A stretch of 64,000 nucleotides of DNA from NCBI GenBank assembly GCA_000403335.2, contig KE159617.1, positions 911,757 to 975,756 on the forward strand. The letters are read 5' to 3'. Made by a program: the position numbers and the translations under genes. A model generated the notes under the pieces. It was given only the letters and a program-made list of their open reading frames with translations. It searched no databases and had not been told where the DNA came from. The stretch comes from Lachnospiraceae bacterium MD335 (lineage in GTDB: Bacteria; Bacillota; Clostridia; Lachnospirales; Lachnospiraceae). Of the stretch, positions 1 through 64,000 are shown in pieces (the stretch's first letter is position 1; each line of letters begins with the position of its first letter).

Positions 1-17
1 TGCATGGCTTAATGCTT

Positions 18-47
18 GTAACAGGAAGCCGAAGGCTGGACTGTTAC
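18..47. repeat. partial copy of hairpin repeat family B (right end)
   Basis: The arms GTAACAG (18-24) and CTGTTAC (41-47) pair, with an inner AGCC/GGCT stem. The 30-base core matches 14930-14960 at about 28 of 31 positions, so this looks like the right end of a second copy of the inverted-repeat element at 14821-14960. The left part would lie before the window. No T-run follows, so it is not a simple terminator. Confidence 0.6.
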
Positions 48-211
48 AACATCTGAATACAAAAGAACAGGAATAGGACACAGAAAAAACACAAATTCAT
101 CATACTTTAATCAAATTTTGTGCATACAATGGTAAACGATACAGATACTGGAAAATCGTATTGAAAAGACGAAAGAGGCAGAATATGAAACTGTATCAGG
201 GAGGCATTGCA

Positions 212-1249
212 TTGATTGAAGTAAAAAACTTAACAAAAAAATATGGAAACCATACAGCCGTAAATGACTTGTCTTTTTGTGTGGAAAAAGGCATGATTTA
301 CGGCTTTTTGGGTCCAAATGGCGCGGGTAAATCCACGACTATGAATATTATGACCGGCTATATTGCGGCAACCGGCGGTTCTGTGCGCATAAACGGATAT
401 GATATTTTAAAAGAGCCGAAAAAAGCAAAAAAGTGCATTGGTTATCTGCCGGAGCTGCCGCCGGTTTATCCGGATATGACGGTTTGGGAGTATTTAAACT
501 TTGCGGCAGAGCTAAAACAAGTCAGAAAGCCGCAGCGTATGGGGCAGCTTGAACGCATCATGGAACAGACTAAAATTTCGGATGTAAAAGACCGGTTAAT
601 TAAAAATCTTTCAAAAGGTTACAGACAGAGAGTCGGGCTTGCACAGGCGATTATCGGGTATCCGGAGGTAATCATACTGGATGAGCCGATGGCAGGATTG
701 GACCCGAAGCAGATTATTGAAATCAGAACGCTGATCAGGGAACTTGCGCAGGACCATACCGTAATACTAAGCTCGCATATCCTCTCGGAAGTGAGTGCGG
801 TGTGTGACCATATTCTGATTATTTCCAAGGGGAAGCTTGCGGCAAGCGATACGCCGCAAGGGTTAATGACGCTGATGAAAGGCGGAACGCGGCTTGAGCT
901 GTGTGTGTGCGGAACACAGGAAAAATTTTGTGAAATTATAAACAATATCAGGGATATTGACAGCTATCAGATTGAAAGGGGCAAAAACGAGGATCAATGC
1001 CATGCCGTAATCAGGACGCGTGCGGAGGCTGACATCAGAAAGGAGCTGTTTTACAGACTTGCGTCGGCAGATATGCCGATTATGCAGCTTGGCATATCCG
1101 AGAAATCGCTGGAGGATGTTTTCCTGGAGCTTACGGGGGAAACGCTGCAGTCAAAGGACAACGAAAGCGAACCGCGGGTAAACGAAACAGAACAAAGTGA
1201 AGCGGATGAGACAGAAACGGAGGTGACGGAACATGACGGCAATCTTTAA
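212..1249 (+). CDS. ABC transporter ATP-binding protein (GldA/ABC-2 type exporter)
   Basis: Nucleotide-binding subunit of an ABC-2 type exporter; it would hydrolyse ATP on the cytoplasmic face of the permease encoded next. Visible motifs are Walker A GPNGAGKST, signature LSKGYRQRVGLAQ and Walker B VIILDEPMAGLD, followed by an H-loop region (ILSSHILSE). I place the start at a TTG at 212: GGGAGG lies 7 bases upstream and the protein then begins MIEVKNLTKKYG, the usual start for the family. Upstream in-frame ATGs (161, 185) would add an atypical basic extension. The C-terminal 30 or so residues are a very acidic Glu/Thr tail. The 3' end overlaps the permease gene by 17 bases, indicating translational coupling. 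Substrate unknown. Confidence 0.93.
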   Translation: MIEVKNLTKKYGNHTAVNDLSFCVEKGMIYGFLGPNGAGKSTTMNIMTGYIAATGGSVRINGYDILKEPKKAKKCIGYLPELPPVYPDMTVWEYLNFAAELKQVRKPQRMGQLERIMEQTKISDVKDRLIKNLSKGYRQRVGLAQAIIGYPEVIILDEPMAGLDPKQIIEIRTLIRELAQDHTVILSSHILSEVSAVCDHILIISKGKLAASDTPQGLMTLMKGGTRLELCVCGTQEKFCEIINNIRDIDSYQIERGKNEDQCHAVIRTRAEADIRKELFYRLASADMPIMQLGISEKSLEDVFLELTGETLQSKDNESEPRVNETEQSEADETETEVTEHDGNL

Positions 1250-3383
1250 AAAAGAATTCAGGTCTTACCTGCATTCCGTCACAGGATGGATTTTTATGGC
1301 GGTTACGGTGTGCTTTTTTGCGATGTATTCGTCCGTGTATAACCTTGCATACGGAACACCTTACATAGCTTTTTCATTTGACGCGGTTTTAATTTTATTT
1401 TTTATTACGGTTCCGCTGCTTTCCATGCGGATTATGGCAGAGGAACGCAGGCAGAAAACAGACCAGCTGCTGATTACGTCGCCCGTGTCCGTAGGGAAAA
1501 TCGTGCTTGGAAAGTATCTTGCAATGGCGGCAGTTTTTTTGATACCGCTGTTATTCTTTAGCTTTTTGCCGCTTTTTTTAAGCAGTTATGGTACGGTGCC
1601 GATGGCGGAAAATTTTGTGGCAATTCTTGCGTTTGCGCTGTACGGGCTTGCCGCGATTGCTGTGGGACTGTTTTTGTCCAGTCTCACCGAAAACGTAGTG
1701 ATTGCGGCTGTTTTGACGTTTATCGTCCTGTTTTTGACCTATATGATGCAGGGAATTGAGAGCCTGATTTCTACGACAGGAAATATGGTGACAAAAATTT
1801 TAAGCGCATTTGACTTTTATACGCATTACGGCACAATGATCCGTTCCGTGTCGGATGTTGCGGGAAACAGCAGGCTTACCACGGTCTTTGACCTTACAGG
1901 GATTGTATATTTTTTGTCGGTGATTGTGCTGATGCTGTTTTTGACGACACAGTCCGTTCAGAAACGGCGTTATACGATGTCGGTGAAAACATTTGCGATG
2001 GGGGCGTACAGCGGCGCTGCGACAGCCGCGGTGATTGCGCTTGCGGTAGGCGTGAATTTCCTTGCAGCGGCGCTTCCGGCAAAGTATACGCAGCTTGACG
2101 TGACGACAAACAAGCTTTACGGAATTACGGAGCAGACAAGGGAGATTGTATCAGGGCTTTCGCAGGACGTGAACATCTATGTATATGCCGCACAGGAGAG
2201 TGCGGACGGTGTGCTTGCGCAGACCCTGGAGCGGTATCAGGAATTGTCAAAGCATATCAAAGTTTCGTATGTCGACCCGCTTCAGGACCCCAATTTTGCC
2301 GCGAAATACACGGCGGAGGAGCTTTCGCAAAACAGTTTGATTGTGGAAACGGACAAACGCAGTAAAGTTGTCGATTATTATGATTTATATGAAACGCAGA
2401 CGGATTATGCGACGTATTCTCAATCTGTGACAGGGTACGATGGCGAAGGACAGCTTACAAGCGCGATTTCGTATTGTACCAGCGATGATATGCCCAAAAT
2501 TTATTTTATTGCAGGACATGGAGAATATACATTCGACAGTGGGTTTCTTGCGGCGATTGAGAAAGAAAACATTGCTTATGAAACAATCAGTCTGCTGGAG
2601 CAGGAGGCGATTCCCGAGGATGCAAAGTGTGTTATCATTCACGCGCCGGAAAACGATTTTTCTGCGGATGATGCGGATAAAGTGATTGCATACCTGAATA
2701 ATGGCGGGATGGTCTTTTTGACAACGGAGTATGTGCAGGAGCAGCAGTCCAATTTCGAGCGGATTTTGTCGGAATTTGGCATGACGCTGCAGCGCGGAAT
2801 GGTGGCGGAAAACAATACGGCAAATTATTATCAGGAGCCGTTTTACCTGCTGCCCGACATTGAAGCTGCCGGGGAAACCGCCGGGCTGACGGGACAGCAT
2901 CAGTATATAATGTCTCCCTTTGCACAAGGCGTGACCATACCGGAAAACGGCGTTGAGGGCATGACGTATACAAAACTGCTGACCACCTCGGATAAGGCGG
3001 TCTTAAAGAGCGGAAAACAGCAGGTAACGACGTATGAAAAAGAGGAGGGCGATTTGGAGGGACCGTTCTGCCTTGGCGTGAAAGCACAAAAGGAGCTTGA
3101 CGCCGGTACCGGAACGCTCTATGTCTTTACAAGTGCGCAGATGTTCACGGATTATTATGACAGTGCGGTTGCGGGCAACAATAAGCAATTGTTTTCAAAT
3201 ATTATGGGAACGATTGCAGGACATGAGGTTCGCGTGTCCGTGCCGGTAAAAAGCTATGAGCTGCCGATGCTGACGGTTCCGATAAGGACGGCATACCTTT
3301 ATCGTGCAGTTTTTATGGTAATTGTACCGCTTGGACTTTTGGCGGCAGGACTTGCAATTTGGATGGTACGGCGGAAAAAATAA
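1233..3383 (+). CDS. ABC-2 permease fused to GldG-like extracytoplasmic domain
   Basis: A fusion of an ABC-2 membrane permease (residues 1 to about 240, about six hydrophobic segments) with a GldG-type auxiliary domain (ABC_transp_aux family) that is anchored by a TM near residue 255 and ends in another TM plus basic tail (IWMVRRKK). The middle region, with IYFIAGHGEYTFD, is typical of the GldG domain. With the upstream ATPase it makes an exporter of the gliding-motility GldAFG type, common in non-gliding Clostridia where its substrate is not known. In many relatives a DUF4340 gene follows; here the next gene is an unrelated Na/Pi symporter after a gap of about 235 bases. Confidence 0.9.
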   Translation: MTAIFKKEFRSYLHSVTGWIFMAVTVCFFAMYSSVYNLAYGTPYIAFSFDAVLILFFITVPLLSMRIMAEERRQKTDQLLITSPVSVGKIVLGKYLAMAAVFLIPLLFFSFLPLFLSSYGTVPMAENFVAILAFALYGLAAIAVGLFLSSLTENVVIAAVLTFIVLFLTYMMQGIESLISTTGNMVTKILSAFDFYTHYGTMIRSVSDVAGNSRLTTVFDLTGIVYFLSVIVLMLFLTTQSVQKRRYTMSVKTFAMGAYSGAATAAVIALAVGVNFLAAALPAKYTQLDVTTNKLYGITEQTREIVSGLSQDVNIYVYAAQESADGVLAQTLERYQELSKHIKVSYVDPLQDPNFAAKYTAEELSQNSLIVETDKRSKVVDYYDLYETQTDYATYSQSVTGYDGEGQLTSAISYCTSDDMPKIYFIAGHGEYTFDSGFLAAIEKENIAYETISLLEQEAIPEDAKCVIIHAPENDFSADDADKVIAYLNNGGMVFLTTEYVQEQQSNFERILSEFGMTLQRGMVAENNTANYYQEPFYLLPDIEAAGETAGLTGQHQYIMSPFAQGVTIPENGVEGMTYTKLLTTSDKAVLKSGKQQVTTYEKEEGDLEGPFCLGVKAQKELDAGTGTLYVFTSAQMFTDYYDSAVAGNNKQLFSNIMGTIAGHEVRVSVPVKSYELPMLTVPIRTAYLYRAVFMVIVPLGLLAAGLAIWMVRRKK

Positions 3384-3472
3384 TCTTCTTGTCATTTTCC
3401 ACAAGATATGGCAATGGCGCTGCCTGTTTCCTGTAAAAAATAAGTAAAAGAAGCGCAAATAAAAAGATGTGA

Positions 3473-3502
3473 TTGTAAAATGTCTGTAAAGTAGTTTATA
3501 AT
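3473..3502 (+). promoter_or_regulatory. putative sigma-A promoter for the Na/Pi symporter gene
   Basis: TTGTAA (3473-3478), 18-base spacer, TATAAT (3497-3502). A leader of about 110 bases would follow. A CACAAGTTCGCAG stretch at 3579-3591 inside the leader weakly resembles the second hairpin of the family A repeats. Confidence 0.55.
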
Positions 3503-3617
3503 ATAACTTGGTAGTTTATTGAAAAAAGCTTTGGTGCTTTGCTACAAAGGATAAAGACAGTAAAGTTGTGTTTGGACCACAAGTTCGCAGACTGTGAAAG
3601 GAACATAGGTTATTGAA

Positions 3618-5408
3618 ATGGGTATCACATCAATTTTGGCGCTGCTAAGCGGAGTAGCGTTGTTTCTGTTTGGTATGTCGCTTATGGGCGACGGATTGAA
3701 AAAGGCGGCAGGAGAAAAGTTAGAGCTTATTTTATACAAGCTGACCAACACGCCGATTAAAGGAGTGCTGTTAGGCACGGCGGTTACGGCGGTAATTCAG
3801 TCATCGTCAGCCACAACGGTTATGGTGGTAGGCTTTGTAAATGCCGGTATGATGAAGGTTGCGCAGGCAATCGGTATTATTATGGGTGCGAATATCGGTA
3901 CGAGCATCACGGGATGGATTTTGTGTCTGTCTTATATTGAAGGTTCGAACGGTATTGCAAAGCTTTTGTCAACGGCAACAATTTCGGCGGTTGTTTCAAT
4001 TATCGGTATTTTATTTAAGACGGTTTCCAAGAAATCTACTTATAAAAATGTCGGTGACATTATGCTTGGCTTTTCGATTCTTATGGTTGGAATGCAGGGC
4101 ATGAGCGAAGCGGTTTCGGGGTTAAAGGATAACGCACACTTTGTCAATATGCTGACAATGTTCTCCAATCCGGTTATGGGTATCCTTGTGGGTATTCTGT
4201 TTACGGCGGTATTGCAGAGCGCGTCGGCATCTATCGGTATTTTGCAGGCGCTTTCGGTAACGGGTGCAATCAGCTTTGCGACGGCGTTTCCGATTACAAT
4301 GGGTATCGGTGTCGGCGCGGCGTGCCCTGTCCTGTTATCGTCTATCGGGACCAATAAAAACGGTAAGAGGACGGCGCTTATTTATCTGATGAATGACCTT
4401 TTTGGAATGTTGTTTTGGTCAGTCACATTTTATTTGGTGAATGCAATTGTGCATTTTGATTTTTTGGATATGACGATGACGCCGATTACGATTGCGATGC
4501 TCAACACGGTATTCCGGCTTGCGACGGTGATTATTCTTTTCCCGTTTATTAAATGGATAGAAAAGTTTGTATTTAAGCTGGTAAAAGACAGCGCGGAGGA
4601 TCGGGAGGACCAGGCGGATTTTGATTTGCTGGAAGAGCGTTTTATAAATTATCCCGCTTTGGCAATCGGGCAAAGCCATACGGCGGCGAGCGGCATGGTA
4701 AAGAAAGCAAGAAAAAATATTCAGCGTGCTTTGGGCCTTTTTGAAGAATACAGCGATGACCGATACAAAAAGATTCAGGAGAAAGAAAATCTTATCGATA
4801 AATATGAGGATAAGCTCGGGTCTTATCTGATGCAGCTTACGGGGCGCGATATGACGGAAAACCAGTCTAAGCAGGTTTCCATTCTGTTACATACCATCAG
4901 CGATTTTGAGCGCTTGGGAGACCATGCGGTGAACCTGTCAAAGTCGGCAAACGAGCTTCACGAGAAAAAAATCGGTTTTTCGGAGGAGGCGGTTTATGAG
5001 CTTAGCGTGCTCAGAGATGCAGTCAGGGAAATCCTCGATTTGACGGTGAAATCTTTCAGTGATGACGATATTTATACGGCGATTAAGGTAGAGCCGCTTC
5101 GGGAATTGATTAATGTGCTCTGCAATGAGCTTAAATCAAGACATATCACCCGTCTGAAAAACGGTAAGTGCGAAATGAAGCAGGGATTTGCGTTTAACAA
5201 TATTCTGACGGATTTTGAGCGGATTGGCGCGCATTGTTCCAACGTGGCAGTGGCGCTTCTTGAGGTGGAGGCGGAGGATTTTGATACGCACGAGTACCAA
5301 AAGAGTATCCGGGAAATGAACAATGAGCTGTACACGTCGCTTTACGAGGAATATGAGGAGCGATACAATATCAATAAATTCAAAAAGTGGAGAAAGAGCA
5401 GGCAATGA
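3618..5408 (+). CDS. Na+/phosphate symporter family protein with C-terminal PhoU domain
   Basis: Membrane protein of the NptA/YjbB (Na/Pi cotransporter) family, expected to couple Na+ and phosphate movement. The N-terminal half (about residues 1-310) holds two inverted membrane repeats carrying the family QSSSATT-type signatures: IQSSSATTVMVVG near residue 60 and the variant LQSASASIG near 200. The C-terminal half, about residues 340-590, is a helical PhoU-like domain typical of the longer bacterial members. Length of 596 is normal. It has its own promoter candidate upstream, and its stop overlaps the next start (ATGA), so the downstream acyltransferase-like gene is probably co-transcribed. 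Confidence 0.93.
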   Translation: MGITSILALLSGVALFLFGMSLMGDGLKKAAGEKLELILYKLTNTPIKGVLLGTAVTAVIQSSSATTVMVVGFVNAGMMKVAQAIGIIMGANIGTSITGWILCLSYIEGSNGIAKLLSTATISAVVSIIGILFKTVSKKSTYKNVGDIMLGFSILMVGMQGMSEAVSGLKDNAHFVNMLTMFSNPVMGILVGILFTAVLQSASASIGILQALSVTGAISFATAFPITMGIGVGAACPVLLSSIGTNKNGKRTALIYLMNDLFGMLFWSVTFYLVNAIVHFDFLDMTMTPITIAMLNTVFRLATVIILFPFIKWIEKFVFKLVKDSAEDREDQADFDLLEERFINYPALAIGQSHTAASGMVKKARKNIQRALGLFEEYSDDRYKKIQEKENLIDKYEDKLGSYLMQLTGRDMTENQSKQVSILLHTISDFERLGDHAVNLSKSANELHEKKIGFSEEAVYELSVLRDAVREILDLTVKSFSDDDIYTAIKVEPLRELINVLCNELKSRHITRLKNGKCEMKQGFAFNNILTDFERIGAHCSNVAVALLEVEAEDFDTHEYQKSIREMNNELYTSLYEEYEERYNINKFKKWRKSRQ

Positions 5409-6151
5409 AAAAAATCCGATACCGGAAGCTTGACGCGATAAGGGGTATTGCACTGATCAACATGATAGCGTATCATGCTATTTGGGATTTGGTGTATTTG
5501 TATGGCTTTCAATGGGATTGGTATCAGTCGGAGATTGGATATATTTGGCAGCAGGGCATCTGCTGGACATTTATATTTCTCTCCGGCTTTTGCTGTTCTC
5601 TTGGGAGCAATCCGATTAAAAGAGGTTTGACCGTGTTTTTGGCGGGGGCGGTTATCACCGCCGTGACGCTTGTGATTATGCCGGAAAACAGGGTTGTATT
5701 TGGGGTGCTGACGCTGATTGGTTCGTGTATGATCATTGCGGGCGTATTGGAACGGTGGCTGAAACGTCTGACACCGGTGCTTGGAATGCTGTTAAGCTTC
5801 GGGCTGTTTATTCTGACGCGGAATGTAAACGGCGGACAGTTTGGCTTTGAACGCTTTGTTTTGTGTGAAGTGGAGCCGGGGCTTTATGACAATCTTGTCA
5901 CGGCATATGTCGGGTTCCCGGCGAAAGATTTTTATTCCACGGATTATTTTTCGATAATACCGTGGCTGTTTCTCTTTATGACGGGATATTTTTTGTTTCG
6001 GGTTTTGGAGAAAACGAAAGCAGCCGGCACGCTTGAAAAGAGCGTCTGCGTACCGTTGGAATGGCTTGGCAGGCATTCGCTGCCGCTTTACATGCTGCAC
6101 CAGCCGGTTATTTACGGGGTGTTTGAGCTGATGTTTCGGATAGTGAAATAA
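5405..6151 (+). CDS. HGSNAT-like (DUF1624) membrane acyltransferase
   Basis: Integral membrane protein of the heparan-alpha-glucosaminide N-acetyltransferase catalytic domain family. The N-terminus RKLDAIRGIALINM, followed by a membrane His (AYHAIWD), is the family signature, and six to seven hydrophobic segments follow. The ATG at 5405 overlaps the upstream stop in an ATGA arrangement; a GTG at 5387 would extend into the previous gene and is less likely. In bacteria the substrate is unknown, probably a cell-envelope sugar. It is 21 bases upstream of the MATE gene and likely in one operon with it. Confidence 0.85.
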   Translation: MKKIRYRKLDAIRGIALINMIAYHAIWDLVYLYGFQWDWYQSEIGYIWQQGICWTFIFLSGFCCSLGSNPIKRGLTVFLAGAVITAVTLVIMPENRVVFGVLTLIGSCMIIAGVLERWLKRLTPVLGMLLSFGLFILTRNVNGGQFGFERFVLCEVEPGLYDNLVTAYVGFPAKDFYSTDYFSIIPWLFLFMTGYFLFRVLEKTKAAGTLEKSVCVPLEWLGRHSLPLYMLHQPVIYGVFELMFRIVK

Positions 6152-6171
6152 GAAGAAAGGGATTGTGTGAA

Positions 6172-7584
6172 ATGGAAACGACAAAACTGCTTGAAAAACT
6201 GCGCTGCGGGGAACGGCTCACACTTTGCGAGCAGCTTCGCCTGACCGTACAGCTTAGCATTCCTGCGATTTTTGCGCAGATTTCTTCGATTGTAATGCAA
6301 TATATTGATGCGTCGATGGTGGGACATTTGGGTGCGGACAGCTCGGCGGCAATCGGTGTCGTGGCGACAAGTACATGGCTTATGGGCGGACTTTGCGCCG
6401 CCGCAGGCACGGGCTTTACCGTACAGGTGGCGCAGCGTATCGGTGCGCGCGACGACAAGGGCGCTCGGGGGATTTTGCGGCAGGGGCTTGTGGCAGTGCT
6501 GTTTTTTAGCTGTGTGCTGATGCTTATCGGGATCCTGATAAGTGCGGGATTGCCGGTGTGGCTTGGCGCAGATGCATCAATTTGTAAAGACGCGACAGGG
6601 TATTTTTTTGTGTTTGCGTGTTTTTTGCCTGCGCTGCAGTTAAACAGTACGGCAGGCGGTATGATCCAGTGCAGCGGAAATATGCGGCTTCCGAGTATGC
6701 TTCATATTATGATGTGTTTTTTGGACGTGATTTTTAATGCGGTTTTTATTTTTCCGACGCGTTCGTTTACAATGTTTGGTTTGCATTTCACATTGTATGG
6801 AGCAGGGCTTGGTGTCACGGGCGCGGCGCTTGGAACAGCGCTTGCTGAGCTTGTGACGGCAGGATTGATGCTTTATTTTCTGCTTGTGCGTTCGCCGATG
6901 CTGCACTTGCGCAAAAACGAACGCTTACAGTTTCAGCGGGATGATTTGCAGCTTGCCGTAAAGATTGCGCTGCCTGTGGGTTTTGAGCAGACGGTGATGT
7001 GCGGCGCGCAGATTATGTCAACTCGAATTGTCGCACCGCTCGGCACTGTCGCCATTGCGGCAAACTCGCTCTCCGTCACGGCGGAAAGCCTTTGTTACAT
7101 GCCGGGGTATGGTATCGGCACTGCCGCGACGACGTTAATCGGACAGAGCATCGGAGCCGGAAGAAAGGACTTGACAAGGCGGCTTGGCTGGCTGACAACC
7201 GGTCTTGGAATGGCTGTGATGACGGGAAGCGGTATTCTGTTGTTTTTGGCGGCGCCGTTTATGATCGGACTATTGACACCGGATGCCGCAATCCGTGCGC
7301 TTGGCACGCAGATTTTGCGCATTGAAGCATTTGCGGAACCGTTATATGCGGCGTCAATTGTGGCGTCGGGCGTCTTTCGCGGGGCAGGCGACACGCTTGT
7401 GCCAAGTATGATGAGCTTCTTTTGCATGTGGGCGGTGCGTATTCCGCTCTCGGCGTTTCTTGCCGGTTTGTATGGCTTGCAAGGGGTGTGGGTTGCGATG
7501 TGCATTGAGCTTTGCGTACGGGGGATTATCTTTTTAATGAGGCTCAAAGGCAGGAAGTGGCAGCACAAGATTAAAATTGAATAA
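6172..7584 (+). CDS. MATE family multidrug/cation antiporter
   Basis: Twelve-TM exporter of the multi antimicrobial extrusion family (MOP superfamily), exchanging Na+ or H+ for organic cations or other small molecules. Typical motifs include QLSIPAIFAQ at the N-terminus, ASMVGHLG in the first helix pair and FRGAGDTLVPS in the second half. I choose ATG 6172, 10 bases after AGAAAGGG; a TTG at 6163 would leave only a few bases. Length of about 470 is normal. The gene ends just before the carA promoter, so carA starts a new transcription unit. Confidence 0.93.
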   Translation: METTKLLEKLRCGERLTLCEQLRLTVQLSIPAIFAQISSIVMQYIDASMVGHLGADSSAAIGVVATSTWLMGGLCAAAGTGFTVQVAQRIGARDDKGARGILRQGLVAVLFFSCVLMLIGILISAGLPVWLGADASICKDATGYFFVFACFLPALQLNSTAGGMIQCSGNMRLPSMLHIMMCFLDVIFNAVFIFPTRSFTMFGLHFTLYGAGLGVTGAALGTALAELVTAGLMLYFLLVRSPMLHLRKNERLQFQRDDLQLAVKIALPVGFEQTVMCGAQIMSTRIVAPLGTVAIAANSLSVTAESLCYMPGYGIGTAATTLIGQSIGAGRKDLTRRLGWLTTGLGMAVMTGSGILLFLAAPFMIGLLTPDAAIRALGTQILRIEAFAEPLYAASIVASGVFRGAGDTLVPSMMSFFCMWAVRIPLSAFLAGLYGLQGVWVAMCIELCVRGIIFLMRLKGRKWQHKIKIE

Positions 7585-7589
7585 ATCCC

Positions 7590-7618
7590 TTGAACGCGAA
7601 ACGCACTTGTGATATAAT
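7590..7618 (+). promoter_or_regulatory. carA promoter (extended -10)
   Basis: TTGAAC (7590-7595), 17-base spacer, TATAAT (7613-7618), with TG one base upstream of the -10 (extended -10). Transcription would start near 7625, leaving a leader of only about 22 bases. There is therefore no room for a PyrR-type attenuator before carA. Confidence 0.85.
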
Positions 7619-7646
7619 TAGTCGATTATGCGAAAGGAAGTGCGAA

Positions 7647-8828
7647 ATGAAGGCGTTTTTAATATTAGAAGACGGCACCGTGTTTGAGGGAATGCAGATT
7701 GGTGCGGACAAAGAAGTAATCAGTGAAATCGTTTTTAATACGTCTATGGCAGGGTATTTGGAAGTGCTGACGGACCCGTCATATGCAGGTCAGGCGGTGT
7801 GTATGACGTATCCGTTAATCGGCAATTACGGGATTTGTAAGGACGATATGGAGTCTTCAAAACCATATCCTGACGGTTTCATTGTCAGAGAATTATCTAG
7901 GAATTTCAGCAATTTCAGAGCAGATGTTTCCATTCAACAGTTTTTAGAAGAAAACAGCATACCAGGCATTGCCGGCATTGACACAAGGGCGCTTGTAAAA
8001 ATTCTGCGCGAAAAAGGCACAATGAACGGCATGATTACGGCGAACGAGGCGTTTGACCTGGATGATGTTTTGCCAAAACTCAAGGCATATACAACGGGAA
8101 AGGTGGTCGAACAGGTTACCTGTCCTGAAAAATATGAAGTAAAAGGCGCGCGGTGCCTGTCGGAAAACGGTGCGCTTTCTGGCAGCGCAAAATTTTCGGC
8201 TGCGGATTATGAAGCGGGAAAGCGCGAGAAAAAGCCGTCGCTTGTCACAAAATTAAACGGTGCGGGCTTGAAGGTTGCCCTGCTGGATTTCGGTACCAAA
8301 AAAAATATTGCCTGCTCCCTGGCGCAGAGAGGCTGCGACGTGACGGTCTATCCTGCCGCGACGCCAGCGGCGGAGATTATTGCGTCCAATCCGGACGGCA
8401 TTATGCTCTCAAACGGACCGGGCGACCCGAAGGAGTGCACTTCCATGATTGCGGAGATAAAAAAGCTCTACGACACGGACATTCCGATTTTTGCGATTTG
8501 TCTTGGGCATCAGCTTATGGCGCTTGCAACGGGAGCGGATACATACAAAATGAAGTACGGACACAGAGGCGGCAACCACCCTGTTAAGGATTTAACGACC
8601 GGAAGAGTTTACATATCGTCGCAGAACCACGGGTATGTGGTGGATACGGACAAGCTTGACCCGAAGGTTGCAACGCCGGCGTTTATCAATGTCAATGACG
8701 GAACAAACGAGGGATTAAACTATACGGGGAAAAATATTTTTACCGTGCAGTTTCACCCGGAGGCGTGCTGCGGTCCGCAGGACTCAGGGTATTTGTTTGA
8801 CCGTTTTATAGAAATGATGAAGAAATGA
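7647..8828 (+). CDS. carA: carbamoyl-phosphate synthase small subunit
   Basis: Glutamine amidotransferase subunit that hydrolyses glutamine and channels ammonia to CarB for carbamoyl phosphate, feeding pyrimidine and arginine synthesis. The N-terminal CPSase_sm domain begins MKAFLILEDGTVFEG. The class I GATase domain has the nucleophile Cys in FAICLGHQLMALATG and the His/Glu of QFHPEACCGP. ATG 7647 has GAAAGGAAG just upstream; an in-frame start further up overlaps the promoter. It is followed by carB after 96 bases that contain a double-hairpin repeat. Confidence 0.97.
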   Translation: MKAFLILEDGTVFEGMQIGADKEVISEIVFNTSMAGYLEVLTDPSYAGQAVCMTYPLIGNYGICKDDMESSKPYPDGFIVRELSRNFSNFRADVSIQQFLEENSIPGIAGIDTRALVKILREKGTMNGMITANEAFDLDDVLPKLKAYTTGKVVEQVTCPEKYEVKGARCLSENGALSGSAKFSAADYEAGKREKKPSLVTKLNGAGLKVALLDFGTKKNIACSLAQRGCDVTVYPAATPAAEIIASNPDGIMLSNGPGDPKECTSMIAEIKKLYDTDIPIFAICLGHQLMALATGADTYKMKYGHRGGNHPVKDLTTGRVYISSQNHGYVVDTDKLDPKVATPAFINVNDGTNEGLNYTGKNIFTVQFHPEACCGPQDSGYLFDRFIEMMKK

Positions 8829-8839
8829 TGGAGGTGACG

Positions 8840-8895
8840 AAGATTGAAAATTAAAATTTTCAATCTTACAAGTTTGGGCTTGATGCCCAAACTTG
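8840..8895 (+). repeat. family A double-hairpin element, copy 1 (carA-carB)
   Basis: Hairpin I: AAGATTGAAAATT (8840-8852) pairs perfectly with 8855-8867 around a tiny loop. Hairpin II: CAAGTTTGGGC (8869-8879) pairs perfectly with 8885-8895, loop TTGAT. It starts 11 bases after the carA stop and ends just before the carB ribosome binding site. Same architecture as copies at 23107, 37589 and 57858. No T-run follows, so it is not a standard terminator. Confidence 0.75.
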
Positions 8896-8924
8896 CAGGC
8901 TAAGAAAGGAGTATGGATATAATA

Positions 8925-11900
8925 ATGCCGAAAAATCCGAATGTAAAAAAAGTAATGGTTATCGGTTCTGGTCCGATTGTGATCGGTCAGGCTGCCGAGT
9001 TTGACTATGCGGGAACGCAGGCGTGCCGTTCTTTAAAGGAAGAGGGCGTGGAGGTTGTCCTGGTCAACTCCAATCCTGCCACGATTATGACGGACAGGGA
9101 CATCGCGGACAAGGTGTATATCGAGCCTTTGACGGTTAAGGTTTTGGAACAGATTATCGAGAAAGAACAGCCCGACTCTATTTTGCCGACGCTTGGCGGA
9201 CAGGCGGGATTAAATCTCGGAATGGAGCTTGAGGAGAGCGGCTTTTTGGCGGCGCACAATGTGAAGCTTTTGGGCACGACTGCCGCTACGATTAAGAAGG
9301 CGGAGGACAGGCAGGAATTTAAGGATACAATGGAGAAAATCGGTGAGCCGTGCGCGGCGTCCCTTGTCGTGGAAAACGTGGAGGACGGCGTTGCATTTAC
9401 CAATACCATCGGCTATCCGGTTGTACTGCGTCCCGCCTATACGCTTGGCGGAAGCGGCGGTGGCATTGCGCACAACCAGGCGGAATTGGAAGAAATCCTG
9501 GAAAACGGCTTGCGGCTTTCGCGTGTGGGACAGGTGCTTGTGGAGCGCTGTATCGCGGGCTGGAAAGAGATTGAATATGAAGTAATGCGTGACAGTGCAG
9601 GTAACTGCATTACCGTATGTAATATGGAAAATATTGACCCCGTCGGCGTGCACACGGGCGACAGCATTGTGGTTGCGCCTTCGCAGACGCTCAGCGACAA
9701 GGAGTATCAGATGCTTCGGACTTCCGCGCTCAATATTATTTCGGAGCTGAATATTACGGGCGGCTGCAACGTGCAGTTTGCACTTCACCCGACAAGCTTT
9801 GAATACTGCGTGATTGAGGTTAATCCCAGGGTGAGCCGTTCGTCCGCGCTTGCGTCGAAGGCGACGGGCTATCCGATTGCAAAGGTTGCCGCCAAGATTG
9901 CGCTCGGGTATACGCTTGACGAGATTCAAAACGCGATTACCGGAAAGACGTATGCAAGCTTTGAACCTGCGCTTGATTATTGTGTGGTAAAAATGCCGAG
10001 GCTGCCGTTCGATAAATTTATCACGGCAAAGCGGACGCTGACCACGCAGATGAAGGCGACGGGCGAGGTGATGAGCATCTGCACCAACTTTGAGGGCGCG
10101 CTGATGAAGGCAATCCGTTCGCTGGAGCAGCATGTGGACTGTTTAAGAAGTTATGACTTTTCAGACCTTGATAAAGAAGCGCTTTTAAAACGTCTCGCAA
10201 GGGTGGACGACCAGCGTATTTATGTGATTGCGGAGGCGCTGCGCAAAGGCATCGACTATGATACGGTTTATGAAATTACGGGAGTGGACCGTTGGTTTAT
10301 CGATAAAATTGCCATTCTTGTTGAAATGGAGCACGCATTGGAAACACAGCCGCTTACTGCAGCGCTTTTAAAAGAAGCAAAGCGCATGGAATTTCCCGAC
10401 AATGTGATTGCAAGACTGACGGGAAGAAGCGAAGAAGAAATCAAAAAAATGCGTTACGACAACAATATCGTTGCGGCGTTTAAAATGGTTGACACCTGTG
10501 CGGCGGAGTTTGAGGCGAGCACGCCTTACTATTATTCGTGCTTTGACGGCGTGAATGAAGCGGTGGAGACCAACCCGCCAAAGAAGGTGCTGGTGCTCGG
10601 CTCCGGACCAATCCGCATCGGACAGGGGATTGAGTTTGATTACTGTTCGGTTCATGCGACATGGGCATTTTCCAAGGCTGGCTATGAGACGGTGATTATC
10701 AACAACAATCCTGAGACGGTAAGTACGGATTTTGACATTGCGGACAAGCTCTATTTTGAGCCGCTTACGCCGGAGGACGTGGAAAATATCGTAAGGCTGG
10801 AAAGGCCGGACGGCGCGGTGGTGCAGTTTGGCGGACAGACGGCGATTAAGCTGACGGAAAGCCTGATGAAGATGGGCGTTCCGATTTTGGGCACAAAGGC
10901 GGAGGATGTTGACGCGGCGGAGGACAGGGAGCTGTTTGACCGGATTTTGGAAGAAACAGAAATTCCGCGCGCGGCGGGCGGTACGGTCTATACTGCCGAG
11001 GAGGCGAAGGCGGTTGCGAACCGTTTGGGCTATCCGGTGCTGGTGCGTCCTTCCTATGTGCTTGGCGGACAGGGTATGCAGATTGCCATTTCCGACGAGG
11101 AAATTGAGGAGTTTATGGCGGTCATTAACCGGATTGCGCAGGATCATCCGATTCTTGTGGATAAATATCTTCAGGGAAAGGAGCTTGAGGTGGATGCGGT
11201 GTGTGACGGTACCGATATTTTAATCCCGGGAATTATGGAGCACATTGAGAGAACGGGTGTTCATTCCGGCGATTCGATTTCCGTTTATCCGGCGCATACA
11301 GTGAGCGATACGATTAAGGAGACGATTGCGGAATACACGAGGCGGCTTGCGAAGGCGCTCCATGTAAAGGGACTGATTAACATTCAGTTTATTGCGGTCG
11401 GAGAGGATGTTTATGTGATTGAGGTCAACCCGCGTTCGTCAAGAACCGTGCCGTATATCAGCAAGGTGACGGGCATTCCGATTGTGGATCTTGCAACGGA
11501 GGTGATCCTCGGGAAAACGATTCAAGAACTTGGCTATGAGGCGGGACTGCAAAAAGAAGCGGACTATGTGGCAGTGAAAATGCCGGTGTTCTCGTTTGAG
11601 AAAATCAGGGGTGCGGAGATTAGTCTCGGACCGGAAATGAAATCGACGGGCGAGTGTCTCGGAATTGCAAAGACTTTTAACGAAGCGATTTATAAAGCAT
11701 TTTTGGGCGCAGGTATTGATTTGCCAAAGCACAGGCAGATGATTATTACGGTAAAGGATGCCGACAAAGGCGAGGCGATTGAGGTCGGACGGCGTTTTGA
11801 GAAGCTTGGCTACAAGATTTATGCGACAAGGAGTACGGCAAAGGCGTTGAATGACGCAGGTGTGAAGGCACGCAAGGTCAACAAAATCAGTCAGGAGTCG

Positions 11901-12122
11901 CCGACCGTTATGGACTTGATTTTGGGACACCGCATTGACCTTGTGATTGACACGCCGACACAGGGGCGCGATAAGTCGAGGGACGGATTTCTAATCAGGA
12001 GAACGTCGATTGAGACGGGTGTGAATTGTCTGACGTCGCTTGACACGGCGAAGGCATTGGCGACGAGCCTGGAGAATAAAAATGATAATCCGCTGACGCT
12101 TGTCAATATTGCGGAATTGTAA
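8925..12122 (+). CDS. carB: carbamoyl-phosphate synthase large subunit, carA-linked copy
   Basis: ATP-grasp enzyme making carbamoyl phosphate from bicarbonate, two ATP and ammonia delivered by CarA. It has the duplicated ATP-grasp architecture: the first half starts VMVIGSGPIVIGQAAEFDY, the second half VLVLGSGPIRIGQGIEFDY (about residue 555), and a C-terminal MGS-like regulatory domain lies from about residue 935. I prefer ATG 8925 (MPKNPNVKKV) by family comparison. The AAAGGAG at 8905-8911 is 13 bases away, rather far, and ATG 8913 is only one base from it. A second full-length carB lies at 17084-20317 on the other strand. Confidence 0.96.
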   Translation: MPKNPNVKKVMVIGSGPIVIGQAAEFDYAGTQACRSLKEEGVEVVLVNSNPATIMTDRDIADKVYIEPLTVKVLEQIIEKEQPDSILPTLGGQAGLNLGMELEESGFLAAHNVKLLGTTAATIKKAEDRQEFKDTMEKIGEPCAASLVVENVEDGVAFTNTIGYPVVLRPAYTLGGSGGGIAHNQAELEEILENGLRLSRVGQVLVERCIAGWKEIEYEVMRDSAGNCITVCNMENIDPVGVHTGDSIVVAPSQTLSDKEYQMLRTSALNIISELNITGGCNVQFALHPTSFEYCVIEVNPRVSRSSALASKATGYPIAKVAAKIALGYTLDEIQNAITGKTYASFEPALDYCVVKMPRLPFDKFITAKRTLTTQMKATGEVMSICTNFEGALMKAIRSLEQHVDCLRSYDFSDLDKEALLKRLARVDDQRIYVIAEALRKGIDYDTVYEITGVDRWFIDKIAILVEMEHALETQPLTAALLKEAKRMEFPDNVIARLTGRSEEEIKKMRYDNNIVAAFKMVDTCAAEFEASTPYYYSCFDGVNEAVETNPPKKVLVLGSGPIRIGQGIEFDYCSVHATWAFSKAGYETVIINNNPETVSTDFDIADKLYFEPLTPEDVENIVRLERPDGAVVQFGGQTAIKLTESLMKMGVPILGTKAEDVDAAEDRELFDRILEETEIPRAAGGTVYTAEEAKAVANRLGYPVLVRPSYVLGGQGMQIAISDEEIEEFMAVINRIAQDHPILVDKYLQGKELEVDAVCDGTDILIPGIMEHIERTGVHSGDSISVYPAHTVSDTIKETIAEYTRRLAKALHVKGLINIQFIAVGEDVYVIEVNPRSSRTVPYISKVTGIPIVDLATEVILGKTIQELGYEAGLQKEADYVAVKMPVFSFEKIRGAEISLGPEMKSTGECLGIAKTFNEAIYKAFLGAGIDLPKHRQMIITVKDADKGEAIEVGRRFEKLGYKIYATRSTAKALNDAGVKARKVNKISQESPTVMDLILGHRIDLVIDTPTQGRDKSRDGFLIRRTSIETGVNCLTSLDTAKALATSLENKNDNPLTLVNIAEL

Positions 12123-12148
12123 AGGAATGTGTTATACTATAAAATAAT

Positions 12149-12207
12149 AGAAACTCCCTTCCGCACTAGGACGGAATTTCGTACTAGTACGAGACGGAGT
12201 TTCTTTT
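12149..12207 (+). terminator. branched intrinsic terminator after carB
   Basis: Outer stem AGAAACTCC (12149-12157) with GGAGTTTCT (12196-12204), followed by TTT. Inside are two further stems, TTCCG/CGGAA and the palindrome CGTACTAGTACG, giving a three-way folded structure. Confidence 0.75.
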
Positions 12208-12252
12208 GTAAATGGAAGCCGGAAGCCGACAATTGTAAGGGGATGGGGAAAC

Positions 12253-12930
12253 GTGGAAACCGTAAGAAACTTTCAAAAAGAACTGGATAAGCTGTTAGAC
12301 GGCATGGTGGAACGGCAGGAAGCCGGAAAGCGTCTTTTTCTGCATAGCTGCTGTGCACCTTGCAGCAGCTATGTGCTGGAGTATATTAGAACATATTTTC
12401 GAATAACGGTTTTCTACTATAACCCGAATATTTCTTTTGAGACGGAGTACCAAAAGCGCGTCGCGGAGCAGAAGCGCCTGATTAACGCATATAATGCGCA
12501 GGAAACAGGGTATCCTATAGACATCGTGGAGGGCGATTATGAGCCGCAGCGGTTCTACGACATTGCGAAGGGCCTGGAGGGCTGCCCAGAGGGTGGCGAG
12601 CGGTGCTTTTTGTGCTATGAGCTGCGGCTTCGGCGCACGGCAGAGTTGGCGAAAGCGGGCGGGTACGATTATTTTTGTACAACGCTTTCGATTAGTCCGT
12701 TGAAAAACGCGAAGAAATTAAATGAGATTGGTGAGCGGCTTGCGGAAGAATACCAGGTGTCGTGGCTTGCGTCGGATTTTAAGAAAAAGAACGGGTATAA
12801 ACGCTCTATCGAGCTTTCGACACAACATCAGCTGTACAGACAGGATTACTGCGGTTGTGTGTATTCCAAGGAAGAGCGGGAGCGTACAAAACAAAAAAAT
12901 GACACAGGTGTCATAAAAACAGAGTGTTAA
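12253..12930 (+). CDS. queH: epoxyqueuosine reductase QueH
   Basis: QueH (formerly DUF208) reduces epoxyqueuosine to queuosine in tRNA, replacing the cobalamin-dependent QueG. The metal-binding cysteines are visible as LHSCCAPCSSYVLEY near the N-terminus, with further cysteines in EGGERCFLCYELRL and YCGCVYS. LSISPLKNAKKLNEIG is also characteristic. The start is a GTG at 12253 preceded by GGGGATGGGG. Length of 225 is typical. argS follows after 62 bases and may be co-transcribed. No other queuosine genes are in the window. Confidence 0.93.
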   Translation: METVRNFQKELDKLLDGMVERQEAGKRLFLHSCCAPCSSYVLEYIRTYFRITVFYYNPNISFETEYQKRVAEQKRLINAYNAQETGYPIDIVEGDYEPQRFYDIAKGLEGCPEGGERCFLCYELRLRRTAELAKAGGYDYFCTTLSISPLKNAKKLNEIGERLAEEYQVSWLASDFKKKNGYKRSIELSTQHQLYRQDYCGCVYSKEERERTKQKNDTGVIKTEC

Positions 12931-12992
12931 ACATTAGAAGACAGAATGGAATAGAAAAAACAGGACGAAGTGGGTTAAGGAAGGAGAAGTCT

Positions 12993-14765
12993 ATGGAGAA
13001 ATTACTGGATTTGATTTCAAAGGAAATGATGAATGCGTTTGAGGCAGCAGGATATGCGCGTGAACTTGGAAAGGTTTCGCCCTCAAACCGTCCCGACCTC
13101 TGCGAGTATCAGTGCAACGGTGCGATGGCAGGCGCAAAGCAGTATCATAAGGCGCCGATTATGATTGCAAACGACGTGGCGGCAAAGCTTGCAGACAGCA
13201 GTGTCTTTGAAAAAGCAGAGGCAGTCGCGCCGGGATTTTTGAATTTAACGCTAAAAAACGAGTTTGTAGGCGAATATATCAAAGGCATGCGTGCGGAGGA
13301 AAAATACGGTTTGGAGGAACCAAAAAATCCTGTAAAAATCGTGATTGACTACGGCGGACCAAACATTGCAAAACCGCTTCATGTGGGACATCTGCGCCCC
13401 GCAATTATCGGTGAGAGCGTAAAGCGGATTGCGCGTTATGCGGGACACGATATTATCGGGGACATTCATCTTGGCGACTGGGGACAGCCGATGGGACTTG
13501 TCATCAACGAATTAAAGGTGCGTAAACCACAACTTGTTTATTTTGACGAGAGCTATACGGGGGAATATCCGAAGGAAGCGCCGTTTACGATTTCGGAGCT
13601 TGAGGAGATTTATCCCTATGCCAGCAAGCGTTCTAAAGAAGATGCGCAATATAAGGCGGCGGCAATGGAGTGTACCTTTAAGCTGCAAAACGGCGTAAGG
13701 GGATACAGGGCTTTATGGGATCATATTATTGCCATATCCGTCGTGGATTTGAAGAAGAACTATGAAAAACTGAATGTGGAGTTTGATTTGTGGAACGGCG
13801 AGTCAACCGTACATGATTTAATTCCGAAAATGGTCGCTTATATGAAAGAAGGCGGTTATGCACATATCAGCGAGGGCGCGCTTGTGGTTGATGTCAAGGA
13901 GGAAACGGACACTAAGGAAATGCCGCCCTGCATGATTTTGAAGTCGGACGGCGCGGCGCTCTACAATACGACAGACCTTGCGACGATTATGATGCGTATG
14001 GAGGTTGAAAAACCTGACAGGCTGATTTATGTGGTGGATAAGCGTCAGGAACTTTATTTCGAACAAGTATTTCGGTGCGCAAGAAAGACGAAACTTGTAA
14101 ATGATGATACACAGCTCAAGTTTTTAGGGTTCGGCACAATGAACGGCAAAGACGGAAAGCCGTTTAAGACGCGTGACGGCGGTGTGATGCGCTTGGAAAA
14201 TCTGATTAAAGAGATTAACGATGAAATGCTCAAAAAGATTACGGAAAACCGCGGCGTGGAGGACGAGGAAGCAAGGCAGACCGCGCAGGTGGTCGGCTTG
14301 GCGGCGCTCAAATACGGCGATTTGTCCAATCAGGCGAGTAAAGACTACATTTTTGACATTGACCGTTTTACCTCTTTTGAAGGCGACACCGGTCCGTATA
14401 TCCTTTACACGATTGTGCGAATCAAGTCCATTCTCGCAAAATATCAGGAAAACGGCGGCAATTTGGAGACCGTGCGTCCCAACATCAAAGCGCCTGTAAG
14501 CGACAGCGAAAAGCAGCTGATGCTCGCGCTTGCAAAATACAATGCAAGCATCGAGGCGGCATACGAGGAGACAGCGCCGTACAAGATTTGCGCGTATATC
14601 TATGACCTTGCCAATGCGTTCAACCATTTTTACCATGAAACAAAAATCATCGGTGAAGAGGACGAGGCGAAGAAGGCGGGGTGGATTGCGCTGCTTATGC
14701 TCACCCGTGACGTGCTTGAAACGGCAATTGATTTGCTCGGCTTTTCCGCACCGGAAAGAATGTAG
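12993..14765 (+). CDS. argS: arginyl-tRNA synthetase
   Basis: Class I aminoacyl-tRNA synthetase charging tRNA-Arg. It has the N-terminal Arg-tRNA synthetase additional domain (about residues 1-90), the HIGH-type motif as KPLHVGHLRPAIIG, and a degenerate KMSKS region as FKTRDGGVMRLENL, which is usual for ArgRS. The C-terminal DALR anticodon-binding domain ends at the conserved LLGFSAPERM. ATG 12993 lies 6 bases after AAGGAGAAG; further upstream starts would overlap queH. About 590 residues, a normal length. Confidence 0.96.
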   Translation: MEKLLDLISKEMMNAFEAAGYARELGKVSPSNRPDLCEYQCNGAMAGAKQYHKAPIMIANDVAAKLADSSVFEKAEAVAPGFLNLTLKNEFVGEYIKGMRAEEKYGLEEPKNPVKIVIDYGGPNIAKPLHVGHLRPAIIGESVKRIARYAGHDIIGDIHLGDWGQPMGLVINELKVRKPQLVYFDESYTGEYPKEAPFTISELEEIYPYASKRSKEDAQYKAAAMECTFKLQNGVRGYRALWDHIIAISVVDLKKNYEKLNVEFDLWNGESTVHDLIPKMVAYMKEGGYAHISEGALVVDVKEETDTKEMPPCMILKSDGAALYNTTDLATIMMRMEVEKPDRLIYVVDKRQELYFEQVFRCARKTKLVNDDTQLKFLGFGTMNGKDGKPFKTRDGGVMRLENLIKEINDEMLKKITENRGVEDEEARQTAQVVGLAALKYGDLSNQASKDYIFDIDRFTSFEGDTGPYILYTIVRIKSILAKYQENGGNLETVRPNIKAPVSDSEKQLMLALAKYNASIEAAYEETAPYKICAYIYDLANAFNHFYHETKIIGEEDEAKKAGWIALLMLTRDVLETAIDLLGFSAPERM

Positions 14766-14820
14766 CAAATACTGCGGATTTCGGCTTTACAAGCCGCGTG
14801 AAAAAACGCACTGCAGCGTA

Positions 14821-14960
14821 GTAACAGTTCAGCCTTATGGTATTCCGCGGGTAAAATCGCTCTGCGAGCGATTTTGCGAGTTGTGCAAGCGCCAAAATGC
14901 GACTTTGGAGCATTTTGTGTGCATCAGGCGTGACAGTGAAGCCGAAGGCTGAACTGTTAC
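14821..14960. repeat. 140-bp inverted-repeat element (family B)
   Basis: Perfect 16-base terminal inverted repeats: GTAACAGTTCAGCCTT (14821-14836) and its reverse complement (14945-14960). Inside are two further hairpins, AAAATCGC/GCGATTTT (14853-14875) and CAAAATGC/GCATTTTG (14893-14917). The right end also forms its own stem, GTGACAGT with ACTGTTAC. No coding capacity is apparent. A partial second copy is at the left window edge. It resembles a MITE or structured intergenic repeat. It occupies most of the gap between argS and the next promoter. Confidence 0.75.
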
Positions 14961-14989
14961 GGTGCGTAAGAAAATGCATTGGCAAATGA

Positions 14990-15018
14990 TAGACTTTGGT
15001 AAAATTTTGTGGTAAAAT
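14990..15018 (+). promoter_or_regulatory. promoter for the hydrogenase-like sensor
   Basis: TAGACT (14990-14995), 17-base spacer, TAAAAT (15013-15018), with an extended -10 TG at 15010-15011. Transcription would begin near 15025, about 30 bases before the start codon, which is preceded by GAAAGGATG. Confidence 0.6.
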
Positions 15019-15055
15019 AAACTATGACTAAAATTTAACGAAAGGATGAATTGCC

Positions 15056-17011
15056 ATGTACGGAGAACAAAAAGGCTTGGTGTTTACAAACGAGAAATGT
15101 ATCGGCTGCAACAAGTGTATATCCGTCTGTCCTGTTATTACCGCGAACAGAGCAATCAAAGCGGAGGACGGAAGTCAGCGGATTGAGGTAGACGGGGAAA
15201 AATGCATTGCCTGCGGCGCGTGCTTTGACGCATGTGAACACCATGCAAGAGATTTTGTGGATGATACGGATGAATTTTTTGCGGCGCTTTCGGCGGGCGA
15301 AAAAATATCGGTGCTGTGGGCGCCGGCATTTGCAGCGAATTATCCAAACGAGTACCAACAGATTCTCGGAGGCTTAAAGAAGCTGGGCGTAAACCGGATT
15401 ATCAGCGTCAGCTTCGGCGCGGACATCACGACATGGGGCTACATCAAGTATATTACGGAACATAAATTTACAGGCGGCATTTCCCAGCCGTGTCCCGCAA
15501 TTGTTAATTATATCGAACACTATATACCGGAACTGATACCGAAGCTTGTTCCAATCCAAAGTCCGCTGATGTGTGCGGCGATTTATGCGAAAAAGTATCT
15601 GAAGCTGCCGGACAAGCTTGCGTTTATCAGTCCGTGTATCGCAAAGCGTGATGAAATCAGGGATCCAAAAAACAAAGGCTATGTAAGCTACAATGTAACG
15701 TTTGACCATTTGGCAAGATATGCAAGGGAGCATGGCGTTAAGGCGACTCCTGCAAAGAATGAAATTGAGTACGGCTTAGGCTCGATTTATCCGATGCCGG
15801 GCGGTTTGAAGGAAAATGTGTACTGGTTCTGCGGTGAAGAGGTATTTATCCGTCAAATCGAGGGTGAAAAACATGCGTACCATTTCCTTGAGGATTATAA
15901 GAACAGAGTGCTTGGCGGTAAGGCGCTGCCGTTTATGGTTGACGCGCTCAACTGTGCGCAGGGCTGCATTTACGGCACCGGCGTAGAGGAGGAAAAGACA
16001 AAGAGCGATGACATTCTCTACGAGCTTCAGAAAATAAAGGCTGCAAGCAAATCGGCGCAAAGGAGCAGCGCGTGGGCGAGAAATGCGGCGCCGCAACAGC
16101 GTCTCAAAAATTTAAACCGGCAGTTTGCGCGGCTTGACATCAGTGACTTTATCCGCGAGTACACGGATAAGTCCAAAGGAAATGAAATACAGACGCCGAA
16201 TCAGGCGGAACTTAACGACATCTTTGCGGATATGAATAAAACAAAGAAGGAGCTTCAACATATTAACTGCAGCGCATGCGGCTACAATACCTGTACTGAT
16301 ATGGCGGCGGCAATCTATAACGGCTGCAACAACAAGGACAGCTGTGTACATTACATAAAGAGCGTTGTGGAAGAGGAGAACAGGCGCGTACAGGAAATTT
16401 CCGATGCGATGGAACGCAAAAACGAGGAAATTTCACAGAAAAATGAAGCGATTGCACGTATGGTAGCGGAGGCAAACGGAGAATTTGGTACACTGAATAT
16501 GTCGATTAGCGAGATGCTTGACGGCAACAATAACAGCGCGGAAGAAAGCACCAGCATCAGTATGGCAATGGCGGAGGTCATTGATTTCTGTGATGACATG
16601 AAGAAGTCTTTTGAGGAAATTCATGCGCTTTTGGAACAGCTTGGCGGGAACAATGAAAATATTACAAAGGTGGCATCCAAGACAAATCTTTTATCTTTGA
16701 ATGCGTCCATAGAGGCGGCAAGGGCAGGTGAAGTCGGAAAAGGCTTCGCGGTGGTTGCGCAGGAGATTAAGATGCTCAGTGATGTCAGCAAAGGCGCAGC
16801 GGATGACAGCAATAAAAATAAAGAAAGCATCGTTGCAGCGATGAACAGATTGATAGAAAATTCACAAAATCTGATGAAAGTAGTGGATGATGTGAATGAA
16901 CGAATTAACAATCTTGCGGCAAGCACACAGGAAATTGCGGCGTCCACAACGATTATCGGTGAAGTTGCTTCGGAGCTGCACAACAAGTTTGACAGGATTA
17001 GTGCATTATAA
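15056..17011 (+). CDS. soluble [FeFe]-hydrogenase-like sensor with methyl-accepting signalling domain
   Basis: A 651-residue fusion with four parts. (1) Two 4Fe-4S ferredoxin motifs, Cys 15/18/21/25 and 50/53/56/60. (2) An [FeFe]-hydrogenase large-subunit C-terminal domain, about 85-320; the H-cluster cysteine positions are kept as QPCPAI (C146), ISPCIAKRDE (C194) and NCAQGC (C300, C304). (3) A further Fe-S motif with Cys 405/408/413/424/430. (4) A methyl-accepting chemotaxis signalling domain, about 440-651, with the hairpin tip SLNASIEAARAGEVGKGF. No TM segment or signal peptide is seen, so it should be cytoplasmic. The layout fits the sensory (group C) hydrogenases, here with a chemoreceptor output. 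The ligand, perhaps H2 or redox state, is inferred. No che genes are nearby. Confidence 0.88.
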   Translation: MYGEQKGLVFTNEKCIGCNKCISVCPVITANRAIKAEDGSQRIEVDGEKCIACGACFDACEHHARDFVDDTDEFFAALSAGEKISVLWAPAFAANYPNEYQQILGGLKKLGVNRIISVSFGADITTWGYIKYITEHKFTGGISQPCPAIVNYIEHYIPELIPKLVPIQSPLMCAAIYAKKYLKLPDKLAFISPCIAKRDEIRDPKNKGYVSYNVTFDHLARYAREHGVKATPAKNEIEYGLGSIYPMPGGLKENVYWFCGEEVFIRQIEGEKHAYHFLEDYKNRVLGGKALPFMVDALNCAQGCIYGTGVEEEKTKSDDILYELQKIKAASKSAQRSSAWARNAAPQQRLKNLNRQFARLDISDFIREYTDKSKGNEIQTPNQAELNDIFADMNKTKKELQHINCSACGYNTCTDMAAAIYNGCNNKDSCVHYIKSVVEEENRRVQEISDAMERKNEEISQKNEAIARMVAEANGEFGTLNMSISEMLDGNNNSAEESTSISMAMAEVIDFCDDMKKSFEEIHALLEQLGGNNENITKVASKTNLLSLNASIEAARAGEVGKGFAVVAQEIKMLSDVSKGAADDSNKNKESIVAAMNRLIENSQNLMKVVDDVNERINNLAASTQEIAASTTIIGEVASELHNKFDRISAL

Positions 17012-17035
17012 AAAATAAACAATTGTGATGATAGT

Positions 17036-17080
17036 AAAAACGACTATGAAACGTGTCAGTTGCGTTTCATAGTCGTTTTT
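17036..17080. terminator. bidirectional terminator between the hydrogenase-like sensor and carB copy 2
   Basis: AAAAACGACTATGAAACG pairs with CGTTTCATAGTCGTTTTT around a 9-base loop. It has A-runs on the left and T-runs on the right, so it can act on both strands of these convergent genes. Confidence 0.9.
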
Positions 17081-17083
17081 TAC

Positions 17084-20000
17084 TTATTTATTCTTTTTAT
17101 CCTTTATTTCACTGTGCAGCTGCTGTAAGGATTTGACATCGGCATCACCGTTTTTCTGCGCGTATAAAATACCCTTCACGGTTGCTCTCGCCGCTGCAAC
17201 TGTTGTAACATAAGGCACCCTTGCTTTAATGGCAGCCTTTCTTAAATAGCTGTCATCATGCACGCTGTCTTTTCCGACAGGAGAGTTGACAATCAAATCA
17301 ATATCTTCGTTCGTAATCAAATCAAGAATATTCGGTCTGCCCTCATAGAGCTTGTTGACCTTTTTTGCCGGAATACCTGCCTCCGTAATTGTGTCAAAGG
17401 TACTGCCTGTGGCAAGAATCTGAAATCCTGCTTCATCGAACAGTTTTGCAACCTCGACAGCCTCTGGTTTATCCTTGCGGTTTACGGAAATCAGCACGGT
17501 ACCGCTAAGCGGAAGCGTTGTCTGCGTCGCCTCCTGCGCTTTAAAGAACGCTTCTCCATAGTAGGGAGATAAGCCCAAAACTTCACCTGTAGAACGCATT
17601 TCCGGTCCGAGTACAGGATCGACTTCTGGGAACATATTGAACGGAAATACCGCTTCCTTTACGCCGTAGTAAGGAATGTCCTTTTCCTTGAGTGCAGATA
17701 CCGGAGACGGCCGTCCTGTAATTTCGGAAGTGATAATGTCCGTTGCAAGCGGTACCATGCGGATGTTGCATACCTTCGATACAAGCGGTACGGTCCGCGA
17801 TGCGCGCGGATTTGCCTCCAATACATAAACCTTGCCATTTTCGATTGCATACTGCATGTTCATCAGTCCTTTAACATGCATTTCCTCCGCGATTTTTTTC
17901 GTATAGTCCCTGATGGTGGCAACGTTTTCCTCAGAGATATGCACGGAAGGAATGATACATGCCGAGTCGCCGGAATGCACGCCCGCAAGCTCAATATGCT
18001 CCATCACTGCAGGAACGAACGCATGTATGCCGTCGCTGATAGCATCCGCTTCGCATTCCAATGCGTGATTTAAGAAACGGTCAATCAAAATGGGCCTGTC
18101 CGGTGTAACGCCTACGGCTGCCTTCATATATCCAGCCATGCTTTCATCGTCGTACACAACCTCCATGCCGCGTCCGCCAAGCACATACGAAGGACGAACC
18201 ATAACGGGATAACCGATTTTGGCTGCGATTGCAAGCGCCTCCTCAACGGTCGTTGCCATGCCGGACTCCGGCATCGGGATTTCAAGCTTATCCATCATTG
18301 CGCGGAACTGGTCGCGGTCCTCCGCAAGATCAATGACAGCAGGAGAAGTGCCGAGAATTTTTACGCCGTTTTTCTCCAGCTCATTTGCAAGGTTGAGCGG
18401 TGTCTGACCGCCAAACTGTGCAATCACTCCGAGCGGTTTTTCCTTATGGTAAATGCTGAGCACGTCCTCAAGCGTCAGCGGCTCAAAGTAAAGCTTATCT
18501 GAGGTGTCATAATCCGTCGAAACCGTTTCGGGATTGCAGTTTACGATAATGGTTTCAAAACCAAGCTGCTTTAAGGCAAGCGATGCGTGGACGCAGCAGT
18601 AGTCAAATTCAATACCCTGTCCGATGCGGTTTGGTCCGCCGCCCAAAATCATAATCTTTGGCTTATCCGTGTTGACAGGATTTTTATCCTTTGCATTGTA
18701 GGTAGAGTAGTAGTATGCGCTGTCAGGCGTGCCGCTTACATGAACGCCCTCCCAAGCTTCTTCCACGCCGAGCGCAATGCGCCTGTTTCGAATATCGGCT
18801 TCGGAAATATCCAAAATCTGACTTAAATATTTATCGGAAAATCCGTTTTTCTTAGCGGAAATAAGTGCGTCATCTGACGGAAGCGAGCCTTTGGATTTTG
18901 CAAGCGCTTCCTCCTCCTCAACGAGCTCCTTCATCTGCTCCACAAAGTAGTGCTTTACTTTGGTAATCTCAAAGATTTCATCTACTGTTGCGCCCTTGCG
19001 CAGCGCCTCATACATAATGAAGTGGCGGTCGCTCGATGGATTGGCAAGCATCCGCAGCAGCTCTTCCTTTGGCTGCCTGTTGTAATCCTTTGCGTATCCC
19101 AGTCCGTAACGCCCTGTTTCCAAACTGCGAATCGCTTTTTGGAACGCTTCTTTGTAGGTCTTTCCGATACTCATAACTTCGCCTACGGCACGCATCTGCG
19201 TACCAAGCTTATCCTCAACGCCTTTGAATTTTTCAAACGCCCAGCGCGCAAATTTGATTACGACATAATCGCCGTCCGGAACATATTTGTCCAACGTGCC
19301 GTACTTTCCGCATTCAATGTCTTTTAAGGTAAGACCTGCCGCAAGCATTGCGGAAACAAGCGCAATCGGAAAGCCGGTTGCTTTGGACGCAAGCGCGGAA
19401 GAGCGGGAAGTTCGCGGGTTAATTTCGATTACGACAATCCGGTCGGAAACGGGATCGTGAGCAAATTGAACGTTTGTTCCGCCGATAACCTGTACGGAAT
19501 CGACAATGCGGTACGCCTGATCCTGCAGCCGTTTCTGCAAGTCTTCCGATATGGTAAGCATCGGTGCGGAGCAGAACGAGTCGCCGGTGTGGACGCCGAG
19601 CGGATCAATATTTTCGATAAAGCAGACGGTAATCATGTTTCCTTCTGCGTCGCGTACAACCTCAAGCTCAAGCTCCTCCCAGCCGAGGATGGATTCCTCG
19701 ACCAATACCTGCCCTACAAGACTTGCCTGCAGACCGCGCGTACAGACCGTTTTTAATTCTTCTTTATTATAAACAAGTCCGCCGCCTGCGCCGCCCATTG
19801 TGTAGGCGGGACGCAAAACCACAGGATAGCCAAGCTTGTCTGCAATCGCAAGCGCTTCATCAACACTGTAGGAAACCTCGCTTCGTGCCATCTCAATTCC
19901 GATTGCGTCCATTGATTTCTTAAACTCAATGCGGTCTTCGCCGCGCTCAATCGCATCTACCTGCACGCCGATTACCTTGACATTGTATTTATCAAGAACC

Positions 20001-20317
20001 CCTTCCTTTGCGAGCTCCGCACACAAGTTTAAACCGGACTGTCCGCCGAGATTTGGCAGCAGCGCGTCGGGACGCTCCTTAGCGATAATCTGCTCCAAAC
20101 GTTTTACGTTTAACGGTTCTATGTAAGTTACATCAGCGATTTCGGGATCGGTCATAATGGTTGCAGGATTGGAGTTGACAAGTACAATCTCATATCCAAG
20201 TTTGCGAAGCGCTTTGCACGCCTGCGTTCCGGAATAGTCAAACTCACATGCCTGTCCAATGATAATCGGACCGGAACCGATGATAAGCACTTTGTTAATA
20301 TCTTCTCTTTTTGGCAT
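17084..20317 (-). CDS. carB: second carbamoyl-phosphate synthase large subunit (orphan)
   Basis: Full-length, 1077-residue CarB with both ATP-grasp halves (KVLIIGSGPIIIGQACEFDY at the start and IMILGGGPNRIGQGIEFDY near residue 555) and a C-terminal MGS-like domain (about 940-1077). It is clearly diverged from the carA-linked copy at 8925-12122, with different wording in nearly every block, so it is an old paralogue and not a recent duplication. It stands alone, with no amidotransferase gene beside it. It may borrow CarA, pair with a distant small subunit, or use ammonia. Start ATG at 20317 has AGGAGG-like sequence upstream (minus strand GGAGGTTATT). Confidence 0.94.
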   Translation of the reverse strand: MPKREDINKVLIIGSGPIIIGQACEFDYSGTQACKALRKLGYEIVLVNSNPATIMTDPEIADVTYIEPLNVKRLEQIIAKERPDALLPNLGGQSGLNLCAELAKEGVLDKYNVKVIGVQVDAIERGEDRIEFKKSMDAIGIEMARSEVSYSVDEALAIADKLGYPVVLRPAYTMGGAGGGLVYNKEELKTVCTRGLQASLVGQVLVEESILGWEELELEVVRDAEGNMITVCFIENIDPLGVHTGDSFCSAPMLTISEDLQKRLQDQAYRIVDSVQVIGGTNVQFAHDPVSDRIVVIEINPRTSRSSALASKATGFPIALVSAMLAAGLTLKDIECGKYGTLDKYVPDGDYVVIKFARWAFEKFKGVEDKLGTQMRAVGEVMSIGKTYKEAFQKAIRSLETGRYGLGYAKDYNRQPKEELLRMLANPSSDRHFIMYEALRKGATVDEIFEITKVKHYFVEQMKELVEEEEALAKSKGSLPSDDALISAKKNGFSDKYLSQILDISEADIRNRRIALGVEEAWEGVHVSGTPDSAYYYSTYNAKDKNPVNTDKPKIMILGGGPNRIGQGIEFDYCCVHASLALKQLGFETIIVNCNPETVSTDYDTSDKLYFEPLTLEDVLSIYHKEKPLGVIAQFGGQTPLNLANELEKNGVKILGTSPAVIDLAEDRDQFRAMMDKLEIPMPESGMATTVEEALAIAAKIGYPVMVRPSYVLGGRGMEVVYDDESMAGYMKAAVGVTPDRPILIDRFLNHALECEADAISDGIHAFVPAVMEHIELAGVHSGDSACIIPSVHISEENVATIRDYTKKIAEEMHVKGLMNMQYAIENGKVYVLEANPRASRTVPLVSKVCNIRMVPLATDIITSEITGRPSPVSALKEKDIPYYGVKEAVFPFNMFPEVDPVLGPEMRSTGEVLGLSPYYGEAFFKAQEATQTTLPLSGTVLISVNRKDKPEAVEVAKLFDEAGFQILATGSTFDTITEAGIPAKKVNKLYEGRPNILDLITNEDIDLIVNSPVGKDSVHDDSYLRKAAIKARVPYVTTVAAARATVKGILYAQKNGDADVKSLQQLHSEIKDKKNK

Positions 20318-20502
20318 AAATAACCTCCATTTAGTGTGATTTGCAAATTTTTAAAATATACCTTTTTCCATTATAAAGGATTTTTTGAAAAATACCTATA
20401 CATAATTTATATTTTTTTCAACTAAAACCATATATCAATATTTGTAGACTTTTGTCAGGGAATGGGATAAAATAAATTTGTCATTACAAAAATAGGAAGG
20501 GA

Positions 20503-20910
20503 ATGGTTTCGGAGATGGAACGACAGAAACTGGATGAGGTGCGCGAGCGCTTTTTACATGACCGTTTTGCCACGGTAAACGGTGCGGTTATCGAGGAAAT
20601 TGCGGAGGGATATGCGAAATGTTCCATGCAAATTAACAATGATCATAAAAATGCGCTTGGCGCGGTTATGGGCGGTGCAATTTTTACGCTTGCGGATTTT
20701 GCGTTTGCGGTGGCGGCAAACTGGCAGGAACAACCGGTGGTGTCACTGGATGCTTCGATTACGTTTCTCGGGAAGGCAAAAGGAAATATACTGATTGCCG
20801 AGGCGAAAAAAATCAGGGCAGGCAGACGAACGTGCTGCTATATGGTTGAAATTACGGACGAGCTTGGAAGTCAGGTTGCACATATGACCTCCAACGGATT
20901 TGCAGTGTGA
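20503..20910 (+). CDS. PaaI-type hotdog-fold thioesterase
   Basis: Small 135-residue hotdog protein. The central stretch HKNALGAVMGGAIFTLADFA is the PaaI-family acyl-CoA thioesterase core: a helix with GG and Asp that carries the active site. Such enzymes hydrolyse aromatic or medium-chain acyl-CoA, but the substrate cannot be read from sequence. The start is unclear: ATG 20503 sits almost on top of AGGAAGGG, while ATG 20515 is 13 bases from it. The next gene follows after 12 bases, suggesting one transcript. Confidence 0.85.
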   Translation: MVSEMERQKLDEVRERFLHDRFATVNGAVIEEIAEGYAKCSMQINNDHKNALGAVMGGAIFTLADFAFAVAANWQEQPVVSLDASITFLGKAKGNILIAEAKKIRAGRRTCCYMVEITDELGSQVAHMTSNGFAV

Positions 20911-20922
20911 CAGGAAGCGTGT

Positions 20923-21873
20923 ATGGGACAAAGTGGAAAAAAAGGAAAAAAGCATATCAAACCCGCGGATTTCGTATACTTGGGCGCAGTTGCACTGATG
21001 ATTGTGCTGGCAGTCAGATACGAACACGGAAATACAGCGGACTATGAAGTGGCATTGGGAGACGAAGTAACCTTTGGCTCTTACCTGAATGAGCCGATTA
21101 CATGGCGTGTGTTAAAGCTGCACGAGGATCGTTTTGGAAGAGCGTCCAAGGCAGTTCTTGTGTCCAGTGAAATTCTTGCCATGAAGGCATTCGATGCAGC
21201 GCCCAGCGGTAAATATGCCTATGATGATGACGGCGTTATTTGGCGTATTTCCGACGAAAAGACATTAGAGAACCTTGCAATGCAGGAATATACGCACGGA
21301 ACAAATGACTGGAGCCGTTCCGACATCAGGACATGGTTAAACTCCGATCGGGAAAATGTGGTGTATGAAGGGAAAGGACCTGTCAAAAAAGCGATGTTCG
21401 GTGAAAAAAACGCGTATTTTTCAGAACGTGGTTTTCTATGCGGATTTACCAAGGAGGAGCAGGACGCGATTGTCCCGACACATCATCTGACAAAAGGCGG
21501 CGCACTCACAGAGGAAACTGTGGAGACGGATGATTTGGTCTATCTCTTAAGCAGGGATGAGCTGGAATGGTTTTATGATGCGAATATCAGCGTTTACGCA
21601 CAGCCTACGCAGCAGGCAGTGGAGCGTGACGAGACCGGTTCGTACCGGGTGCTTTCCCTTGAATTTGGACTTGAACCATTTGTATGGCGTCTCAGAGAAC
21701 CGGTGGAAGGTTCCGCCTGTAAATCTTATGCGGTCAATAACGGGTATTCCGATAAGCTGTTAATCGAATGTATCGCTGCCGTGGAAAGCTACGGAATTCG
21801 CCCTGCCATTACGGTCGATATGAAAAAACTTTCGGATATTAGAAAAGAACAACTGAGAATACTGCAGGAATAG
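20923..21873 (+). CDS. DUF6273-type membrane-anchored protein
   Basis: 316 residues. A lysine-rich N-terminus is followed by one TM (about residues 15-33, FVYLGAVALMIVLAV) and a large exterior domain. Signatures such as FGSYLNEPITWRVL, SDIRTWLN and VYLLSRDELEWFY match the DUF6273 family, common as an exterior domain in Lachnospiraceae proteins and without known function. No anchoring motif other than the TM. It probably shares a transcript with the thioesterase and converges on the tRNA gene. Confidence 0.7.
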   Translation: MGQSGKKGKKHIKPADFVYLGAVALMIVLAVRYEHGNTADYEVALGDEVTFGSYLNEPITWRVLKLHEDRFGRASKAVLVSSEILAMKAFDAAPSGKYAYDDDGVIWRISDEKTLENLAMQEYTHGTNDWSRSDIRTWLNSDRENVVYEGKGPVKKAMFGEKNAYFSERGFLCGFTKEEQDAIVPTHHLTKGGALTEETVETDDLVYLLSRDELEWFYDANISVYAQPTQQAVERDETGSYRVLSLEFGLEPFVWRLREPVEGSACKSYAVNNGYSDKLLIECIAAVESYGIRPAITVDMKKLSDIRKEQLRILQE

Positions 21874-21894
21874 TACAAATATAGAAATAAAAAA

Positions 21895-21967
21895 TGGGGC
21901 CTACAGGGCTCGAACCTGTGACCCTCTGCTTGTAAGGCAGATGCTCTCCCAGCTGAGCTAAGACCCC
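21895..21967 (-). tRNA. tRNA-Val (anticodon TAC)
   Basis: Read on the minus strand it folds as a full cloverleaf: acceptor GGGGTCT/AGGCCCC with discriminator A, D arm with AGCTGGGAGAGC, anticodon stem TCTGC/GCAGA with loop CTTACAA (anticodon TAC, reading GUA/GUN Val codons), and T arm with GGTTCGAGCC. CCA is not encoded. A T-run directly downstream (TTTTTTATTT) ends the transcript. Confidence 0.95.
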
Positions 21968-22007
21968 ATTTACAAATGAAACGACAGAACTATCTGTCAC
22001 TTTTTTT

Positions 22008-22035
22008 ATTATACCGGTATTTACCAAAATGTCAA
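22008..22035 (-). promoter_or_regulatory. tRNA-Val promoter
   Basis: On the minus strand TTGACA (22035-22030), 16-base spacer, TATAAT (22013-22008), both full consensus. Transcription would start near 22001 and give a short leader holding the small hairpin GACAGA/TCTGTC before the mature tRNA. Confidence 0.85.
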
Positions 22036-22492
22036 GAGTGTTTTAAAATAATTCGATAATATTTAAACAATCGCGTAAAAATACCATGTATGGAACAATA
22101 GCAGCACAAAAAATGTCTGAATTATTAAAATAATCGCGAAAAATTAAAAAAATCAAACAATTCATCGCGCAAAATATTAAGCCTCTTTATGAGCGAAGAA
22201 AATTTCTGTCTTTTTTGACACAATCAGACACCTTATTTTGTAATATGCTGCAAGCATTGGAAGAACGCCGGGTAATTGTGGCGTTACCGCGGGAATTGTG
22301 CGAAATTTAGCGCTTGCAAGATAAATTGACATTCTTATATAATTAGTCGTACCAAATGTTGGTAGAATTTGAAAAATAAAAGCATTTCCGGTCTGTATTG
22401 TCGGGATATAATGTCAGAATGGCAAAGTTTGTCACTAAAAAATCGTTTGACATCATTTCAGACGGAACGCATAAAAAATGGAGGAAAGATTT
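22036..22492 (+). promoter_or_regulatory. AT-rich intergenic region with candidate promoters and a structured leader
   Basis: About 460 bases without a gene. Candidate + strand promoters are TTGACA (22215-22220) with TGTAAT (22239-22244, 18-base spacer), and TTGCAA (22314-22319) with TATAAT (22338-22343, 18-base spacer). Between them lies a folded segment: TGCAAGC (22249-22255) pairs with GCTTGCA (22312-22318), and inside it AACGCC (22264-22269) pairs with GGCGTT (22280-22285). If the first promoter is used, the fold begins at the 5' end of the transcript for the Spo0A-like gene. I could not match it to a known riboswitch. Confidence 0.45.
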
Positions 22493-23035
22493 ATGGAACA
22501 ATTAAATGTGGTATCACAACAGGATAACGAAAGGATTTTTAACATTCTGAGCGACTTGCTTTCAAAGGACAAAGCATTTCAGATCATGATAACGGTTCCC
22601 GCGGGTGATAAGGGTACGGGCGATGATGCAAAGAAGCTGTTCGGTGCGGACAATAAGGGAATGTTTGATGCCGGCAGCAGCGTGCATGATTTGGAAAAAG
22701 ACGTTACGGATATGATTCATGAAATCGGCGTGCCTGCACATATCAAAGGATACCAGTATCTTAGGGAAGCAATTATCATGTCGGTCGAAGATACGGAAAT
22801 GCTCAATTCCATTACGAAAATTTTATATCCGTCCATTGCGAAGAAATTTCAGACAACGCCAAGCCGTGTAGAGCGTGCCATTAGACATGCTATTGAGGTT
22901 GCATGGAGCAGAGGAAAGATGGAAACGCTAGACGCACTGTTTGGATATACCATCAATATCGGAAAAGGAAAACCAACCAATTCAGAGTTTATTGCACTGA
23001 TTGCCGACAAGATCAGGCTTCGTTACCGCGCATAA
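22493..23035 (+). CDS. Spo0A-type DNA-binding protein lacking a receiver domain
   Basis: 180 residues. From about residue 64 it is a near-canonical Spo0A C-terminal DNA-binding domain: [20 protein letters not shown], the recognition region [18 protein letters not shown], and [17 protein letters not shown] at the end. Full-length Spo0A has a receiver domain of about 120 residues in front. Here the first 63 residues are short and unrelated, with no phosphorylatable Asp pocket, and no receiver remnant lies upstream. The start is ATG 22493, 8 bases after GGAGG; the ATG at 22478 overlaps that ribosome binding site. It could bind 0A boxes without phosphorelay control, or antagonise the true Spo0A. 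Confidence 0.9.
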
Positions 23036-23106
23036 AATGCAAGAAAACGTGCATGAATTTCTTTACATTTTATAGGAGTATGTGTATAATTATGGTAAGC
23101 TGAAAA

Positions 23107-23153
23107 GATTGAAAATGAATTTTCAATCACGAGATTTGCGTTGCTGCAAACTC
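23107..23153 (+). repeat. family A double-hairpin element, copy 2 (upstream of glgA)
   Basis: Hairpin I: GATTGAAAAT (23107-23116) with ATTTTCAATC (23119-23128). Hairpin II: GAG(A)TTTGC (23131-23139) with GCAAACTC (23146-23153), one bulged A. It is followed by CGGTTATG, which copy 3 also carries. A further short inverted repeat, CGCAT/ATGCG, lies at 23188-23202. The element sits between the Spo0A-like gene and glgA, in the same orientation as transcription. Confidence 0.65.
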
Positions 23154-23267
23154 GGTTATGCGCAAGGGACAGTGCATAAATGAATACGCATTCCTTATGC
23201 GATTAGGGTGTCAGATCTTTTGCATCACAGTCAGCATAGATAAATTGTGAGAAAGGGATTGGATAAG

Positions 23268-24719
23268 ATGAAGAATATTTTATTTGTGGCTTCAGAGGGT
23301 GTACCGTTTATTAAAACAGGAGGGCTTGCTGATGTTGTAGGTTCTCTCCCGAAGTATTACGATAAGAGGTATTTTGATGCGCGGGTTATTCTTCCAAAGT
23401 ACATGTGCATGTCAGACCATATGAAATCCTTGATGCAGTATAGAACGCATTTCTATATGGATTTCATGGGTCAGAACGAGTATGTAGGTGTGCTGGAGGC
23501 ACAATATGACGGAATCACATATTATTTTATTGACAATGAAAAAATGTTCAGTGGTTTTAAGCCGTATAGTGACAATCATGTCGGCGAAATTACAAAGTTT
23601 GTATTTTTCTCGAAGGCGGCATTGTCCATACTGCCCGTAATCGGTTTTCGGCCGGAGATTATCCACTGTCATGACTGGCAGACCGGAATCATTCCGGTGT
23701 ACCTCAAGGAGCGGTTTGCGCAGGGTGAATTTTATCAGGGTATCAAATCCATTATGACAATTCATAACCTAAAATTTCAGGGTATCTATGATATTAAAAC
23801 CGTGCAGGGAATTACAGGTCTTGATAATTCGTACTTTACACCGGATAAGCTTGGGTTCTTCAAGGACGGAAATCTGCTGAAAGGCGGACTGACGTATGCC
23901 GACGCAATCACGACCGTGAGCGAAACGTATGCGGAGGAGATTAAGACCGATTTCTACGGAGAGAAGCTCAACGGACTGTTGAATGCAAGAACCAATGATT
24001 TAAGAGGTATTGTTAACGGTATTGATTACGGTGAGTATAATCCTGAAAATGACGGATTGATTGTGCATAAATATAATGCAGGCAATTTCAGAAAAGAGAA
24101 GGTTAAGAATAAGAGGGATCTGCAAAAGCAGCTTGGTCTTGAAGAAAATGACAAGAAGATGATGATCGGCATTGTCTCAAGACTGACGGACCAAAAGGGC
24201 ATGGATTTGGTGGCGTATATTATGGATGAAATGTGCAGCAAGGATGACGTACAGCTTGTTGTGCTTGGCACGGGTGAAGAGCGCTACGAAAATATGTTCC
24301 GTCATTTTGACTGGAAATATCACGGAAAGGTATCGGCGAATATTTTCTATTCGGAGGAGCTTTCTCACAGAATATACGCGTCCTGCGATGCGTTCCTGAT
24401 GCCTTCGCTTTTCGAGCCTTGCGGGTTGAGCCAGCTTATGGCGCTGCGGTACGGCACGGTGCCCATTGTGCGTGAAACGGGTGGTTTGAAAGACACGGTT
24501 ATTCCGTATAATGAGTATGAAGGAACCGGAACCGGTTTTAGTTTTACCAATTACAATGCGCATGAGATGCTTACGGCAATCCGTTATGCGGAGCGGATTT
24601 ACTATGACAGAAAGCGCGATTGGAACAAGATTGTGGACCGTGCAATGGCAGTTGACTATTCATGGGCAGTATCCGCACTCAAGTATCAGGAAATGTATGA
24701 CTGGATGATAGGAAATTAA
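23268..24719 (+). CDS. glgA: glycogen synthase (ADP-glucose type)
   Basis: GT5 family glycosyltransferase that extends alpha-1,4-glucan from ADP-glucose. The N-terminal ADP-glucose site is SEGVPFIKTGGLADVVGSLP. The C-terminal GT-B half has MPSLFEPCGLSQLMALRYG and RETGGLKDTV. Length of about 483 is normal. I use ATG 23268, 11 bases after AAAGGG; a GTG at 23247 lies before that ribosome binding site. It is the only glycogen gene in the window, with no glgB, glgC or glgP beside it. Confidence 0.95.
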   Translation: MKNILFVASEGVPFIKTGGLADVVGSLPKYYDKRYFDARVILPKYMCMSDHMKSLMQYRTHFYMDFMGQNEYVGVLEAQYDGITYYFIDNEKMFSGFKPYSDNHVGEITKFVFFSKAALSILPVIGFRPEIIHCHDWQTGIIPVYLKERFAQGEFYQGIKSIMTIHNLKFQGIYDIKTVQGITGLDNSYFTPDKLGFFKDGNLLKGGLTYADAITTVSETYAEEIKTDFYGEKLNGLLNARTNDLRGIVNGIDYGEYNPENDGLIVHKYNAGNFRKEKVKNKRDLQKQLGLEENDKKMMIGIVSRLTDQKGMDLVAYIMDEMCSKDDVQLVVLGTGEERYENMFRHFDWKYHGKVSANIFYSEELSHRIYASCDAFLMPSLFEPCGLSQLMALRYGTVPIVRETGGLKDTVIPYNEYEGTGTGFSFTNYNAHEMLTAIRYAERIYYDRKRDWNKIVDRAMAVDYSWAVSALKYQEMYDWMIGN

Positions 24720-24779
24720 GAAAATCTAAGGCTGCAAAGGACGCAGCCTGATGAATGCAGACAAAAAAAGGAAAAGAAA

Positions 24780-26531
24780 ATGGCATTTGACGGAGTGACA
24801 ATCGCAGGGATTGTCAAAGAATTAAAAGATAGTATCACGGGAAACCGGATTTACAAGATAGCTCAGCCTGAAAAGGATGAGCTAATCTTGACTATAAAGG
24901 GAAGCTGCGGACAGGTCCGTCTGCTGTTGTCGGCGGACGCGTCGCTTCCGCTGATTTATATGACGCAGAAAAACAAGCCAAGCCCGATGACGGCGCCAAA
25001 TTTTTGTATGCTTTTAAGAAAGCATCTGCAAAACGCGCGGATTGTTTCCGTGACGCAGCCGGGGCTGGAGCGGGTTGTCCGTATTGAGCTGGAGCATTTG
25101 AACGAGTTAGGGGATTTGTGCAGCAAATATCTAATTATTGAGTTGATGGGAAAGCACAGCAATATTATTTTCTGCGATGACAAGGATATGATTATTGACA
25201 GTATCAAACATATTTCGGGCATGGTAAGTTCCGTGCGCGAGGTGCTTCCGGGGCGTGACTATTTTATCCCCAAGACGCAGGATAAGGCGGAGCTTTTGGA
25301 AACAGATAAGAGTGAGATTCCCGTCATTCTGACGGCAAAAAACATGCCGCTGTACAAGGCGGTGTATTCGGGTTTTACGGGGCTTTCTCCGTGCGTGGCG
25401 CATGAGCTTTGCTATCGGGCAAATGTGGATGGTGATAAAGCGGTAAGTGAGCTGTCGTCTGTGGAGCTGGACGGAATAAGCGGCAGGCTTTGGGAACTGT
25501 CGGAGCAGATTAAAAACGGGGATTTTACGCCCAATGCAGTCTATGAGAACCGACTGCCAAAAGAGTATGCGGCGATAAGACTGACCTCATATTCTGAAGA
25601 AAACACGCAAGTATTTGATACGTTTTCAAAACTGCTGGAGTATTATTATGCCGAAAAAAGCACAATTACGCGCATCAGACAACGCTCTGTCGATTTAAGG
25701 AAAATAGTCCAAACGGCGCTTGAGCGCAATGTTAAGAAGTATGATTTGCAGTTAAAGCAGCTTGAAGATACACAGAAACGCGAAAAGTACAGGATTTACG
25801 GAGAGCTTTTAAACACTTACGGGTATGAAGCGCAGCCGGGTGCCTCTTCCCTTGAGGTATTGAACTATTATGATAATCAAATGCTTACCATTCCGCTTGA
25901 TCCAATGCTTTCCGCCGGCGAAAATGCAAAGAAATATTTTGAAAAGTATCAGAAGTTAAAGCGCACTTATGAGGCGCTGACAACGCTGACTGCGGAGACG
26001 AAAGCAGAAGTGGAACATCTTTCATCGATCAGCACATCCCTTGATATTGCACTGCAGGAGGAGGACTTGGTGCAGATTAAGGAGGAGCTGATTGAGAGCG
26101 GCTATATGAAGCGAAAAGGCGGCGCAAAAGGAAAGCAGAAGCGGGAGCGGATTACGAGCAAGCCGTTTCATTATATCAGCAGCGACGGATACCATATCTA
26201 TGTGGGCAAAAATAATTATCAGAATGAGGAGCTCACCTTTAAATTTGCCACAGGCAATGACTGGTGGTTTCATGCAAAGGGTATTCCGGGTTCGCATGTG
26301 GTGGTAAAGACAAACGGCGACGAGCTGCCGGATAACGTGTTTGAGGAGGCGGGGAGGCTTGCCGCCTACTATTCGCAGGCAAGAGGTCAGGAGAAGGTCG
26401 AGATTGACTACACGCAGAAAAAAAACGTCAAAAAACCAGGGGGCGCAAAGCCGGGATTTGTGGTGTATTATACGAATTATTCGCTTGTGATTGATTCGGA
26501 CATCAGTGGCATGGAACAGGCGCAGGATTAA
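24780..26531 (+). CDS. rqcH: NFACT-family ribosome quality-control protein RqcH
   Basis: 583 residues with the NFACT layout: NFACT-N domain (about 1-190), helix-hairpin-helix region, long coiled coil (about 290-440, with KYDLQLKQLEDTQKREKYR) and NFACT-R/DUF814 RNA-binding domain at the C-terminus (NDWWFHAKGIPGSHVVVK). RqcH binds obstructed 50S subunits and directs alanine tailing of stalled peptides. Older annotations call it fibronectin-binding protein. It starts 60 bases after glgA; a short inverted repeat GGCTGC/GCAGCC lies between them. Confidence 0.92.
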   Translation: MAFDGVTIAGIVKELKDSITGNRIYKIAQPEKDELILTIKGSCGQVRLLLSADASLPLIYMTQKNKPSPMTAPNFCMLLRKHLQNARIVSVTQPGLERVVRIELEHLNELGDLCSKYLIIELMGKHSNIIFCDDKDMIIDSIKHISGMVSSVREVLPGRDYFIPKTQDKAELLETDKSEIPVILTAKNMPLYKAVYSGFTGLSPCVAHELCYRANVDGDKAVSELSSVELDGISGRLWELSEQIKNGDFTPNAVYENRLPKEYAAIRLTSYSEENTQVFDTFSKLLEYYYAEKSTITRIRQRSVDLRKIVQTALERNVKKYDLQLKQLEDTQKREKYRIYGELLNTYGYEAQPGASSLEVLNYYDNQMLTIPLDPMLSAGENAKKYFEKYQKLKRTYEALTTLTAETKAEVEHLSSISTSLDIALQEEDLVQIKEELIESGYMKRKGGAKGKQKRERITSKPFHYISSDGYHIYVGKNNYQNEELTFKFATGNDWWFHAKGIPGSHVVVKTNGDELPDNVFEEAGRLAAYYSQARGQEKVEIDYTQKKNVKKPGGAKPGFVVYYTNYSLVIDSDISGMEQAQD

Positions 26532-26625
26532 ATGAATTATAAGGTTATGGCGGAGGGCAAAAACGATAAATCCTATTAAAGCCATAATTGGTTAGGTGAA
26601 AATAAAAACAAATTGTCCTTTAAAA

Positions 26626-26654
26626 TTGACATTATGCCAATAAAGGTCTATAAT
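26626..26654 (+). promoter_or_regulatory. full-consensus sigma-A promoter for the pentamer-repeat ORF
   Basis: TTGACA (26626-26631), exactly 17 bases, TATAAT (26649-26654): a complete consensus match. Transcription would start near 26661. A second candidate, TTGACA (26718-26723) with TATGAT (26742-26747), would start within the repeat tract. Confidence 0.85.
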
Positions 26655-26727
26655 AAAAGTGTAAATATTGGCAGATTGACGAAAATATCCAAACGTCAAA
26701 AAATTTCAAATAAGGGGTTGACAAAGA

Positions 26728-26898
26728 ATGAATGGTAAGTATATGATTGCAAGCCAAGCCAAGCCAAGCCAAGCCAAGCCAAGCCAAGCCAAGCCAAGCC
26801 AAGCCAAGCCAAGCCAAGCCAAGCCAAGCTTAAACTTCGCTCTTTTTTCTGTTGTCAGTATATTGAATATTTTAGGTGGACATAGAGCCGCTGTATAA
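26728..26898 (+). CDS. small ORF with (SQAKP)5 repeats and hydrophobic tail
   Basis: A 56-residue reading frame: MNGKYMIA, five SQAKP repeats encoded by the AAGCC tract, then a hydrophobic tail (LNFALFSVVSILNILGG) and a stop. AAGGGG lies 10 bases before the ATG, a consensus promoter is upstream, and the stop codon sits inside the stem of an intrinsic terminator, so the unit looks like a complete small gene. The repeat unit is 5 bases, so gain or loss of a unit changes the frame. One alternative frame gives a different 19-residue tail; the other stops at once. No known family recognised. It might be noncoding RNA instead. Confidence 0.5.
   Translation: MNGKYMIASQAKPSQAKPSQAKPSQAKPSQAKPSLNFALFSVVSILNILGGHRAAV
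26751..26829 (+). repeat. (AAGCC)15 pentanucleotide tandem repeat
   Basis: Fifteen perfect AAGCC units plus a final AAGC, with no interruptions. Perfect tracts of this kind are prone to slipped-strand change. The tract is in the transcribed region downstream of a full-consensus promoter and about 285 bases upstream of the start of the large surface protein gene. Confidence 0.97.
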
Positions 26899-26930
26899 GA
26901 AACGTATGTTTTTTATGCAGCGGCTTTTTT
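26886..26930 (+). terminator. intrinsic terminator after the pentamer-repeat ORF
   Basis: AGCCGCTGTATAA (26886-26898) pairs with TTATGCAGCGGCT (26913-26925), with one G-T pair, followed by six Ts. It should end the repeat-ORF transcript before the large surface protein gene unless it is read through or antiterminated. Confidence 0.85.
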
Positions 26931-27113
26931 GGCATTCAATCCGATGCCGTAAGTATTAAAAACGCTTTGTTAGTGCGGTTATCGGACTTTCTGTTTGCAG
27001 AAATGGAAAGAGTGCAGAACATGTCAGTGTTTGATATTTTGTCAACAGAACTGCTTACAAAAACAAAATCTGCAATTAAAAAAGCAGAAATAAAAAACGA
27101 AGGGAATGTTTAT

Positions 27114-30100
27114 ATGAATCAAAAAAGTTCAAAAAAGCGCAGCATGTATCGGCAGACAAAACGATTTTTGGCAGGCTTTTTGGCTGTATTGTTGACAGTA
27201 TGCATGCTTCCGGTCGACTTGTTTGGCGCAAGTGACATTGTGTATGCGACGGAAGAATCAGAAACGGCAGTATTGCAGGAGGAAAAAGGCGAAGCTGCAG
27301 TAACAGATGACCAGGACGCGGAGGAAGGCGGGGAAGTTGTGCCGGAAATCGAGACGGGAACAACAGAGCCGGATTCTGCAGAGGCGGACTTGGCTGAGAC
27401 AGATGTGGCGGGGGTAGGCGATACAGAGACTAATACTTCAGAATTGGATAATACAACTGTTGAAAAATTGGATGAGGTTGAAACGGATGTAACGGATACA
27501 GTAGAATCAACAGATATTGTTGCAGATGAGAAAAGTGAAGTAGAAAATGATGTGTCTATTGAGGGTGATACGGAAAATAAAGAATCTACGATAAATATAT
27601 CAGATTTAGCAGCCGTAACAGCTCACACGGGTGCTTTGGGTAATAGTATTTTTAATGTATCTAGTGATGGAATGGCTATCGCAGGTAGCAATAAAACGGC
27701 AACGGATAATACAAAATTTACTATGTGCCTTAAAACAGGAGGTACAGGTTCTACAAGTAAGCGATATATTTCTTTTACTCCTGCTGAGGGAGGGGTTTTC
27801 AGCGTATATGCTATTACAGGAAGTAAGGGTAAAGTAAGAGCTTTAAAGTTGTCTGATTCCTCAAATAATGAGGTGGCTTCTTTTGATACTAATGATGATC
27901 TTCAGAAATTTCAGGCAAATATTAGAGCTGGTGTTACATATTATCTGTATTCTGCTGATAGTGGAATAAGTATATATTATATTGGTGTAGCATATGATGG
28001 TACACTTCCGGCTGAAAAAACTAATTTTTCTACAGCCACAGTAAAACTTTCCATGAATGATGTTGACGGCTGGAACGCAGATGATTCTTCCACATGGAAG
28101 GCACCCTACACAGGCAGTAAAGTTACCCCTGCTGCCAACATTACGGTAGGTGATAATGTTGTAGCAGCCAACAATTACAAGCTGCTCTATGCAAGAAAAA
28201 CAGGTGATGCAGAACCGGCAGAAGCAGATTACAAAGAAGCTTCAAGTGCAGATGTAGATCTTTCAAGCCTGGGAACAATTTATGTAAAGGCTGTTGCAAC
28301 TGCAGGAAACATAGATTATGAGGGAGAGACAACACCTGTAACATTTGAAATCGTAAAAGGCATTGCGCCAACAGTGGATACAAGGACTTATGTTGCAGAC
28401 ATTTCAAAGGCAACAGACGAGGAAAAAAACAATGATTCAATCAGTCAGACAATAGACCTCAATGATGTATTTACTTTTGAAAGTAAATATGGATTAGTTA
28501 CATTTAAGAATGCAAGAGTTGAAGACGGCGCAGCGGCAAACAATGTTCTTGCTGCAACTCCCGATGTACAATTGTCTGATTCGTCGTTGAGCTTTAATAC
28601 AAAAGCCAATGCTCCTGCAAACGAGCAGGTTAAAGCAACCATCAAAGTGGATGCAGAGTTTGAAAACTATGAGACAGCAACACTCGCTTTAGAGATAACG
28701 CTTGCCGAAAAGAAGACGGTTACGATTGAAGGCATTACCATTGAGAAAACATATGACGGCACAGCGGTTGAACCTTCTGTTACAAATTTAACGATTAAAG
28801 AAGGAACGCAGGAAATCACGGATGAAACGTTGAAGTCATCCCTTGTATATACATATGCTGCAAAGGATGGGGAAGCTTTAGATGAGGCGCCCAAGGATGC
28901 AGGTGCGTATACACTGACAGTGTCTGTTCCTTTGGATAATGCATCATACACTGGTGAATCCGATGCAATTGCGTTTACAATTGAGAAAGCTGCACTTAAA
29001 ATTACCGCAAAAGACCGCAAATGGGTAATCGGATACGCAGCTCCGGCGGCAAAAGCGCCCGGCGGAGGAGAGGATAATCCGTGGTATAAGGCAGAAGGTC
29101 TTGCAGAAGGTGAAACATTAAAGCTGCTTGAAGCAGAAGCAAGTTTTACTTATCAGACAGGCGAAACACCTGTAACAGACTGGACAGCAATTAAAGAGAC
29201 GGATATTATCACGATTGTTCCGGCTCTTGAGCGCGAGGGCGGATTCAATAATTATGAAGTGACTGCAGTAAACGGTAAACTTACGGTCGAGAAGGAACCG
29301 GAGTTAAAAGAGAATGAAAAAGAACTGAACCTTACAAAGAATTGGCACATAGGTACGCTCAACGGTGCATCTGCATTGCTGTATAATGGCAATGGTTCTG
29401 AGAATGATCCAAATAAGGATACGCAGAGTGACGGATATTTTACTGTAAAAGGCGATGTGAAAACAGCTGGTGAAAATAACGCGTATCCTTTGGTAACATG
29501 GGGAAATTATGAGAATGCAATCAAAGTAAATTCAAAAACAGACATTCAATTCACGGCTCCGGAAGGTTCTGCCCTTGAATTTATTGCACATATTCAAAAT
29601 AACAAAGCAGGCGCAATTAATGTAGATGGCGCAAATGCTGTATCAATTACCCTAAATGGACAGCCAACAGGTGCGGAGGGTGTTACGGTAACAAAATTAG
29701 GAGATGGAACAATTGTTCCTCCGTATAAAGATACTGCACCCACAAACAATAGCGCTGTTTACAAAGTAACGATGACACTGACCGGCACAACAGACAATAA
29801 GCATATACTGAAAAACGGCAGCGGAGAGCATCAGCTCTATTACATTAAGGTAACAGAACCGGGTGCAGATCAGGAATATACAGTAACGTTTAAAAACGGC
29901 GCTGATACGTTTAAAACAGAAACCGTAACCGCAGGTCAGTCACTCAGCTTAGCAGACATCAAACCCACAGAGCAGGCAGGGAAGGTATTTAAAGGCTGGG
30001 CAGCAAAAGCGGATGCAGCTGCAGCGGATGTTATCACAAGCATAACACCTACGGCAGACACAACACTCTATGCAGTGTGGGTAAACGTATATACTGTAAC

Positions 30101-32498
30101 ATTGAAAAACGGAGACAGCGTAGTTGGAACACCTGCAACAGTGGAGGAAGGAGAGCCTTATGATCTTCCAAAGCTTGGAGATACGGAAACAGATTACTTT
30201 TTGGGTTGGAAGAACGCAGATGCAGGTGACACCAATCTTTATAAGGTGAATATCATTCCGACAAAGGACACGACACTTGTAGCATATTTTGTAAGCAAGG
30301 AGACATCAAAGTTTTATATTGTAACAGTTGACTTTGGATATAAAGAAAACGAAACGGATCCTGAAAATAAAAAAGAGACCTTTAGAAAGCTCTATACGGA
30401 GGATGGAGAGGAAGTAACCGTAGCGCTCTCAGAGCTTGGAACTCCAGAAAGAGACGGTTATACGTTTAATAAGTGGATGGCAGGCGATGCGGAAGTACCC
30501 GCGGATGGCTTAAAGATTAAGGCAGATGTAACCATAACTGCTACATGGACTAAAAATGCATCAGTTGCGGAAAAATATACGGTTGCATTTACAGACAAAG
30601 CAGGCAATCAGGTTCCGACAACGGATGTTTTGGACAAAGCAGGAAATAAGGTAACTCTTGCAGAGGTAGAAAAAGATACCATTATCATTCTGCCGGATAC
30701 GACAGAGAAAAAAGAAGGCTATATTTGGAGCTGGGCAACGGCAGATAACAAGACATATAAAGCGGGCGACGAGTATACTGTTACGCAGAATGTTACATTC
30801 ACAGGTGATTGGACAGAAAATGAAGGCGATATTCCCACACCGCCGACTGTTAAAACAATAAAACTGGAGGATTGTGCAATTGCAGTTCCGTCTATTATAG
30901 CAGATGCAAAGAAGAATCCGAAGAATGAATCGAAGACATCTGTTGTATACTATGCGGATAAGGATCAGGATGGAAATCCGGTAAATCCTGTAAGATTTGC
31001 GGAAGGACTTGACTTTACGGTTGAGTACAGCTTAAAGGCGGATAATGTATACCGTGCGACAATTAAAGGTGCAGGCAGAACAGTCGATCAGTATGAAATT
31101 GATCCGGCAAGTACCATTGTAAAAGAGTACAAAGTATTTGATAAGAAGGACAAGAGCGTAATTGACCTGAATAAGGCTAAGATTACACTTGACAGTTCGG
31201 CTAAGACTGCAATTTATACAGGATATGGCATAACACCTGCGGTTACTTCTGTTAAAGTCGGCAAGATAGAAATTCCTTCAACAAAGTACAAGGTATCGTA
31301 TAAGAGCAATGTCAATGCAGGAAAAGCTTCCGTAATTATCTCTGCGGACAGTGACGCTGAGTATAAGGAAGGCGAGAATTTCGTTATCGGTTCAAAAACG
31401 ATGACATTTACAATTAAGAAGGCAGCAATCAATAAAGCTAATCAAATTACGGTAACTGCAAAGGACAAAGACGGTAAGGACATCAAGGGCAATACGTATG
31501 AATACAGGGGCACGGAAACAATTGAGGCGCAGGAGCTTACCGTAGTATCTGCTGGCGGCAGAACGCTTAAAGAAGATGTTGATTATACCGTAACGTATAA
31601 GAACAACCGCAAAGCAGGGAAGGCTTCGATCGTCTTAAAGGGTATTGGAAATAATGTGTCAGGCTCATTAACAATACCGTTTACAATTAATCCGTTGGTT
31701 GTTGATCCTGAAAACGATAAGTTTGCTCCATATTATGGATTTGAGTATACTCCAAACGGCGCGAAAGCACAGTATATTGTTTTGGGAAGATATAAGAACG
31801 GAGAACTTGTTGATACAATTATGCTTGAAGAGGGTGTAGACTTTAAAGGGTCATACAAGTATGCAAGCAAAAATAAGGAGGCAGGAAGTACTGTTACCTT
31901 CTCCGGCAAAGGAATCAATGCCTTTAAGGGCGGCTTTAAAGAAAACGATTATACAATTAAACCGTCATCCTTCGACGGCGGCACTTATTTAGCCAGCGCA
32001 ATTACGGTGGACGTAACAAAAGCCGATCTTGAAGGAGCTGCACTTCAAAAGGCGCTTGAAAAGGCTGTGGTTTTAAATGACTACTTCGGAACAAAGCTGA
32101 AGGTAAAGAAAGACTATGTAATCGAACCTAAAGTAGTAGAAGGCAGAGATGCTGTAATCATCCGTCCTTCTGATGCAACAAAGGCAAATTACATCGAAGA
32201 AAATCCGTCATTAGGTTATTATTACAATAAGTCAAAGAACATTGCAAAACTCAAAGATGTAAGCTTTGCTAAAAACTACACCTTATATTATGACGGAAGA
32301 AATCCCGTTGAGCTTGGTGCAAAAGAAATCAGTGAGATAGGGGGCTATAAATTTGTACTTGGCAAAGACGTCGAAATCGTAGAAGGAAGTTACAAGAACA
32401 ATTATAAGGCTGGTAATGCTTCCGTAACGATCAGAGGTATTAACGGCAGCGGATATTACGGAACAAAGGTTCTAAAATTTAAAATTGTAGAGAAATAG
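27114..32498 (+). CDS. very large secreted Ig-like / InlB B-repeat surface protein
   Basis: About 1794 residues. A signal peptide (basic start, then FLAGFLAVLLTVCMLPV) is followed by an acidic Thr/Glu-rich stretch to about residue 165. Next comes a beta-sandwich-like domain, then MBG/YDG-type Ig domains (TIEKTYDGTAVEPSV), a second sandwich-like domain (NWHIGTLNGASALLYNG), about four InlB B-type repeats (each ending GWAA/LYAVW-like) and several C-terminal Ig-like repeats (DYTVTYKNNRKAGKASIVL). No LPXTG, SLH, choline-binding or TM anchor is visible. The start is ATG 27114, 10 bases after AGGG; upstream in-frame ATGs would bury the signal peptide. DNA around 27.4-28.0 kb is more AT-rich than its neighbours. 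Probably an adhesin or glycan-binding protein. Confidence 0.8.
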   Translation: MNQKSSKKRSMYRQTKRFLAGFLAVLLTVCMLPVDLFGASDIVYATEESETAVLQEEKGEAAVTDDQDAEEGGEVVPEIETGTTEPDSAEADLAETDVAGVGDTETNTSELDNTTVEKLDEVETDVTDTVESTDIVADEKSEVENDVSIEGDTENKESTINISDLAAVTAHTGALGNSIFNVSSDGMAIAGSNKTATDNTKFTMCLKTGGTGSTSKRYISFTPAEGGVFSVYAITGSKGKVRALKLSDSSNNEVASFDTNDDLQKFQANIRAGVTYYLYSADSGISIYYIGVAYDGTLPAEKTNFSTATVKLSMNDVDGWNADDSSTWKAPYTGSKVTPAANITVGDNVVAANNYKLLYARKTGDAEPAEADYKEASSADVDLSSLGTIYVKAVATAGNIDYEGETTPVTFEIVKGIAPTVDTRTYVADISKATDEEKNNDSISQTIDLNDVFTFESKYGLVTFKNARVEDGAAANNVLAATPDVQLSDSSLSFNTKANAPANEQVKATIKVDAEFENYETATLALEITLAEKKTVTIEGITIEKTYDGTAVEPSVTNLTIKEGTQEITDETLKSSLVYTYAAKDGEALDEAPKDAGAYTLTVSVPLDNASYTGESDAIAFTIEKAALKITAKDRKWVIGYAAPAAKAPGGGEDNPWYKAEGLAEGETLKLLEAEASFTYQTGETPVTDWTAIKETDIITIVPALEREGGFNNYEVTAVNGKLTVEKEPELKENEKELNLTKNWHIGTLNGASALLYNGNGSENDPNKDTQSDGYFTVKGDVKTAGENNAYPLVTWGNYENAIKVNSKTDIQFTAPEGSALEFIAHIQNNKAGAINVDGANAVSITLNGQPTGAEGVTVTKLGDGTIVPPYKDTAPTNNSAVYKVTMTLTGTTDNKHILKNGSGEHQLYYIKVTEPGADQEYTVTFKNGADTFKTETVTAGQSLSLADIKPTEQAGKVFKGWAAKADAAAADVITSITPTADTTLYAVWVNVYTVTLKNGDSVVGTPATVEEGEPYDLPKLGDTETDYFLGWKNADAGDTNLYKVNIIPTKDTTLVAYFVSKETSKFYIVTVDFGYKENETDPENKKETFRKLYTEDGEEVTVALSELGTPERDGYTFNKWMAGDAEVPADGLKIKADVTITATWTKNASVAEKYTVAFTDKAGNQVPTTDVLDKAGNKVTLAEVEKDTIIILPDTTEKKEGYIWSWATADNKTYKAGDEYTVTQNVTFTGDWTENEGDIPTPPTVKTIKLEDCAIAVPSIIADAKKNPKNESKTSVVYYADKDQDGNPVNPVRFAEGLDFTVEYSLKADNVYRATIKGAGRTVDQYEIDPASTIVKEYKVFDKKDKSVIDLNKAKITLDSSAKTAIYTGYGITPAVTSVKVGKIEIPSTKYKVSYKSNVNAGKASVIISADSDAEYKEGENFVIGSKTMTFTIKKAAINKANQITVTAKDKDGKDIKGNTYEYRGTETIEAQELTVVSAGGRTLKEDVDYTVTYKNNRKAGKASIVLKGIGNNVSGSLTIPFTINPLVVDPENDKFAPYYGFEYTPNGAKAQYIVLGRYKNGELVDTIMLEEGVDFKGSYKYASKNKEAGSTVTFSGKGINAFKGGFKENDYTIKPSSFDGGTYLASAITVDVTKADLEGAALQKALEKAVVLNDYFGTKLKVKKDYVIEPKVVEGRDAVIIRPSDATKANYIEENPSLGYYYNKSKNIAKLKDVSFAKNYTLYYDGRNPVELGAKEISEIGGYKFVLGKDVEIVEGSYKNNYKAGNASVTIRGINGSGYYGTKVLKFKIVEK

Positions 32499-32530
32499 GA
32501 GTTATTCGGTATTGCCTTAAAAAAATATTC

Positions 32531-32559
32531 TTGACTTTACTACACTAATGTGTTAATCT
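32531..32559 (+). promoter_or_regulatory. candidate promoter for the opp operon
   Basis: TTGACT (32531-32536), 17 bases, TAATCT (32554-32559), with an extended -10 TG at 32551-32552. The -10 is weak. The start site would fall at the base of the hairpin at 32566-32619. Confidence 0.45.
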
Positions 32560-32565
32560 AAGAAA

Positions 32566-32619
32566 GACGTAAAGGAGCGCCATCATATGAGCATGCGCTC
32601 TTTTACGTCCAAATTTTTT
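32566..32619 (+). terminator. terminator-like hairpin in the opp leader
   Basis: GACGTAAAGGAGCGC (32566-32580) pairs with 32595-32609 over 15 positions with one G-T pair, then CAAA and six Ts. It either ends the surface-protein transcript or attenuates opp transcription. The AAGGAGGAA ribosome binding site for the binding-protein gene begins right after the T-run. Confidence 0.6.
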
Positions 32620-32634
32620 AAGGAGGAACTTATT

Positions 32635-34362
32635 ATGAAAAAGGCAAAAGCTTTTTTGGCTGTCGCAATGGCTGCAACCCTTACGGTAGGTTTGACAGGC
32701 TGCGGCGGCAACGCTGATACTTCGGCACCAGCGACAGCAGACAATGCAGGCACACAGGCGGCTTCTGCGGATAACAGCGGTGCGGCGCCTGCCGAAACAG
32801 GGGCGGCGAGCGCATCGGATTTAAATATTATGCTGGAAACACCCGTACAGTCGCTTGATCCGCAGCAGGCAACGGACGGTACTTCGTTTGAGGTAATTGC
32901 GAACTTTACGGACGGTCTGATGCAGATGGATAAGGATGGACAGGCGGTGAACGCACTCGCAGAGAGTTATGATCTCTCGGAGGACGGTCTTACATACACA
33001 TTCCATATCCGTGAGGATGCAAACTGGAGCAACGGTACACCGGTTACGGCGGCAGATTTCGTATTTGCATGGCAGAGAGCGGTAGACCCGAATGTGGCAT
33101 CGGAGTATTCTTATATGCTGAGTGACATCGGTCAGATTAAGAATGCGGCAGAGATTATTGCAGGCGAGGCTGATAAGAGCGAGCTTGGCGTTACGGCAGT
33201 TGACGAAAAGACCCTTCAGGTAGAATTGAACGTACCGGTCAGCTATTTCCTGTCGCTGATGTATTTCCCGACCTATTATCCGGTTAACGAGGAGTTCTTT
33301 ACTTCCTGCGGAGATACCTACGCAACAAGTCCTGAAACCGTTCTCTCAAACGGCGCATTCGTTCTTGATTCGTATGAGCCGGCGGCTACGGCATTTCATC
33401 TTACGAAAAACAACGATTACTATGACGCGGCAAACATTCAGCTTGCCGGATTAAATTATCAGGTAATTCAGGATTCACAGCAGGCGCTTATGAGCTATCA
33501 GACAGGCGCGCTTGACACGACGCTTGTAAACGGCGAGCAGGTGGATCAGGTAAAGGATGACCCTGAGTTTATGGCAATCGGTGCAGGCTATCTGTGGTAT
33601 GTAGCGCCGAATATTGACGCGGTAGAAGAGCTGAAAAACTTAAATATCCGTCTTGCCCTGACACATGCGATTAACAGGGATTCCATTACGACGGACGTGT
33701 TAAAGGACGGTTCTGCGCCGACATATACGGCAGTTCCGATGGACTTTGCGGCAGGTCCGGACGGTTCGGATTATTCCGCTGATCAGACAAAGTATGCGGA
33801 TGTGTGCTCTTATGATGCGGACAAGGCATTGGAGTATTGGAATGCAGGTCTTGCAGAGCTTGGCGTAAGCGAGATTACACTTGATATGGTAGTGGACGCG
33901 GATGATGCACCGCAGAAGGTTGCACAGGTATTGAAGGAGCAGTGGGAGACAACGCTTCCCGGCTTTACGGTAAATCTTGTGGTTGAGCCGAAAAAACAGA
34001 GAGTTGAGGATCTTCAGAACGGAAACTTCGAGCTTGGACTGACACGCTGGGGACCGGACTATGCAGACCCGATGACATATCTTGGAATGTGGATTACTAA
34101 CAATTCAAATAACTATGGTTTATGGAGCAACGCAGAGTACGATGCGATAATTGCAGAGTGTACGACAGGCGACCTTTGCACGGATGCGCAGGGACGCTGG
34201 GAAAGACTTTATGACGCGGAGAAGATTGTGATGGACGAGGCGGTTATTTTCCCGCTTTACACACAGTGTAATGCCGTTATGATGTCTTCTAAGGTTACGG
34301 GCGTTGATTTCCATCCTGTTGCGCTCAACAGAGTTTACAAGAGCGCTGTAAAAGCCGAATAA
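32635..34362 (+). CDS. oppA: peptide ABC transporter substrate-binding lipoprotein
   Basis: Extracellular lipoprotein of the SBP family 5 (OppA/DppE). Signal peptide with lipobox LTGC, so Cys is the lipidated residue, followed by an Ala/Ser/Thr linker. Typical motifs are SYDLSEDGLTYTFHIREDA and RLALTHAINR, and the C-terminal half has LTRWGPDYADPMTYL. ATG 32635 follows AAGGAGGAA. It is the first gene of a five-gene Opp operon; a hairpin at 34389-34424 separates it from the permeases, consistent with more binding protein than membrane components. Confidence 0.93.
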   Translation: MKKAKAFLAVAMAATLTVGLTGCGGNADTSAPATADNAGTQAASADNSGAAPAETGAASASDLNIMLETPVQSLDPQQATDGTSFEVIANFTDGLMQMDKDGQAVNALAESYDLSEDGLTYTFHIREDANWSNGTPVTAADFVFAWQRAVDPNVASEYSYMLSDIGQIKNAAEIIAGEADKSELGVTAVDEKTLQVELNVPVSYFLSLMYFPTYYPVNEEFFTSCGDTYATSPETVLSNGAFVLDSYEPAATAFHLTKNNDYYDAANIQLAGLNYQVIQDSQQALMSYQTGALDTTLVNGEQVDQVKDDPEFMAIGAGYLWYVAPNIDAVEELKNLNIRLALTHAINRDSITTDVLKDGSAPTYTAVPMDFAAGPDGSDYSADQTKYADVCSYDADKALEYWNAGLAELGVSEITLDMVVDADDAPQKVAQVLKEQWETTLPGFTVNLVVEPKKQRVEDLQNGNFELGLTRWGPDYADPMTYLGMWITNNSNNYGLWSNAEYDAIIAECTTGDLCTDAQGRWERLYDAEKIVMDEAVIFPLYTQCNAVMMSSKVTGVDFHPVALNRVYKSAVKAE

Positions 34363-34388
34363 TCAGTTTTATAAAGATTCAGGTGAGA

Positions 34389-34424
34389 AACCGCACTCAA
34401 GGCAGGTTTGCTGAGTGCGGTTTT
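34389..34424 (+). terminator. partial terminator between oppA and oppB
   Basis: AACCGCACTCA (34389-34399) pairs with TGAGTGCGGTT (34412-34422), with only four Ts. Likely leaky, reducing permease and ATPase expression relative to the binding protein. Confidence 0.7.
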
Positions 34425-34486
34425 ACCGCCTTTATCACTTTAGAGCTTTATTGTAATAATGTAAGGAAAGCATAAGGAGGCAAACC

Positions 34487-35422
34487 GTGAAGAAATACAT
34501 AGGCAAAAGAGTTTTAACGTCACTCTTTACACTTTTGGCGATTTTGCTGGTTTTGTTTATTTTAATGCAGCTGATGCCCGGTTCACCGTTCAATGATGAA
34601 AAGCTGAATGAGGAACAGCGTATAGCGTTGTATACGAAATACGGTCTTGACCAGCCGATTGTCGTACAGTTTTTCAAATATGTGGGAAATATGCTGAAGG
34701 GCGATTTGGGTGTGAGCTACAATATCTCAAAAAATACACCGATTTCACAGCTAATTCAGACGAGACTCCCTATTTCCATTCGAATTGGCGGCTGTGCAGT
34801 AGGCTTAGGTGCGGTTGTCGGGCTGATATTGGGACTGATTGCCGCGTTAAAGCATGATACCATTTGGGACTCACTTGCGACAGTAATTTCGGTCATTGGT
34901 GTGTCGGTGCCGTCGTATGTGTTTGCACTGGCGCTTTCTTATAATTTTGGATTTAAGCTGGGGTGGTTTCCGATGCTGTTCTCCCAACAGGATATTTTCG
35001 GCTCAAGTGTGCTGCCGAGCGTATCGCTGTCCATGTTTACAATGGCGTCGATTGCGCGTTTTACAAGGAGCGAGATGCTTGAGGTTCTCGGCAGCGATTA
35101 CATGCTGCTTGCGGAGAGCAAGGGCATTTCGGGTGCAGCGCTGATTTTCCGTCATGCGCTCAGGAATGCGTTGATTCCCATAATTACGGTTTTGGCGCCG
35201 CTGATTGTAGACTTGATGACAGGGTCGCTTGTGGTGGAAAAGATTTTCGCCATTCCGGGTGTTGGAAGTCTGCTTGTGACGGCTATTCAGTCAAACGACT
35301 ACAATGTGGTTATCGCGCTGAGCTTTATTTATTCGGCAATGTATATCGGTATTATGCTTGTGGTTGACATCCTGTACGGCGTTATTGATCCGAGAATCAG
35401 ACTTGCGAAGAAGGGAGATTGA
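34487..35422 (+). CDS. oppB: peptide ABC transporter permease (OppB type)
   Basis: Integral membrane permease, about six TM segments, 311 residues. The N-terminal signature LMQLMPGSPFND and the EAA-loop region (LAESKGISGAALIFRHALRNALIPI) identify OppB/DppB. GTG start with AAGGAGGC 5 bases upstream. The stop overlaps the oppC start region. Confidence 0.94.
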   Translation: MKKYIGKRVLTSLFTLLAILLVLFILMQLMPGSPFNDEKLNEEQRIALYTKYGLDQPIVVQFFKYVGNMLKGDLGVSYNISKNTPISQLIQTRLPISIRIGGCAVGLGAVVGLILGLIAALKHDTIWDSLATVISVIGVSVPSYVFALALSYNFGFKLGWFPMLFSQQDIFGSSVLPSVSLSMFTMASIARFTRSEMLEVLGSDYMLLAESKGISGAALIFRHALRNALIPIITVLAPLIVDLMTGSLVVEKIFAIPGVGSLLVTAIQSNDYNVVIALSFIYSAMYIGIMLVVDILYGVIDPRIRLAKKGD

Positions 35423-36468
35423 TGGATATGGGAAACACAGCGGCATATGTACCGGTTGAGGCGGATTTTAAACTGAAAAACAATGACGGCACGGTTTTGA
35501 TAGACGAAAATTTTGCTGCGCAGAGTTTTTGGAAGGATGTTTTTATCCGGTACTTTAAAAAAATCAGTGCAGTCATCGGGCTTATTTTAATTCTGCTGAT
35601 TTCTGTATTTGCAGTGATTGGTCCGGGAATGAACGAGTACACGTATTCCGGGCAGGAGCTTAGTCAGAAAAACTTTGCGCCGCGTATTATTGCACTTGAA
35701 AAATTCGGGATTTTCGACGGTAGTGAGACCATGCACACGACGACAGGCTCTAAAGAAATCAATTATTATGTGGAAAAAGGGCTTACGGACCTTGAATACT
35801 GGTTCGGCAGCGACAATTTCGGAAGGGATATATGGACGCGTACGTGGTCAGGTGCGCGGGTTTCCCTGATTATCGCCGTTGCCGCAGCAATTATTGACAT
35901 GGTTATCGGTATGAGCTATGGATTAATATCAGGGTATTTCGGCGGCAGAGTAGATATGATTATGCAGCGTATTCTCGAGATTGCAAACGGCATTCCGCGC
36001 CTTGTCATCGTGACGCTTCTGCTTTTGGTATTGCAGCCCGGCATGCTGACGATTATTTTTGCACTGATGCTCACGGAGTGGGTGGGCATGAGCCGGATTG
36101 CGCGTGCAGAGATGCTGAAGTTGAAAGAACAGGAGTTTGTACTGGCATCAAGAACATTGGGAGCGGGAAATTTCTTTATTATCTTTAAGGAAGTGCTGCC
36201 CAACATTATCGGTCCCATTATCACACAGGTAATGTTTTCTATTCCGACTGCAATTTTTACGGAAGCCTTTTTAAGCTTTGTCGGTCTTGGCATTCCCGTG
36301 CCGCAGTGCTCATTGGGGTCGCTGATTTCGGAGGGCTTTAACAGCTTTACGACGCACCCGTATCAGATTATTCCGCCGATTGTGGTGATGGCGCTTTTGA
36401 TGCTGAGCTTTAATCTTGTAGCGGACGGTCTGCGCGAGGCGTTGGATCCGAAGATGAAAGAAATGTAA
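35422..36468 (+). CDS. oppC: peptide ABC transporter permease (OppC type)
   Basis: Second permease, about 348 residues, with an OppC N-terminal cytoplasmic segment, first TM (AVIGLILILLISVFAVIG), the GSDNFGRDIWTRTW motif that marks OppC/DppC, and the EAA loop (ASRTLGAGNFFIIFKEVLPN). ATG 35422 overlaps the oppB stop (TGATG); ATG 35428 is equally possible and has better spacing from GGGAG. Confidence 0.93.
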   Translation: MDMGNTAAYVPVEADFKLKNNDGTVLIDENFAAQSFWKDVFIRYFKKISAVIGLILILLISVFAVIGPGMNEYTYSGQELSQKNFAPRIIALEKFGIFDGSETMHTTTGSKEINYYVEKGLTDLEYWFGSDNFGRDIWTRTWSGARVSLIIAVAAAIIDMVIGMSYGLISGYFGGRVDMIMQRILEIANGIPRLVIVTLLLLVLQPGMLTIIFALMLTEWVGMSRIARAEMLKLKEQEFVLASRTLGAGNFFIIFKEVLPNIIGPIITQVMFSIPTAIFTEAFLSFVGLGIPVPQCSLGSLISEGFNSFTTHPYQIIPPIVVMALLMLSFNLVADGLREALDPKMKEM

Positions 36469-36496
36469 GCGATTGTTATAGAAGGAGAACGAAAAG

Positions 36497-37588
36497 ATGT
36501 CAGAAGAAAATAAGGAAATACTCAAAATAAACAATCTTGATATTACCTTCCGCACGACGGCAGGTCCGGTGCATGCCATAAGAGGCGTGGACATTGATCT
36601 GTTTAAAGGAGAGACGGTGGCGATTGTGGGCGAGTCGGGTTCGGGAAAGTCCGTAACCATGAAAGCCGCGATGGGCATTCTTGCATCCAATGCCACTGTT
36701 ACAAACGGGACAATCGAATTTTCGTATCATCATGCGGACGGCAGTCCGGAAACCGTCGATATTCTTACGAAGAACAAAAAGTGGATTCGCAGGCATATTA
36801 ACGGAAAGCGGATTGCAATGGTATTTCAGGATCCCATGACCAGCCTTGATCCGACCATGACGATTGGAAAGCAGATTATGGAGGGTATGATTTGGCATTT
36901 CAAGACGCCGAAAAAGGAGGCGTGGGACAAAGCCGTTTCCCTGTTAAAAGAGGTTGGCATTGAGGATGCCGAGAAACGTATGAAAAATTATCCGCATCAG
37001 CTTTCGGGCGGTATGCGCCAAAGAGTGGTAATTGCGATTGCGTTGGCATGCAATCCGGATTTGCTGATTTGCGACGAGCCGACGACGGCGCTTGACGTGA
37101 CCATTCAGGCAAAGATTATCGAGTTAATCAGACGGGTGCAGAAGGAGCGCGGCATTTCCGTTATTTATATCACGCATGATCTTGGCGTTGTCGCCAAGGT
37201 AGCGGATTATGTAAATGTTATGTATGCGGGGAAAATTGTGGAGAAGGGAAAAATCGACGAGATTTTTTATGACCCGAAACATCCGTATACATGGGGACTT
37301 TTGTCGGCGATGCCGGATCTTGACACGGATGACGAGCGGCTTTATACCATTCCCGGTTCTCCGCCAAATCTTCTGCATGAAAAGGCGGGGGATGCGTTTG
37401 CGCCACGAAACCGCTATGCGCTGGAGATTGATGATAAGGCGGACCCTCCGATGTTTCAGGTAACCGACACGCACTATGCGGCGACATGGCTCCTTGATCC
37501 GAGAGCGCCGAAGGTGGAGATGCCCAAAGAGCTTGCGGACAGGCTTAAGAGAATGAAAAAGGAGGCATCGGATTATGGCAGAGAATAA
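36497..37588 (+). CDS. oppD: peptide ABC transporter ATP-binding protein (OppD type)
   Basis: ATPase subunit with Walker [11 protein letters not shown], signature [15 protein letters not shown], Walker [15 protein letters not shown] and the C-terminal oligopeptide/dipeptide transporter extension ([14 protein letters not shown]). This extension in OppD-type proteins often carries an Fe-S cluster, but the usual four-Cys motif is not present here. Starts 28 bases after oppC. A family A double hairpin begins directly after its stop. Confidence 0.94.
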
Positions 37589-37640
37589 TGTGAAAAATTC
37601 ATTTTTCACATGGCAAATTTGTGCAGAGACACAAATTCGC
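37589..37640 (+). repeat. family A double-hairpin element, copy 3 (oppD-oppF)
   Basis: Hairpin I: TGTGAAAAAT (37589-37598) pairs perfectly with ATTTTTCACA (37601-37610), loop TC. Hairpin II: AATTTGTG (37616-37623) pairs with CACAAATT (37630-37637). Stem I differs from the other copies on both arms yet stays fully paired. It lies inside the opp operon and is followed by CGGTTATG, as in copy 2. Confidence 0.75.
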
Positions 37641-37666
37641 GGTTATGATAAGAACGGAGGGATAAA

Positions 37667-38587
37667 ATGAAAGAGCCGCTTTTGAAGGTGGAGGGTCTTA
37701 AGCAGTATTTTAGGGTAAGCAGCAGCTATACCGTGAAAGCGGTGGAAGGGGTATCCTTTGAAATTTATGCCGGTGAGACGTACGGTTTAGTAGGGGAGTC
37801 TGGTTCGGGAAAGTCGACGATTGGCAGAAGTATTATCAGGCTTTATGCTCCGACCGCGGGGAAGATGACGTTTGACGGAACGGACATTAGCGGCAGAATG
37901 TCAAGAGCGGACAGCAATAAGCTGCGCACGCAGATGCAGATGATTTTTCAGGACCCGATGGCATCGCTGAATCCACGCAAGAAAATCGGTGATATTATCG
38001 GCGAGGGTATTGACATTCACAAAATGTACAAAACGGCAGCTGAGCGCGAAGAGAAAATTAAAGGGATTCTGCAAAAGGTCGGACTTGCACCGGAACATGC
38101 GACGCGTTATCCGCATCAGTTTTCGGGCGGGCAAAGACAGCGTGTCGGGATTGCAAGGGCATTGATTATGAACCCGAAGCTCATTATTGCGGACGAGTGT
38201 ATTTCGGCGCTTGACGTGTCCATACAGGCGCAGGTTGTGAACCTGATGAAAGACATTCAGCAGGAGACGGGCACGGCGTATCTGTTTATCGCGCATGATC
38301 TTTCGATGGTGAAGTATATTTCGGACCGTATCGGCGTGCTGCATTTGGGGCATTTATTAGAGACAGGAACGACGGAGGAGATTTTTGAAAATCCGGTTCA
38401 TCCGTATACGAAAAGTCTTTTATCGGCGATACCGACGCCGAATCCGGCAGTTGAAAAGCAGCGGATTGCGTTAAGCTACGATTACGCCACTTCGGGAATT
38501 GACTATAACAAAGGCACCACCCATCATGTGGACGGTTCGCATTTTGTAAAGTGTACGGATGACGAACTGCGCGAATGGATGAAATAA
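37667..38587 (+). CDS. oppF: peptide ABC transporter ATP-binding protein (OppF type)
   Basis: Second ATPase with Walker [15 protein letters not shown], signature FSGGQRQRVGIARAL, Walker B LIIADECISALDVS and the C-terminal HPYTKSLLSAIPTPNP motif typical of OppF/DppF. 306 residues, preceded by AACGGAGG. Last gene of the operon; a strong terminator follows. Confidence 0.94.
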   Translation: MKEPLLKVEGLKQYFRVSSSYTVKAVEGVSFEIYAGETYGLVGESGSGKSTIGRSIIRLYAPTAGKMTFDGTDISGRMSRADSNKLRTQMQMIFQDPMASLNPRKKIGDIIGEGIDIHKMYKTAAEREEKIKGILQKVGLAPEHATRYPHQFSGGQRQRVGIARALIMNPKLIIADECISALDVSIQAQVVNLMKDIQQETGTAYLFIAHDLSMVKYISDRIGVLHLGHLLETGTTEEIFENPVHPYTKSLLSAIPTPNPAVEKQRIALSYDYATSGIDYNKGTTHHVDGSHFVKCTDDELREWMK

Positions 38588-38602
38588 ATAAACTGTTTTT
38601 AT

Positions 38603-38645
38603 AAGGATAGAACACATTATTTAAAAAGTGTGCTCTATCCTTTTT
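38603..38645 (+). terminator. terminator of the opp operon
   Basis: AAGGATAGAACACA (38603-38616) pairs with TGTGCTCTATCCTT (38629-38642) with one mismatch, followed by further Ts. Confidence 0.88.
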
Positions 38646-38723
38646 CATGATTTACCGCGCCGTGACATAAGCTGTAATGATGACGATTGACAGCATCAGG
38701 ACAAAGAAAGGCGAGGTGTGTGG

Positions 38724-40004
38724 ATGAGAAGTATTTATATTGGCGACGCGGGAGTGCCGGTGCAGTATATGCAGCTGGCGTTGAATCGGGCAGGTTATAC
38801 GGTTCCGATAAACGGTGAATTTACACGCGATACCTGCAAGGCGCTTGGAGCGTTTCTTGGCGGGAGCGCAGGGTGTTATGCAGACACATCGGTTTGGTTA
38901 AAATTGATACCGTATTTGCAAGGATATACGACGCATATCATCATGCAGGGAGATACGCTGTGGAATATTGCCGAGCAATATCATACAAGCCTTTCGGCGA
39001 TTGTGACGGCAAATCCTTCTGTGGAGGCGTCCAACCTGCAGGCGGGAACACGGATTTATGTGCCGTATGCATTTTCGCTGGTGTCGGAGGAGGTGCCCTA
39101 CACGTCGGAGTTTACGCAGCTTATCATCGAGGGGCTTCAAATCCGGTATCCGTTTTTATCAACCGGCTGCATCGGGAAAAGTGTGATGGGAAACGAGCTC
39201 AATTACATACGGCTTGGAAGAGGGGGGACGCAGGTAAGCTATAACGCAAGTTTTCATGCGAATGAGTGGATTACGACGCCGGTGCTGTTAAAGTTTACCG
39301 AAGAATATGCGGCGGCATATGCAGACAGGGAGGCGCTTTATGGAACGGACAGCGCGTGGCTGTTTGAAAATTACAGTCTTTATTTAATTCCGATGGTTAA
39401 TCCCGACGGGGTAAATTTGGTGAACGGTGTACTGGGAGAGGGCGCATATCAGGCTAAGGCAAGGCAGATTGCCGAAGCATATCCGTCCATTCCATATCCC
39501 GACGGGTGGAAGGCAAATATCAACGGCGTGGATTTGAATCTCCAATTTCCAGCAGGCTGGGAGCAGGCGCGTGAAATCAAAGCGGCACAGGGATATACGT
39601 CTCCGGCGCCAAGGGATTATGTGGGGGAGGCGCCTGTATCGGAGCCGGAGAGCCGCGCAATGTATGATTTTACGAATGCAAATAATTTTCAGCTTATTCT
39701 CGCTTACCACACGCAGGGCGAAGTGATTTACTGGAAATATCTCGACTATGAGCCTGAGAATTCAAGGCAGATTGCCGATTATTTCGGGAGCGTCAGCGGA
39801 TACCTTGTGGAGGAGACGCCGTATGCCTCGGGACATGCGGGATACAAGGACTGGTTTATCCAGCAGTATAACCTGCCGGGATATACCATAGAGGTGGGTA
39901 TCGGAGAAAATCCGCTGCGTATGAGTCAGTTTTCTTCGATTTATGAGGACAATAAGCTGATTCTTTTGGGAGGAATGACACAGATTGTCGGGAAAAGTTC
40001 CTAA
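38724..40004 (+). CDS. murein peptidase: PG-binding, LysM and M14 carboxypeptidase domains
   Basis: 426 residues: an N-terminal peptidoglycan-binding-like segment (about 1-50), one LysM repeat (about 71-115, MQGDTLWNIAEQYHTSL) and an M14 zinc peptidase domain. Zinc ligands are visible as FHANEW (H178, E181) and AYHTQG (H329), and the catalytic Glu in TIEVGIGENP (E390). This is the layout of gamma-D-glutamyl-L-diamino acid endopeptidase I, which cuts muropeptide stems. No signal peptide is evident; in sporulating relatives such enzymes can act in the forespore or mother cell. ATG 38724 is 7 bases after GAGG. Its place behind the opp operon suggests peptide recycling, an inference. Confidence 0.88.
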   Translation: MRSIYIGDAGVPVQYMQLALNRAGYTVPINGEFTRDTCKALGAFLGGSAGCYADTSVWLKLIPYLQGYTTHIIMQGDTLWNIAEQYHTSLSAIVTANPSVEASNLQAGTRIYVPYAFSLVSEEVPYTSEFTQLIIEGLQIRYPFLSTGCIGKSVMGNELNYIRLGRGGTQVSYNASFHANEWITTPVLLKFTEEYAAAYADREALYGTDSAWLFENYSLYLIPMVNPDGVNLVNGVLGEGAYQAKARQIAEAYPSIPYPDGWKANINGVDLNLQFPAGWEQAREIKAAQGYTSPAPRDYVGEAPVSEPESRAMYDFTNANNFQLILAYHTQGEVIYWKYLDYEPENSRQIADYFGSVSGYLVEETPYASGHAGYKDWFIQQYNLPGYTIEVGIGENPLRMSQFSSIYEDNKLILLGGMTQIVGKSS

Positions 40005-40088
40005 AAAAGCTATGAAAAACTGCGAAAATATGATAAAATATACAATAATAAGCAACAAGGGATGCTATCGCGAGGTAGGAGAAGACGT

Positions 40089-41477
40089 ATGATAGAGGAA
40101 AAACAGGAAAAGAAAGTAATTAACACGGCAAAGCTTGTGCGGGAGCAGATGAGCGACAGGGATTTTGAGTTGTATCTTTACTCACTCAAGAAGCTTGCCG
40201 AAAAGAATTTGGACGATAACCTTACCTATATGACCAATCTTTATAATCTTAGGGCATTTCAGGTGAAGGCGCAGGAGGAGATGCTTGAAAATCCTGAGTT
40301 GAAATTTGCCCTGATCGTGCTTGATTTTGCGAATTTTAATTCAATTAATGAATTTTGCGGGCGTGATGTGGGAGACGGATTGTTATTGTGGGTGGCAGAT
40401 TGTCTGCGGGAGGAAGCAAAAGGGAAAGAACATATGGTCCTTTCTCATTTTCGTGCGGATGTTTTTGCTGTTTTTATACCGTTTACGGAGAAGTCAGACC
40501 TGATTGCTTTGGTGAACCGTATTGAAAAACGGGTTGCGGAGCATAAAATTCCTCACAAGGTTCTTCCTGCGTTTGGAATCTGTATTGCGGACTCGCCCAC
40601 AATGTCGGTGAGCGCTATGCGCGACTATGCGACGCTTGCGCTCAATACAATCAAGGGAAAGTTTTATGCAAAGTATGCATTTTTTGATGAAGAAATGCGA
40701 AAGCAGATGCTTTTGAATAAAATGGTAGAAAATGATATTATCAAAGCGCTTGAGGAGGAGGAGCTGATGCCGTTTATCCAGCCGAAGGTCAACATGGAGA
40801 GCGGTGAAATTGTAGGCGGTGAGGCGCTTGTGCGCTGGCACCACCCAAAGAGGGGGCTTGTCATGCCGATGAGTTTTCTGCCTGTGCTTGAAAAAAACGG
40901 TTTAATTATTGATGTGGACATCTGTATTTGGCGGCAGATTTTTAAGTTTATCGGAGAGCGGATTGCAGCGGGAGAAAAGGTTGTGCCTATTTCCATTAAT
41001 ATTTCAAGGCAGCATGTTTTTGACAGTGTTTTCAGGGACTGCATCGTTGATTTTTCCAAGGAGTTTCAGGTGCCGCCCGAGCTTGTGGTGCTTGAGCTTA
41101 CGGAGAGCGGTTTTTTGGAGGACAATGAAACGATGTATGAGCATCTGCAGTATCTGAAAGGGAAGGGCTTCTCGCTTTCAATGGATGATTTCGGAACGGG
41201 CTATTCCACAATGACGATGCTTAAAAACCGCCCGATGGACGAGATTAAGATTGACAGAGGATTTATTGTGGATATTGAAAATCCCAAGAGTCAGAGCATT
41301 TTAAGCCATATGATTGATATGCTGCGTGACCTTGGGCTAAATATTATCGTTGAGGGTGTCGAGAATACCGCACAGCAGGAGTATCTGCTCAAGTACGGCT
41401 GCAATAAGGCACAAGGCTTTTTATATTATAAACCGATGCCGATGGAGGAATTTGCGACACTTTTGGACGGCATGTGA
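40089..41477 (+). CDS. EAL-domain cyclic-di-GMP phosphodiesterase with degenerate GGDEF domain
   Basis: About 462 residues. The N-terminal half has the GGDEF fold, but the signature is replaced by RADVF, so cyclase activity is unlikely. The C-terminal EAL domain keeps the catalytic set: EALVRW, the Asn of ISINIS, LELTES, MDDFGTG, KIDRGF, EGVE and the Gln of QGF. It should hydrolyse c-di-GMP, the GGDEF part perhaps sensing GTP. No TM or PAS is seen, so cytoplasmic. ATG 40089 follows GGTAGGAG by 8 bases. The lipase gene starts 30 bases after its stop. Confidence 0.92.
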   Translation: MIEEKQEKKVINTAKLVREQMSDRDFELYLYSLKKLAEKNLDDNLTYMTNLYNLRAFQVKAQEEMLENPELKFALIVLDFANFNSINEFCGRDVGDGLLLWVADCLREEAKGKEHMVLSHFRADVFAVFIPFTEKSDLIALVNRIEKRVAEHKIPHKVLPAFGICIADSPTMSVSAMRDYATLALNTIKGKFYAKYAFFDEEMRKQMLLNKMVENDIIKALEEEELMPFIQPKVNMESGEIVGGEALVRWHHPKRGLVMPMSFLPVLEKNGLIIDVDICIWRQIFKFIGERIAAGEKVVPISINISRQHVFDSVFRDCIVDFSKEFQVPPELVVLELTESGFLEDNETMYEHLQYLKGKGFSLSMDDFGTGYSTMTMLKNRPMDEIKIDRGFIVDIENPKSQSILSHMIDMLRDLGLNIIVEGVENTAQQEYLLKYGCNKAQGFLYYKPMPMEEFATLLDGM

Positions 41478-41507
41478 TACGCATGATAAGGCAAAAGGAT
41501 ACAGGAC

Positions 41508-42824
41508 ATGAAAAGAAACGCAAGAGTACTAAATTATATCTGCTGCGGGGGCATTGTTTTTGCCGCTTCGAATTTTTATGTGCTTTGTCAGGGGATGGCT
41601 GCTACGGTACTGCTTTTAACGGTGTATTTTATGGTAAATATCGTGCCGGTGTTGATTTTGCCAAAGACGAAGCGTTTGAAAACGTGTGCGCGGGGAAATG
41701 CGCTTTTAATAGAATTTTTAATTTCGACGGCGCTCAGTGTCAGTTTGTTTTTTTGGAGTTTGGTAAATGTGCCGGATTGGAAGATCATTTTGGCAAACAC
41801 GCTGATTGCTATTGTGCTTGAGGCGATTGTCTTTTGGAACGGTATTATACGGGTGTATCTGCGTTCCTTACAGCTTGGCATTAAAATCCGTGTGATTGGT
41901 GTGGTGTGCGGGCTGATACCGGTTGCGCAGCTTGTTGCGCTTGGGATGATTATTCAAACGGTTTCACGGGAGATTGCATATGAGAACCGCAGGATTTTGT
42001 TGGATGAAGAGCGAACGGATTTGCAGATTTGTGCAACAAGGTATCCGGTTCTGATGGTGCATGGCGTGTTTTTTCGGGATTTTCGGTATTTGAATTACTG
42101 GGGGCGTATCCCTGATGCATTGCAGAAGAACGGCGCGAAGATTTTTTACGGCAATCATCAGTCGGCGGCTTCGATTGACCAGAGCGGTCAGGAGATTGCG
42201 GAGCGGATTTTGCAGATTGTTCGGGAAACCGGTTGTGAAAAGGTTAATATTATTGCGCACTCTAAGGGAGGTCTTGACTGCAGGAGCGCGCTTTCTAATC
42301 CCGGGATTGCAAAGCATGTGGCGACGCTTACCACGGTCAATACACCGCACAGGGGATGTGAATTTGCGGATTATCTGTTGTCCAAGGTACCTAAGGCGGA
42401 GCAGGATGTGGTGGCGGTGGCTTACAATGCGGCGATGAAACGCCTTGGCGACCCCAATCCTGATTTTATGGCGGCGGTGACCAATCTTACGGCATCGTAT
42501 TGCAAGGCGTTTAACGAGCGTATTATGGATGCGCAGGGTGTGTATTATCAGAGCATCGGTTCAAAGCTGAACAAGGCATCGGGAGGGCGGTTTCCGATGA
42601 ATTTTACTTATTATTTGGCTCATTATTTTGACGGTGCAAACGACGGGCTTGTCGGTGAAGACTCGTTTCCGTGGGGAGCGGATTACAGGCTTTTGACTGT
42701 GAACGGAAAACGCGGGATTTCACATGGTGATATGATTGATTTGAACCGTCAGAATATAGAGGAGTTTGATGTCAGGGAATTTTATGTACAGCTTGTGGCT
42801 GATTTGAAAAAGCGCGGATTTTAG
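41508..42824 (+). CDS. membrane-anchored alpha/beta hydrolase (lipase-like)
   Basis: 438 residues. The N-terminal 150 or so residues are hydrophobic with about four TM segments; the rest is an alpha/beta hydrolase. The oxyanion region is VLMVHGVFFRD, the nucleophile elbow IIAHSKGGLD, the acid likely in DGANDGLVG, and the His in GISHGDMIDL, which together make a complete triacylglycerol-lipase-type triad. The substrate is probably a lipid or ester, and the topology decides whether it acts outside the cell. The stop codon overlaps that of the convergent aroA in the four bases TTAG, and the aroA terminator lies inside its last codons. Confidence 0.82.
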   Translation: MKRNARVLNYICCGGIVFAASNFYVLCQGMAATVLLLTVYFMVNIVPVLILPKTKRLKTCARGNALLIEFLISTALSVSLFFWSLVNVPDWKIILANTLIAIVLEAIVFWNGIIRVYLRSLQLGIKIRVIGVVCGLIPVAQLVALGMIIQTVSREIAYENRRILLDEERTDLQICATRYPVLMVHGVFFRDFRYLNYWGRIPDALQKNGAKIFYGNHQSAASIDQSGQEIAERILQIVRETGCEKVNIIAHSKGGLDCRSALSNPGIAKHVATLTTVNTPHRGCEFADYLLSKVPKAEQDVVAVAYNAAMKRLGDPNPDFMAAVTNLTASYCKAFNERIMDAQGVYYQSIGSKLNKASGGRFPMNFTYYLAHYFDGANDGLVGEDSFPWGADYRLLTVNGKRGISHGDMIDLNRQNIEEFDVREFYVQLVADLKKRGF

Positions 42825-42831
42825 TCCGCGC
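42807..42831 (-). terminator. aroA terminator embedded in the lipase 3' end
   Basis: Read on the minus strand, GCGCGGA pairs with TCCGCGC (42831-42825 with 42818-42812) and is followed by TTTTT (42811-42807). The loop holds both stop codons of the two convergent genes. Confidence 0.75.
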
Positions 42832-44122
42832 ATAATTGTTCCAGTACGTCAAAATAAGTTTCAAAAGTTTTTCTGCAGCACATCGGGTTTGCAATCGCAA
42901 TGCCTTCAATTCTCAATCCGATTAATGCAAATGCCATCGCAATGCGGTGGTCATCGTATGTCTGTACAGTACCTGCTTTTGGAGTGGAAGGATAGATTGT
43001 CAGCGCATCGTCTTCCTCGTCACACCGGACGCCAAGCCTTGTAAGTTCTGTTACCGTTGCGTGTATGCGGTCCGATTCCTGCAGGCGGATATGACCGACA
43101 TTTTCAATACGTATTGGCGTTTCTGCAAAAGGTGCGAGTACGGCAAGTGTCATCGTTTGGTCGGAGAAATCCTTCATATCGACGGTAATTCCCTTAATTT
43201 TCCCGTTTTTGGCGCCTGTCACTTCAATGCCTTCTTCTGTATCTTTTACGCTGCACCCAAGTGTTTCCAGGAGTTTTAGAAACTTTAGGTCGCCCTGCAT
43301 ACATTCCCATGTGACGTGTTCCACAACAGCCGTTCCGCCCGTGAGCGCTGCTGCCGCATAGAAATAGCACGCTGCCGAAACATCCGGTTCAATCTGATAG
43401 GCGCCTGCCCGATAAGCGCTTTTACATGGCGTTTGGTAGCTTGAGCCGTCAAATGCTGTCTTTACGCCAAATTGTTCCATCATGTTTCGCGTGATGCCAA
43501 TATAGGAGCCATCCTTGCGTTCGCTTGTGATTTCAATATGGAGTCCCTGCTTGAGCATTGGGGAAATCAGCAGGAGCGCGCTTAAAAACTGTGTACTTTT
43601 GCTGATGTCAAGTGCGACGTGAAGCGGACCATCCGTGTCCTGCATTTTGCCAATTCCCTGTATTTTTATGGGGAGAAAGCCCTCCTCCTCAAGATAAGTG
43701 ATTTTTGCGCCCATTTTTATGAGTACGTCAAACAGCGGCTTCATGGGGCGTTTTTTCATCTGTTCGGAGGCGTTTATTGTAAATGTGCCTTTTGCAAGCG
43801 CAAGCATTGCCGTTAAAAAACGTGCCGCCGTGCCTGCGCTGCCGACATAAATTTCACCGCTTGTTACGGGAATTTCACCGTTTAATCCGGTGACGGTAAC
43901 TTCCTTTGTTTCTTCGTCTGCGTCTACTGCAAAGCCGAGCGCTTTTAGTGCGCCGAGAAAGTTTCGGGAATCATCGCTGAACAGCACGCCTTTTAAAAGC
44001 GTTTTGCCGTCTGCCAGCGCTGCCATGAGGAGTGCCCGGTTTGTCATGCTTTTAGAGCCGGGTACGGTTACATGCCAGTTTATTTTTTTTTGTTGTGTTT
44101 TTACATGGTAGATGTTTTCCAT
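42821..44122 (-). CDS. aroA: 3-phosphoshikimate 1-carboxyvinyltransferase (EPSP synthase)
   Basis: Shikimate pathway enzyme joining shikimate-3-phosphate and phosphoenolpyruvate. Visible motifs: VPGSKSMTNRALLMAALA near residue 20, the phosphoenolpyruvate-site region GSAGTAARFLTAMLAL, and RLQESDRI with YDDHRIAMAFAL near the end. The GSAGTAAR sequence has Ala where the LFLGNAGTA/P-type motif varies between class I and II enzymes; I do not assign a class. ATG 44122 has GGAG 6 bases upstream; a longer form would include an unlikely Lys/Asn extension. About 433 residues, normal. It is alone, with no other aro genes near. Confidence 0.95.
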   Translation of the reverse strand: MENIYHVKTQQKKINWHVTVPGSKSMTNRALLMAALADGKTLLKGVLFSDDSRNFLGALKALGFAVDADEETKEVTVTGLNGEIPVTSGEIYVGSAGTAARFLTAMLALAKGTFTINASEQMKKRPMKPLFDVLIKMGAKITYLEEEGFLPIKIQGIGKMQDTDGPLHVALDISKSTQFLSALLLISPMLKQGLHIEITSERKDGSYIGITRNMMEQFGVKTAFDGSSYQTPCKSAYRAGAYQIEPDVSAACYFYAAAALTGGTAVVEHVTWECMQGDLKFLKLLETLGCSVKDTEEGIEVTGAKNGKIKGITVDMKDFSDQTMTLAVLAPFAETPIRIENVGHIRLQESDRIHATVTELTRLGVRCDEEDDALTIYPSTPKAGTVQTYDDHRIAMAFALIGLRIEGIAIANPMCCRKTFETYFDVLEQLCAD

Positions 44123-44279
44123 TTTTTCTCCGTTTTTATATCGTATATTATTTTTCTTTAGTGTAGCATATTTTTTTTTGTGCTGCAATATTGGGATGCT
44201 TCAGGGAGATTGCCCAAAAGTACAGGCATAGAATTCAGCACGCATTAATATATTTTAATAAAAAACGATGGGGATTTTT

Positions 44280-45134
44280 ATGCTGGGAAAAAGTGATGAT
44301 AAAGACGATCGTCAGACAAGCGGCGTGCTCATACAGTATCTTTATGAATTAAGCGATTACCTGAAAGAGCGTACCATGTCCAAAAAGGCGGTGACAATGG
44401 CGGTGGCGGCGCTGATGCTGGCGGGACTTATGGGGGTGCATTACAGGGCGTCTGGTTCCGTGCTTCCGACAAGCGGCGCGGCGTCCGATAGAACGCTTCC
44501 GATTTACTGTGTGCAGACGGATGAGCCGAAAATCGCACTGACATTCGATGCGGCTTGGGGGAATCAGGACACGCAAAAGATTATGGACATATTGAAAAAG
44601 CATGATATAAAGGTGACGTTTTTTATGACAGGCGGATGGGTGGACGCTTACCCGGACGATGTAAAGATGATACGCGAAGCCGGGCATGACCTTGGAAATC
44701 ACAGTCAAAACCACAAAAACATGAGTCAGCTTTCCGATTCCGAAAAGGAAAAGGAGCTGATGAGCGTTCACGACAAAGTAAAGGCGCTGACAGGGTATGA
44801 TATGTTTTTATTCCGGCCGCCTTACGGAGATTATGACAATGCGGTTGTGACAACGGCAAAAAAATGCGGATATTATGCGATTCAATGGGATGTTGACAGC
44901 TTAGACTGGAAGGATTACGGTGTGGAATCGATTTTGAAAACCGTAACGCAGAACGAACACCTTGGAAACGGCAGCATTATTCTCTGTCACAACGGTGCGA
45001 AATACACTGCGGAAGCGCTTGATACGCTGATTATCACATTAAAGGATGCAGGCTATACATTCGTGCCGCTCTCCGAACTGATTTACCGGGACGGGTATCA
45101 TATGGACCATGAGGGAAGGCAAATCAAGGATTGA
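44280..45134 (+). CDS. membrane-anchored polysaccharide deacetylase (CE4)
   Basis: About 284 residues: a short cytoplasmic segment, a TM (about 33-52, AVTMAVAALMLAGLMGV), then an exterior NodB/CE4 domain. Catalytic motifs are LTFDAAWGNQD (the Asp), HSQNH (metal-binding His pair) and LFRPPYGDYD. This resembles the PdaB-like deacetylases of spore-forming bacteria that act on peptidoglycan or other GlcNAc polymers. ATG 44280 has GGGGA 6 bases upstream; ATG 44268 lacks a ribosome binding site. Ends at a strong bidirectional terminator. Confidence 0.88.
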   Translation: MLGKSDDKDDRQTSGVLIQYLYELSDYLKERTMSKKAVTMAVAALMLAGLMGVHYRASGSVLPTSGAASDRTLPIYCVQTDEPKIALTFDAAWGNQDTQKIMDILKKHDIKVTFFMTGGWVDAYPDDVKMIREAGHDLGNHSQNHKNMSQLSDSEKEKELMSVHDKVKALTGYDMFLFRPPYGDYDNAVVTTAKKCGYYAIQWDVDSLDWKDYGVESILKTVTQNEHLGNGSIILCHNGAKYTAEALDTLIITLKDAGYTFVPLSELIYRDGYHMDHEGRQIKD

Positions 45135-45150
45135 GGAAACATGGGCAAAT

Positions 45151-45183
45151 AAAAACCCCTGCCATTTTGCGGCAGGGGTTTTT
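45151..45183. terminator. bidirectional terminator
   Basis: AAAAACCCCTGCC pairs perfectly with GGCAGGGGTTTTT around a 7-base loop, with A and T tails, between convergent genes. Confidence 0.95.
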
Positions 45184-45196
45184 GTCATTTCGCAAA

Positions 45197-45517
45197 TTAG
45201 TTTGCAGCAGTCTCAGATGCAGCTTCTGTAGCTTCAGCATCTGTAGCAGCCTCAGTTGTCTCAACGTCCGTAGCTTCAGCATCTGTAGCAGCTTCAGTTG
45301 TCTCAACGTCTGTAGCGGTCTCAGTTGTCTCAACATCTGCATTGTCCTGTGCCTCTGTAGCAGGTACGGTTGTCTCAACAGGTGTTGTCTCAGCCTCAGA
45401 TACAGCGGACTCATTTACGTTTGTATCAACAGTCTCATCTGATGAAGAGCCGCATGCCGTAAGCATAGCTGCGCCTAATGTAAGTGTCATGATTGTTGCT
45501 AAAATTTTCTTTTTCAT
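45197..45517 (-). CDS. small acidic repeat lipoprotein
   Basis: 106 residues. A lipoprotein signal peptide (MKKKILATIMTLTLGAAML then lipobox LTAC) is followed by a wholly low-complexity Thr/Glu/Ala/Asp sequence with two copies of DVETTEAATDAEAT. The repeats are also near-identical at DNA level (42-base period, 45228-45311), so copy number could vary. No folded domain is visible. It may be a surface spacer or a proline-poor mucin-like lipoprotein. It has its own promoter. Confidence 0.8.
   Translation of the reverse strand: MKKKILATIMTLTLGAAMLTACGSSSDETVDTNVNESAVSEAETTPVETTVPATEAQDNADVETTETATDVETTEAATDAEATDVETTEAATDAEATEAASETAAN
45228..45311. repeat. 42-bp direct repeat inside the acidic lipoprotein gene
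   Basis: Two near-identical 42-base units (45228-45269 and 45270-45311) plus a partial third. In-frame, so expansion or contraction would keep the reading frame and change the length of the surface stalk. Confidence 0.85.
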
Positions 45518-45635
45518 AATTTATTCTCCTCCTTGCGCTTAACGCGTGTGCCCGATTTGATTTGCCCGGTTTGGACATTATCAAATTTAAGCTGTGCACC
45601 TGACGGTGCGATATGTTTATGTCTTACAAATAATC

Positions 45636-45663
45636 ATTATACATAAATTCGGGAGAAGGTCAA
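45636..45663 (-). promoter_or_regulatory. promoter of the acidic lipoprotein gene
   Basis: Minus strand TTGACC (45663-45658), 16 bases, TATAAT (45641-45636). A leader of about 110 bases would precede the start codon at 45517. Confidence 0.75.
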
Positions 45664-45788
45664 TAAAAAAAGTATAAAATGTTCAAATATTGTTTACAAT
45701 TTGTTCATAATCTTGATTGGATGCACTTTTTTTGTGCATATTATAAAAAGAAAATCGTTAAATAGCATTAAATAGTAATTGGTTTTTG

Positions 45789-45817
45789 TTGATTTTTTAC
45801 AGTGTTCGTACTATGAT
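45789..45817 (+). promoter_or_regulatory. promoter of the 45904 lipoprotein gene
   Basis: TTGATT (45789-45794), 17 bases, TATGAT (45812-45817). The rest of the gap 45518-45903 is AT-rich; I see only these two divergent promoters in it. Confidence 0.65.
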
Positions 45818-45903
45818 AATACTAATCTAATGACATATTAAGCAATTTTGTCAAAATGGAAGAAATAATAGGAACATATATTCGGTAAACAGAGAGGCAT
45901 ATT

Positions 45904-46965
45904 ATGGTGAACTTAAAAAAACAAATGAAACGCGTTGTTCTGTTCATACTGCTGTGTATTACATTGACGTCCTGCGCAAAGAACAAGACAGTTCCGGCAG
46001 AGGAAGACGAGACGCAAATTCCCCCAAATAACAATGCCATTTATGACGGTTTGGTGGAACATCCGCAGCCGCTATCGGAGTACAACACGTATGATACTTT
46101 AAATGTCGCGACTTATATTATGCGGGCAGACGATACTTATTTTATCGCAGACTGTTATCACGACCAAATTATATACAGTGACGCGTTAGACAAGCCGCTC
46201 ACCGAGTGGAGTATTCTTACAAACGAAGTACATTACGCGCACACAATCGCGTTTGACGGAACAACACTGTTGATTGACGATACGGAAAATAACAGACTGC
46301 TTGCTTTTCAAAAAACGGATAAGGGATATGCGCATACACAGACCTTAGAAGGGATTGGAATGAAGCCTCATTTTGTTCAATACAATAAGAAGAGACAGGA
46401 ATTTATGGCATGGAGTTCCATTACAGGAGAGCTTTATCTGCTGAAGCGGTGTGTTACGCCAAATGAACAGGGCATATATCCGTTATATATTGATAATATA
46501 TTGAAAATAGATGAACTGTACGGTGTGTATGTCCGCTCGTTTACCATTATGGATGACGGGATTTACTTTGTTTCCGGTCATAATAATCAAACAATTCTAA
46601 AGGCGCAGATTACAGGCAGCGGGGACGACACAAGCCTTACGGTTACAAACAGATATGAAGCGCCGGCGAATCTTGCGGGAATGGTACAGCTTTATAAGAT
46701 ACAGGATTATTATTATATTACGGTATCAACTGACAATACGGAAAATCAGGAATACGCTACCATTGTCAGAACGAAGCGTTTGGAGGATTTAAAGACGGGT
46801 GAGTATGAGGACATTTATGCGCAGTTTGGACTGTATGGCGGAACGCCTTATTATATTAACGAAATCGAAGGCAGATATTATATGACACATCATAGGACGG
46901 ACAAAAACATCGTAGCCTTCGATGTCATTAACAATGTGATTGAACATGTGGAGATTGTCTATTAA
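45904..46965 (+). CDS. lipoprotein, possible beta-propeller
   Basis: 353 residues with a lipoprotein signal peptide ending in LTSC. The mature part contains recurring blocks such as YFIADCYHDQIIYSD, LLIDDTENNRLLAFQK and YFVSGHNNQTILKA, which look like beta-propeller (NHL-like) blades, although no family can be named with confidence. Starts after AGAGAGG. Ends two bases before the convergent DUF6020 gene. Confidence 0.7.
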   Translation: MVNLKKQMKRVVLFILLCITLTSCAKNKTVPAEEDETQIPPNNNAIYDGLVEHPQPLSEYNTYDTLNVATYIMRADDTYFIADCYHDQIIYSDALDKPLTEWSILTNEVHYAHTIAFDGTTLLIDDTENNRLLAFQKTDKGYAHTQTLEGIGMKPHFVQYNKKRQEFMAWSSITGELYLLKRCVTPNEQGIYPLYIDNILKIDELYGVYVRSFTIMDDGIYFVSGHNNQTILKAQITGSGDDTSLTVTNRYEAPANLAGMVQLYKIQDYYYITVSTDNTENQEYATIVRTKRLEDLKTGEYEDIYAQFGLYGGTPYYINEIEGRYYMTHHRTDKNIVAFDVINNVIEHVEIVY

Positions 46966-46967
46966 TT

Positions 46968-48731
46968 TTAAGACCGTTCCCGCACAAACGGGGCAGTTAG
47001 GAATACTGGCATTCCGAAAAACAGGGCGTACGCGTACCGAAATTCCGTGGCGACGGGCGTGGCGAGGATTAATGTTAAAATCAGCAGCAGCGCAGGCAGT
47101 CCGATTAATGCGTTTGCGGACTGTTCATTGCGCAGGCTGAGTGCGATCGTGAGTATCAGAACCCACAGCATAAATCCCATGCTCCACAGCATTCCGTATA
47201 GCGGAATTAAATCGTGCAGTTTAAAGATGATTTCCCGGATTTTTACGACCGCGTTTCCGCTTAGAACAGGCTGCCACTGTAAACCAAAGTCGTTGGGATA
47301 GATGCCGTCGGCAAGTCCTGCCTGATAGGAGACGTCAGGATACCAAAAACCGACGGTCTGCGCCGCAAACGCGTCAAAATAGGTCTTTGGATGGGATAGT
47401 CCGATTAAAAACCAGTTTTTAAAAAATTCGGCTTTATGTGTTTCAAGGTATTCTGTACCGCTTGCGCGAATTAGATTTTTGATGCCGTCGGAAACGTCGG
47501 GCTGATAGGTTTCGCCAACTTTTGTCACGTCCATAAGCTGTCGCACAAATGCAATCTGTTCTTCACTCATTCCCTCATTGTGTGCAACCACGCGCGCAAT
47601 CTGCTGGACGGGAACGGACAGTGATTCCACGAAATCCGCCTGTCTGATGTCATACACCCGCATCACGGGATACTTTACAAAAAGTACGACAAGCAGGATA
47701 ACCGCATGGATTGGAAGCATCGTGCGCCAGCTCTTTTTGTAGACAAAAAGGATAACCGCAAGAGAACCCAAAAAGGCATACCAGCCGTTGGTGCGCAGCA
47801 GACAGAGCATTACGCCTGAGAACACATAAGGCAGCACCAAAGAAAACCATTCGCCAAATTGCAGTTTTGGTGTGCGGACGGAAGTGACCGCCGCGCTGCC
47901 GCGCAGAAAAAAGCGCATCAATGCGGCACAAAACAGTGTAAAACAGCCGGCAAACGGAATATCCTTCCAAATCGTGACCGCATAAATTCCGTTGTATGGC
48001 ATGAGTCCATAAAATAAAATCGTTATTATAATTACAGGTGTTATTATATTTGCCTTCTGCATGGTCTTTACAACATATCCTGCGACAAGCGCCATAAAGA
48101 GCATTTGTGCAAGCGTGTAGCAGGCAATGCCAAAGTGGATGTCTCCTGTGACGGACAGTCCGATATTGTAAAAGAGTCCAATCAGTCCGGTATGGAGAAC
48201 GGAGTGGTGATTGTTCAGTTCATAAGCGCCGATTACCTGCGCGTACTGATTGATACTGTCGGGCGTCATAACGGCAGGATACTCGTGCAGAAAATAAAAG
48301 GACCAGCAGCACATACAAAAAATGACTGTCAGAATACTAAGCCACCCTGAAGAGTAAGGATTTCCCGTAATGTGAAGCTGCCCAGCCGCCTGTAAAATCC
48401 ATATGGAAAGATAAAAATAAATCAAAAAGAGCCCGAACCATGTAAACAGCAAAATAACGGCGCAAAACAGCCGGCTTGTCATGCCGCCCAGGATGACCTC
48501 ATATTTTGCGGCAAGTGTGCATGTGCAGAAAATAAGGGAAAGCACGGCGGCAATCAACGGGTCTTTGGACGCGATCCGGCTCTCGGTCCTGTCGCTGTTT
48601 AAGACTGAAAAAATATATAAAAAAATGGTAAAAATAATAATCGATACCGGGTTTCTTGTCTCCATGCCTGTAAGCCGCATTACGGCAAACAGTGCAAAAA
48701 AGCTGTTTAGGAATAGTTTCAAACGATACAT
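46968..48731 (-). CDS. DUF6020-type multispanning membrane protein
   Basis: 587 residues with about 12 TM segments and a large exterior loop toward the C-terminus (about residues 400-510). Motifs such as HEYPAVMTPDSINQYAQ and LNNHHSVLHTGLIGLFY match the DUF6020 family, thought to be related to membrane glycosyltransferases (GT-C like, acidic residue in an early loop). The acceptor is unknown. Start ATG 48731 follows GGAGGTATCC. It has its own promoter, divergent from hisC. Confidence 0.78.
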   Translation of the reverse strand: MYRLKLFLNSFFALFAVMRLTGMETRNPVSIIIFTIFLYIFSVLNSDRTESRIASKDPLIAAVLSLIFCTCTLAAKYEVILGGMTSRLFCAVILLFTWFGLFLIYFYLSIWILQAAGQLHITGNPYSSGWLSILTVIFCMCCWSFYFLHEYPAVMTPDSINQYAQVIGAYELNNHHSVLHTGLIGLFYNIGLSVTGDIHFGIACYTLAQMLFMALVAGYVVKTMQKANIITPVIIITILFYGLMPYNGIYAVTIWKDIPFAGCFTLFCAALMRFFLRGSAAVTSVRTPKLQFGEWFSLVLPYVFSGVMLCLLRTNGWYAFLGSLAVILFVYKKSWRTMLPIHAVILLVVLFVKYPVMRVYDIRQADFVESLSVPVQQIARVVAHNEGMSEEQIAFVRQLMDVTKVGETYQPDVSDGIKNLIRASGTEYLETHKAEFFKNWFLIGLSHPKTYFDAFAAQTVGFWYPDVSYQAGLADGIYPNDFGLQWQPVLSGNAVVKIREIIFKLHDLIPLYGMLWSMGFMLWVLILTIALSLRNEQSANALIGLPALLLILTLILATPVATEFRYAYALFFGMPVFLTAPFVRERS

Positions 48732-48782
48732 GGATACCTCCGTTTTTCTGCGTTGAAATAGTTCTTATGTTCTTTTACTTTC

Positions 48783-48811
48783 ATAGTAAACGGAAATTCT
48801 TTTCCAGTCAA
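48783..48811 (-). promoter_or_regulatory. promoter of the DUF6020 gene
   Basis: Minus strand TTGACT (48811-48806), 17 bases, TACTAT (48788-48783). Transcription would start near 48776, about 45 bases before the start codon. Confidence 0.65.
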
Positions 48812-48824
48812 TCCATATTATGAA

Positions 48825-48853
48825 TTGCATAAAGTAAAAAAGTTTGTTATGAT
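48825..48853 (+). promoter_or_regulatory. promoter of the hisC-nadE operon
   Basis: TTGCAT (48825-48830), 17 bases, TATGAT (48848-48853), with extended -10 TG. The transcript would begin near 48860, which rules out the ATG at 48856 as the hisC start. The -35 region is only 13 bases from that of the divergent DUF6020 promoter. Confidence 0.75.
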
Positions 48854-48900
48854 TAATGGCAGCAGAAAAAATTACCAAAATAAGGATGGAGAAAGAGAAA

Positions 48901-49968
48901 ATGAGCTGGGAGAACAATATCCGACGGGTTGTACCCTATGTGGCGGGAGAACAGCCCCAAAAGCAAAACGTAATTAAGCTGAACACAAATGAGTGTCCTT
49001 ATCCGCCGGCGCCTGAGGTAGAAGGCGTGCTGCGCGGGTTTGACTGCGATACGCTGCGCAAGTATCCTGACCCTGATGTACAGGAGCTTAGGGAGGCGCT
49101 TGCAAAAAGGCATGGACTTGATTGCGGACAGGTATTTGTCGGTGTCGGCTCGGATGATGTACTCGCAATGTCTTTTCTCACGTTTTTTAATTCCGAAAAG
49201 CCGGTATTGTTTCCGGATATCACATACTCATTTTATGATGTATGGGCGGATTTATACAAAATTTCGTATGAATGTCCGCCGTTAGATGAAAATTTTCAAA
49301 TCAGAAAAGAAGATTATATGAAAGAAAACGGCGGAATTGTACTTGCAAACCCCAATGCGCCGACCGGCGTTTGCGAGGCGCCTTCCTTTTTTGAGGAAAT
49401 TCTTCGGAAAAATCCGGATTCGGTGGTGATTGTTGACGAGGCGTATATTGATTTCGGCGGGGAGAGCTGTGTGCCGCTGATTGAACGCTATGAAAATCTC
49501 CTTGTGGTGCAGACTTTTTCAAAATCCCGTTCGATGGCGGGAATGCGTATCGGTTATGCGATGGGCAGCAAAAAGTTAATCCGGTTTCTGAACGACGTAA
49601 AATTTTCGTTTAATTCGTATACGATGAATGCCGTGACAATCAAGGCAGGCGTTGCGTCGGTGGAAAATGAGGAGTATTTTAAGCGGATTACGGCAAAAAT
49701 AACAGCGACAAGAGAATATACGAAGAAGCGTTTGGCGGCGCTTGATTTTGTCTTTCCGGATTCCAAGACAAACTTCATTTTTGCTGCGCATCAACGTGTG
49801 CCGGCACAGGAGCTGTTTGACGCACTCAGAGCGAATGAAATTTATGTAAGGCACTGGAATAAGCCGCGCATTGCAGATTACCTGCGCATCTCGATTGGCA
49901 CGGACGAAGAGATGGAAACGGTGCTTAAATTTTTGGAGAATTATTTAAAAGGAAAACAGAAAGGTTGA
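48901..49968 (+). CDS. hisC: histidinol-phosphate aminotransferase family protein
   Basis: PLP-dependent class I/II aminotransferase, 355 residues. Typical HisC features are KLNTNECPYPP near the N-terminus, LANPNAPTGV, VVDEAYIDF and the PLP lysine in FSKSRSMAGMRIGYAMG. HisC converts imidazole acetol phosphate and glutamate to histidinol phosphate; some members also act on aromatic amino acids. No other his gene is nearby, so the aromatic role is possible. ATG 48901 follows GGATGGAG. First gene of a tight five-gene operon. Confidence 0.88.
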   Translation: MSWENNIRRVVPYVAGEQPQKQNVIKLNTNECPYPPAPEVEGVLRGFDCDTLRKYPDPDVQELREALAKRHGLDCGQVFVGVGSDDVLAMSFLTFFNSEKPVLFPDITYSFYDVWADLYKISYECPPLDENFQIRKEDYMKENGGIVLANPNAPTGVCEAPSFFEEILRKNPDSVVIVDEAYIDFGGESCVPLIERYENLLVVQTFSKSRSMAGMRIGYAMGSKKLIRFLNDVKFSFNSYTMNAVTIKAGVASVENEEYFKRITAKITATREYTKKRLAALDFVFPDSKTNFIFAAHQRVPAQELFDALRANEIYVRHWNKPRIADYLRISIGTDEEMETVLKFLENYLKGKQKG

Positions 49969-49983
49969 AAAAGGAGTTTATCA

Positions 49984-50841
49984 ATGAAAGAATTTATACT
50001 TAATATCCTGCGCGGAATTGTAATCGGAATTTCAAACGTTATTCCGGGCGTAAGCGGCGGGACGATGATGGTGTCAATGGGGATTTACGACAGGCTGATT
50101 TTGGTGCTTACGCATTTTGTAAAACGGTTTAAGGAGGCGGTTGCGCTGCTTGTTCCGATTGGAATCGGTATGCTGCTTGCAATCGCGATTTTTGCGAAAC
50201 TCTTTTCGGAGGTGTTTTTTCCAAAGTTTCCGCTACAGACAAACCTGTTTTTTATCGGATTGATTTTGGGCGGACTTCCCATTATTTATAAGAAAGTAAA
50301 AGGAATTTCTATCCGGCTTCCGCAGATAATTGCCTTTTTGCTGTTCTTTCTTTTGGTAACAGCGCTTGCCGTTGTGGGCGAGGGAAGCGGTGCAAGCGCC
50401 GATATTACACTGAGTGCGGGAAATGTGATAAGGCTTTTTTGCGTAGGCGTGATTGCGGCGGCGACAATGGTAATTCCCGGCGTGAGCGGCTCCATGATTA
50501 TGATGGTTTTGGGCTATTACAATACGATTATTGATACAATCAATGCGTTTATTGATGCGGCGCGTGCGTTTGACATTCCTGCGGTTTTGGATACGTTTGT
50601 CGTGCTTATGCCGTTTGGCATCGGCGTTGTAGTCGGGATTGTTGCAGTGGCAAAGCTGATTGAGTTTATGCTTAAAAAGTTTCCGGCAGTCACGTATTGG
50701 GGCATTATCGGGTTAATCGTGGCATCGCCGATTGCCATTTTAATCATGATGGAGCTTCCTGCAATCGGTGTTTTGGAGATTGTTTCGGGCATTGTGCTGT
50801 TTGCCGCGGGCTTTGCCATTTCTTTGAAAATCGGAGCCTGA
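49984..50841 (+). CDS. DUF368 polyprenyl-phosphate translocase (PopT type)
   Basis: 285-residue membrane protein with about eight TM segments and the DUF368 signature twice: ISNVIPGVSGGTMMVSMGIY near residue 20 and TMVIPGVSGSMIMMVLGYY near 165. The DUF368 family includes recently described undecaprenyl-phosphate translocases that return the lipid carrier for peptidoglycan and other wall polymers to the cytoplasmic face. Starts 15 bases after hisC and ends one base before the methyltransferase. Confidence 0.9.
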   Translation: MKEFILNILRGIVIGISNVIPGVSGGTMMVSMGIYDRLILVLTHFVKRFKEAVALLVPIGIGMLLAIAIFAKLFSEVFFPKFPLQTNLFFIGLILGGLPIIYKKVKGISIRLPQIIAFLLFFLLVTALAVVGEGSGASADITLSAGNVIRLFCVGVIAAATMVIPGVSGSMIMMVLGYYNTIIDTINAFIDAARAFDIPAVLDTFVVLMPFGIGVVVGIVAVAKLIEFMLKKFPAVTYWGIIGLIVASPIAILIMMELPAIGVLEIVSGIVLFAAGFAISLKIGA

Positions 50842-50842
50842 T

Positions 50843-51610
50843 ATGGAAGAATACACAGGATTTGCGGCGGTGTATGACCGCTTTATGGACGATACGCCAT
50901 ATGATGTGTGGTGTGAAAATATCATGCGCGAGCTTTGCGCGTACGGAATAAAGGACGGGCTTGTGCTGGAGCTTGGCTGCGGCACGGGCTGTATGACGGA
51001 GCTTCTTGCACAAAGAGGCTACGATATGATCGGCGTCGATTTGTCGGACGAAATGTTAAACATTGCCATAAGCAAACGGGAGCAGTCGGGACATGATATT
51101 TTGTATCTCAATCAGGATATGCGTGCGTTTGAGCTGTATGGGACAGTGCGCGCGGTGGTGAGCGTGTGCGACAGCATGAATTATCTTTTAGAGGAGGAAG
51201 ACCTGCTTTCGTGCTTTCGGCTTGTCAACAACTATTTGGACCCGGGCGGGATTTTTATGTTTGACTTTAACACCAAATATAAATATGAAACAATCGGTGA
51301 CGCGACAATTGCGGAAAACAGAGAGGAATGCAGTTTTATATGGGAAAACTTTTATGACAGCAGGCATTGTATCAATGAATATGACCTTACCATATTTGTG
51401 AGAAACGAAGCGGTTTCTGAAACGGGTCAGGAACTTTTTTTGCGTTTTTCGGAGGAGCATTTTCAACGGGGATATACGCTTGACGAGATGAAGCGGCTGT
51501 TAAAAGAATCCAAACTGGAGTTCGTAAAGGCATATGATGCGGATACGCTTTTGGAGGTTACGGATACGAGTGAGAGGATATACTGCATAGCAAAGGAGAA
51601 TGGAAAATGA
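50843..51610 (+). CDS. class I SAM-dependent methyltransferase
   Basis: 255 residues. SAM-binding motif I LVLELGCGTGCMTELLA, acidic motif II MIGVDLSDEML, and the N-terminal YDRFMDDTPYDVWCENI typical of the YodH/YqeM-like Clostridial group. The substrate cannot be read from sequence. Its stop overlaps the hslO start (ATGA). Confidence 0.85.
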   Translation: MEEYTGFAAVYDRFMDDTPYDVWCENIMRELCAYGIKDGLVLELGCGTGCMTELLAQRGYDMIGVDLSDEMLNIAISKREQSGHDILYLNQDMRAFELYGTVRAVVSVCDSMNYLLEEEDLLSCFRLVNNYLDPGGIFMFDFNTKYKYETIGDATIAENREECSFIWENFYDSRHCINEYDLTIFVRNEAVSETGQELFLRFSEEHFQRGYTLDEMKRLLKESKLEFVKAYDADTLLEVTDTSERIYCIAKENGK

Positions 51611-52485
51611 AGGACTATCTTGTGAGAGCGACGGCAGCAAACGCGCAGATTCGTGCGTTTGCGGTTACTTCAAGAGCGCTTGTCGAGGAGGCAAGGCGCA
51701 TTCATAACACAAGTCCGGTCGTCACGGCAGGACTTGGCAGACTGCTCACGGCAGCGGCAATGATGGGAAGCATGCTGAAGGGGGAGAAGGACGTGCTCAC
51801 CATGCAGATTCACTGTGACGGTCCGGTAAGAGGTCTTACGGTAAATGCAGACGCGCATGCAAACGTAAAGGGCGCGGCGCTTGAACCGCAGGTGATGCTG
51901 CCTCCCAATGCGCTTGGAAAGCTGGATGTCGGCGGCGCTGTCGGAAACGGAATCCTGAGCGTTATTAAGGATATGGGTTTAAAAGAGCCGTATGTGGGAC
52001 AGACTCAAATACAGACAGGGGAAATTGCGGAGGATTTAACCTACTATTTTGCAACGTCGGAGCAGGTGCCGTCTGCTGTCGGGCTTGGGGTGTTGATGGA
52101 GAAGGACAACACCGTAAAACAGGCAGGCGGTTTTATCATACAGCTGATGCCTTTTGCGGAAGATGAGACGATAAACGTACTGGAGGAAAAGCTCAAATCA
52201 ATGGACAGTGTGACCAATCTTTTAGATGCGGGAAATACACCGGAGCAGCTTTTGGAGCTTTTGTTAGGCGATTTGGGGCTGGAAATTAATGATACGATTC
52301 CCACACAGTATTTGTGCGACTGCAGCCGTACGCGTGTGGAGCGGGCGATTATCAGTATTGGAAAAAAGGATATTCAGGAGATGATTGATGACGCGAAGCC
52401 TGTGGAGGTCAGATGTCAGTTCTGTGACAAAATCTATAATTTTGAGATAGCGGATTTAAAGGAGCTGCTGGACGCGGCAAAGTGA
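51607..52485 (+). CDS. hslO: redox-regulated chaperone Hsp33
   Basis: 292 residues. Hsp33 is a holdase activated by oxidation of four zinc-binding cysteines; these are visible near the C-terminus as CDCSR and CQFC. The N-terminal domain starts DYLVRATAANAQIRAFAV, standard for the family. Translationally coupled to the preceding methyltransferase; nadE starts 19 bases after it. Confidence 0.96.
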   Translation: MKDYLVRATAANAQIRAFAVTSRALVEEARRIHNTSPVVTAGLGRLLTAAAMMGSMLKGEKDVLTMQIHCDGPVRGLTVNADAHANVKGAALEPQVMLPPNALGKLDVGGAVGNGILSVIKDMGLKEPYVGQTQIQTGEIAEDLTYYFATSEQVPSAVGLGVLMEKDNTVKQAGGFIIQLMPFAEDETINVLEEKLKSMDSVTNLLDAGNTPEQLLELLLGDLGLEINDTIPTQYLCDCSRTRVERAIISIGKKDIQEMIDDAKPVEVRCQFCDKIYNFEIADLKELLDAAK

Positions 52486-52504
52486 AAGGAGCATAGCTGT
52501 AAAA

Positions 52505-54421
52505 ATGACGGACGGTTTTCTGAAGGTGGCGGCAGTCACGCCCAAAATAAAAGTAGCGGATACGGTATACAATGCAGGTGAAATCACAAATCTGATTTTG
52601 GAGGCGGACCGCGCAGGCGCAAAAGTGATTGTGCTGCCGGAGCTTTGTATCACGGGTTACACCTGCAGCGATTTGTTTTTGCAGGATACGCTTTTGAATG
52701 AAGCAAAAGAGGCGCTTTTTCGGATTGCAAAAGATACGGAGGATACCGACGCGCTTGTGTTTGTGGGACTTCCGATTGAAAAAGAGCAGAAGTTATATAA
52801 TGCGGCGGCAGTTCTGAAAAGCGGTGAAATACTTGCATTTATCCCCAAGGAAAATATACCGTCGTATGGGGAATTTTACGAGGCGAGGCATTTTACGCCG
52901 GGAAATCATGCCAGTGACGTCCTGCATGCCGCGCATATGGATATTCCGTTTGGGACGGATATTCTGTTTGCGTGTGAAAATATGGAAGGTTTGGTTGTCG
53001 GCTGCGAGATTTGTGAAGATGTGTGGGCAGCAGAAACGCCCGGCACGCGTCATGCGCTTGCAGGCGCAGACGTGATTGTCAATCTTTCGGCAAGCAATGA
53101 TTTGGTCGGAAAAGACACTTACCGGAAAGAGCTTGTAAAAGCGACAAGCGCAAGGCTTCTGTCGGCATATGTCTATGCGAGTGCAGGGGACGGGGAGTCC
53201 ACACAGGATGTTGTGTACAGCGGACATAACATTATTGCGGAAAACGGTACAGTGCTTTCGGAAAGCGTGCCGTTTACGACGGGAATTCTCTATGCGGATC
53301 TTGATATACAGAAGCTTCGGATGGAGCGCAGGCGAATGACCACCTTTGTGCCAAAGAAAAAGCATCCTTATCTTACCGTTTCTTTTCATTATGAAAAGGC
53401 AGAAAAAACAGAACTTTCAAGAACCTTTAACCGCACGCCGTTTGTGCCGGCTGATGAAAATACAAAGACAAAACGCTGTGAACAGATTCTTTCGATACAG
53501 GCAAACGGCTTGAAGAAGCGCTTGGCGCATACAAACGCAAAGACGGCAGTGATTGGCATTTCGGGCGGGCTGGATTCCACGCTTGCCCTGCTTGTGACAG
53601 TACGGGCGTTTGATATGCTCGGGCTTGAGCGGAGTGCGATTAAGGCAGTCACCATGCCGTGCTTTGGCACGACGGACAGGACGTATGAAAATGCCTGCAA
53701 GCTTGCAGAAACCTGCGGTGCAGAGCTGATAGAAGTGGATATTAAACAGGCGGTTTTGCAGCATTTCGCGGATATTCAACAAGATGTGGATAATCATGAT
53801 GTGACGTATGAAAACAGTCAGGCGAGGGAGCGGACACAAGTTCTCATGGATATTGCAAATAAGCAGGGGGGGCTTGTGATTGGAACAGGAGACATGTCGG
53901 AGCTTGCGCTCGGCTGGGCGACCTACAACGGGGACCACATGTCGATGTACGGAGTGAATGCCGGCGTGCCGAAAACGCTGGTGCGCCATCTTGTACAGTA
54001 TTACGCGGATACCTGCAATCAAAAAGAAATGACCTCCGTACTGCTGGATGTCATTGATACGCCGGTGAGTCCCGAGCTTCTGCCGCCAAAAGATAATGGA
54101 AAAATATCCCAAAAAACGGAGGACCTGGTAGGACCTTACGAATTGCATGACTTTTTCCTGTATTATATGCTGCGCTGCAGTTATCCGCCCTCAAAGGTGT
54201 ACCGTATCGCGGTACAGACCTTTAAGGGAGAATATGACACGGATGTCATTTTAAAATGGCTCAAAACCTTTTACAGAAGATTTTTTGCACAGCAGTTCAA
54301 ACGTTCCTGCATTCCGGACGGTCCGAAGGTCGGAAGCGTGGCGCTTTCTCCGAGAGGCGATTTACGGATGCCCTCGGATGCGTGTGCCCGCATTTGGCTT
54401 GACGAGCTGGAGCGGATTTAG
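52505..54421 (+). CDS. nadE: glutamine-dependent NAD+ synthetase
   Basis: 638 residues. The N-terminal nitrilase-type glutaminase domain has the catalytic Cys in VVGCEICEDVW, and Glu and Lys residues in LPELCITGYT and IPKENIPSYGEFYE. The C-terminal ATP-pyrophosphatase domain has GISGGLDSTLALL and GTGDMSELALGWATYNGDH. It amidates deamido-NAD using glutamine. Last gene of the hisC operon. Its stop shares the bases TTAG with the convergent gene. Confidence 0.96.
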   Translation: MTDGFLKVAAVTPKIKVADTVYNAGEITNLILEADRAGAKVIVLPELCITGYTCSDLFLQDTLLNEAKEALFRIAKDTEDTDALVFVGLPIEKEQKLYNAAAVLKSGEILAFIPKENIPSYGEFYEARHFTPGNHASDVLHAAHMDIPFGTDILFACENMEGLVVGCEICEDVWAAETPGTRHALAGADVIVNLSASNDLVGKDTYRKELVKATSARLLSAYVYASAGDGESTQDVVYSGHNIIAENGTVLSESVPFTTGILYADLDIQKLRMERRRMTTFVPKKKHPYLTVSFHYEKAEKTELSRTFNRTPFVPADENTKTKRCEQILSIQANGLKKRLAHTNAKTAVIGISGGLDSTLALLVTVRAFDMLGLERSAIKAVTMPCFGTTDRTYENACKLAETCGAELIEVDIKQAVLQHFADIQQDVDNHDVTYENSQARERTQVLMDIANKQGGLVIGTGDMSELALGWATYNGDHMSMYGVNAGVPKTLVRHLVQYYADTCNQKEMTSVLLDVIDTPVSPELLPPKDNGKISQKTEDLVGPYELHDFFLYYMLRCSYPPSKVYRIAVQTFKGEYDTDVILKWLKTFYRRFFAQQFKRSCIPDGPKVGSVALSPRGDLRMPSDACARIWLDELERI

Positions 54422-54960
54422 TAGATTGTGCTCATATCCGGTGAGTCGGCATTTTCCGATACCAGCGCCTTGTCAAGCGTGGCGCTGATTGCCTGCATCA
54501 AAAGCATTGAGGTGTAGCGGTTTTCGTCGGTATAGCTGATCCCGTCAAGGCTTTGATTTTCGAGTATGCTTGCCGACAGTTCGCTTAATGTCGGCTGCAT
54601 CAGCGGATAGAGCGTGGAAACCGATTCGTCTAAGTTCGAGAGTGTTATGGAGTTGATATGGTCTGCGTCCACCGTAATCTGAAGTTCCACATTTGCGTTA
54701 CCCAGCTTGATTGCGCTGCTGTAAATGCCGGGAACGTACTGAGGAGAAGAAGCTTCACCTGCGCTTTGCGGTTCGGCGCTTTCGGTTACCGGTTCGCTTT
54801 CGGTTTCCGCCTGCGGATTTGTACGCTCTGCGGCAGTTTCCTTTTGCGGAACAAAAAGTGACACGGCTGTCATTATTATAAGTACACTTATCACAATAAG
54901 CACAAGTGCATAAACTAATTCCTTTGAACGAAGGACAACGATTTTGGTATGAGAGCTCAT
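54418..54960 (-). CDS. membrane-anchored protein with degenerate FMN-binding-like domain
   Basis: 180 residues: a cytoplasmic start, one TM (about 14-36, LVYALVLIVISVLIIMTAV), a Glu/Ser/Pro-rich linker, then a domain beginning YVPGIYSSAIKLGNANVELQ. Its strand order, followed by LDGISYTDENRYTSMLLMQA, follows the FMN_bind layout, but the SGATYTS-type flavinylation motif is not present; only a trailing YTS remains. It probably does not carry covalent FMN. Family assignment is tentative. It starts back to back with the glnA upstream region. Confidence 0.6.
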   Translation of the reverse strand: MSSHTKIVVLRSKELVYALVLIVISVLIIMTAVSLFVPQKETAAERTNPQAETESEPVTESAEPQSAGEASSPQYVPGIYSSAIKLGNANVELQITVDADHINSITLSNLDESVSTLYPLMQPTLSELSASILENQSLDGISYTDENRYTSMLLMQAISATLDKALVSENADSPDMSTIY

Positions 54961-55050
54961 AAGCAGGACTCCGTTTCATTCTTTTTTATAAGGTATGAGA
55001 GAGCGGAATGGTTTATGCATAATGATTTGAGGAAAAGGAGAATGAACGAT

Positions 55051-56382
55051 ATGGCAAAGTATACAAAACAGGATATTATCAATATGGTTGAGGAAGAGGA
55101 CGTAGAGTTTATCCGCATGCAGTTTACGGACATTGAAGGTAATTTTAAGAATGTGGCAATTACGGTCGGGCAGCTGGAAAAGGCGCTTAACAATGACTGC
55201 ATGTTTGACTGTTCGCTTGTGGAAGGAATGCTGCCGACAGACAATGCGGATATGTTTCTTTATCCCGATTTGGATACCTTTTCAATTTTTCCGTGGCGAC
55301 CGCAGCAGGGGAAGGTGGCGCGCTTTATCTGTGATGTGTACCGTGCAGACCGCACGCCTTTTGAAGGAGACTGCCGCTACATATTAAAGAAAGCGATTAA
55401 GCAGGCTGCCGAAATGGGGTATACTTTTGAGGTAGGACCGGAGTGTGAATTTTTCCTGTTTAATGCGGATGAAAACGGCAGACCGACAACGAATACAGAC
55501 GAACAGGCGGGGTTTCTCGATATGGGACCGCTTGACAACGGCGAGAATGCGAGAAGGGATATTGTGCTGACCCTTGAGGATATGGGGTTTGATGTGGAGG
55601 CAAGCCATCATGAGAAGGCGCCCTCGCAGCATGAGGTGGACTTCCGCTATGATGAAGCGCTCAATACGGCGGATAATATTATGACGTTCAAGCTCGCCGT
55701 AAAGACGATTGCAAAGCGTCACGGACTGCATGGTACGTTTATGCCGAAACCGCGTAAGGAATTTTGTGGTTCCGGAATGCATATCAACATGTCGCTGAGT
55801 AAGGACGGAAAAAATGTGTTTGACGACCAAAATGGAGAAAATGGTCTAAGCCGCGAGGCGTACTGGTTTATGGGCGGACTGATGAAGCATGTAAAGGGCA
55901 TCTGTGCGGTTACCAATCCGCTTGTGAATTCCTACAAACGCTTAAAACCGGGCTTTGAGGCGCCGGTCTATATCGCGTGGAGCACACTTGGCGCTAACAC
56001 ACTCATTCGGATACCGAATATCCGGGGAGAACATACAAGAATTGAGCTTAGAAGTCCCGACCCTTCGGCAAACCCGTATCTTGCCATTGCGGCATGTCTT
56101 ATGGCAGGGCTTGACGGTATCCGAAATAAAATCGACCCCGGTGCACAGGTGCGTGATAACATCAATTCGATTTCCGAGGAGGAGGCAGTAAGGCGCGGTA
56201 TCGAGGAGCTTCCTACGGACCTCTTTCAGGCGTGTAAGGAAATGAAGCGGGATTCCCTCTTACGGGACTTGGTGGGAGAACGTGTATTCGAACAAATTTA
56301 TGATGCAAAGATGGCAGCGTGGAAGACATATGACGCACAGGTAACGGATTGGGAGATTGCGTCATATCTGTACAAAATATAA
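55051..56382 (+). CDS. glnA: glutamine synthetase type I
   Basis: 443 residues. Ammonia assimilation enzyme making glutamine from glutamate and ATP. Visible are the beta-grasp N-terminus (FIRMQFTDIEGNFKNVAI), the catalytic FEVGPECEFFLF, KAPSQHEVDFRYDEAL and GSGMHINMSL, and the NRIP/arginine-rich region as IRIPNIRGEHTRIELRSPDP. ATG 55051 is 10 bases after AAAAGGAG; ATG 55042 overlaps it. The size suits the GSI-alpha group of Firmicutes, which is not adenylylated. An ANTAR protein follows at once. Confidence 0.96.
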   Translation: MAKYTKQDIINMVEEEDVEFIRMQFTDIEGNFKNVAITVGQLEKALNNDCMFDCSLVEGMLPTDNADMFLYPDLDTFSIFPWRPQQGKVARFICDVYRADRTPFEGDCRYILKKAIKQAAEMGYTFEVGPECEFFLFNADENGRPTTNTDEQAGFLDMGPLDNGENARRDIVLTLEDMGFDVEASHHEKAPSQHEVDFRYDEALNTADNIMTFKLAVKTIAKRHGLHGTFMPKPRKEFCGSGMHINMSLSKDGKNVFDDQNGENGLSREAYWFMGGLMKHVKGICAVTNPLVNSYKRLKPGFEAPVYIAWSTLGANTLIRIPNIRGEHTRIELRSPDPSANPYLAIAACLMAGLDGIRNKIDPGAQVRDNINSISEEEAVRRGIEELPTDLFQACKEMKRDSLLRDLVGERVFEQIYDAKMAAWKTYDAQVTDWEIASYLYKI

Positions 56383-56423
56383 GGCACCTCGTAGGGCGGC
56401 TGGTGTAAATGGGAGGTGTACCA

Positions 56424-56966
56424 ATGACAAATATCATTGTGGTTTTTGCCAAAATAGAGGAAGCGAAGAGCATTAAAAATATTTTGGTAAAGAATGGAAT
56501 TCGCGTGACGGCTGTCTGTACTTCCGGTGCACAGGCGCTGGGGTTTGCGGACGAATTTCACTATGGAATGATCATTTCGGGGTACCGCCTTTCCGATATG
56601 ATTTGTGTGGAGCTTAGAAACAATCTTTCCGCGGACTTTGAGATGTTGGTTATGGCGCCGCAAAACGTGATTTCCGAGGTGACGGGGACGGGCATTATCG
56701 GTCTTGCAATGCCGCTGAAGGTACACGAGCTGATCTGCACGGTCGGGATGATGATGCAGGAAGCGATGCGACGCAAAAAGAAGAAAAAAGAGGCCCCGCG
56801 TGTGCGCAATGCGCAGGACGAAGCGATTATTAAGCGTGCAAAACAGCTTTTGATTGAGCGCAACAACATGACGGAGGATGAAGCACACCGCTATCTGTTA
56901 AAGCGCAGTATGGATAACAGCGTCAGTCTTGTGGAGACGGCGCAGATACTCCTGGCGCTGAGTTAA
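56424..56966 (+). CDS. ANTAR-domain antiterminator with pseudo-receiver, glnA-linked
   Basis: 180 residues. The N-terminal half (1-115) folds like a response-regulator receiver, but the phospho-acceptor Asp is replaced (IISGYRL, Ser 52) and the N-terminal acidic pair is missing, so it is a pseudo-receiver. After a Lys-rich linker (118-122) the C-terminal part (about 126-178, with DEAIIKRAKQLLIERNNMTE and EAHRYLLKRSMDNSVSLVE) is an ANTAR RNA-binding domain that relieves transcription termination. Placement behind glnA matches the glnA-nitR arrangement known in solvent-producing clostridia, which points to nitrogen control. ATG 56424 follows GGGAGGTG. Confidence 0.9.
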   Translation: MTNIIVVFAKIEEAKSIKNILVKNGIRVTAVCTSGAQALGFADEFHYGMIISGYRLSDMICVELRNNLSADFEMLVMAPQNVISEVTGTGIIGLAMPLKVHELICTVGMMMQEAMRRKKKKKEAPRVRNAQDEAIIKRAKQLLIERNNMTEDEAHRYLLKRSMDNSVSLVETAQILLALS

Positions 56967-56999
56967 CAGGCGGTGAAAGGAAGGTAAAGGAGATGGATT

Positions 57000-57851
57000 A
57001 TGAAATTTACGAAAATGCATGGATGCGGAAATGATTATGTGTATGTAAACGGCATGCGTGAGCAGATAGCGTCTGATAAAAAGCCGGAGATGGTAAGAAA
57101 ACTGAGTGACAGGCATTTCGGTATCGGCGCAGACGGCGTAATCTTTATTAATCAGGGAAAACAGGCAATGTTCGAGATGGAAATGTACAATGCGGACGGC
57201 AGCCGTGCACAGATGTGCGGAAACGGTATCCGCTGCGTGGCAAAATATGTCTACGATTATGGATTGACGGATCAGACAAACATTACCATAGAAAGTTTTG
57301 GAAGTGTGAAATATTTGGAGCTTAGCGTGGGAGCGGATAATAAGGTGGATATGGTGTGCGTCAATATGGGTGCGCCGATATTGGAGGCGTCAAAAGTGCC
57401 GGTGCATTCAGTGAAGTCCCGGGTTATTGGCGAAGAAATTTCTGTTTTGGGAACAACATATAAAATGACTTGTGTTTCAATGGGGAATCCGCATGCCGTC
57501 GTATTTTTGAATGAAATAGAGGATATACGCAGATTTGATTTGGAGTCTGTGGGACCGTCTTTTGAAAATCATGATTGCTTTCCGGAGCGGACAAACACAG
57601 AGTTTGTGCATGTCATAGACCGGCAGAATGTGCAGATGCGCGTGTGGGAACGCGGTACGGGCGAAACGCTTGCGTGCGGCACGGGATGTTGTGCTACGGC
57701 AGTTGCGGGCGTGCTTGGCGGTCTTACCGACACACGCGTCAATGTGCACGTGCTTGGCGGCGTGATTGCGTGTGAGTGGGATCAGGAAAACAATGTAGTC
57801 TATATGACAGGACCGGCTGTGACAGTGTTTGACGGCGAAGCGGAACTGTAG
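57000..57851 (+). CDS. dapF: diaminopimelate epimerase
   Basis: 283 residues. Interconverts LL- and meso-diaminopimelate for lysine and peptidoglycan synthesis. The two catalytic cysteines lie in AQMCGNGIRCVAKY and LACGTGCCATAVAG; the start is MKFTKMHGCGNDYVYVNG. Starts 33 bases after the ANTAR gene. A family A double hairpin begins 7 bases after its stop. Confidence 0.96.
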   Translation: MKFTKMHGCGNDYVYVNGMREQIASDKKPEMVRKLSDRHFGIGADGVIFINQGKQAMFEMEMYNADGSRAQMCGNGIRCVAKYVYDYGLTDQTNITIESFGSVKYLELSVGADNKVDMVCVNMGAPILEASKVPVHSVKSRVIGEEISVLGTTYKMTCVSMGNPHAVVFLNEIEDIRRFDLESVGPSFENHDCFPERTNTEFVHVIDRQNVQMRVWERGTGETLACGTGCCATAVAGVLGGLTDTRVNVHVLGGVIACEWDQENNVVYMTGPAVTVFDGEAEL

Positions 57852-57857
57852 GAGGAA

Positions 57858-57913
57858 GGTTGAAGAATCCTTGATTCTTCAACCGGCAAATTTGTGCTGA
57901 CGCCCAAATTCGC
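57858..57913 (+). repeat. family A double-hairpin element, copy 4 (dapF-MBOAT)
   Basis: Hairpin I: GGTTGAAGAATC (57858-57869) pairs perfectly with GATTCTTCAACC (57873-57884). Hairpin II: AATTTGTGC (57889-57897) pairs with 57902-57910 with one mismatch, followed by CGCAGTG. The GGCAAATTTGTGC stretch is identical to copy 3, while stem I differs on both arms. Confidence 0.75.
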
Positions 57914-57939
57914 AGTGTGTTGGCAACATGGAGGTTGAG

Positions 57940-59349
57940 ATGCTTTTTCCAAGTGAAGTTTTTTTGTTTGTGTTTTTGCCGGTGGTTCTTGTAGTTTACT
58001 ATGCGCTGCTTCGCAAGACAAGGACCCTGAAAAATATTTTTCTTTTGGCGGCAAGCCTCTTTTTCTATGCGTGGGGCGAACCTGTGTACGTATATCTGAT
58101 GGTGGGAAGCATTTTGTTTAACTGGCTTATGGGACTTCTCATAGACCGTGCCCGCGGAAAAAAATGGATTTGCGTACTGATGTTTGTGGTTTTGGTCGGT
58201 GTTAATATCGGCGTTTTGGGGTGGTATAAATACAGTGAATTTACGGTGCTGCAGATAAACCGGTTTCTGCATACCGCGATACCGGTGCCGGTTGTGCCGC
58301 TCCCAATCGGGATTTCGTTCTTTACGTTCCAGGCGATGTCGTACGTTATCGACGTGTACCGCAAGCGCGGAAAGGTGCAGAAAAATCCGCTGAATGTCGG
58401 GCTTTACATTGCGCTTTTCCCACAACTGATTGCAGGTCCGATTGTGCGGTATGAAACGATTGCGGACCAAATAGAGCATCGTGTGGAGAATTTCAGTGAT
58501 TTTTCGGCAGGTGCTGCGCGCTTTTGCGTGGGACTGGCAAAGAAGGTATTGATTGCAAATAATATGGCGTTAGTTGCCGACCATGCCTTTGGACTGATTA
58601 TCAGCGGCGAATTTCAAGGTTCGGCGTGTATGGCGTGGCTCGGAGCCATTGCCTACACATTCCAAATTTTCTTTGACTTTTCGGGATACTCCGATATGGC
58701 AATCGGTTTGGGACAGATGTTTGGTTTCCACTTTGAGGAAAACTTCCGCTATCCGTATATTTCCAAAAGTGTTTCCGAGTTTTGGAGACGCTGGCACATT
58801 TCGATGCAGACGTGGTTTCGGGATTATGTGTATTTTCCGTTGGGCGGCAGCAGGGTATCATTGCCGAGGGTTGTTTTTAATTTATTTGTGGTATGGCTGC
58901 TCACCGGCATTTGGCATGGCGCAAACTGGACGTTTATCGCATGGGGGCTGATGTACTTTGTAATACTTACCTTTGAGAAGCTCACAGGACTTTCCAAAAA
59001 GGAGCGCTGGTGGGGACATCTGTATACGATGGTGCTTGTTATCATCGGCTGGGTGATTTTCCGCTCTACGGGAATGGGAAATGCCTTCCTCTATATCAAA
59101 GCGATGTTTGGAATTGGCGCTAAGGGCTTTCTTGACAAGTCCGTATGGGCATACATCGCACAGAATTGGATATACTTTATTTTTGCAGTCATAGGAAGTG
59201 TACCGCTTATGCCGTGGCTTGATAAAAAGCTTGAGACAAACAGAATATGGCAGACCGTGTATGCAGTTGGTCTTGTGATTTGCCTTGTAGTCAGTGTATC
59301 GTTTATCAGCAACAACGCGTATAATCCGTTTATTTATTTTAACTTCTAG
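57940..59349 (+). CDS. MBOAT family O-acyltransferase (AlgI-like)
   Basis: About 469 residues with 10 or so TM segments. Begins MLFPSEVFLFVFLPVV as AlgI/DltB-like proteins do. The conserved membrane His pair is visible as FWRRWHISMQTWFRDY (about H286) and LTGIWHGANWTF (about H326). It would move acetyl groups across the membrane to an extracellular glycan. ATG 57940 is 5 bases after GGAGG; ATG 57928 overlaps that ribosome binding site. Pairs with the following SGNH-like protein. No glycan synthesis genes lie close by, so the acceptor is unknown. Confidence 0.92.
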   Translation: MLFPSEVFLFVFLPVVLVVYYALLRKTRTLKNIFLLAASLFFYAWGEPVYVYLMVGSILFNWLMGLLIDRARGKKWICVLMFVVLVGVNIGVLGWYKYSEFTVLQINRFLHTAIPVPVVPLPIGISFFTFQAMSYVIDVYRKRGKVQKNPLNVGLYIALFPQLIAGPIVRYETIADQIEHRVENFSDFSAGAARFCVGLAKKVLIANNMALVADHAFGLIISGEFQGSACMAWLGAIAYTFQIFFDFSGYSDMAIGLGQMFGFHFEENFRYPYISKSVSEFWRRWHISMQTWFRDYVYFPLGGSRVSLPRVVFNLFVVWLLTGIWHGANWTFIAWGLMYFVILTFEKLTGLSKKERWWGHLYTMVLVIIGWVIFRSTGMGNAFLYIKAMFGIGAKGFLDKSVWAYIAQNWIYFIFAVIGSVPLMPWLDKKLETNRIWQTVYAVGLVICLVVSVSFISNNAYNPFIYFNF

Positions 59350-59415
59350 GATATAAGCGTAAGGTTACAAACATTGGAGAACGGAGGATAAGCGTACGCG
59401 CAGATAGGAGTAGAT

Positions 59416-60546
59416 ATGAAAAACACGGAGAAATGGATAGCAATTGCCTTTTTGGCATTCATTCTTGTGATACCAGCTGTGACCTTAGTGCAAAATTTGA
59501 TGCCGCAGTCAGAAGGGCAGCTTACGCAGCAGGAGCAGGCTATTCTTGAGAATAACGGAACGAGTGCAGGTCAAAACCGCACTGAGGAAAGTGAAACGCA
59601 GACAGCCGACGCTTCACAGCCGGCACAGGAAGCGGGATTTACAAAATTGCAAAATAAAATCAATCATTTTACCGACAATCTGTTTTGCAGATCACAGTTG
59701 ATTGCATTTAACGCCAAGCTGACATCTCTGCTTACAGGCGGAACTTATATTGAATCGACACAGGTGCTTATGGGAAAAAACAATATGCTTTTTTATAAGA
59801 CGGAGCTTGACGGTCATCCTCCCATTTGGGATTATATGGGAATTGACCACTTTTCCAATGAGCAGCTTGAAGAGATTGCGGCAAATCTTGTAGCGACGAA
59901 GGCGCATCTTGAATCGAAAGGCATTGCCTTTTATGTGATGTGTATGCCGAATAAGGAAATGGTTTATGAGGAAAACATGCCCGATACGATTGCAAGAGTC
60001 AGTGAAGTGTCAAGGGGGCGGCAGCTTGCGGATTATATGGCAGAGCATACGGATGTGACGTTCGTCTATCCCAAGGATGCGCTGATAGAGAAAAAGAAGG
60101 ATGCGCAGCTCTATTATCTGACGGATACGCACTGTAATCAGAAAGGCTCTTTTGTGGCAATGCAGGAGTTGTTTCGGGAGGCGTACGGAACGTATTCCAA
60201 GCTTGAGGACGTGCAGTTCGGGGCAGACGTTACGGACTATGTAGGCGACCTTGCATATATCGCAGGATTAGCGGATAAGTTTAACATTGACACGGTTTAT
60301 TCCTTTGAAAAGGAATCGGCAGACAAGGAGCAGTACCGGGATGAAGTGCTTTTGTTTGTTGGAGATTCCTTCGGCGGTTTTTTGTCCGTTGTGTGCAAAG
60401 GGTATTATAAGGAAGTACACTGGGAGCATCCCGATAAGTTTGAGTACAGTATGTATGAGGAATACAAGCCGGATGTCGTGATTTTTGAACGTGCAGAGCG
60501 GTATTGTCATCAGTTTAATGAGCCGGTGCTCATAAATGCATATTAA
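59416..60546 (+). CDS. AlgX/AlgJ (DHHW)-type SGNH-like acetyltransferase partner
   Basis: 376 residues: N-terminal TM anchor (about 7-26), a Gln/Glu/Ser/Thr-rich linker, then an exterior SGNH-hydrolase-like domain. The catalytic set can be seen as TDTHCN (D237, H239) and VGDSFGG (S318), the arrangement used by AlgX and AlgJ to transfer acetyl groups to polysaccharide. It should finish the acetylation begun by the MBOAT protein. Starts 66 bases after the MBOAT gene, after ATAGGAG. Confidence 0.87.
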   Translation: MKNTEKWIAIAFLAFILVIPAVTLVQNLMPQSEGQLTQQEQAILENNGTSAGQNRTEESETQTADASQPAQEAGFTKLQNKINHFTDNLFCRSQLIAFNAKLTSLLTGGTYIESTQVLMGKNNMLFYKTELDGHPPIWDYMGIDHFSNEQLEEIAANLVATKAHLESKGIAFYVMCMPNKEMVYEENMPDTIARVSEVSRGRQLADYMAEHTDVTFVYPKDALIEKKKDAQLYYLTDTHCNQKGSFVAMQELFREAYGTYSKLEDVQFGADVTDYVGDLAYIAGLADKFNIDTVYSFEKESADKEQYRDEVLLFVGDSFGGFLSVVCKGYYKEVHWEHPDKFEYSMYEEYKPDVVIFERAERYCHQFNEPVLINAY

Positions 60547-60558
60547 AAAACGAAAAAG

Positions 60559-60594
60559 TAAGAGAGTGCAAAGCTACACTCTCTTATTATTTTG
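60559..60594. terminator. bidirectional terminator
   Basis: TAAGAGAGTG (60559-60568) pairs with CACTCTCTTA (60577-60586), with AAAAA before and TTATTTT after. The stop codon of the minus-strand gene is in its loop. Confidence 0.88.
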
Positions 60595-61314
60595 GGTTTG
60601 TGCGGTTCTGTCCGTAATTAATTGGTTCAGAATTGCTATTTGAAGTTCCTCGTCCTCGGATAATTTTTCTTCCGCCGCGTCTCCAATGCTGGTTTTTTCC
60701 TCCTCGATGGTGTTTTGCATTTCCTGTACCTTTTTGTCATCGGCAATAGCGCGCATAATCAGGTTAATGTCCTCGGGTGAAAACATGGTTATGGCTTGGG
60801 ATAAATCTCCTAAATTATCCCTGTTGACTTTCAGACATCCGCCTCCTGAGAGCGGAATGGTCAGTACATTGCGTAAGTCACTCATATCGCCCAGGCAGAT
60901 GGCATTCCAATCTTCCCTGCAGGTAAAAATAACACCTTTATAGGAAATAACGCCGTCCTGTGCCAAATATTCATAGGGTACGGAAGGCCCCTTATAGGTT
61001 CCGTTTATTTTTTCCATAAAATAATTTCTTTTTACCGTTTCGGGTTTTAGAACACTAACTGAGGGTGTTTCTTTTAGGCGTTCTTCCTCAACGGCTTCTT
61101 CCCGTTCTTCCTGTTCCTTTTTAATTGCCTCAAGATTTTTGTCAAACGTATGAAGTAATTTGTCCCATTCTTTGCAGGTATAGGAATCGGCGCCGATGGT
61201 AAATGCAGGTTCTGTCTCACCGTTTTTCAGCTTTTCGGCAAGTTCCTGTTTGTGATTGCGGATACATTCCATCAATTCGTGCCGTGTCATTTGCGCAGTT
61301 GCCGTTATGTCCAT
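60574..61314 (-). CDS. conserved-looking protein of unknown function
   Basis: 246 residues, soluble, no signal peptide. The N-terminal third and C-terminal fifth are charged helices, likely coiled coil (EAIKKEQEEREEAVEEERLK). The centre is a compact domain with ICLGDMSDLRNVLTIPLSGG, then LKVNRDNLGDLSQAITMF and PEDINLIMRAIADDKKVQ. I do not recognise a named family. ATG 61314 has GGGGG 7 bases upstream. Single-gene unit ending at the bidirectional terminator. Confidence 0.75.
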   Translation of the reverse strand: MDITATAQMTRHELMECIRNHKQELAEKLKNGETEPAFTIGADSYTCKEWDKLLHTFDKNLEAIKKEQEEREEAVEEERLKETPSVSVLKPETVKRNYFMEKINGTYKGPSVPYEYLAQDGVISYKGVIFTCREDWNAICLGDMSDLRNVLTIPLSGGGCLKVNRDNLGDLSQAITMFSPEDINLIMRAIADDKKVQEMQNTIEEEKTSIGDAAEEKLSEDEELQIAILNQLITDRTAQTQNNKRV

Positions 61315-61382
61315 AATAATCCCCCATTCTTAAAATCCGATATATTTTTATTTTCGCGAACAATCAGTCAGGTACCGTGCTT

Positions 61383-61603
61383 AAAACCAACCAAAAGTTG
61401 GTTTTGGTATATTGACGGATGCTGCGAGGTGTTTGACTTCATAATAGAATAATTGTCTATAAACTACATCGTCTAAAAGACGGAGTCCGTTTATAGGTAT
61501 TGCATAAACCGACTATGAAATTGCGTCGGATGGACTGGTTTTACATAAAATTTGAGAAAAAATGCACATTATGACACGAATGTCATATAAAAGGTGCATT
61601 TTT
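61383..61603. other. array of four hairpins in an intergenic region
   Basis: Four successive inverted repeats: AAAACCAAC/GTTGGTTTT (61383-61405); CTATAAAC/GTTTATAG (61457-61496) with an inner CGTCT/AGACG; CCGAC/GTCGG (61509-61529); and AAAAATGCAC/GTGCATTTTT (61558-61603) enclosing ATGACA-CGAA-TGTCAT. The last has a terminator-like T tail on both strands. No ORF of note. No clear promoter; TTGACT at 61433 with TATAAA at 61458 has a 19-base spacer. Could be a structured RNA, a mobile-element remnant or paired terminators. Confidence 0.5.
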
Positions 61604-61618
61604 GATGTGAAAATAAAT

Positions 61619-61743
61619 TGTGGATAACTTTGTGGATATTGTGGTTTTGTTTTGGATTCTATGGATTTCTAAAATTGTGGAAAGTCTTGTCAAACAAAAA
61701 AAGATGTCTTTTTCGATAAATATTAGATGTTTTTTGTGGATAA
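61619..61743. promoter_or_regulatory. cluster of DnaA-box matches
   Basis: TGTGGATAA, the complement of the consensus DnaA box TTATCCACA, occurs at 61619-61627 and 61735-61743. TGTGGATAT, one mismatch, is at 61631-61639, 12 bases from the first. A weaker TGTGGAAAG is at 61676. All are in one orientation in AT-rich DNA. The rest of the gap up to 61868 is AT-rich with no other feature seen. Confidence 0.5.
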
Positions 61744-61868
61744 AATTGCACTTTACATAAGAAAGAAAGTTTTAAAAAAATTTTATATTTACTTCATTTA
61801 CGCGTAGATAATAGTGTGGTACGATAAACGTATCACGATATGAAAGTGAAGGGACAGTGAGAAGCAAA

Positions 61869-62258
61869 ATGGCAGGAATACTGTACGATGCGAGACGGAT
61901 CAAGGCATATGAGGGATTGCTTGCGCTTGGCGTTCTTGCAGGCGAAGAGAAACAGTGGTGTGATATACTTTGGGAGAAAATCCTTTATGATGCGGAGCTC
62001 TTTGAGGAACTGGTGTATTATTTGGAACATCATGCCCTTTTGGATAAGGTTCGGTGCGAAGGTTATGGGATAACGGATTTGTATATCTGGCAGATGAACA
62101 GATATAATATTATTGGTGATACGGGAAAAAATACGGCAGCCTGCAATAAGGAACGAATGGTGTTGCATGCGTTTTACGATATGGCAGCTATGAAAAAGAA
62201 TCCTGCAGTGTTTGTTAAAAAAATGACACTTGGCAGAGGCATGGACGAGCAGGCGTAG
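61869..62258 (+). CDS. small protein of unknown function
   Basis: About 130 residues, mostly helical, soluble, with no signal peptide. Begins MAGILYDARRIKAYEGLLAL and contains several Trp and Tyr residues (KQWCDILWEKILYDAELFEEL). I do not recognise a family. The start may be GTG 61857 (3 bases after GAAGGGA) or ATG 61869. Followed 14 bases later by the HAAS protein, probably one transcript. Confidence 0.65.
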   Translation: MAGILYDARRIKAYEGLLALGVLAGEEKQWCDILWEKILYDAELFEELVYYLEHHALLDKVRCEGYGITDLYIWQMNRYNIIGDTGKNTAACNKERMVLHAFYDMAAMKKNPAVFVKKMTLGRGMDEQA

Positions 62259-62272
62259 AATGGAGGAGTGCA

Positions 62273-62707
62273 ATGAACCGTGATGAATTTTTGAGACAGT
62301 TTCGCGAGGCGTTGGAGGGAAAGGTTTCAGAGCAGGTAATTAGCGAAAATGCGGCATATTATAGAAATTATATCAATAGTCAGATAAACAGTGGGAAGGA
62401 TGAGAGCGAAGTGCTTGAAGCGCTTGGCGATCCGAGACTTCTTGCAAAGACCATAGAGGAGAGCAGCCGATTTAAGGGAGGCGGCGTGGAGTATCAGTAT
62501 CAGCAGGATGAGAGTAAAAATACGCAGGGCAGCACACGCGGCAAGGTTACACACATTCCTTTGTGGGTGGCAGGACTGATTGTTTTGGTACTGGGCATTA
62601 TTTTGGCTGCGGTTGTTTTTCATATTTTTATGTTCTTTTTGCCGTTGATTCTGATCGGTTTGGCAGTTACGTTTGCATACAGGCTGATTAAGTCAATGGT
62701 TCGGTAA
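62273..62707 (+). CDS. HAAS/DUF1700 family membrane protein
   Basis: 144 residues. The N-terminal HAAS domain (MNRDEFLRQFREAL, then YYRNYINSQI and EVLEALGDPRLLAKTI) is a short helical module, followed by a linker and two C-terminal TM segments. Related genes are usually next to a PadR regulator; here none is seen and the partner is the unknown gene at 61869. ATG 62273 follows GGAGGAG. Confidence 0.82.
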   Translation: MNRDEFLRQFREALEGKVSEQVISENAAYYRNYINSQINSGKDESEVLEALGDPRLLAKTIEESSRFKGGGVEYQYQQDESKNTQGSTRGKVTHIPLWVAGLIVLVLGIILAAVVFHIFMFFLPLILIGLAVTFAYRLIKSMVR

Positions 62708-62745
62708 TCATATCATATTTTAAAATATGTGGTTTTATATAAGTG

Positions 62746-62773
62746 AAAAGCAGCTACCGTAGTAGCTGCTTTT
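62746..62773 (+). terminator. terminator after the HAAS gene
   Basis: AAAAGCAGCTAC (62746-62757) pairs perfectly with GTAGCTGCTTTT (62762-62773) around CGTA. Confidence 0.9.
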
Positions 62774-63081
62774 CGTTAAGGGGAGTATAAATAATTAATA
62801 TATAAGGGTTGTAAAGAGGATTGAAGGAGTATCTCTTTACTGATATTATTATAGCAAGTATCATTTTAAAGGTCAACATTTTTCAGAAAACAATTTTAAC
62901 AAACAATAGTTGTCAGTTTTGGGCAGTGTTTCCAAAGTAAACATTATATGTAAATCAAAAGACTTGTATAAAAATGTGCATTTGTGCAAATCCTAGTTTT
63001 GTAGCACGAAGCTATGCTTATTCGGGAGTACATCCCAAACAAAAAAGGGGCACGGTCCCCAAAAATTTTGGAGGTATCATT
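62774..63081 (+). other. AT-rich intergenic region
   Basis: About 300 bases without a gene. It holds one hairpin, GTAAAGAG/CTCTTTAC (62811-62840), and a short GGGG/CCCC stem (63049-63062) just upstream of the ribosome binding site of the Asn-rich peptide. I could not place a confident promoter. Confidence 0.4.
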
Positions 63082-63255
63082 ATGTCTGGAACAAACAACA
63101 ATTCAAACAACAGCTATCAGAATTCACAGAATTCAAACAACTCACAGAATTCACAGAATTCACAGAATTCACAGAACGCAAACAACAGTACAAAGAACAA
63201 CACAAAGAACAGCTCAGACAACTACAACAACAGCACAAAGAACAACAATAACTAA
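63082..63255 (+). CDS. Asn/Ser/Gln-rich low-complexity peptide
   Basis: 57 residues made almost only of Asn, Ser, Gln, Thr and Lys, with repeats of NSQ (four consecutive near-repeats encoded by CAGAATTCA) and then NNSTKNN. No hydrophobic residue apart from the initiator Met and few aromatics, so it should be disordered. ATG 63082 has TTTGGAGG 8 bases upstream, and a strong terminator follows, which supports it as a gene. Function unknown; a spore-associated or amyloid-type role can only be guessed. Confidence 0.65.
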   Translation: MSGTNNNSNNSYQNSQNSNNSQNSQNSQNSQNANNSTKNNTKNSSDNYNNSTKNNNN

Positions 63256-63264
63256 TTGCTGCTG

Positions 63265-63309
63265 ACCAAAAGGGGCGATATGTGTGTACACACTTTCGTC
63301 CCTTTTGGT
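63265..63309 (+). terminator. terminator after the Asn-rich peptide gene
   Basis: ACCAAAAGGGGCGA (63265-63278) pairs with TCGTCCCTTTTGGT (63296-63309), one G-T pair, then ATTTTAT. Confidence 0.88.
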
Positions 63310-63338
63310 ATTTTATCAGATCGTATAGCGAAAAATGT

Positions 63339-63368
63339 TTGACATCTATTTATAAGTAAATGTAATAT
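63339..63368 (+). promoter_or_regulatory. promoter placing the start site at the ATG of the next gene
   Basis: TTGACA (63339-63344), 18 bases, TAATAT (63363-63368). The normal start site, 6-7 bases downstream, coincides with the ATG at 63375. No ribosome binding site lies between. Confidence 0.6.
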
Positions 63369-63374
63369 ATATCT

Positions 63375-64000
63375 ATGAGAAAATTTGAGTTAATTGCCCC
63401 ATGCCATTTTGGCCTTGAGGCAGTATTAAAAAAAGAAATTATTGATTTAGGCTATGATGTATCGCAGGTGGAGGATGGACGTGTCACCTTTATCGGCGAT
63501 GACGAGGCAGTATGCCGCGCCAATATCGGTCTTCGGACAGCCGACAGAATTCTCATCAAGGTAGGCAGCTTTCACGCAGTAACCTTTGATGAACTGTTTG
63601 AGAATACAAAAGCGCTCGCGTGGGAGGAGTACATACCGTCAGACGGAAAATTCTGGGTTGCTAAAGCAGCAAGCATTAAAAGCAAGCTGTTTTCGCCGTC
63701 GGATATACAGTCTATTATGAAGAAGGCAATGGTGGAGCGGTTAAAGCAGGTGTATGGCATACAATGGTTTACGGAAGAAGGAGAGCCTTATCCGATTCGC
63801 GTCTTTTTGATGAAGGATACCGTTACGGTCGGGCTTGACACCACCGGCGATTCTCTTCATAAAAGAGGTTACAGAAAGCTTGCGGCGAAAGCGCCGATTG
63901 CAGAGACTCTTGCAGCAGCGCTGATTATGTTAACGCCGTGGAGAAGGGACAGAATTCTCGTGGACCCGTTCTGCGGCAGCGGCACTATTCCAATAGAGGC
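63375..64000 (+). CDS. THUMP-domain class I RNA methyltransferase (partial)
   Basis: First 208 or so residues; the gene runs off the window. The N-terminal ferredoxin-like and THUMP domains (MRKFELIAPCHFGLEAVLKK, then LFENTKALAWEEYIP) are followed by RGYRKLAAKAPIAETLAAAL and the SAM motif VDPFCGSGTIPIEA. This is the RlmL/YcbY N-terminal module type, methylating a guanine N2 in 23S rRNA in known members. No Shine-Dalgarno sequence precedes the ATG, and the promoter position suggests a leaderless mRNA. Confidence 0.9.
   Translation, partial: MRKFELIAPCHFGLEAVLKKEIIDLGYDVSQVEDGRVTFIGDDEAVCRANIGLRTADRILIKVGSFHAVTFDELFENTKALAWEEYIPSDGKFWVAKAASIKSKLFSPSDIQSIMKKAMVERLKQVYGIQWFTEEGEPYPIRVFLMKDTVTVGLDTTGDSLHKRGYRKLAAKAPIAETLAAALIMLTPWRRDRILVDPFCGSGTIPIE

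Follow-up and report, generated by a model that had tools for sequence, protein, structure and literature searches.

About 65 copies of a hairpin-rich sequence were found in the 4.96-Mb genome of Lachnospiraceae bacterium MD335 (G000), and these are probably small non-autonomous mobile elements, each of which would be a self-contained ribosome-binding cassette. The copies located in the window, i.e., the whole 64-kb stretch of DNA that was analysed, are listed in Table 1. Three of them are strong members. In each of these, hairpin I is long, AT-rich and almost without a loop, hairpin II is of the type CAARTTTGKGC...GCNCAAAYTYGC, and the tail ends in a Shine-Dalgarno (SD) sequence, which lies a few bases ahead of the start codon of the next gene. 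The carB gene was identified by profile. The preliminary description of this DNA had proposed that four sites of the window follow one design of two hairpins. Two hairpins were indeed recognised at all four sites by direct reading and by folding, and the sites at 8841, 37587 and 57857 fit the common design well, although the site at 23106 is only a divergent relative. The element was also found to be longer than the two hairpins, as it extends over about 80 nt through the conserved SD-bearing tail to near the start codon.

Table 1. Members and relatives of the element family in the window, with the neighbouring translation signals
Feature	Position	Strand	Remarks
Element 1	8841..8923	+	before carB; R1 52.3 bits, R2 E 7.1e-4
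Element 1, hairpin I	8841-8868		
Element 1, hairpin II	8869-8895		
Element 1, own SD (GGAG) in the tail	8908-8911		
Older SD (GGAGG) upstream of element 1	8830-8834		
carB start codon (ATG) behind element 1	8925		first in-frame ATG of the ORF finder: 8913
Element 2	37587..37666	+	oppD/oppF junction; R1 69.1 bits, R2 E 1.9e-6
Element 2, hairpins	37587-37640		
Element 2, SD (GGAG) in the tail	37656-37659		
oppF start codon (ATG)	37667		
Element 3	57857..57939	+	between dapF and a DltB-like gene; R1 80.1 bits, R2 E 2.4e-4
Element 3, hairpins	57857-57913		
Element 3, SD (GGAGG) in the tail	57930-57934		
Older SD (GGAGG) upstream of element 3	57851-57855		
Start codon (ATG) behind element 3	57940		first in-frame ATG of the ORF finder: 57928
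Divergent relative	23106..23159	+	presumed glgA leader; R1 21.4 bits, E 0.026; R2 E 0.0058
Remnant	3563..3617	+	hairpin II and type-1 tail GACTGTGAAAGGAACATAGGTTATTGAA abutting ATG 3618; stem I missing

Two covariance models were used. R1 is based on an alignment (A2) of 29 rows, of which 20 were kept, all of them copies from G000; the sites at 37589 and 57858 of the window belong to this training set. Misalignment of stem I was the reason for discarding most of the other nine rows; one lay on the wrong strand, and the base was longer in one. R2 was built from 12 loci of other genera only, and the four sites are its top four matches in the window. Among the Rfam families, only a tRNA matched the window at the gathering threshold.

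The divergent relative at 23106 has a typical hairpin I, a diverged hairpin II, and no SD or start codon directly behind it. A promoter-like sequence, TTTACA-17-TATAAT, lies upstream at 23062-23090, although a mean of 1.3 such sites was obtained when the region was shuffled. Because of the promoter-like sequence in front and the lack of an SD and a start right behind, this site does not look operon-internal. The order from 23062 to 23260 is the promoter-like sequence, the divergent element, a leader of about 90 nt, and glgA. In the related genome G006 (locus L337), nearly the same element sequence is present in similar surroundings, and the region could be a regulatory leader in its own right. 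The weak fifth candidate that had been suspected around 3560-3596 is a related remnant; hairpin II and the tail are there, but stem I is absent. It precedes a Na/Pi-cotransporter gene. The R1 score for 3513-3592 is only 15.6 bits (E 0.4), and the remnant was recognised by eye through its tail, which resembles the tails of many intact copies. Elsewhere in the window, a minus-strand ORF of 1077 aa (17084-20317) resembles part of carB at the DNA level (about 70% identity, with the match at about 20028-20281) and probably encodes a second carbamoyl-phosphate synthase large subunit.

Are these sequences common in this genome and in other Lachnospiraceae? The 11-mer CAAATTTGTGC occurs 40 times genome-wide, against four occurrences of its reversed control. 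A search with R1 gave 64 matches at E<=0.01 among the best 134 candidates, in agreement with the idea of a dispersed family in the preliminary description. At E<=1, there were 106 matches among the best 150 of 4636 candidates, many of the weak ones being the palindromic reverse of strong ones. The set used below consists of 74 own matches, from which a weak non-overlapping match at C13:474449 (24.8 bits) was excluded; several of the lowest-ranked of the 74 may be chance matches, and 55 copies have at least 40 bits. Across the 24 genomes of the genus that were scanned, the number of R1 matches ranges from 0 to 64, and matches occur in 22 of the 23 other species. In the order-level scan, R1 matched in 17 and R2 in 25 of 392 genomes, the own genome included, with copy numbers that are lower bounds (the best 13 candidates per genome for R1 and 11 for R2). 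In the phylum-level scan, R2 matched in one of 398 genomes, which was the own genome (the best 11 candidates each, with few genomes of the family among the listed rows), so that an absence outside the order-level relatives is weakly indicated. The named relatives are mostly uncultured Lachnospiraceae known from metagenome-assembled genomes. The elements are about 80 nt long in the genus, and a long form of about 135-165 nt was found in other genera. One exact pattern for hairpin II gave no match in viral contigs, and no phage carriage was seen in this way.

The position of the elements relative to genes is strongly biased. An SD and a start codon follow hairpin II at a distance of 18-27 nt in 54 of the 74 own matches and of 22-25 nt in 42 of the 74, while none were found in six. 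Among the copies with at least 40 bits, a start within 45 nt was found in the sense direction in 45 of 55 and in the antisense direction in none of the 55. With the same reach, the value for random places at the same loci was 21% when the sense strand was counted and 12% when both strands were. The short forms of the relatives behave similarly (33/44 sense, 1/44 antisense, duplicates removed), as do the long forms with a reach of 110 nt (37/40 sense and 3/40 antisense, duplicates removed, against 26% for random places). Orientation relative to genes is thus clearly biased, and none of the outcomes that would have spoken against the preliminary description (few matches in the genome, no covariation, random orientation) was obtained. 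The left flank before stem I reads GGAGGAT/A, with the slash at the junction, and it is SD-like in 37 of 55 copies as compared with 19% of random places. From their N-termini, read by eye, I take the genes behind various copies to be rplA, rpmA, dnaK, cmk, hisS, glmS, recF, parA, addA, and atpC.

The upstream side shows a related pattern. In 29 of the 74 own matches, an upstream ORF of at least 80 codons has its stop codon inside the first 18 nt of the element, and in 55 of the 74, a same-strand ORF of this minimal length ends between 18 nt inside and 63 nt before the element. This closeness to ORF ends, together with the long and nearly perfect helix of stem I, would suit an mRNA processing or stability element inside operons, such as an RNase III site that separates neighbouring messages; processing was also among the readings offered in the preliminary description. 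The SD carried by the element, its place after an older SD, and the empty sites described below are left unexplained by such a function, which makes it a very unlikely one. An intrinsic terminator, which would have a GC-rich stem with a U run behind it, was also considered and does not fit. Stem I is AT-rich and is followed by hairpin II, after which, in the 74 rows inspected by eye, there is mostly GCAG and no T run.

If the elements are mobile, occupied and empty versions of the same site should be found, as in the case of MITEs. Such pairs were observed at carB, on the dapF side, at recF, and at C15:285092. The carA-carB junction reads GGAGGTGACGAAG-element-AATG in the own genome, and the element-free junction GGAGGTGACGAAGGAATG was found at locus L140 and in the genomes G006 and G011. 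A single nucleotide stands in place of 8843-8923 in the latter two genomes. The CarA protein at L140 is 98% identical to the own one, and the carAB genes of G006 are 95-98% identical to the own ones. On the dapF side, G006 has a clean empty site, CTGTAGGAGGTTGAGATG, and C15:285092 likewise has an empty counterpart there. The oppF frame of G006 overlaps the end of oppD and no element is present. At recF, the situation is reversed; the site is empty in G000, and G006 has a clean 77-nt insert, GAGGA/TATAGAATG, with no target duplication. The suggestion of a BOX-like mobile repeat in the preliminary description is thus backed by the empty sites in close relatives.

I searched G006 with the joined flanks of 53 own sites, of which 27 gave a gap, 12 were contiguous, 12 had no match, and two matched on one side. 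After alignment of 24 loci, C13:395505 was moved from contiguous to occupied, and a remnant was recognised at C1:815828. Of the 39 comparable sites, 28 are occupied in both genomes, 10 are element-free in G006, and one holds the remnant; the gap sites that were not aligned were called occupied from the gap length alone (45-138 nt). Several of the junctions between the two genomes are not clean. At the own carB site, 1-4 nt of the empty version are missing, and the whole spacer is replaced at C1:152384. In the reverse comparison, 11 elements of G006 were sought in G000 and nine were aligned. The parA site is a nearly clean empty site in G000, the addA site has a scar from a deletion between TTGAAA repeats, and the L344 site has kept hairpin II and lost stem I. 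At three further sites, the element is absent from G000 and the flanks have diverged. The sites without the hairpins at addA, L344, and C1:815828 are losses that left the tail or another part. GGAGG or AAAG occurs on both sides of the element at two sites and may belong to the element itself. Apart from stem I, no inverted termini were seen by eye.

Some loci have more than one copy. At L114 (G022:C23:265356 and 265437), the second copy starts right after the SD of the first copy, behind GGAGGATT. This nested copy leans to targeting, rather than selection, as the cause of the one-sided orientation. L369 and L245 likewise have two or three elements per locus.

The arms of stem I had been noted to change together, which was taken as a sign of selection on RNA structure. 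In the 20 seed copies of R1, which were picked for good alignment, stem I is 97.0% paired, with double changes in 7 of its 12 pairs. Its covariation score of 0.182 compares with 0.045 for the shuffles (none of 500 reached the observed value) and at most 0.033 for the slid controls, which supports both points. In 53 of the 55 own copies with at least 40 bits, 504 of 530 cells of stem I are Watson-Crick pairs and 9 of 530 are G-T pairs. No double changes were found in stem II among the 20 seed copies.

Selection on structure is also apparent in other genera, where a pseudoknot was found. In 12 long forms, three of which are from another family, stem I is 99.4%, stem II 90.2%, and the pseudoknot 91.4% paired, with double changes in 6 of the 8 pseudoknot pairs. 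The partners are the loop of hairpin II (e.g., CCGGAGCG) and the strand immediately 5' of the SD (CGCTCCGG-AATGGAGG), and the pairing of the long form spans about 130 alignment columns. When each loop was matched to the tails of other elements, none of 1000 shuffles reached the observed pairing in other genera (all 15 of 15 loci). In the short forms of the relatives (25 of 32 usable, mostly from the genus and at least five from other genera), 40 of 1000 shuffles reached it. In the own genome (62 of 74 copies usable), the pairing was not above that of shuffled pairs, with 156 of 1000 reaching it. The copies not used were those in which hairpin II or the SD could not be placed, and in some of the own copies hairpin II was assigned to a wrong place in this computation. 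Since the own-genome pairing is no better than shuffled, the pseudoknot is claimed for the long form alone, for which these comparisons make it firm; in most short forms, it appears to have degenerated or been lost. A long form with the pseudoknot is present in the own genome as well, at least at C1:1194350.

In 51 copies and with pseudoknots ignored, the unpaired fraction of the SD is 0.61 in the native elements and 0.52 in shuffled ones (Wilcoxon p 1.9e-5). The same computation for 34 sites showed no significant gain in openness from the old SD to the new one (p 0.14).

Riboswitches of the preQ1-II type have a leader pseudoknot next to the SD. The elements resemble such leaders in that a loop pairs with the strand just 5' of the SD, but they differ in that they are not tied to one pathway and in that close relatives have gained or lost the site. 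A conserved translational control element was also considered, whose pseudoknot or stem I would be bound by a protein or a ligand so that many operon genes are co-regulated at the ribosome-binding site. Two findings that speak for it are the clustering of the SD and the start codon at certain distances and the covarying pseudoknot just 5' of the SD in other genera. The 28 sites occupied in both G000 and G006 would fit a kept regulatory function too, and G012 has retained an rplA-like site in which the two arms of stem I are both altered. On the other hand, no obvious pathway is common to the downstream genes (carB and, by eye, rplA, rpmA, dnaK, cmk, hisS, glmS, and others), 10 of the 39 comparable sites are element-free in a relative whose carAB genes are nearly identical, and the number of matches per genome varies from none to 64 within the genus. 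Control of this kind is an unlikely explanation.

BOX, RUP, and ERIC repeats and other MITEs are short, non-coding, hairpin-rich sequences that occur in many copies, are patchy between close strains, and contain no gene. The elements are like them in all these respects, having no gene of their own, but they differ in the single orientation relative to genes, in the place between the SD and the start codon, in the SD of their own, and in the long-range covarying pseudoknot of the long form. As compared with MITEs, terminal repeats or a target duplication were not established. The elements also resemble the REP palindromes associated with RAYT transposases, as dispersed hairpins with possible single-strand mobility. 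However, the elements lie before genes, while an abstract on REP sequences places the repeats 'downstream from coding regions' (PMC3733652).

It was considered whether the elements are of the REP or IS200/IS605 kind, with a Y1 (HUH) tyrosine transposase carrying them from place to place as single-stranded DNA. Hairpins lie near the ends, the insertion at recF is clean and without target duplication, and G000 has one full Y1_Tnp gene. The rarity of G-T pairs in stem I would be expected if the DNA strands matter. Nevertheless, a search for the Y1_Tnp family found no member in G006, which has 49 R1 matches (76% complete), or in G312, which has at least 11 R2 matches (99% complete), and seven Y1_Tnp loci have no R1 or R2 match. 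A Y1 transposase partner is thus not supported, and no mobilising enzyme was found in this search, which covered Y1_Tnp as the single transposase family. GTAG/CTAC occurs near an end of only 2 of 55 own copies, as does CGTC/GACG (2/55), and the pairing that covaries over about 130 alignment columns also speaks against this route. These findings make it quite unlikely.

The Rfam motif TD-2 (RF03162, clan CL00124), in which TD stands for Treponema denticola, resembles the opposite strand of the elements in its succession of hairpins, among them the UGAAAA stem of hairpin I. It differs in that Rfam models the opposite strand and files it as an sRNA gene. No literature describing TD-2 was found. 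In G000, the TD-2 model gave 20 matches at E<=1 among the best 150 of 444 candidates, and 19 of them are on the elements, all 19 on the opposite strand. The best score was 40.9 bits (L313), which is below the gathering cut-off of 48.7. Alignments over the full length (positions 1-98, opposite strand) were obtained at L226 (E 0.0098), L233 (0.012), and L040 (0.15), the first hairpin being broken in the last. In G312, the two loci compared, of seven TD-2 matches, overlap R2 matches on the same strand but out of register, and neither R1 nor R2 matches either of the two compared loci in G030. Sub-threshold TD-2 matches were also obtained in one of 14 control genomes. From these results, a distant relationship, not membership, is possible. 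The weak matches in G030 (L316 and L320) are on other hairpin-rich sequence, GGAGTTTGGCG..CGCCAAACTC, which does not belong to the elements.

An sRNA from the opposite strand, as filed for TD-2, might be the functional product, given that nearly all TD-2 matches in G000 coincide with the elements in a similar hairpin order. Yet all the scores are under the gathering cut-off, the loci in G312 and G030 do not repeat the pattern, and the gene position and the SD are features of the sense strand. The wobble counts, 26 G-T versus 16 A-C outside one conserved position, are not decisive for the strand. Such an sRNA is extremely unlikely to be what these elements are for.

The place before the start codon is also occupied by other hairpins. 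A second, unrelated double-hairpin family was found there in carA-carB spacers (L171, L174, L190, L197, and L212), and also at L345 (G000:C1:10918) and L348 (G000:C1:664894). Its design is mostly a long TAAGACTGCAAA..CGCAGTCTAAG-like hairpin followed by GAAGAATGC..GCATTCTTC or a variant and then by an SD. At two sites, one of them atpC-like, G000 has the second family where G006 has the first. In L005, L015, and L033 (G000:C1:642407, C12:40751, and C15:129337), stem I is replaced by a longer hairpin of the TCTAAG..CTGCA type, which is like that of the second family, and hairpin II of the first family comes next, which gives the elements a modular look. At L225 (997-1569), a T-box-like leader, a Clostridiales-1-like match, and an element are arranged in a row before a gene that was named by eye and is presumably pheS-like; the T-box and Clostridiales-1 matches are below the cut-offs and lie beside the element, not on it. 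L242 (G343:C25) has four near-identical tandem CAAGTTTGTG..CACAAACTTG hairpin units with TTTTTCAAATAT before one gene.

A mobile ribosome-binding cassette would account for the features shown by comparison of the sequences, namely the own SD, the orientation, the place, the insertion, and the structure. The element inserts in the sense orientation into the translation start region of a host gene, typically between the host SD and its start codon. The upstream gene is offered a stop codon by the 5' end of the element in many copies, and the 3' end brings a new SD at a proper distance from the start codon. The two or three hairpins, which in the long form are held together by the pseudoknot that abuts the new SD, would form a closed fold that leaves the SD free, and the translation of the downstream gene would be kept. 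Because translation would be kept, essential genes inside operons could bear the elements. Presumably, the fold protects translation and the movement depends on an enzyme acting in trans, perhaps on hairpins. The preliminary description had suggested a mobile repeat and selection on RNA structure, both of which are supported, but had missed the position rule, the own SD, and the pseudoknot.

As a more tentative proposal, for which the odds seem somewhat less than even, the family may represent a new class of element that recognises the SD stretch GGAGGAT, inserts behind it in one orientation, supplies a ribosome-binding site presented by a pseudoknot, and then becomes the target for the next copy. 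The spacer between the SD and the start codon would be a general landing place, also for at least one unrelated double-hairpin family. A literature search on intergenic hairpin repeats and on mobile elements that sit between an SD and a start codon yielded nothing describing these elements in the portions consulted, which include those of PMC8632094, PMC6429828, PMC7160235, and PMC3733652.

The location of the family is of interest for the biology of bacterial repeats, which are usually thought to settle at harmless places. The place of this family is the most sensitive stretch of essential genes, 10-20 bases long, for which it seemingly pays with a portable ribosome-binding site. If this is true, the elements would be natural, context-independent modules of translation start and a new source of differences in expression among strains, and they would perhaps give a biological setting to the unexplained Rfam motif TD-2. 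The copies with an empty sister site would be natural pairs for the effect of a structured leader on translation.
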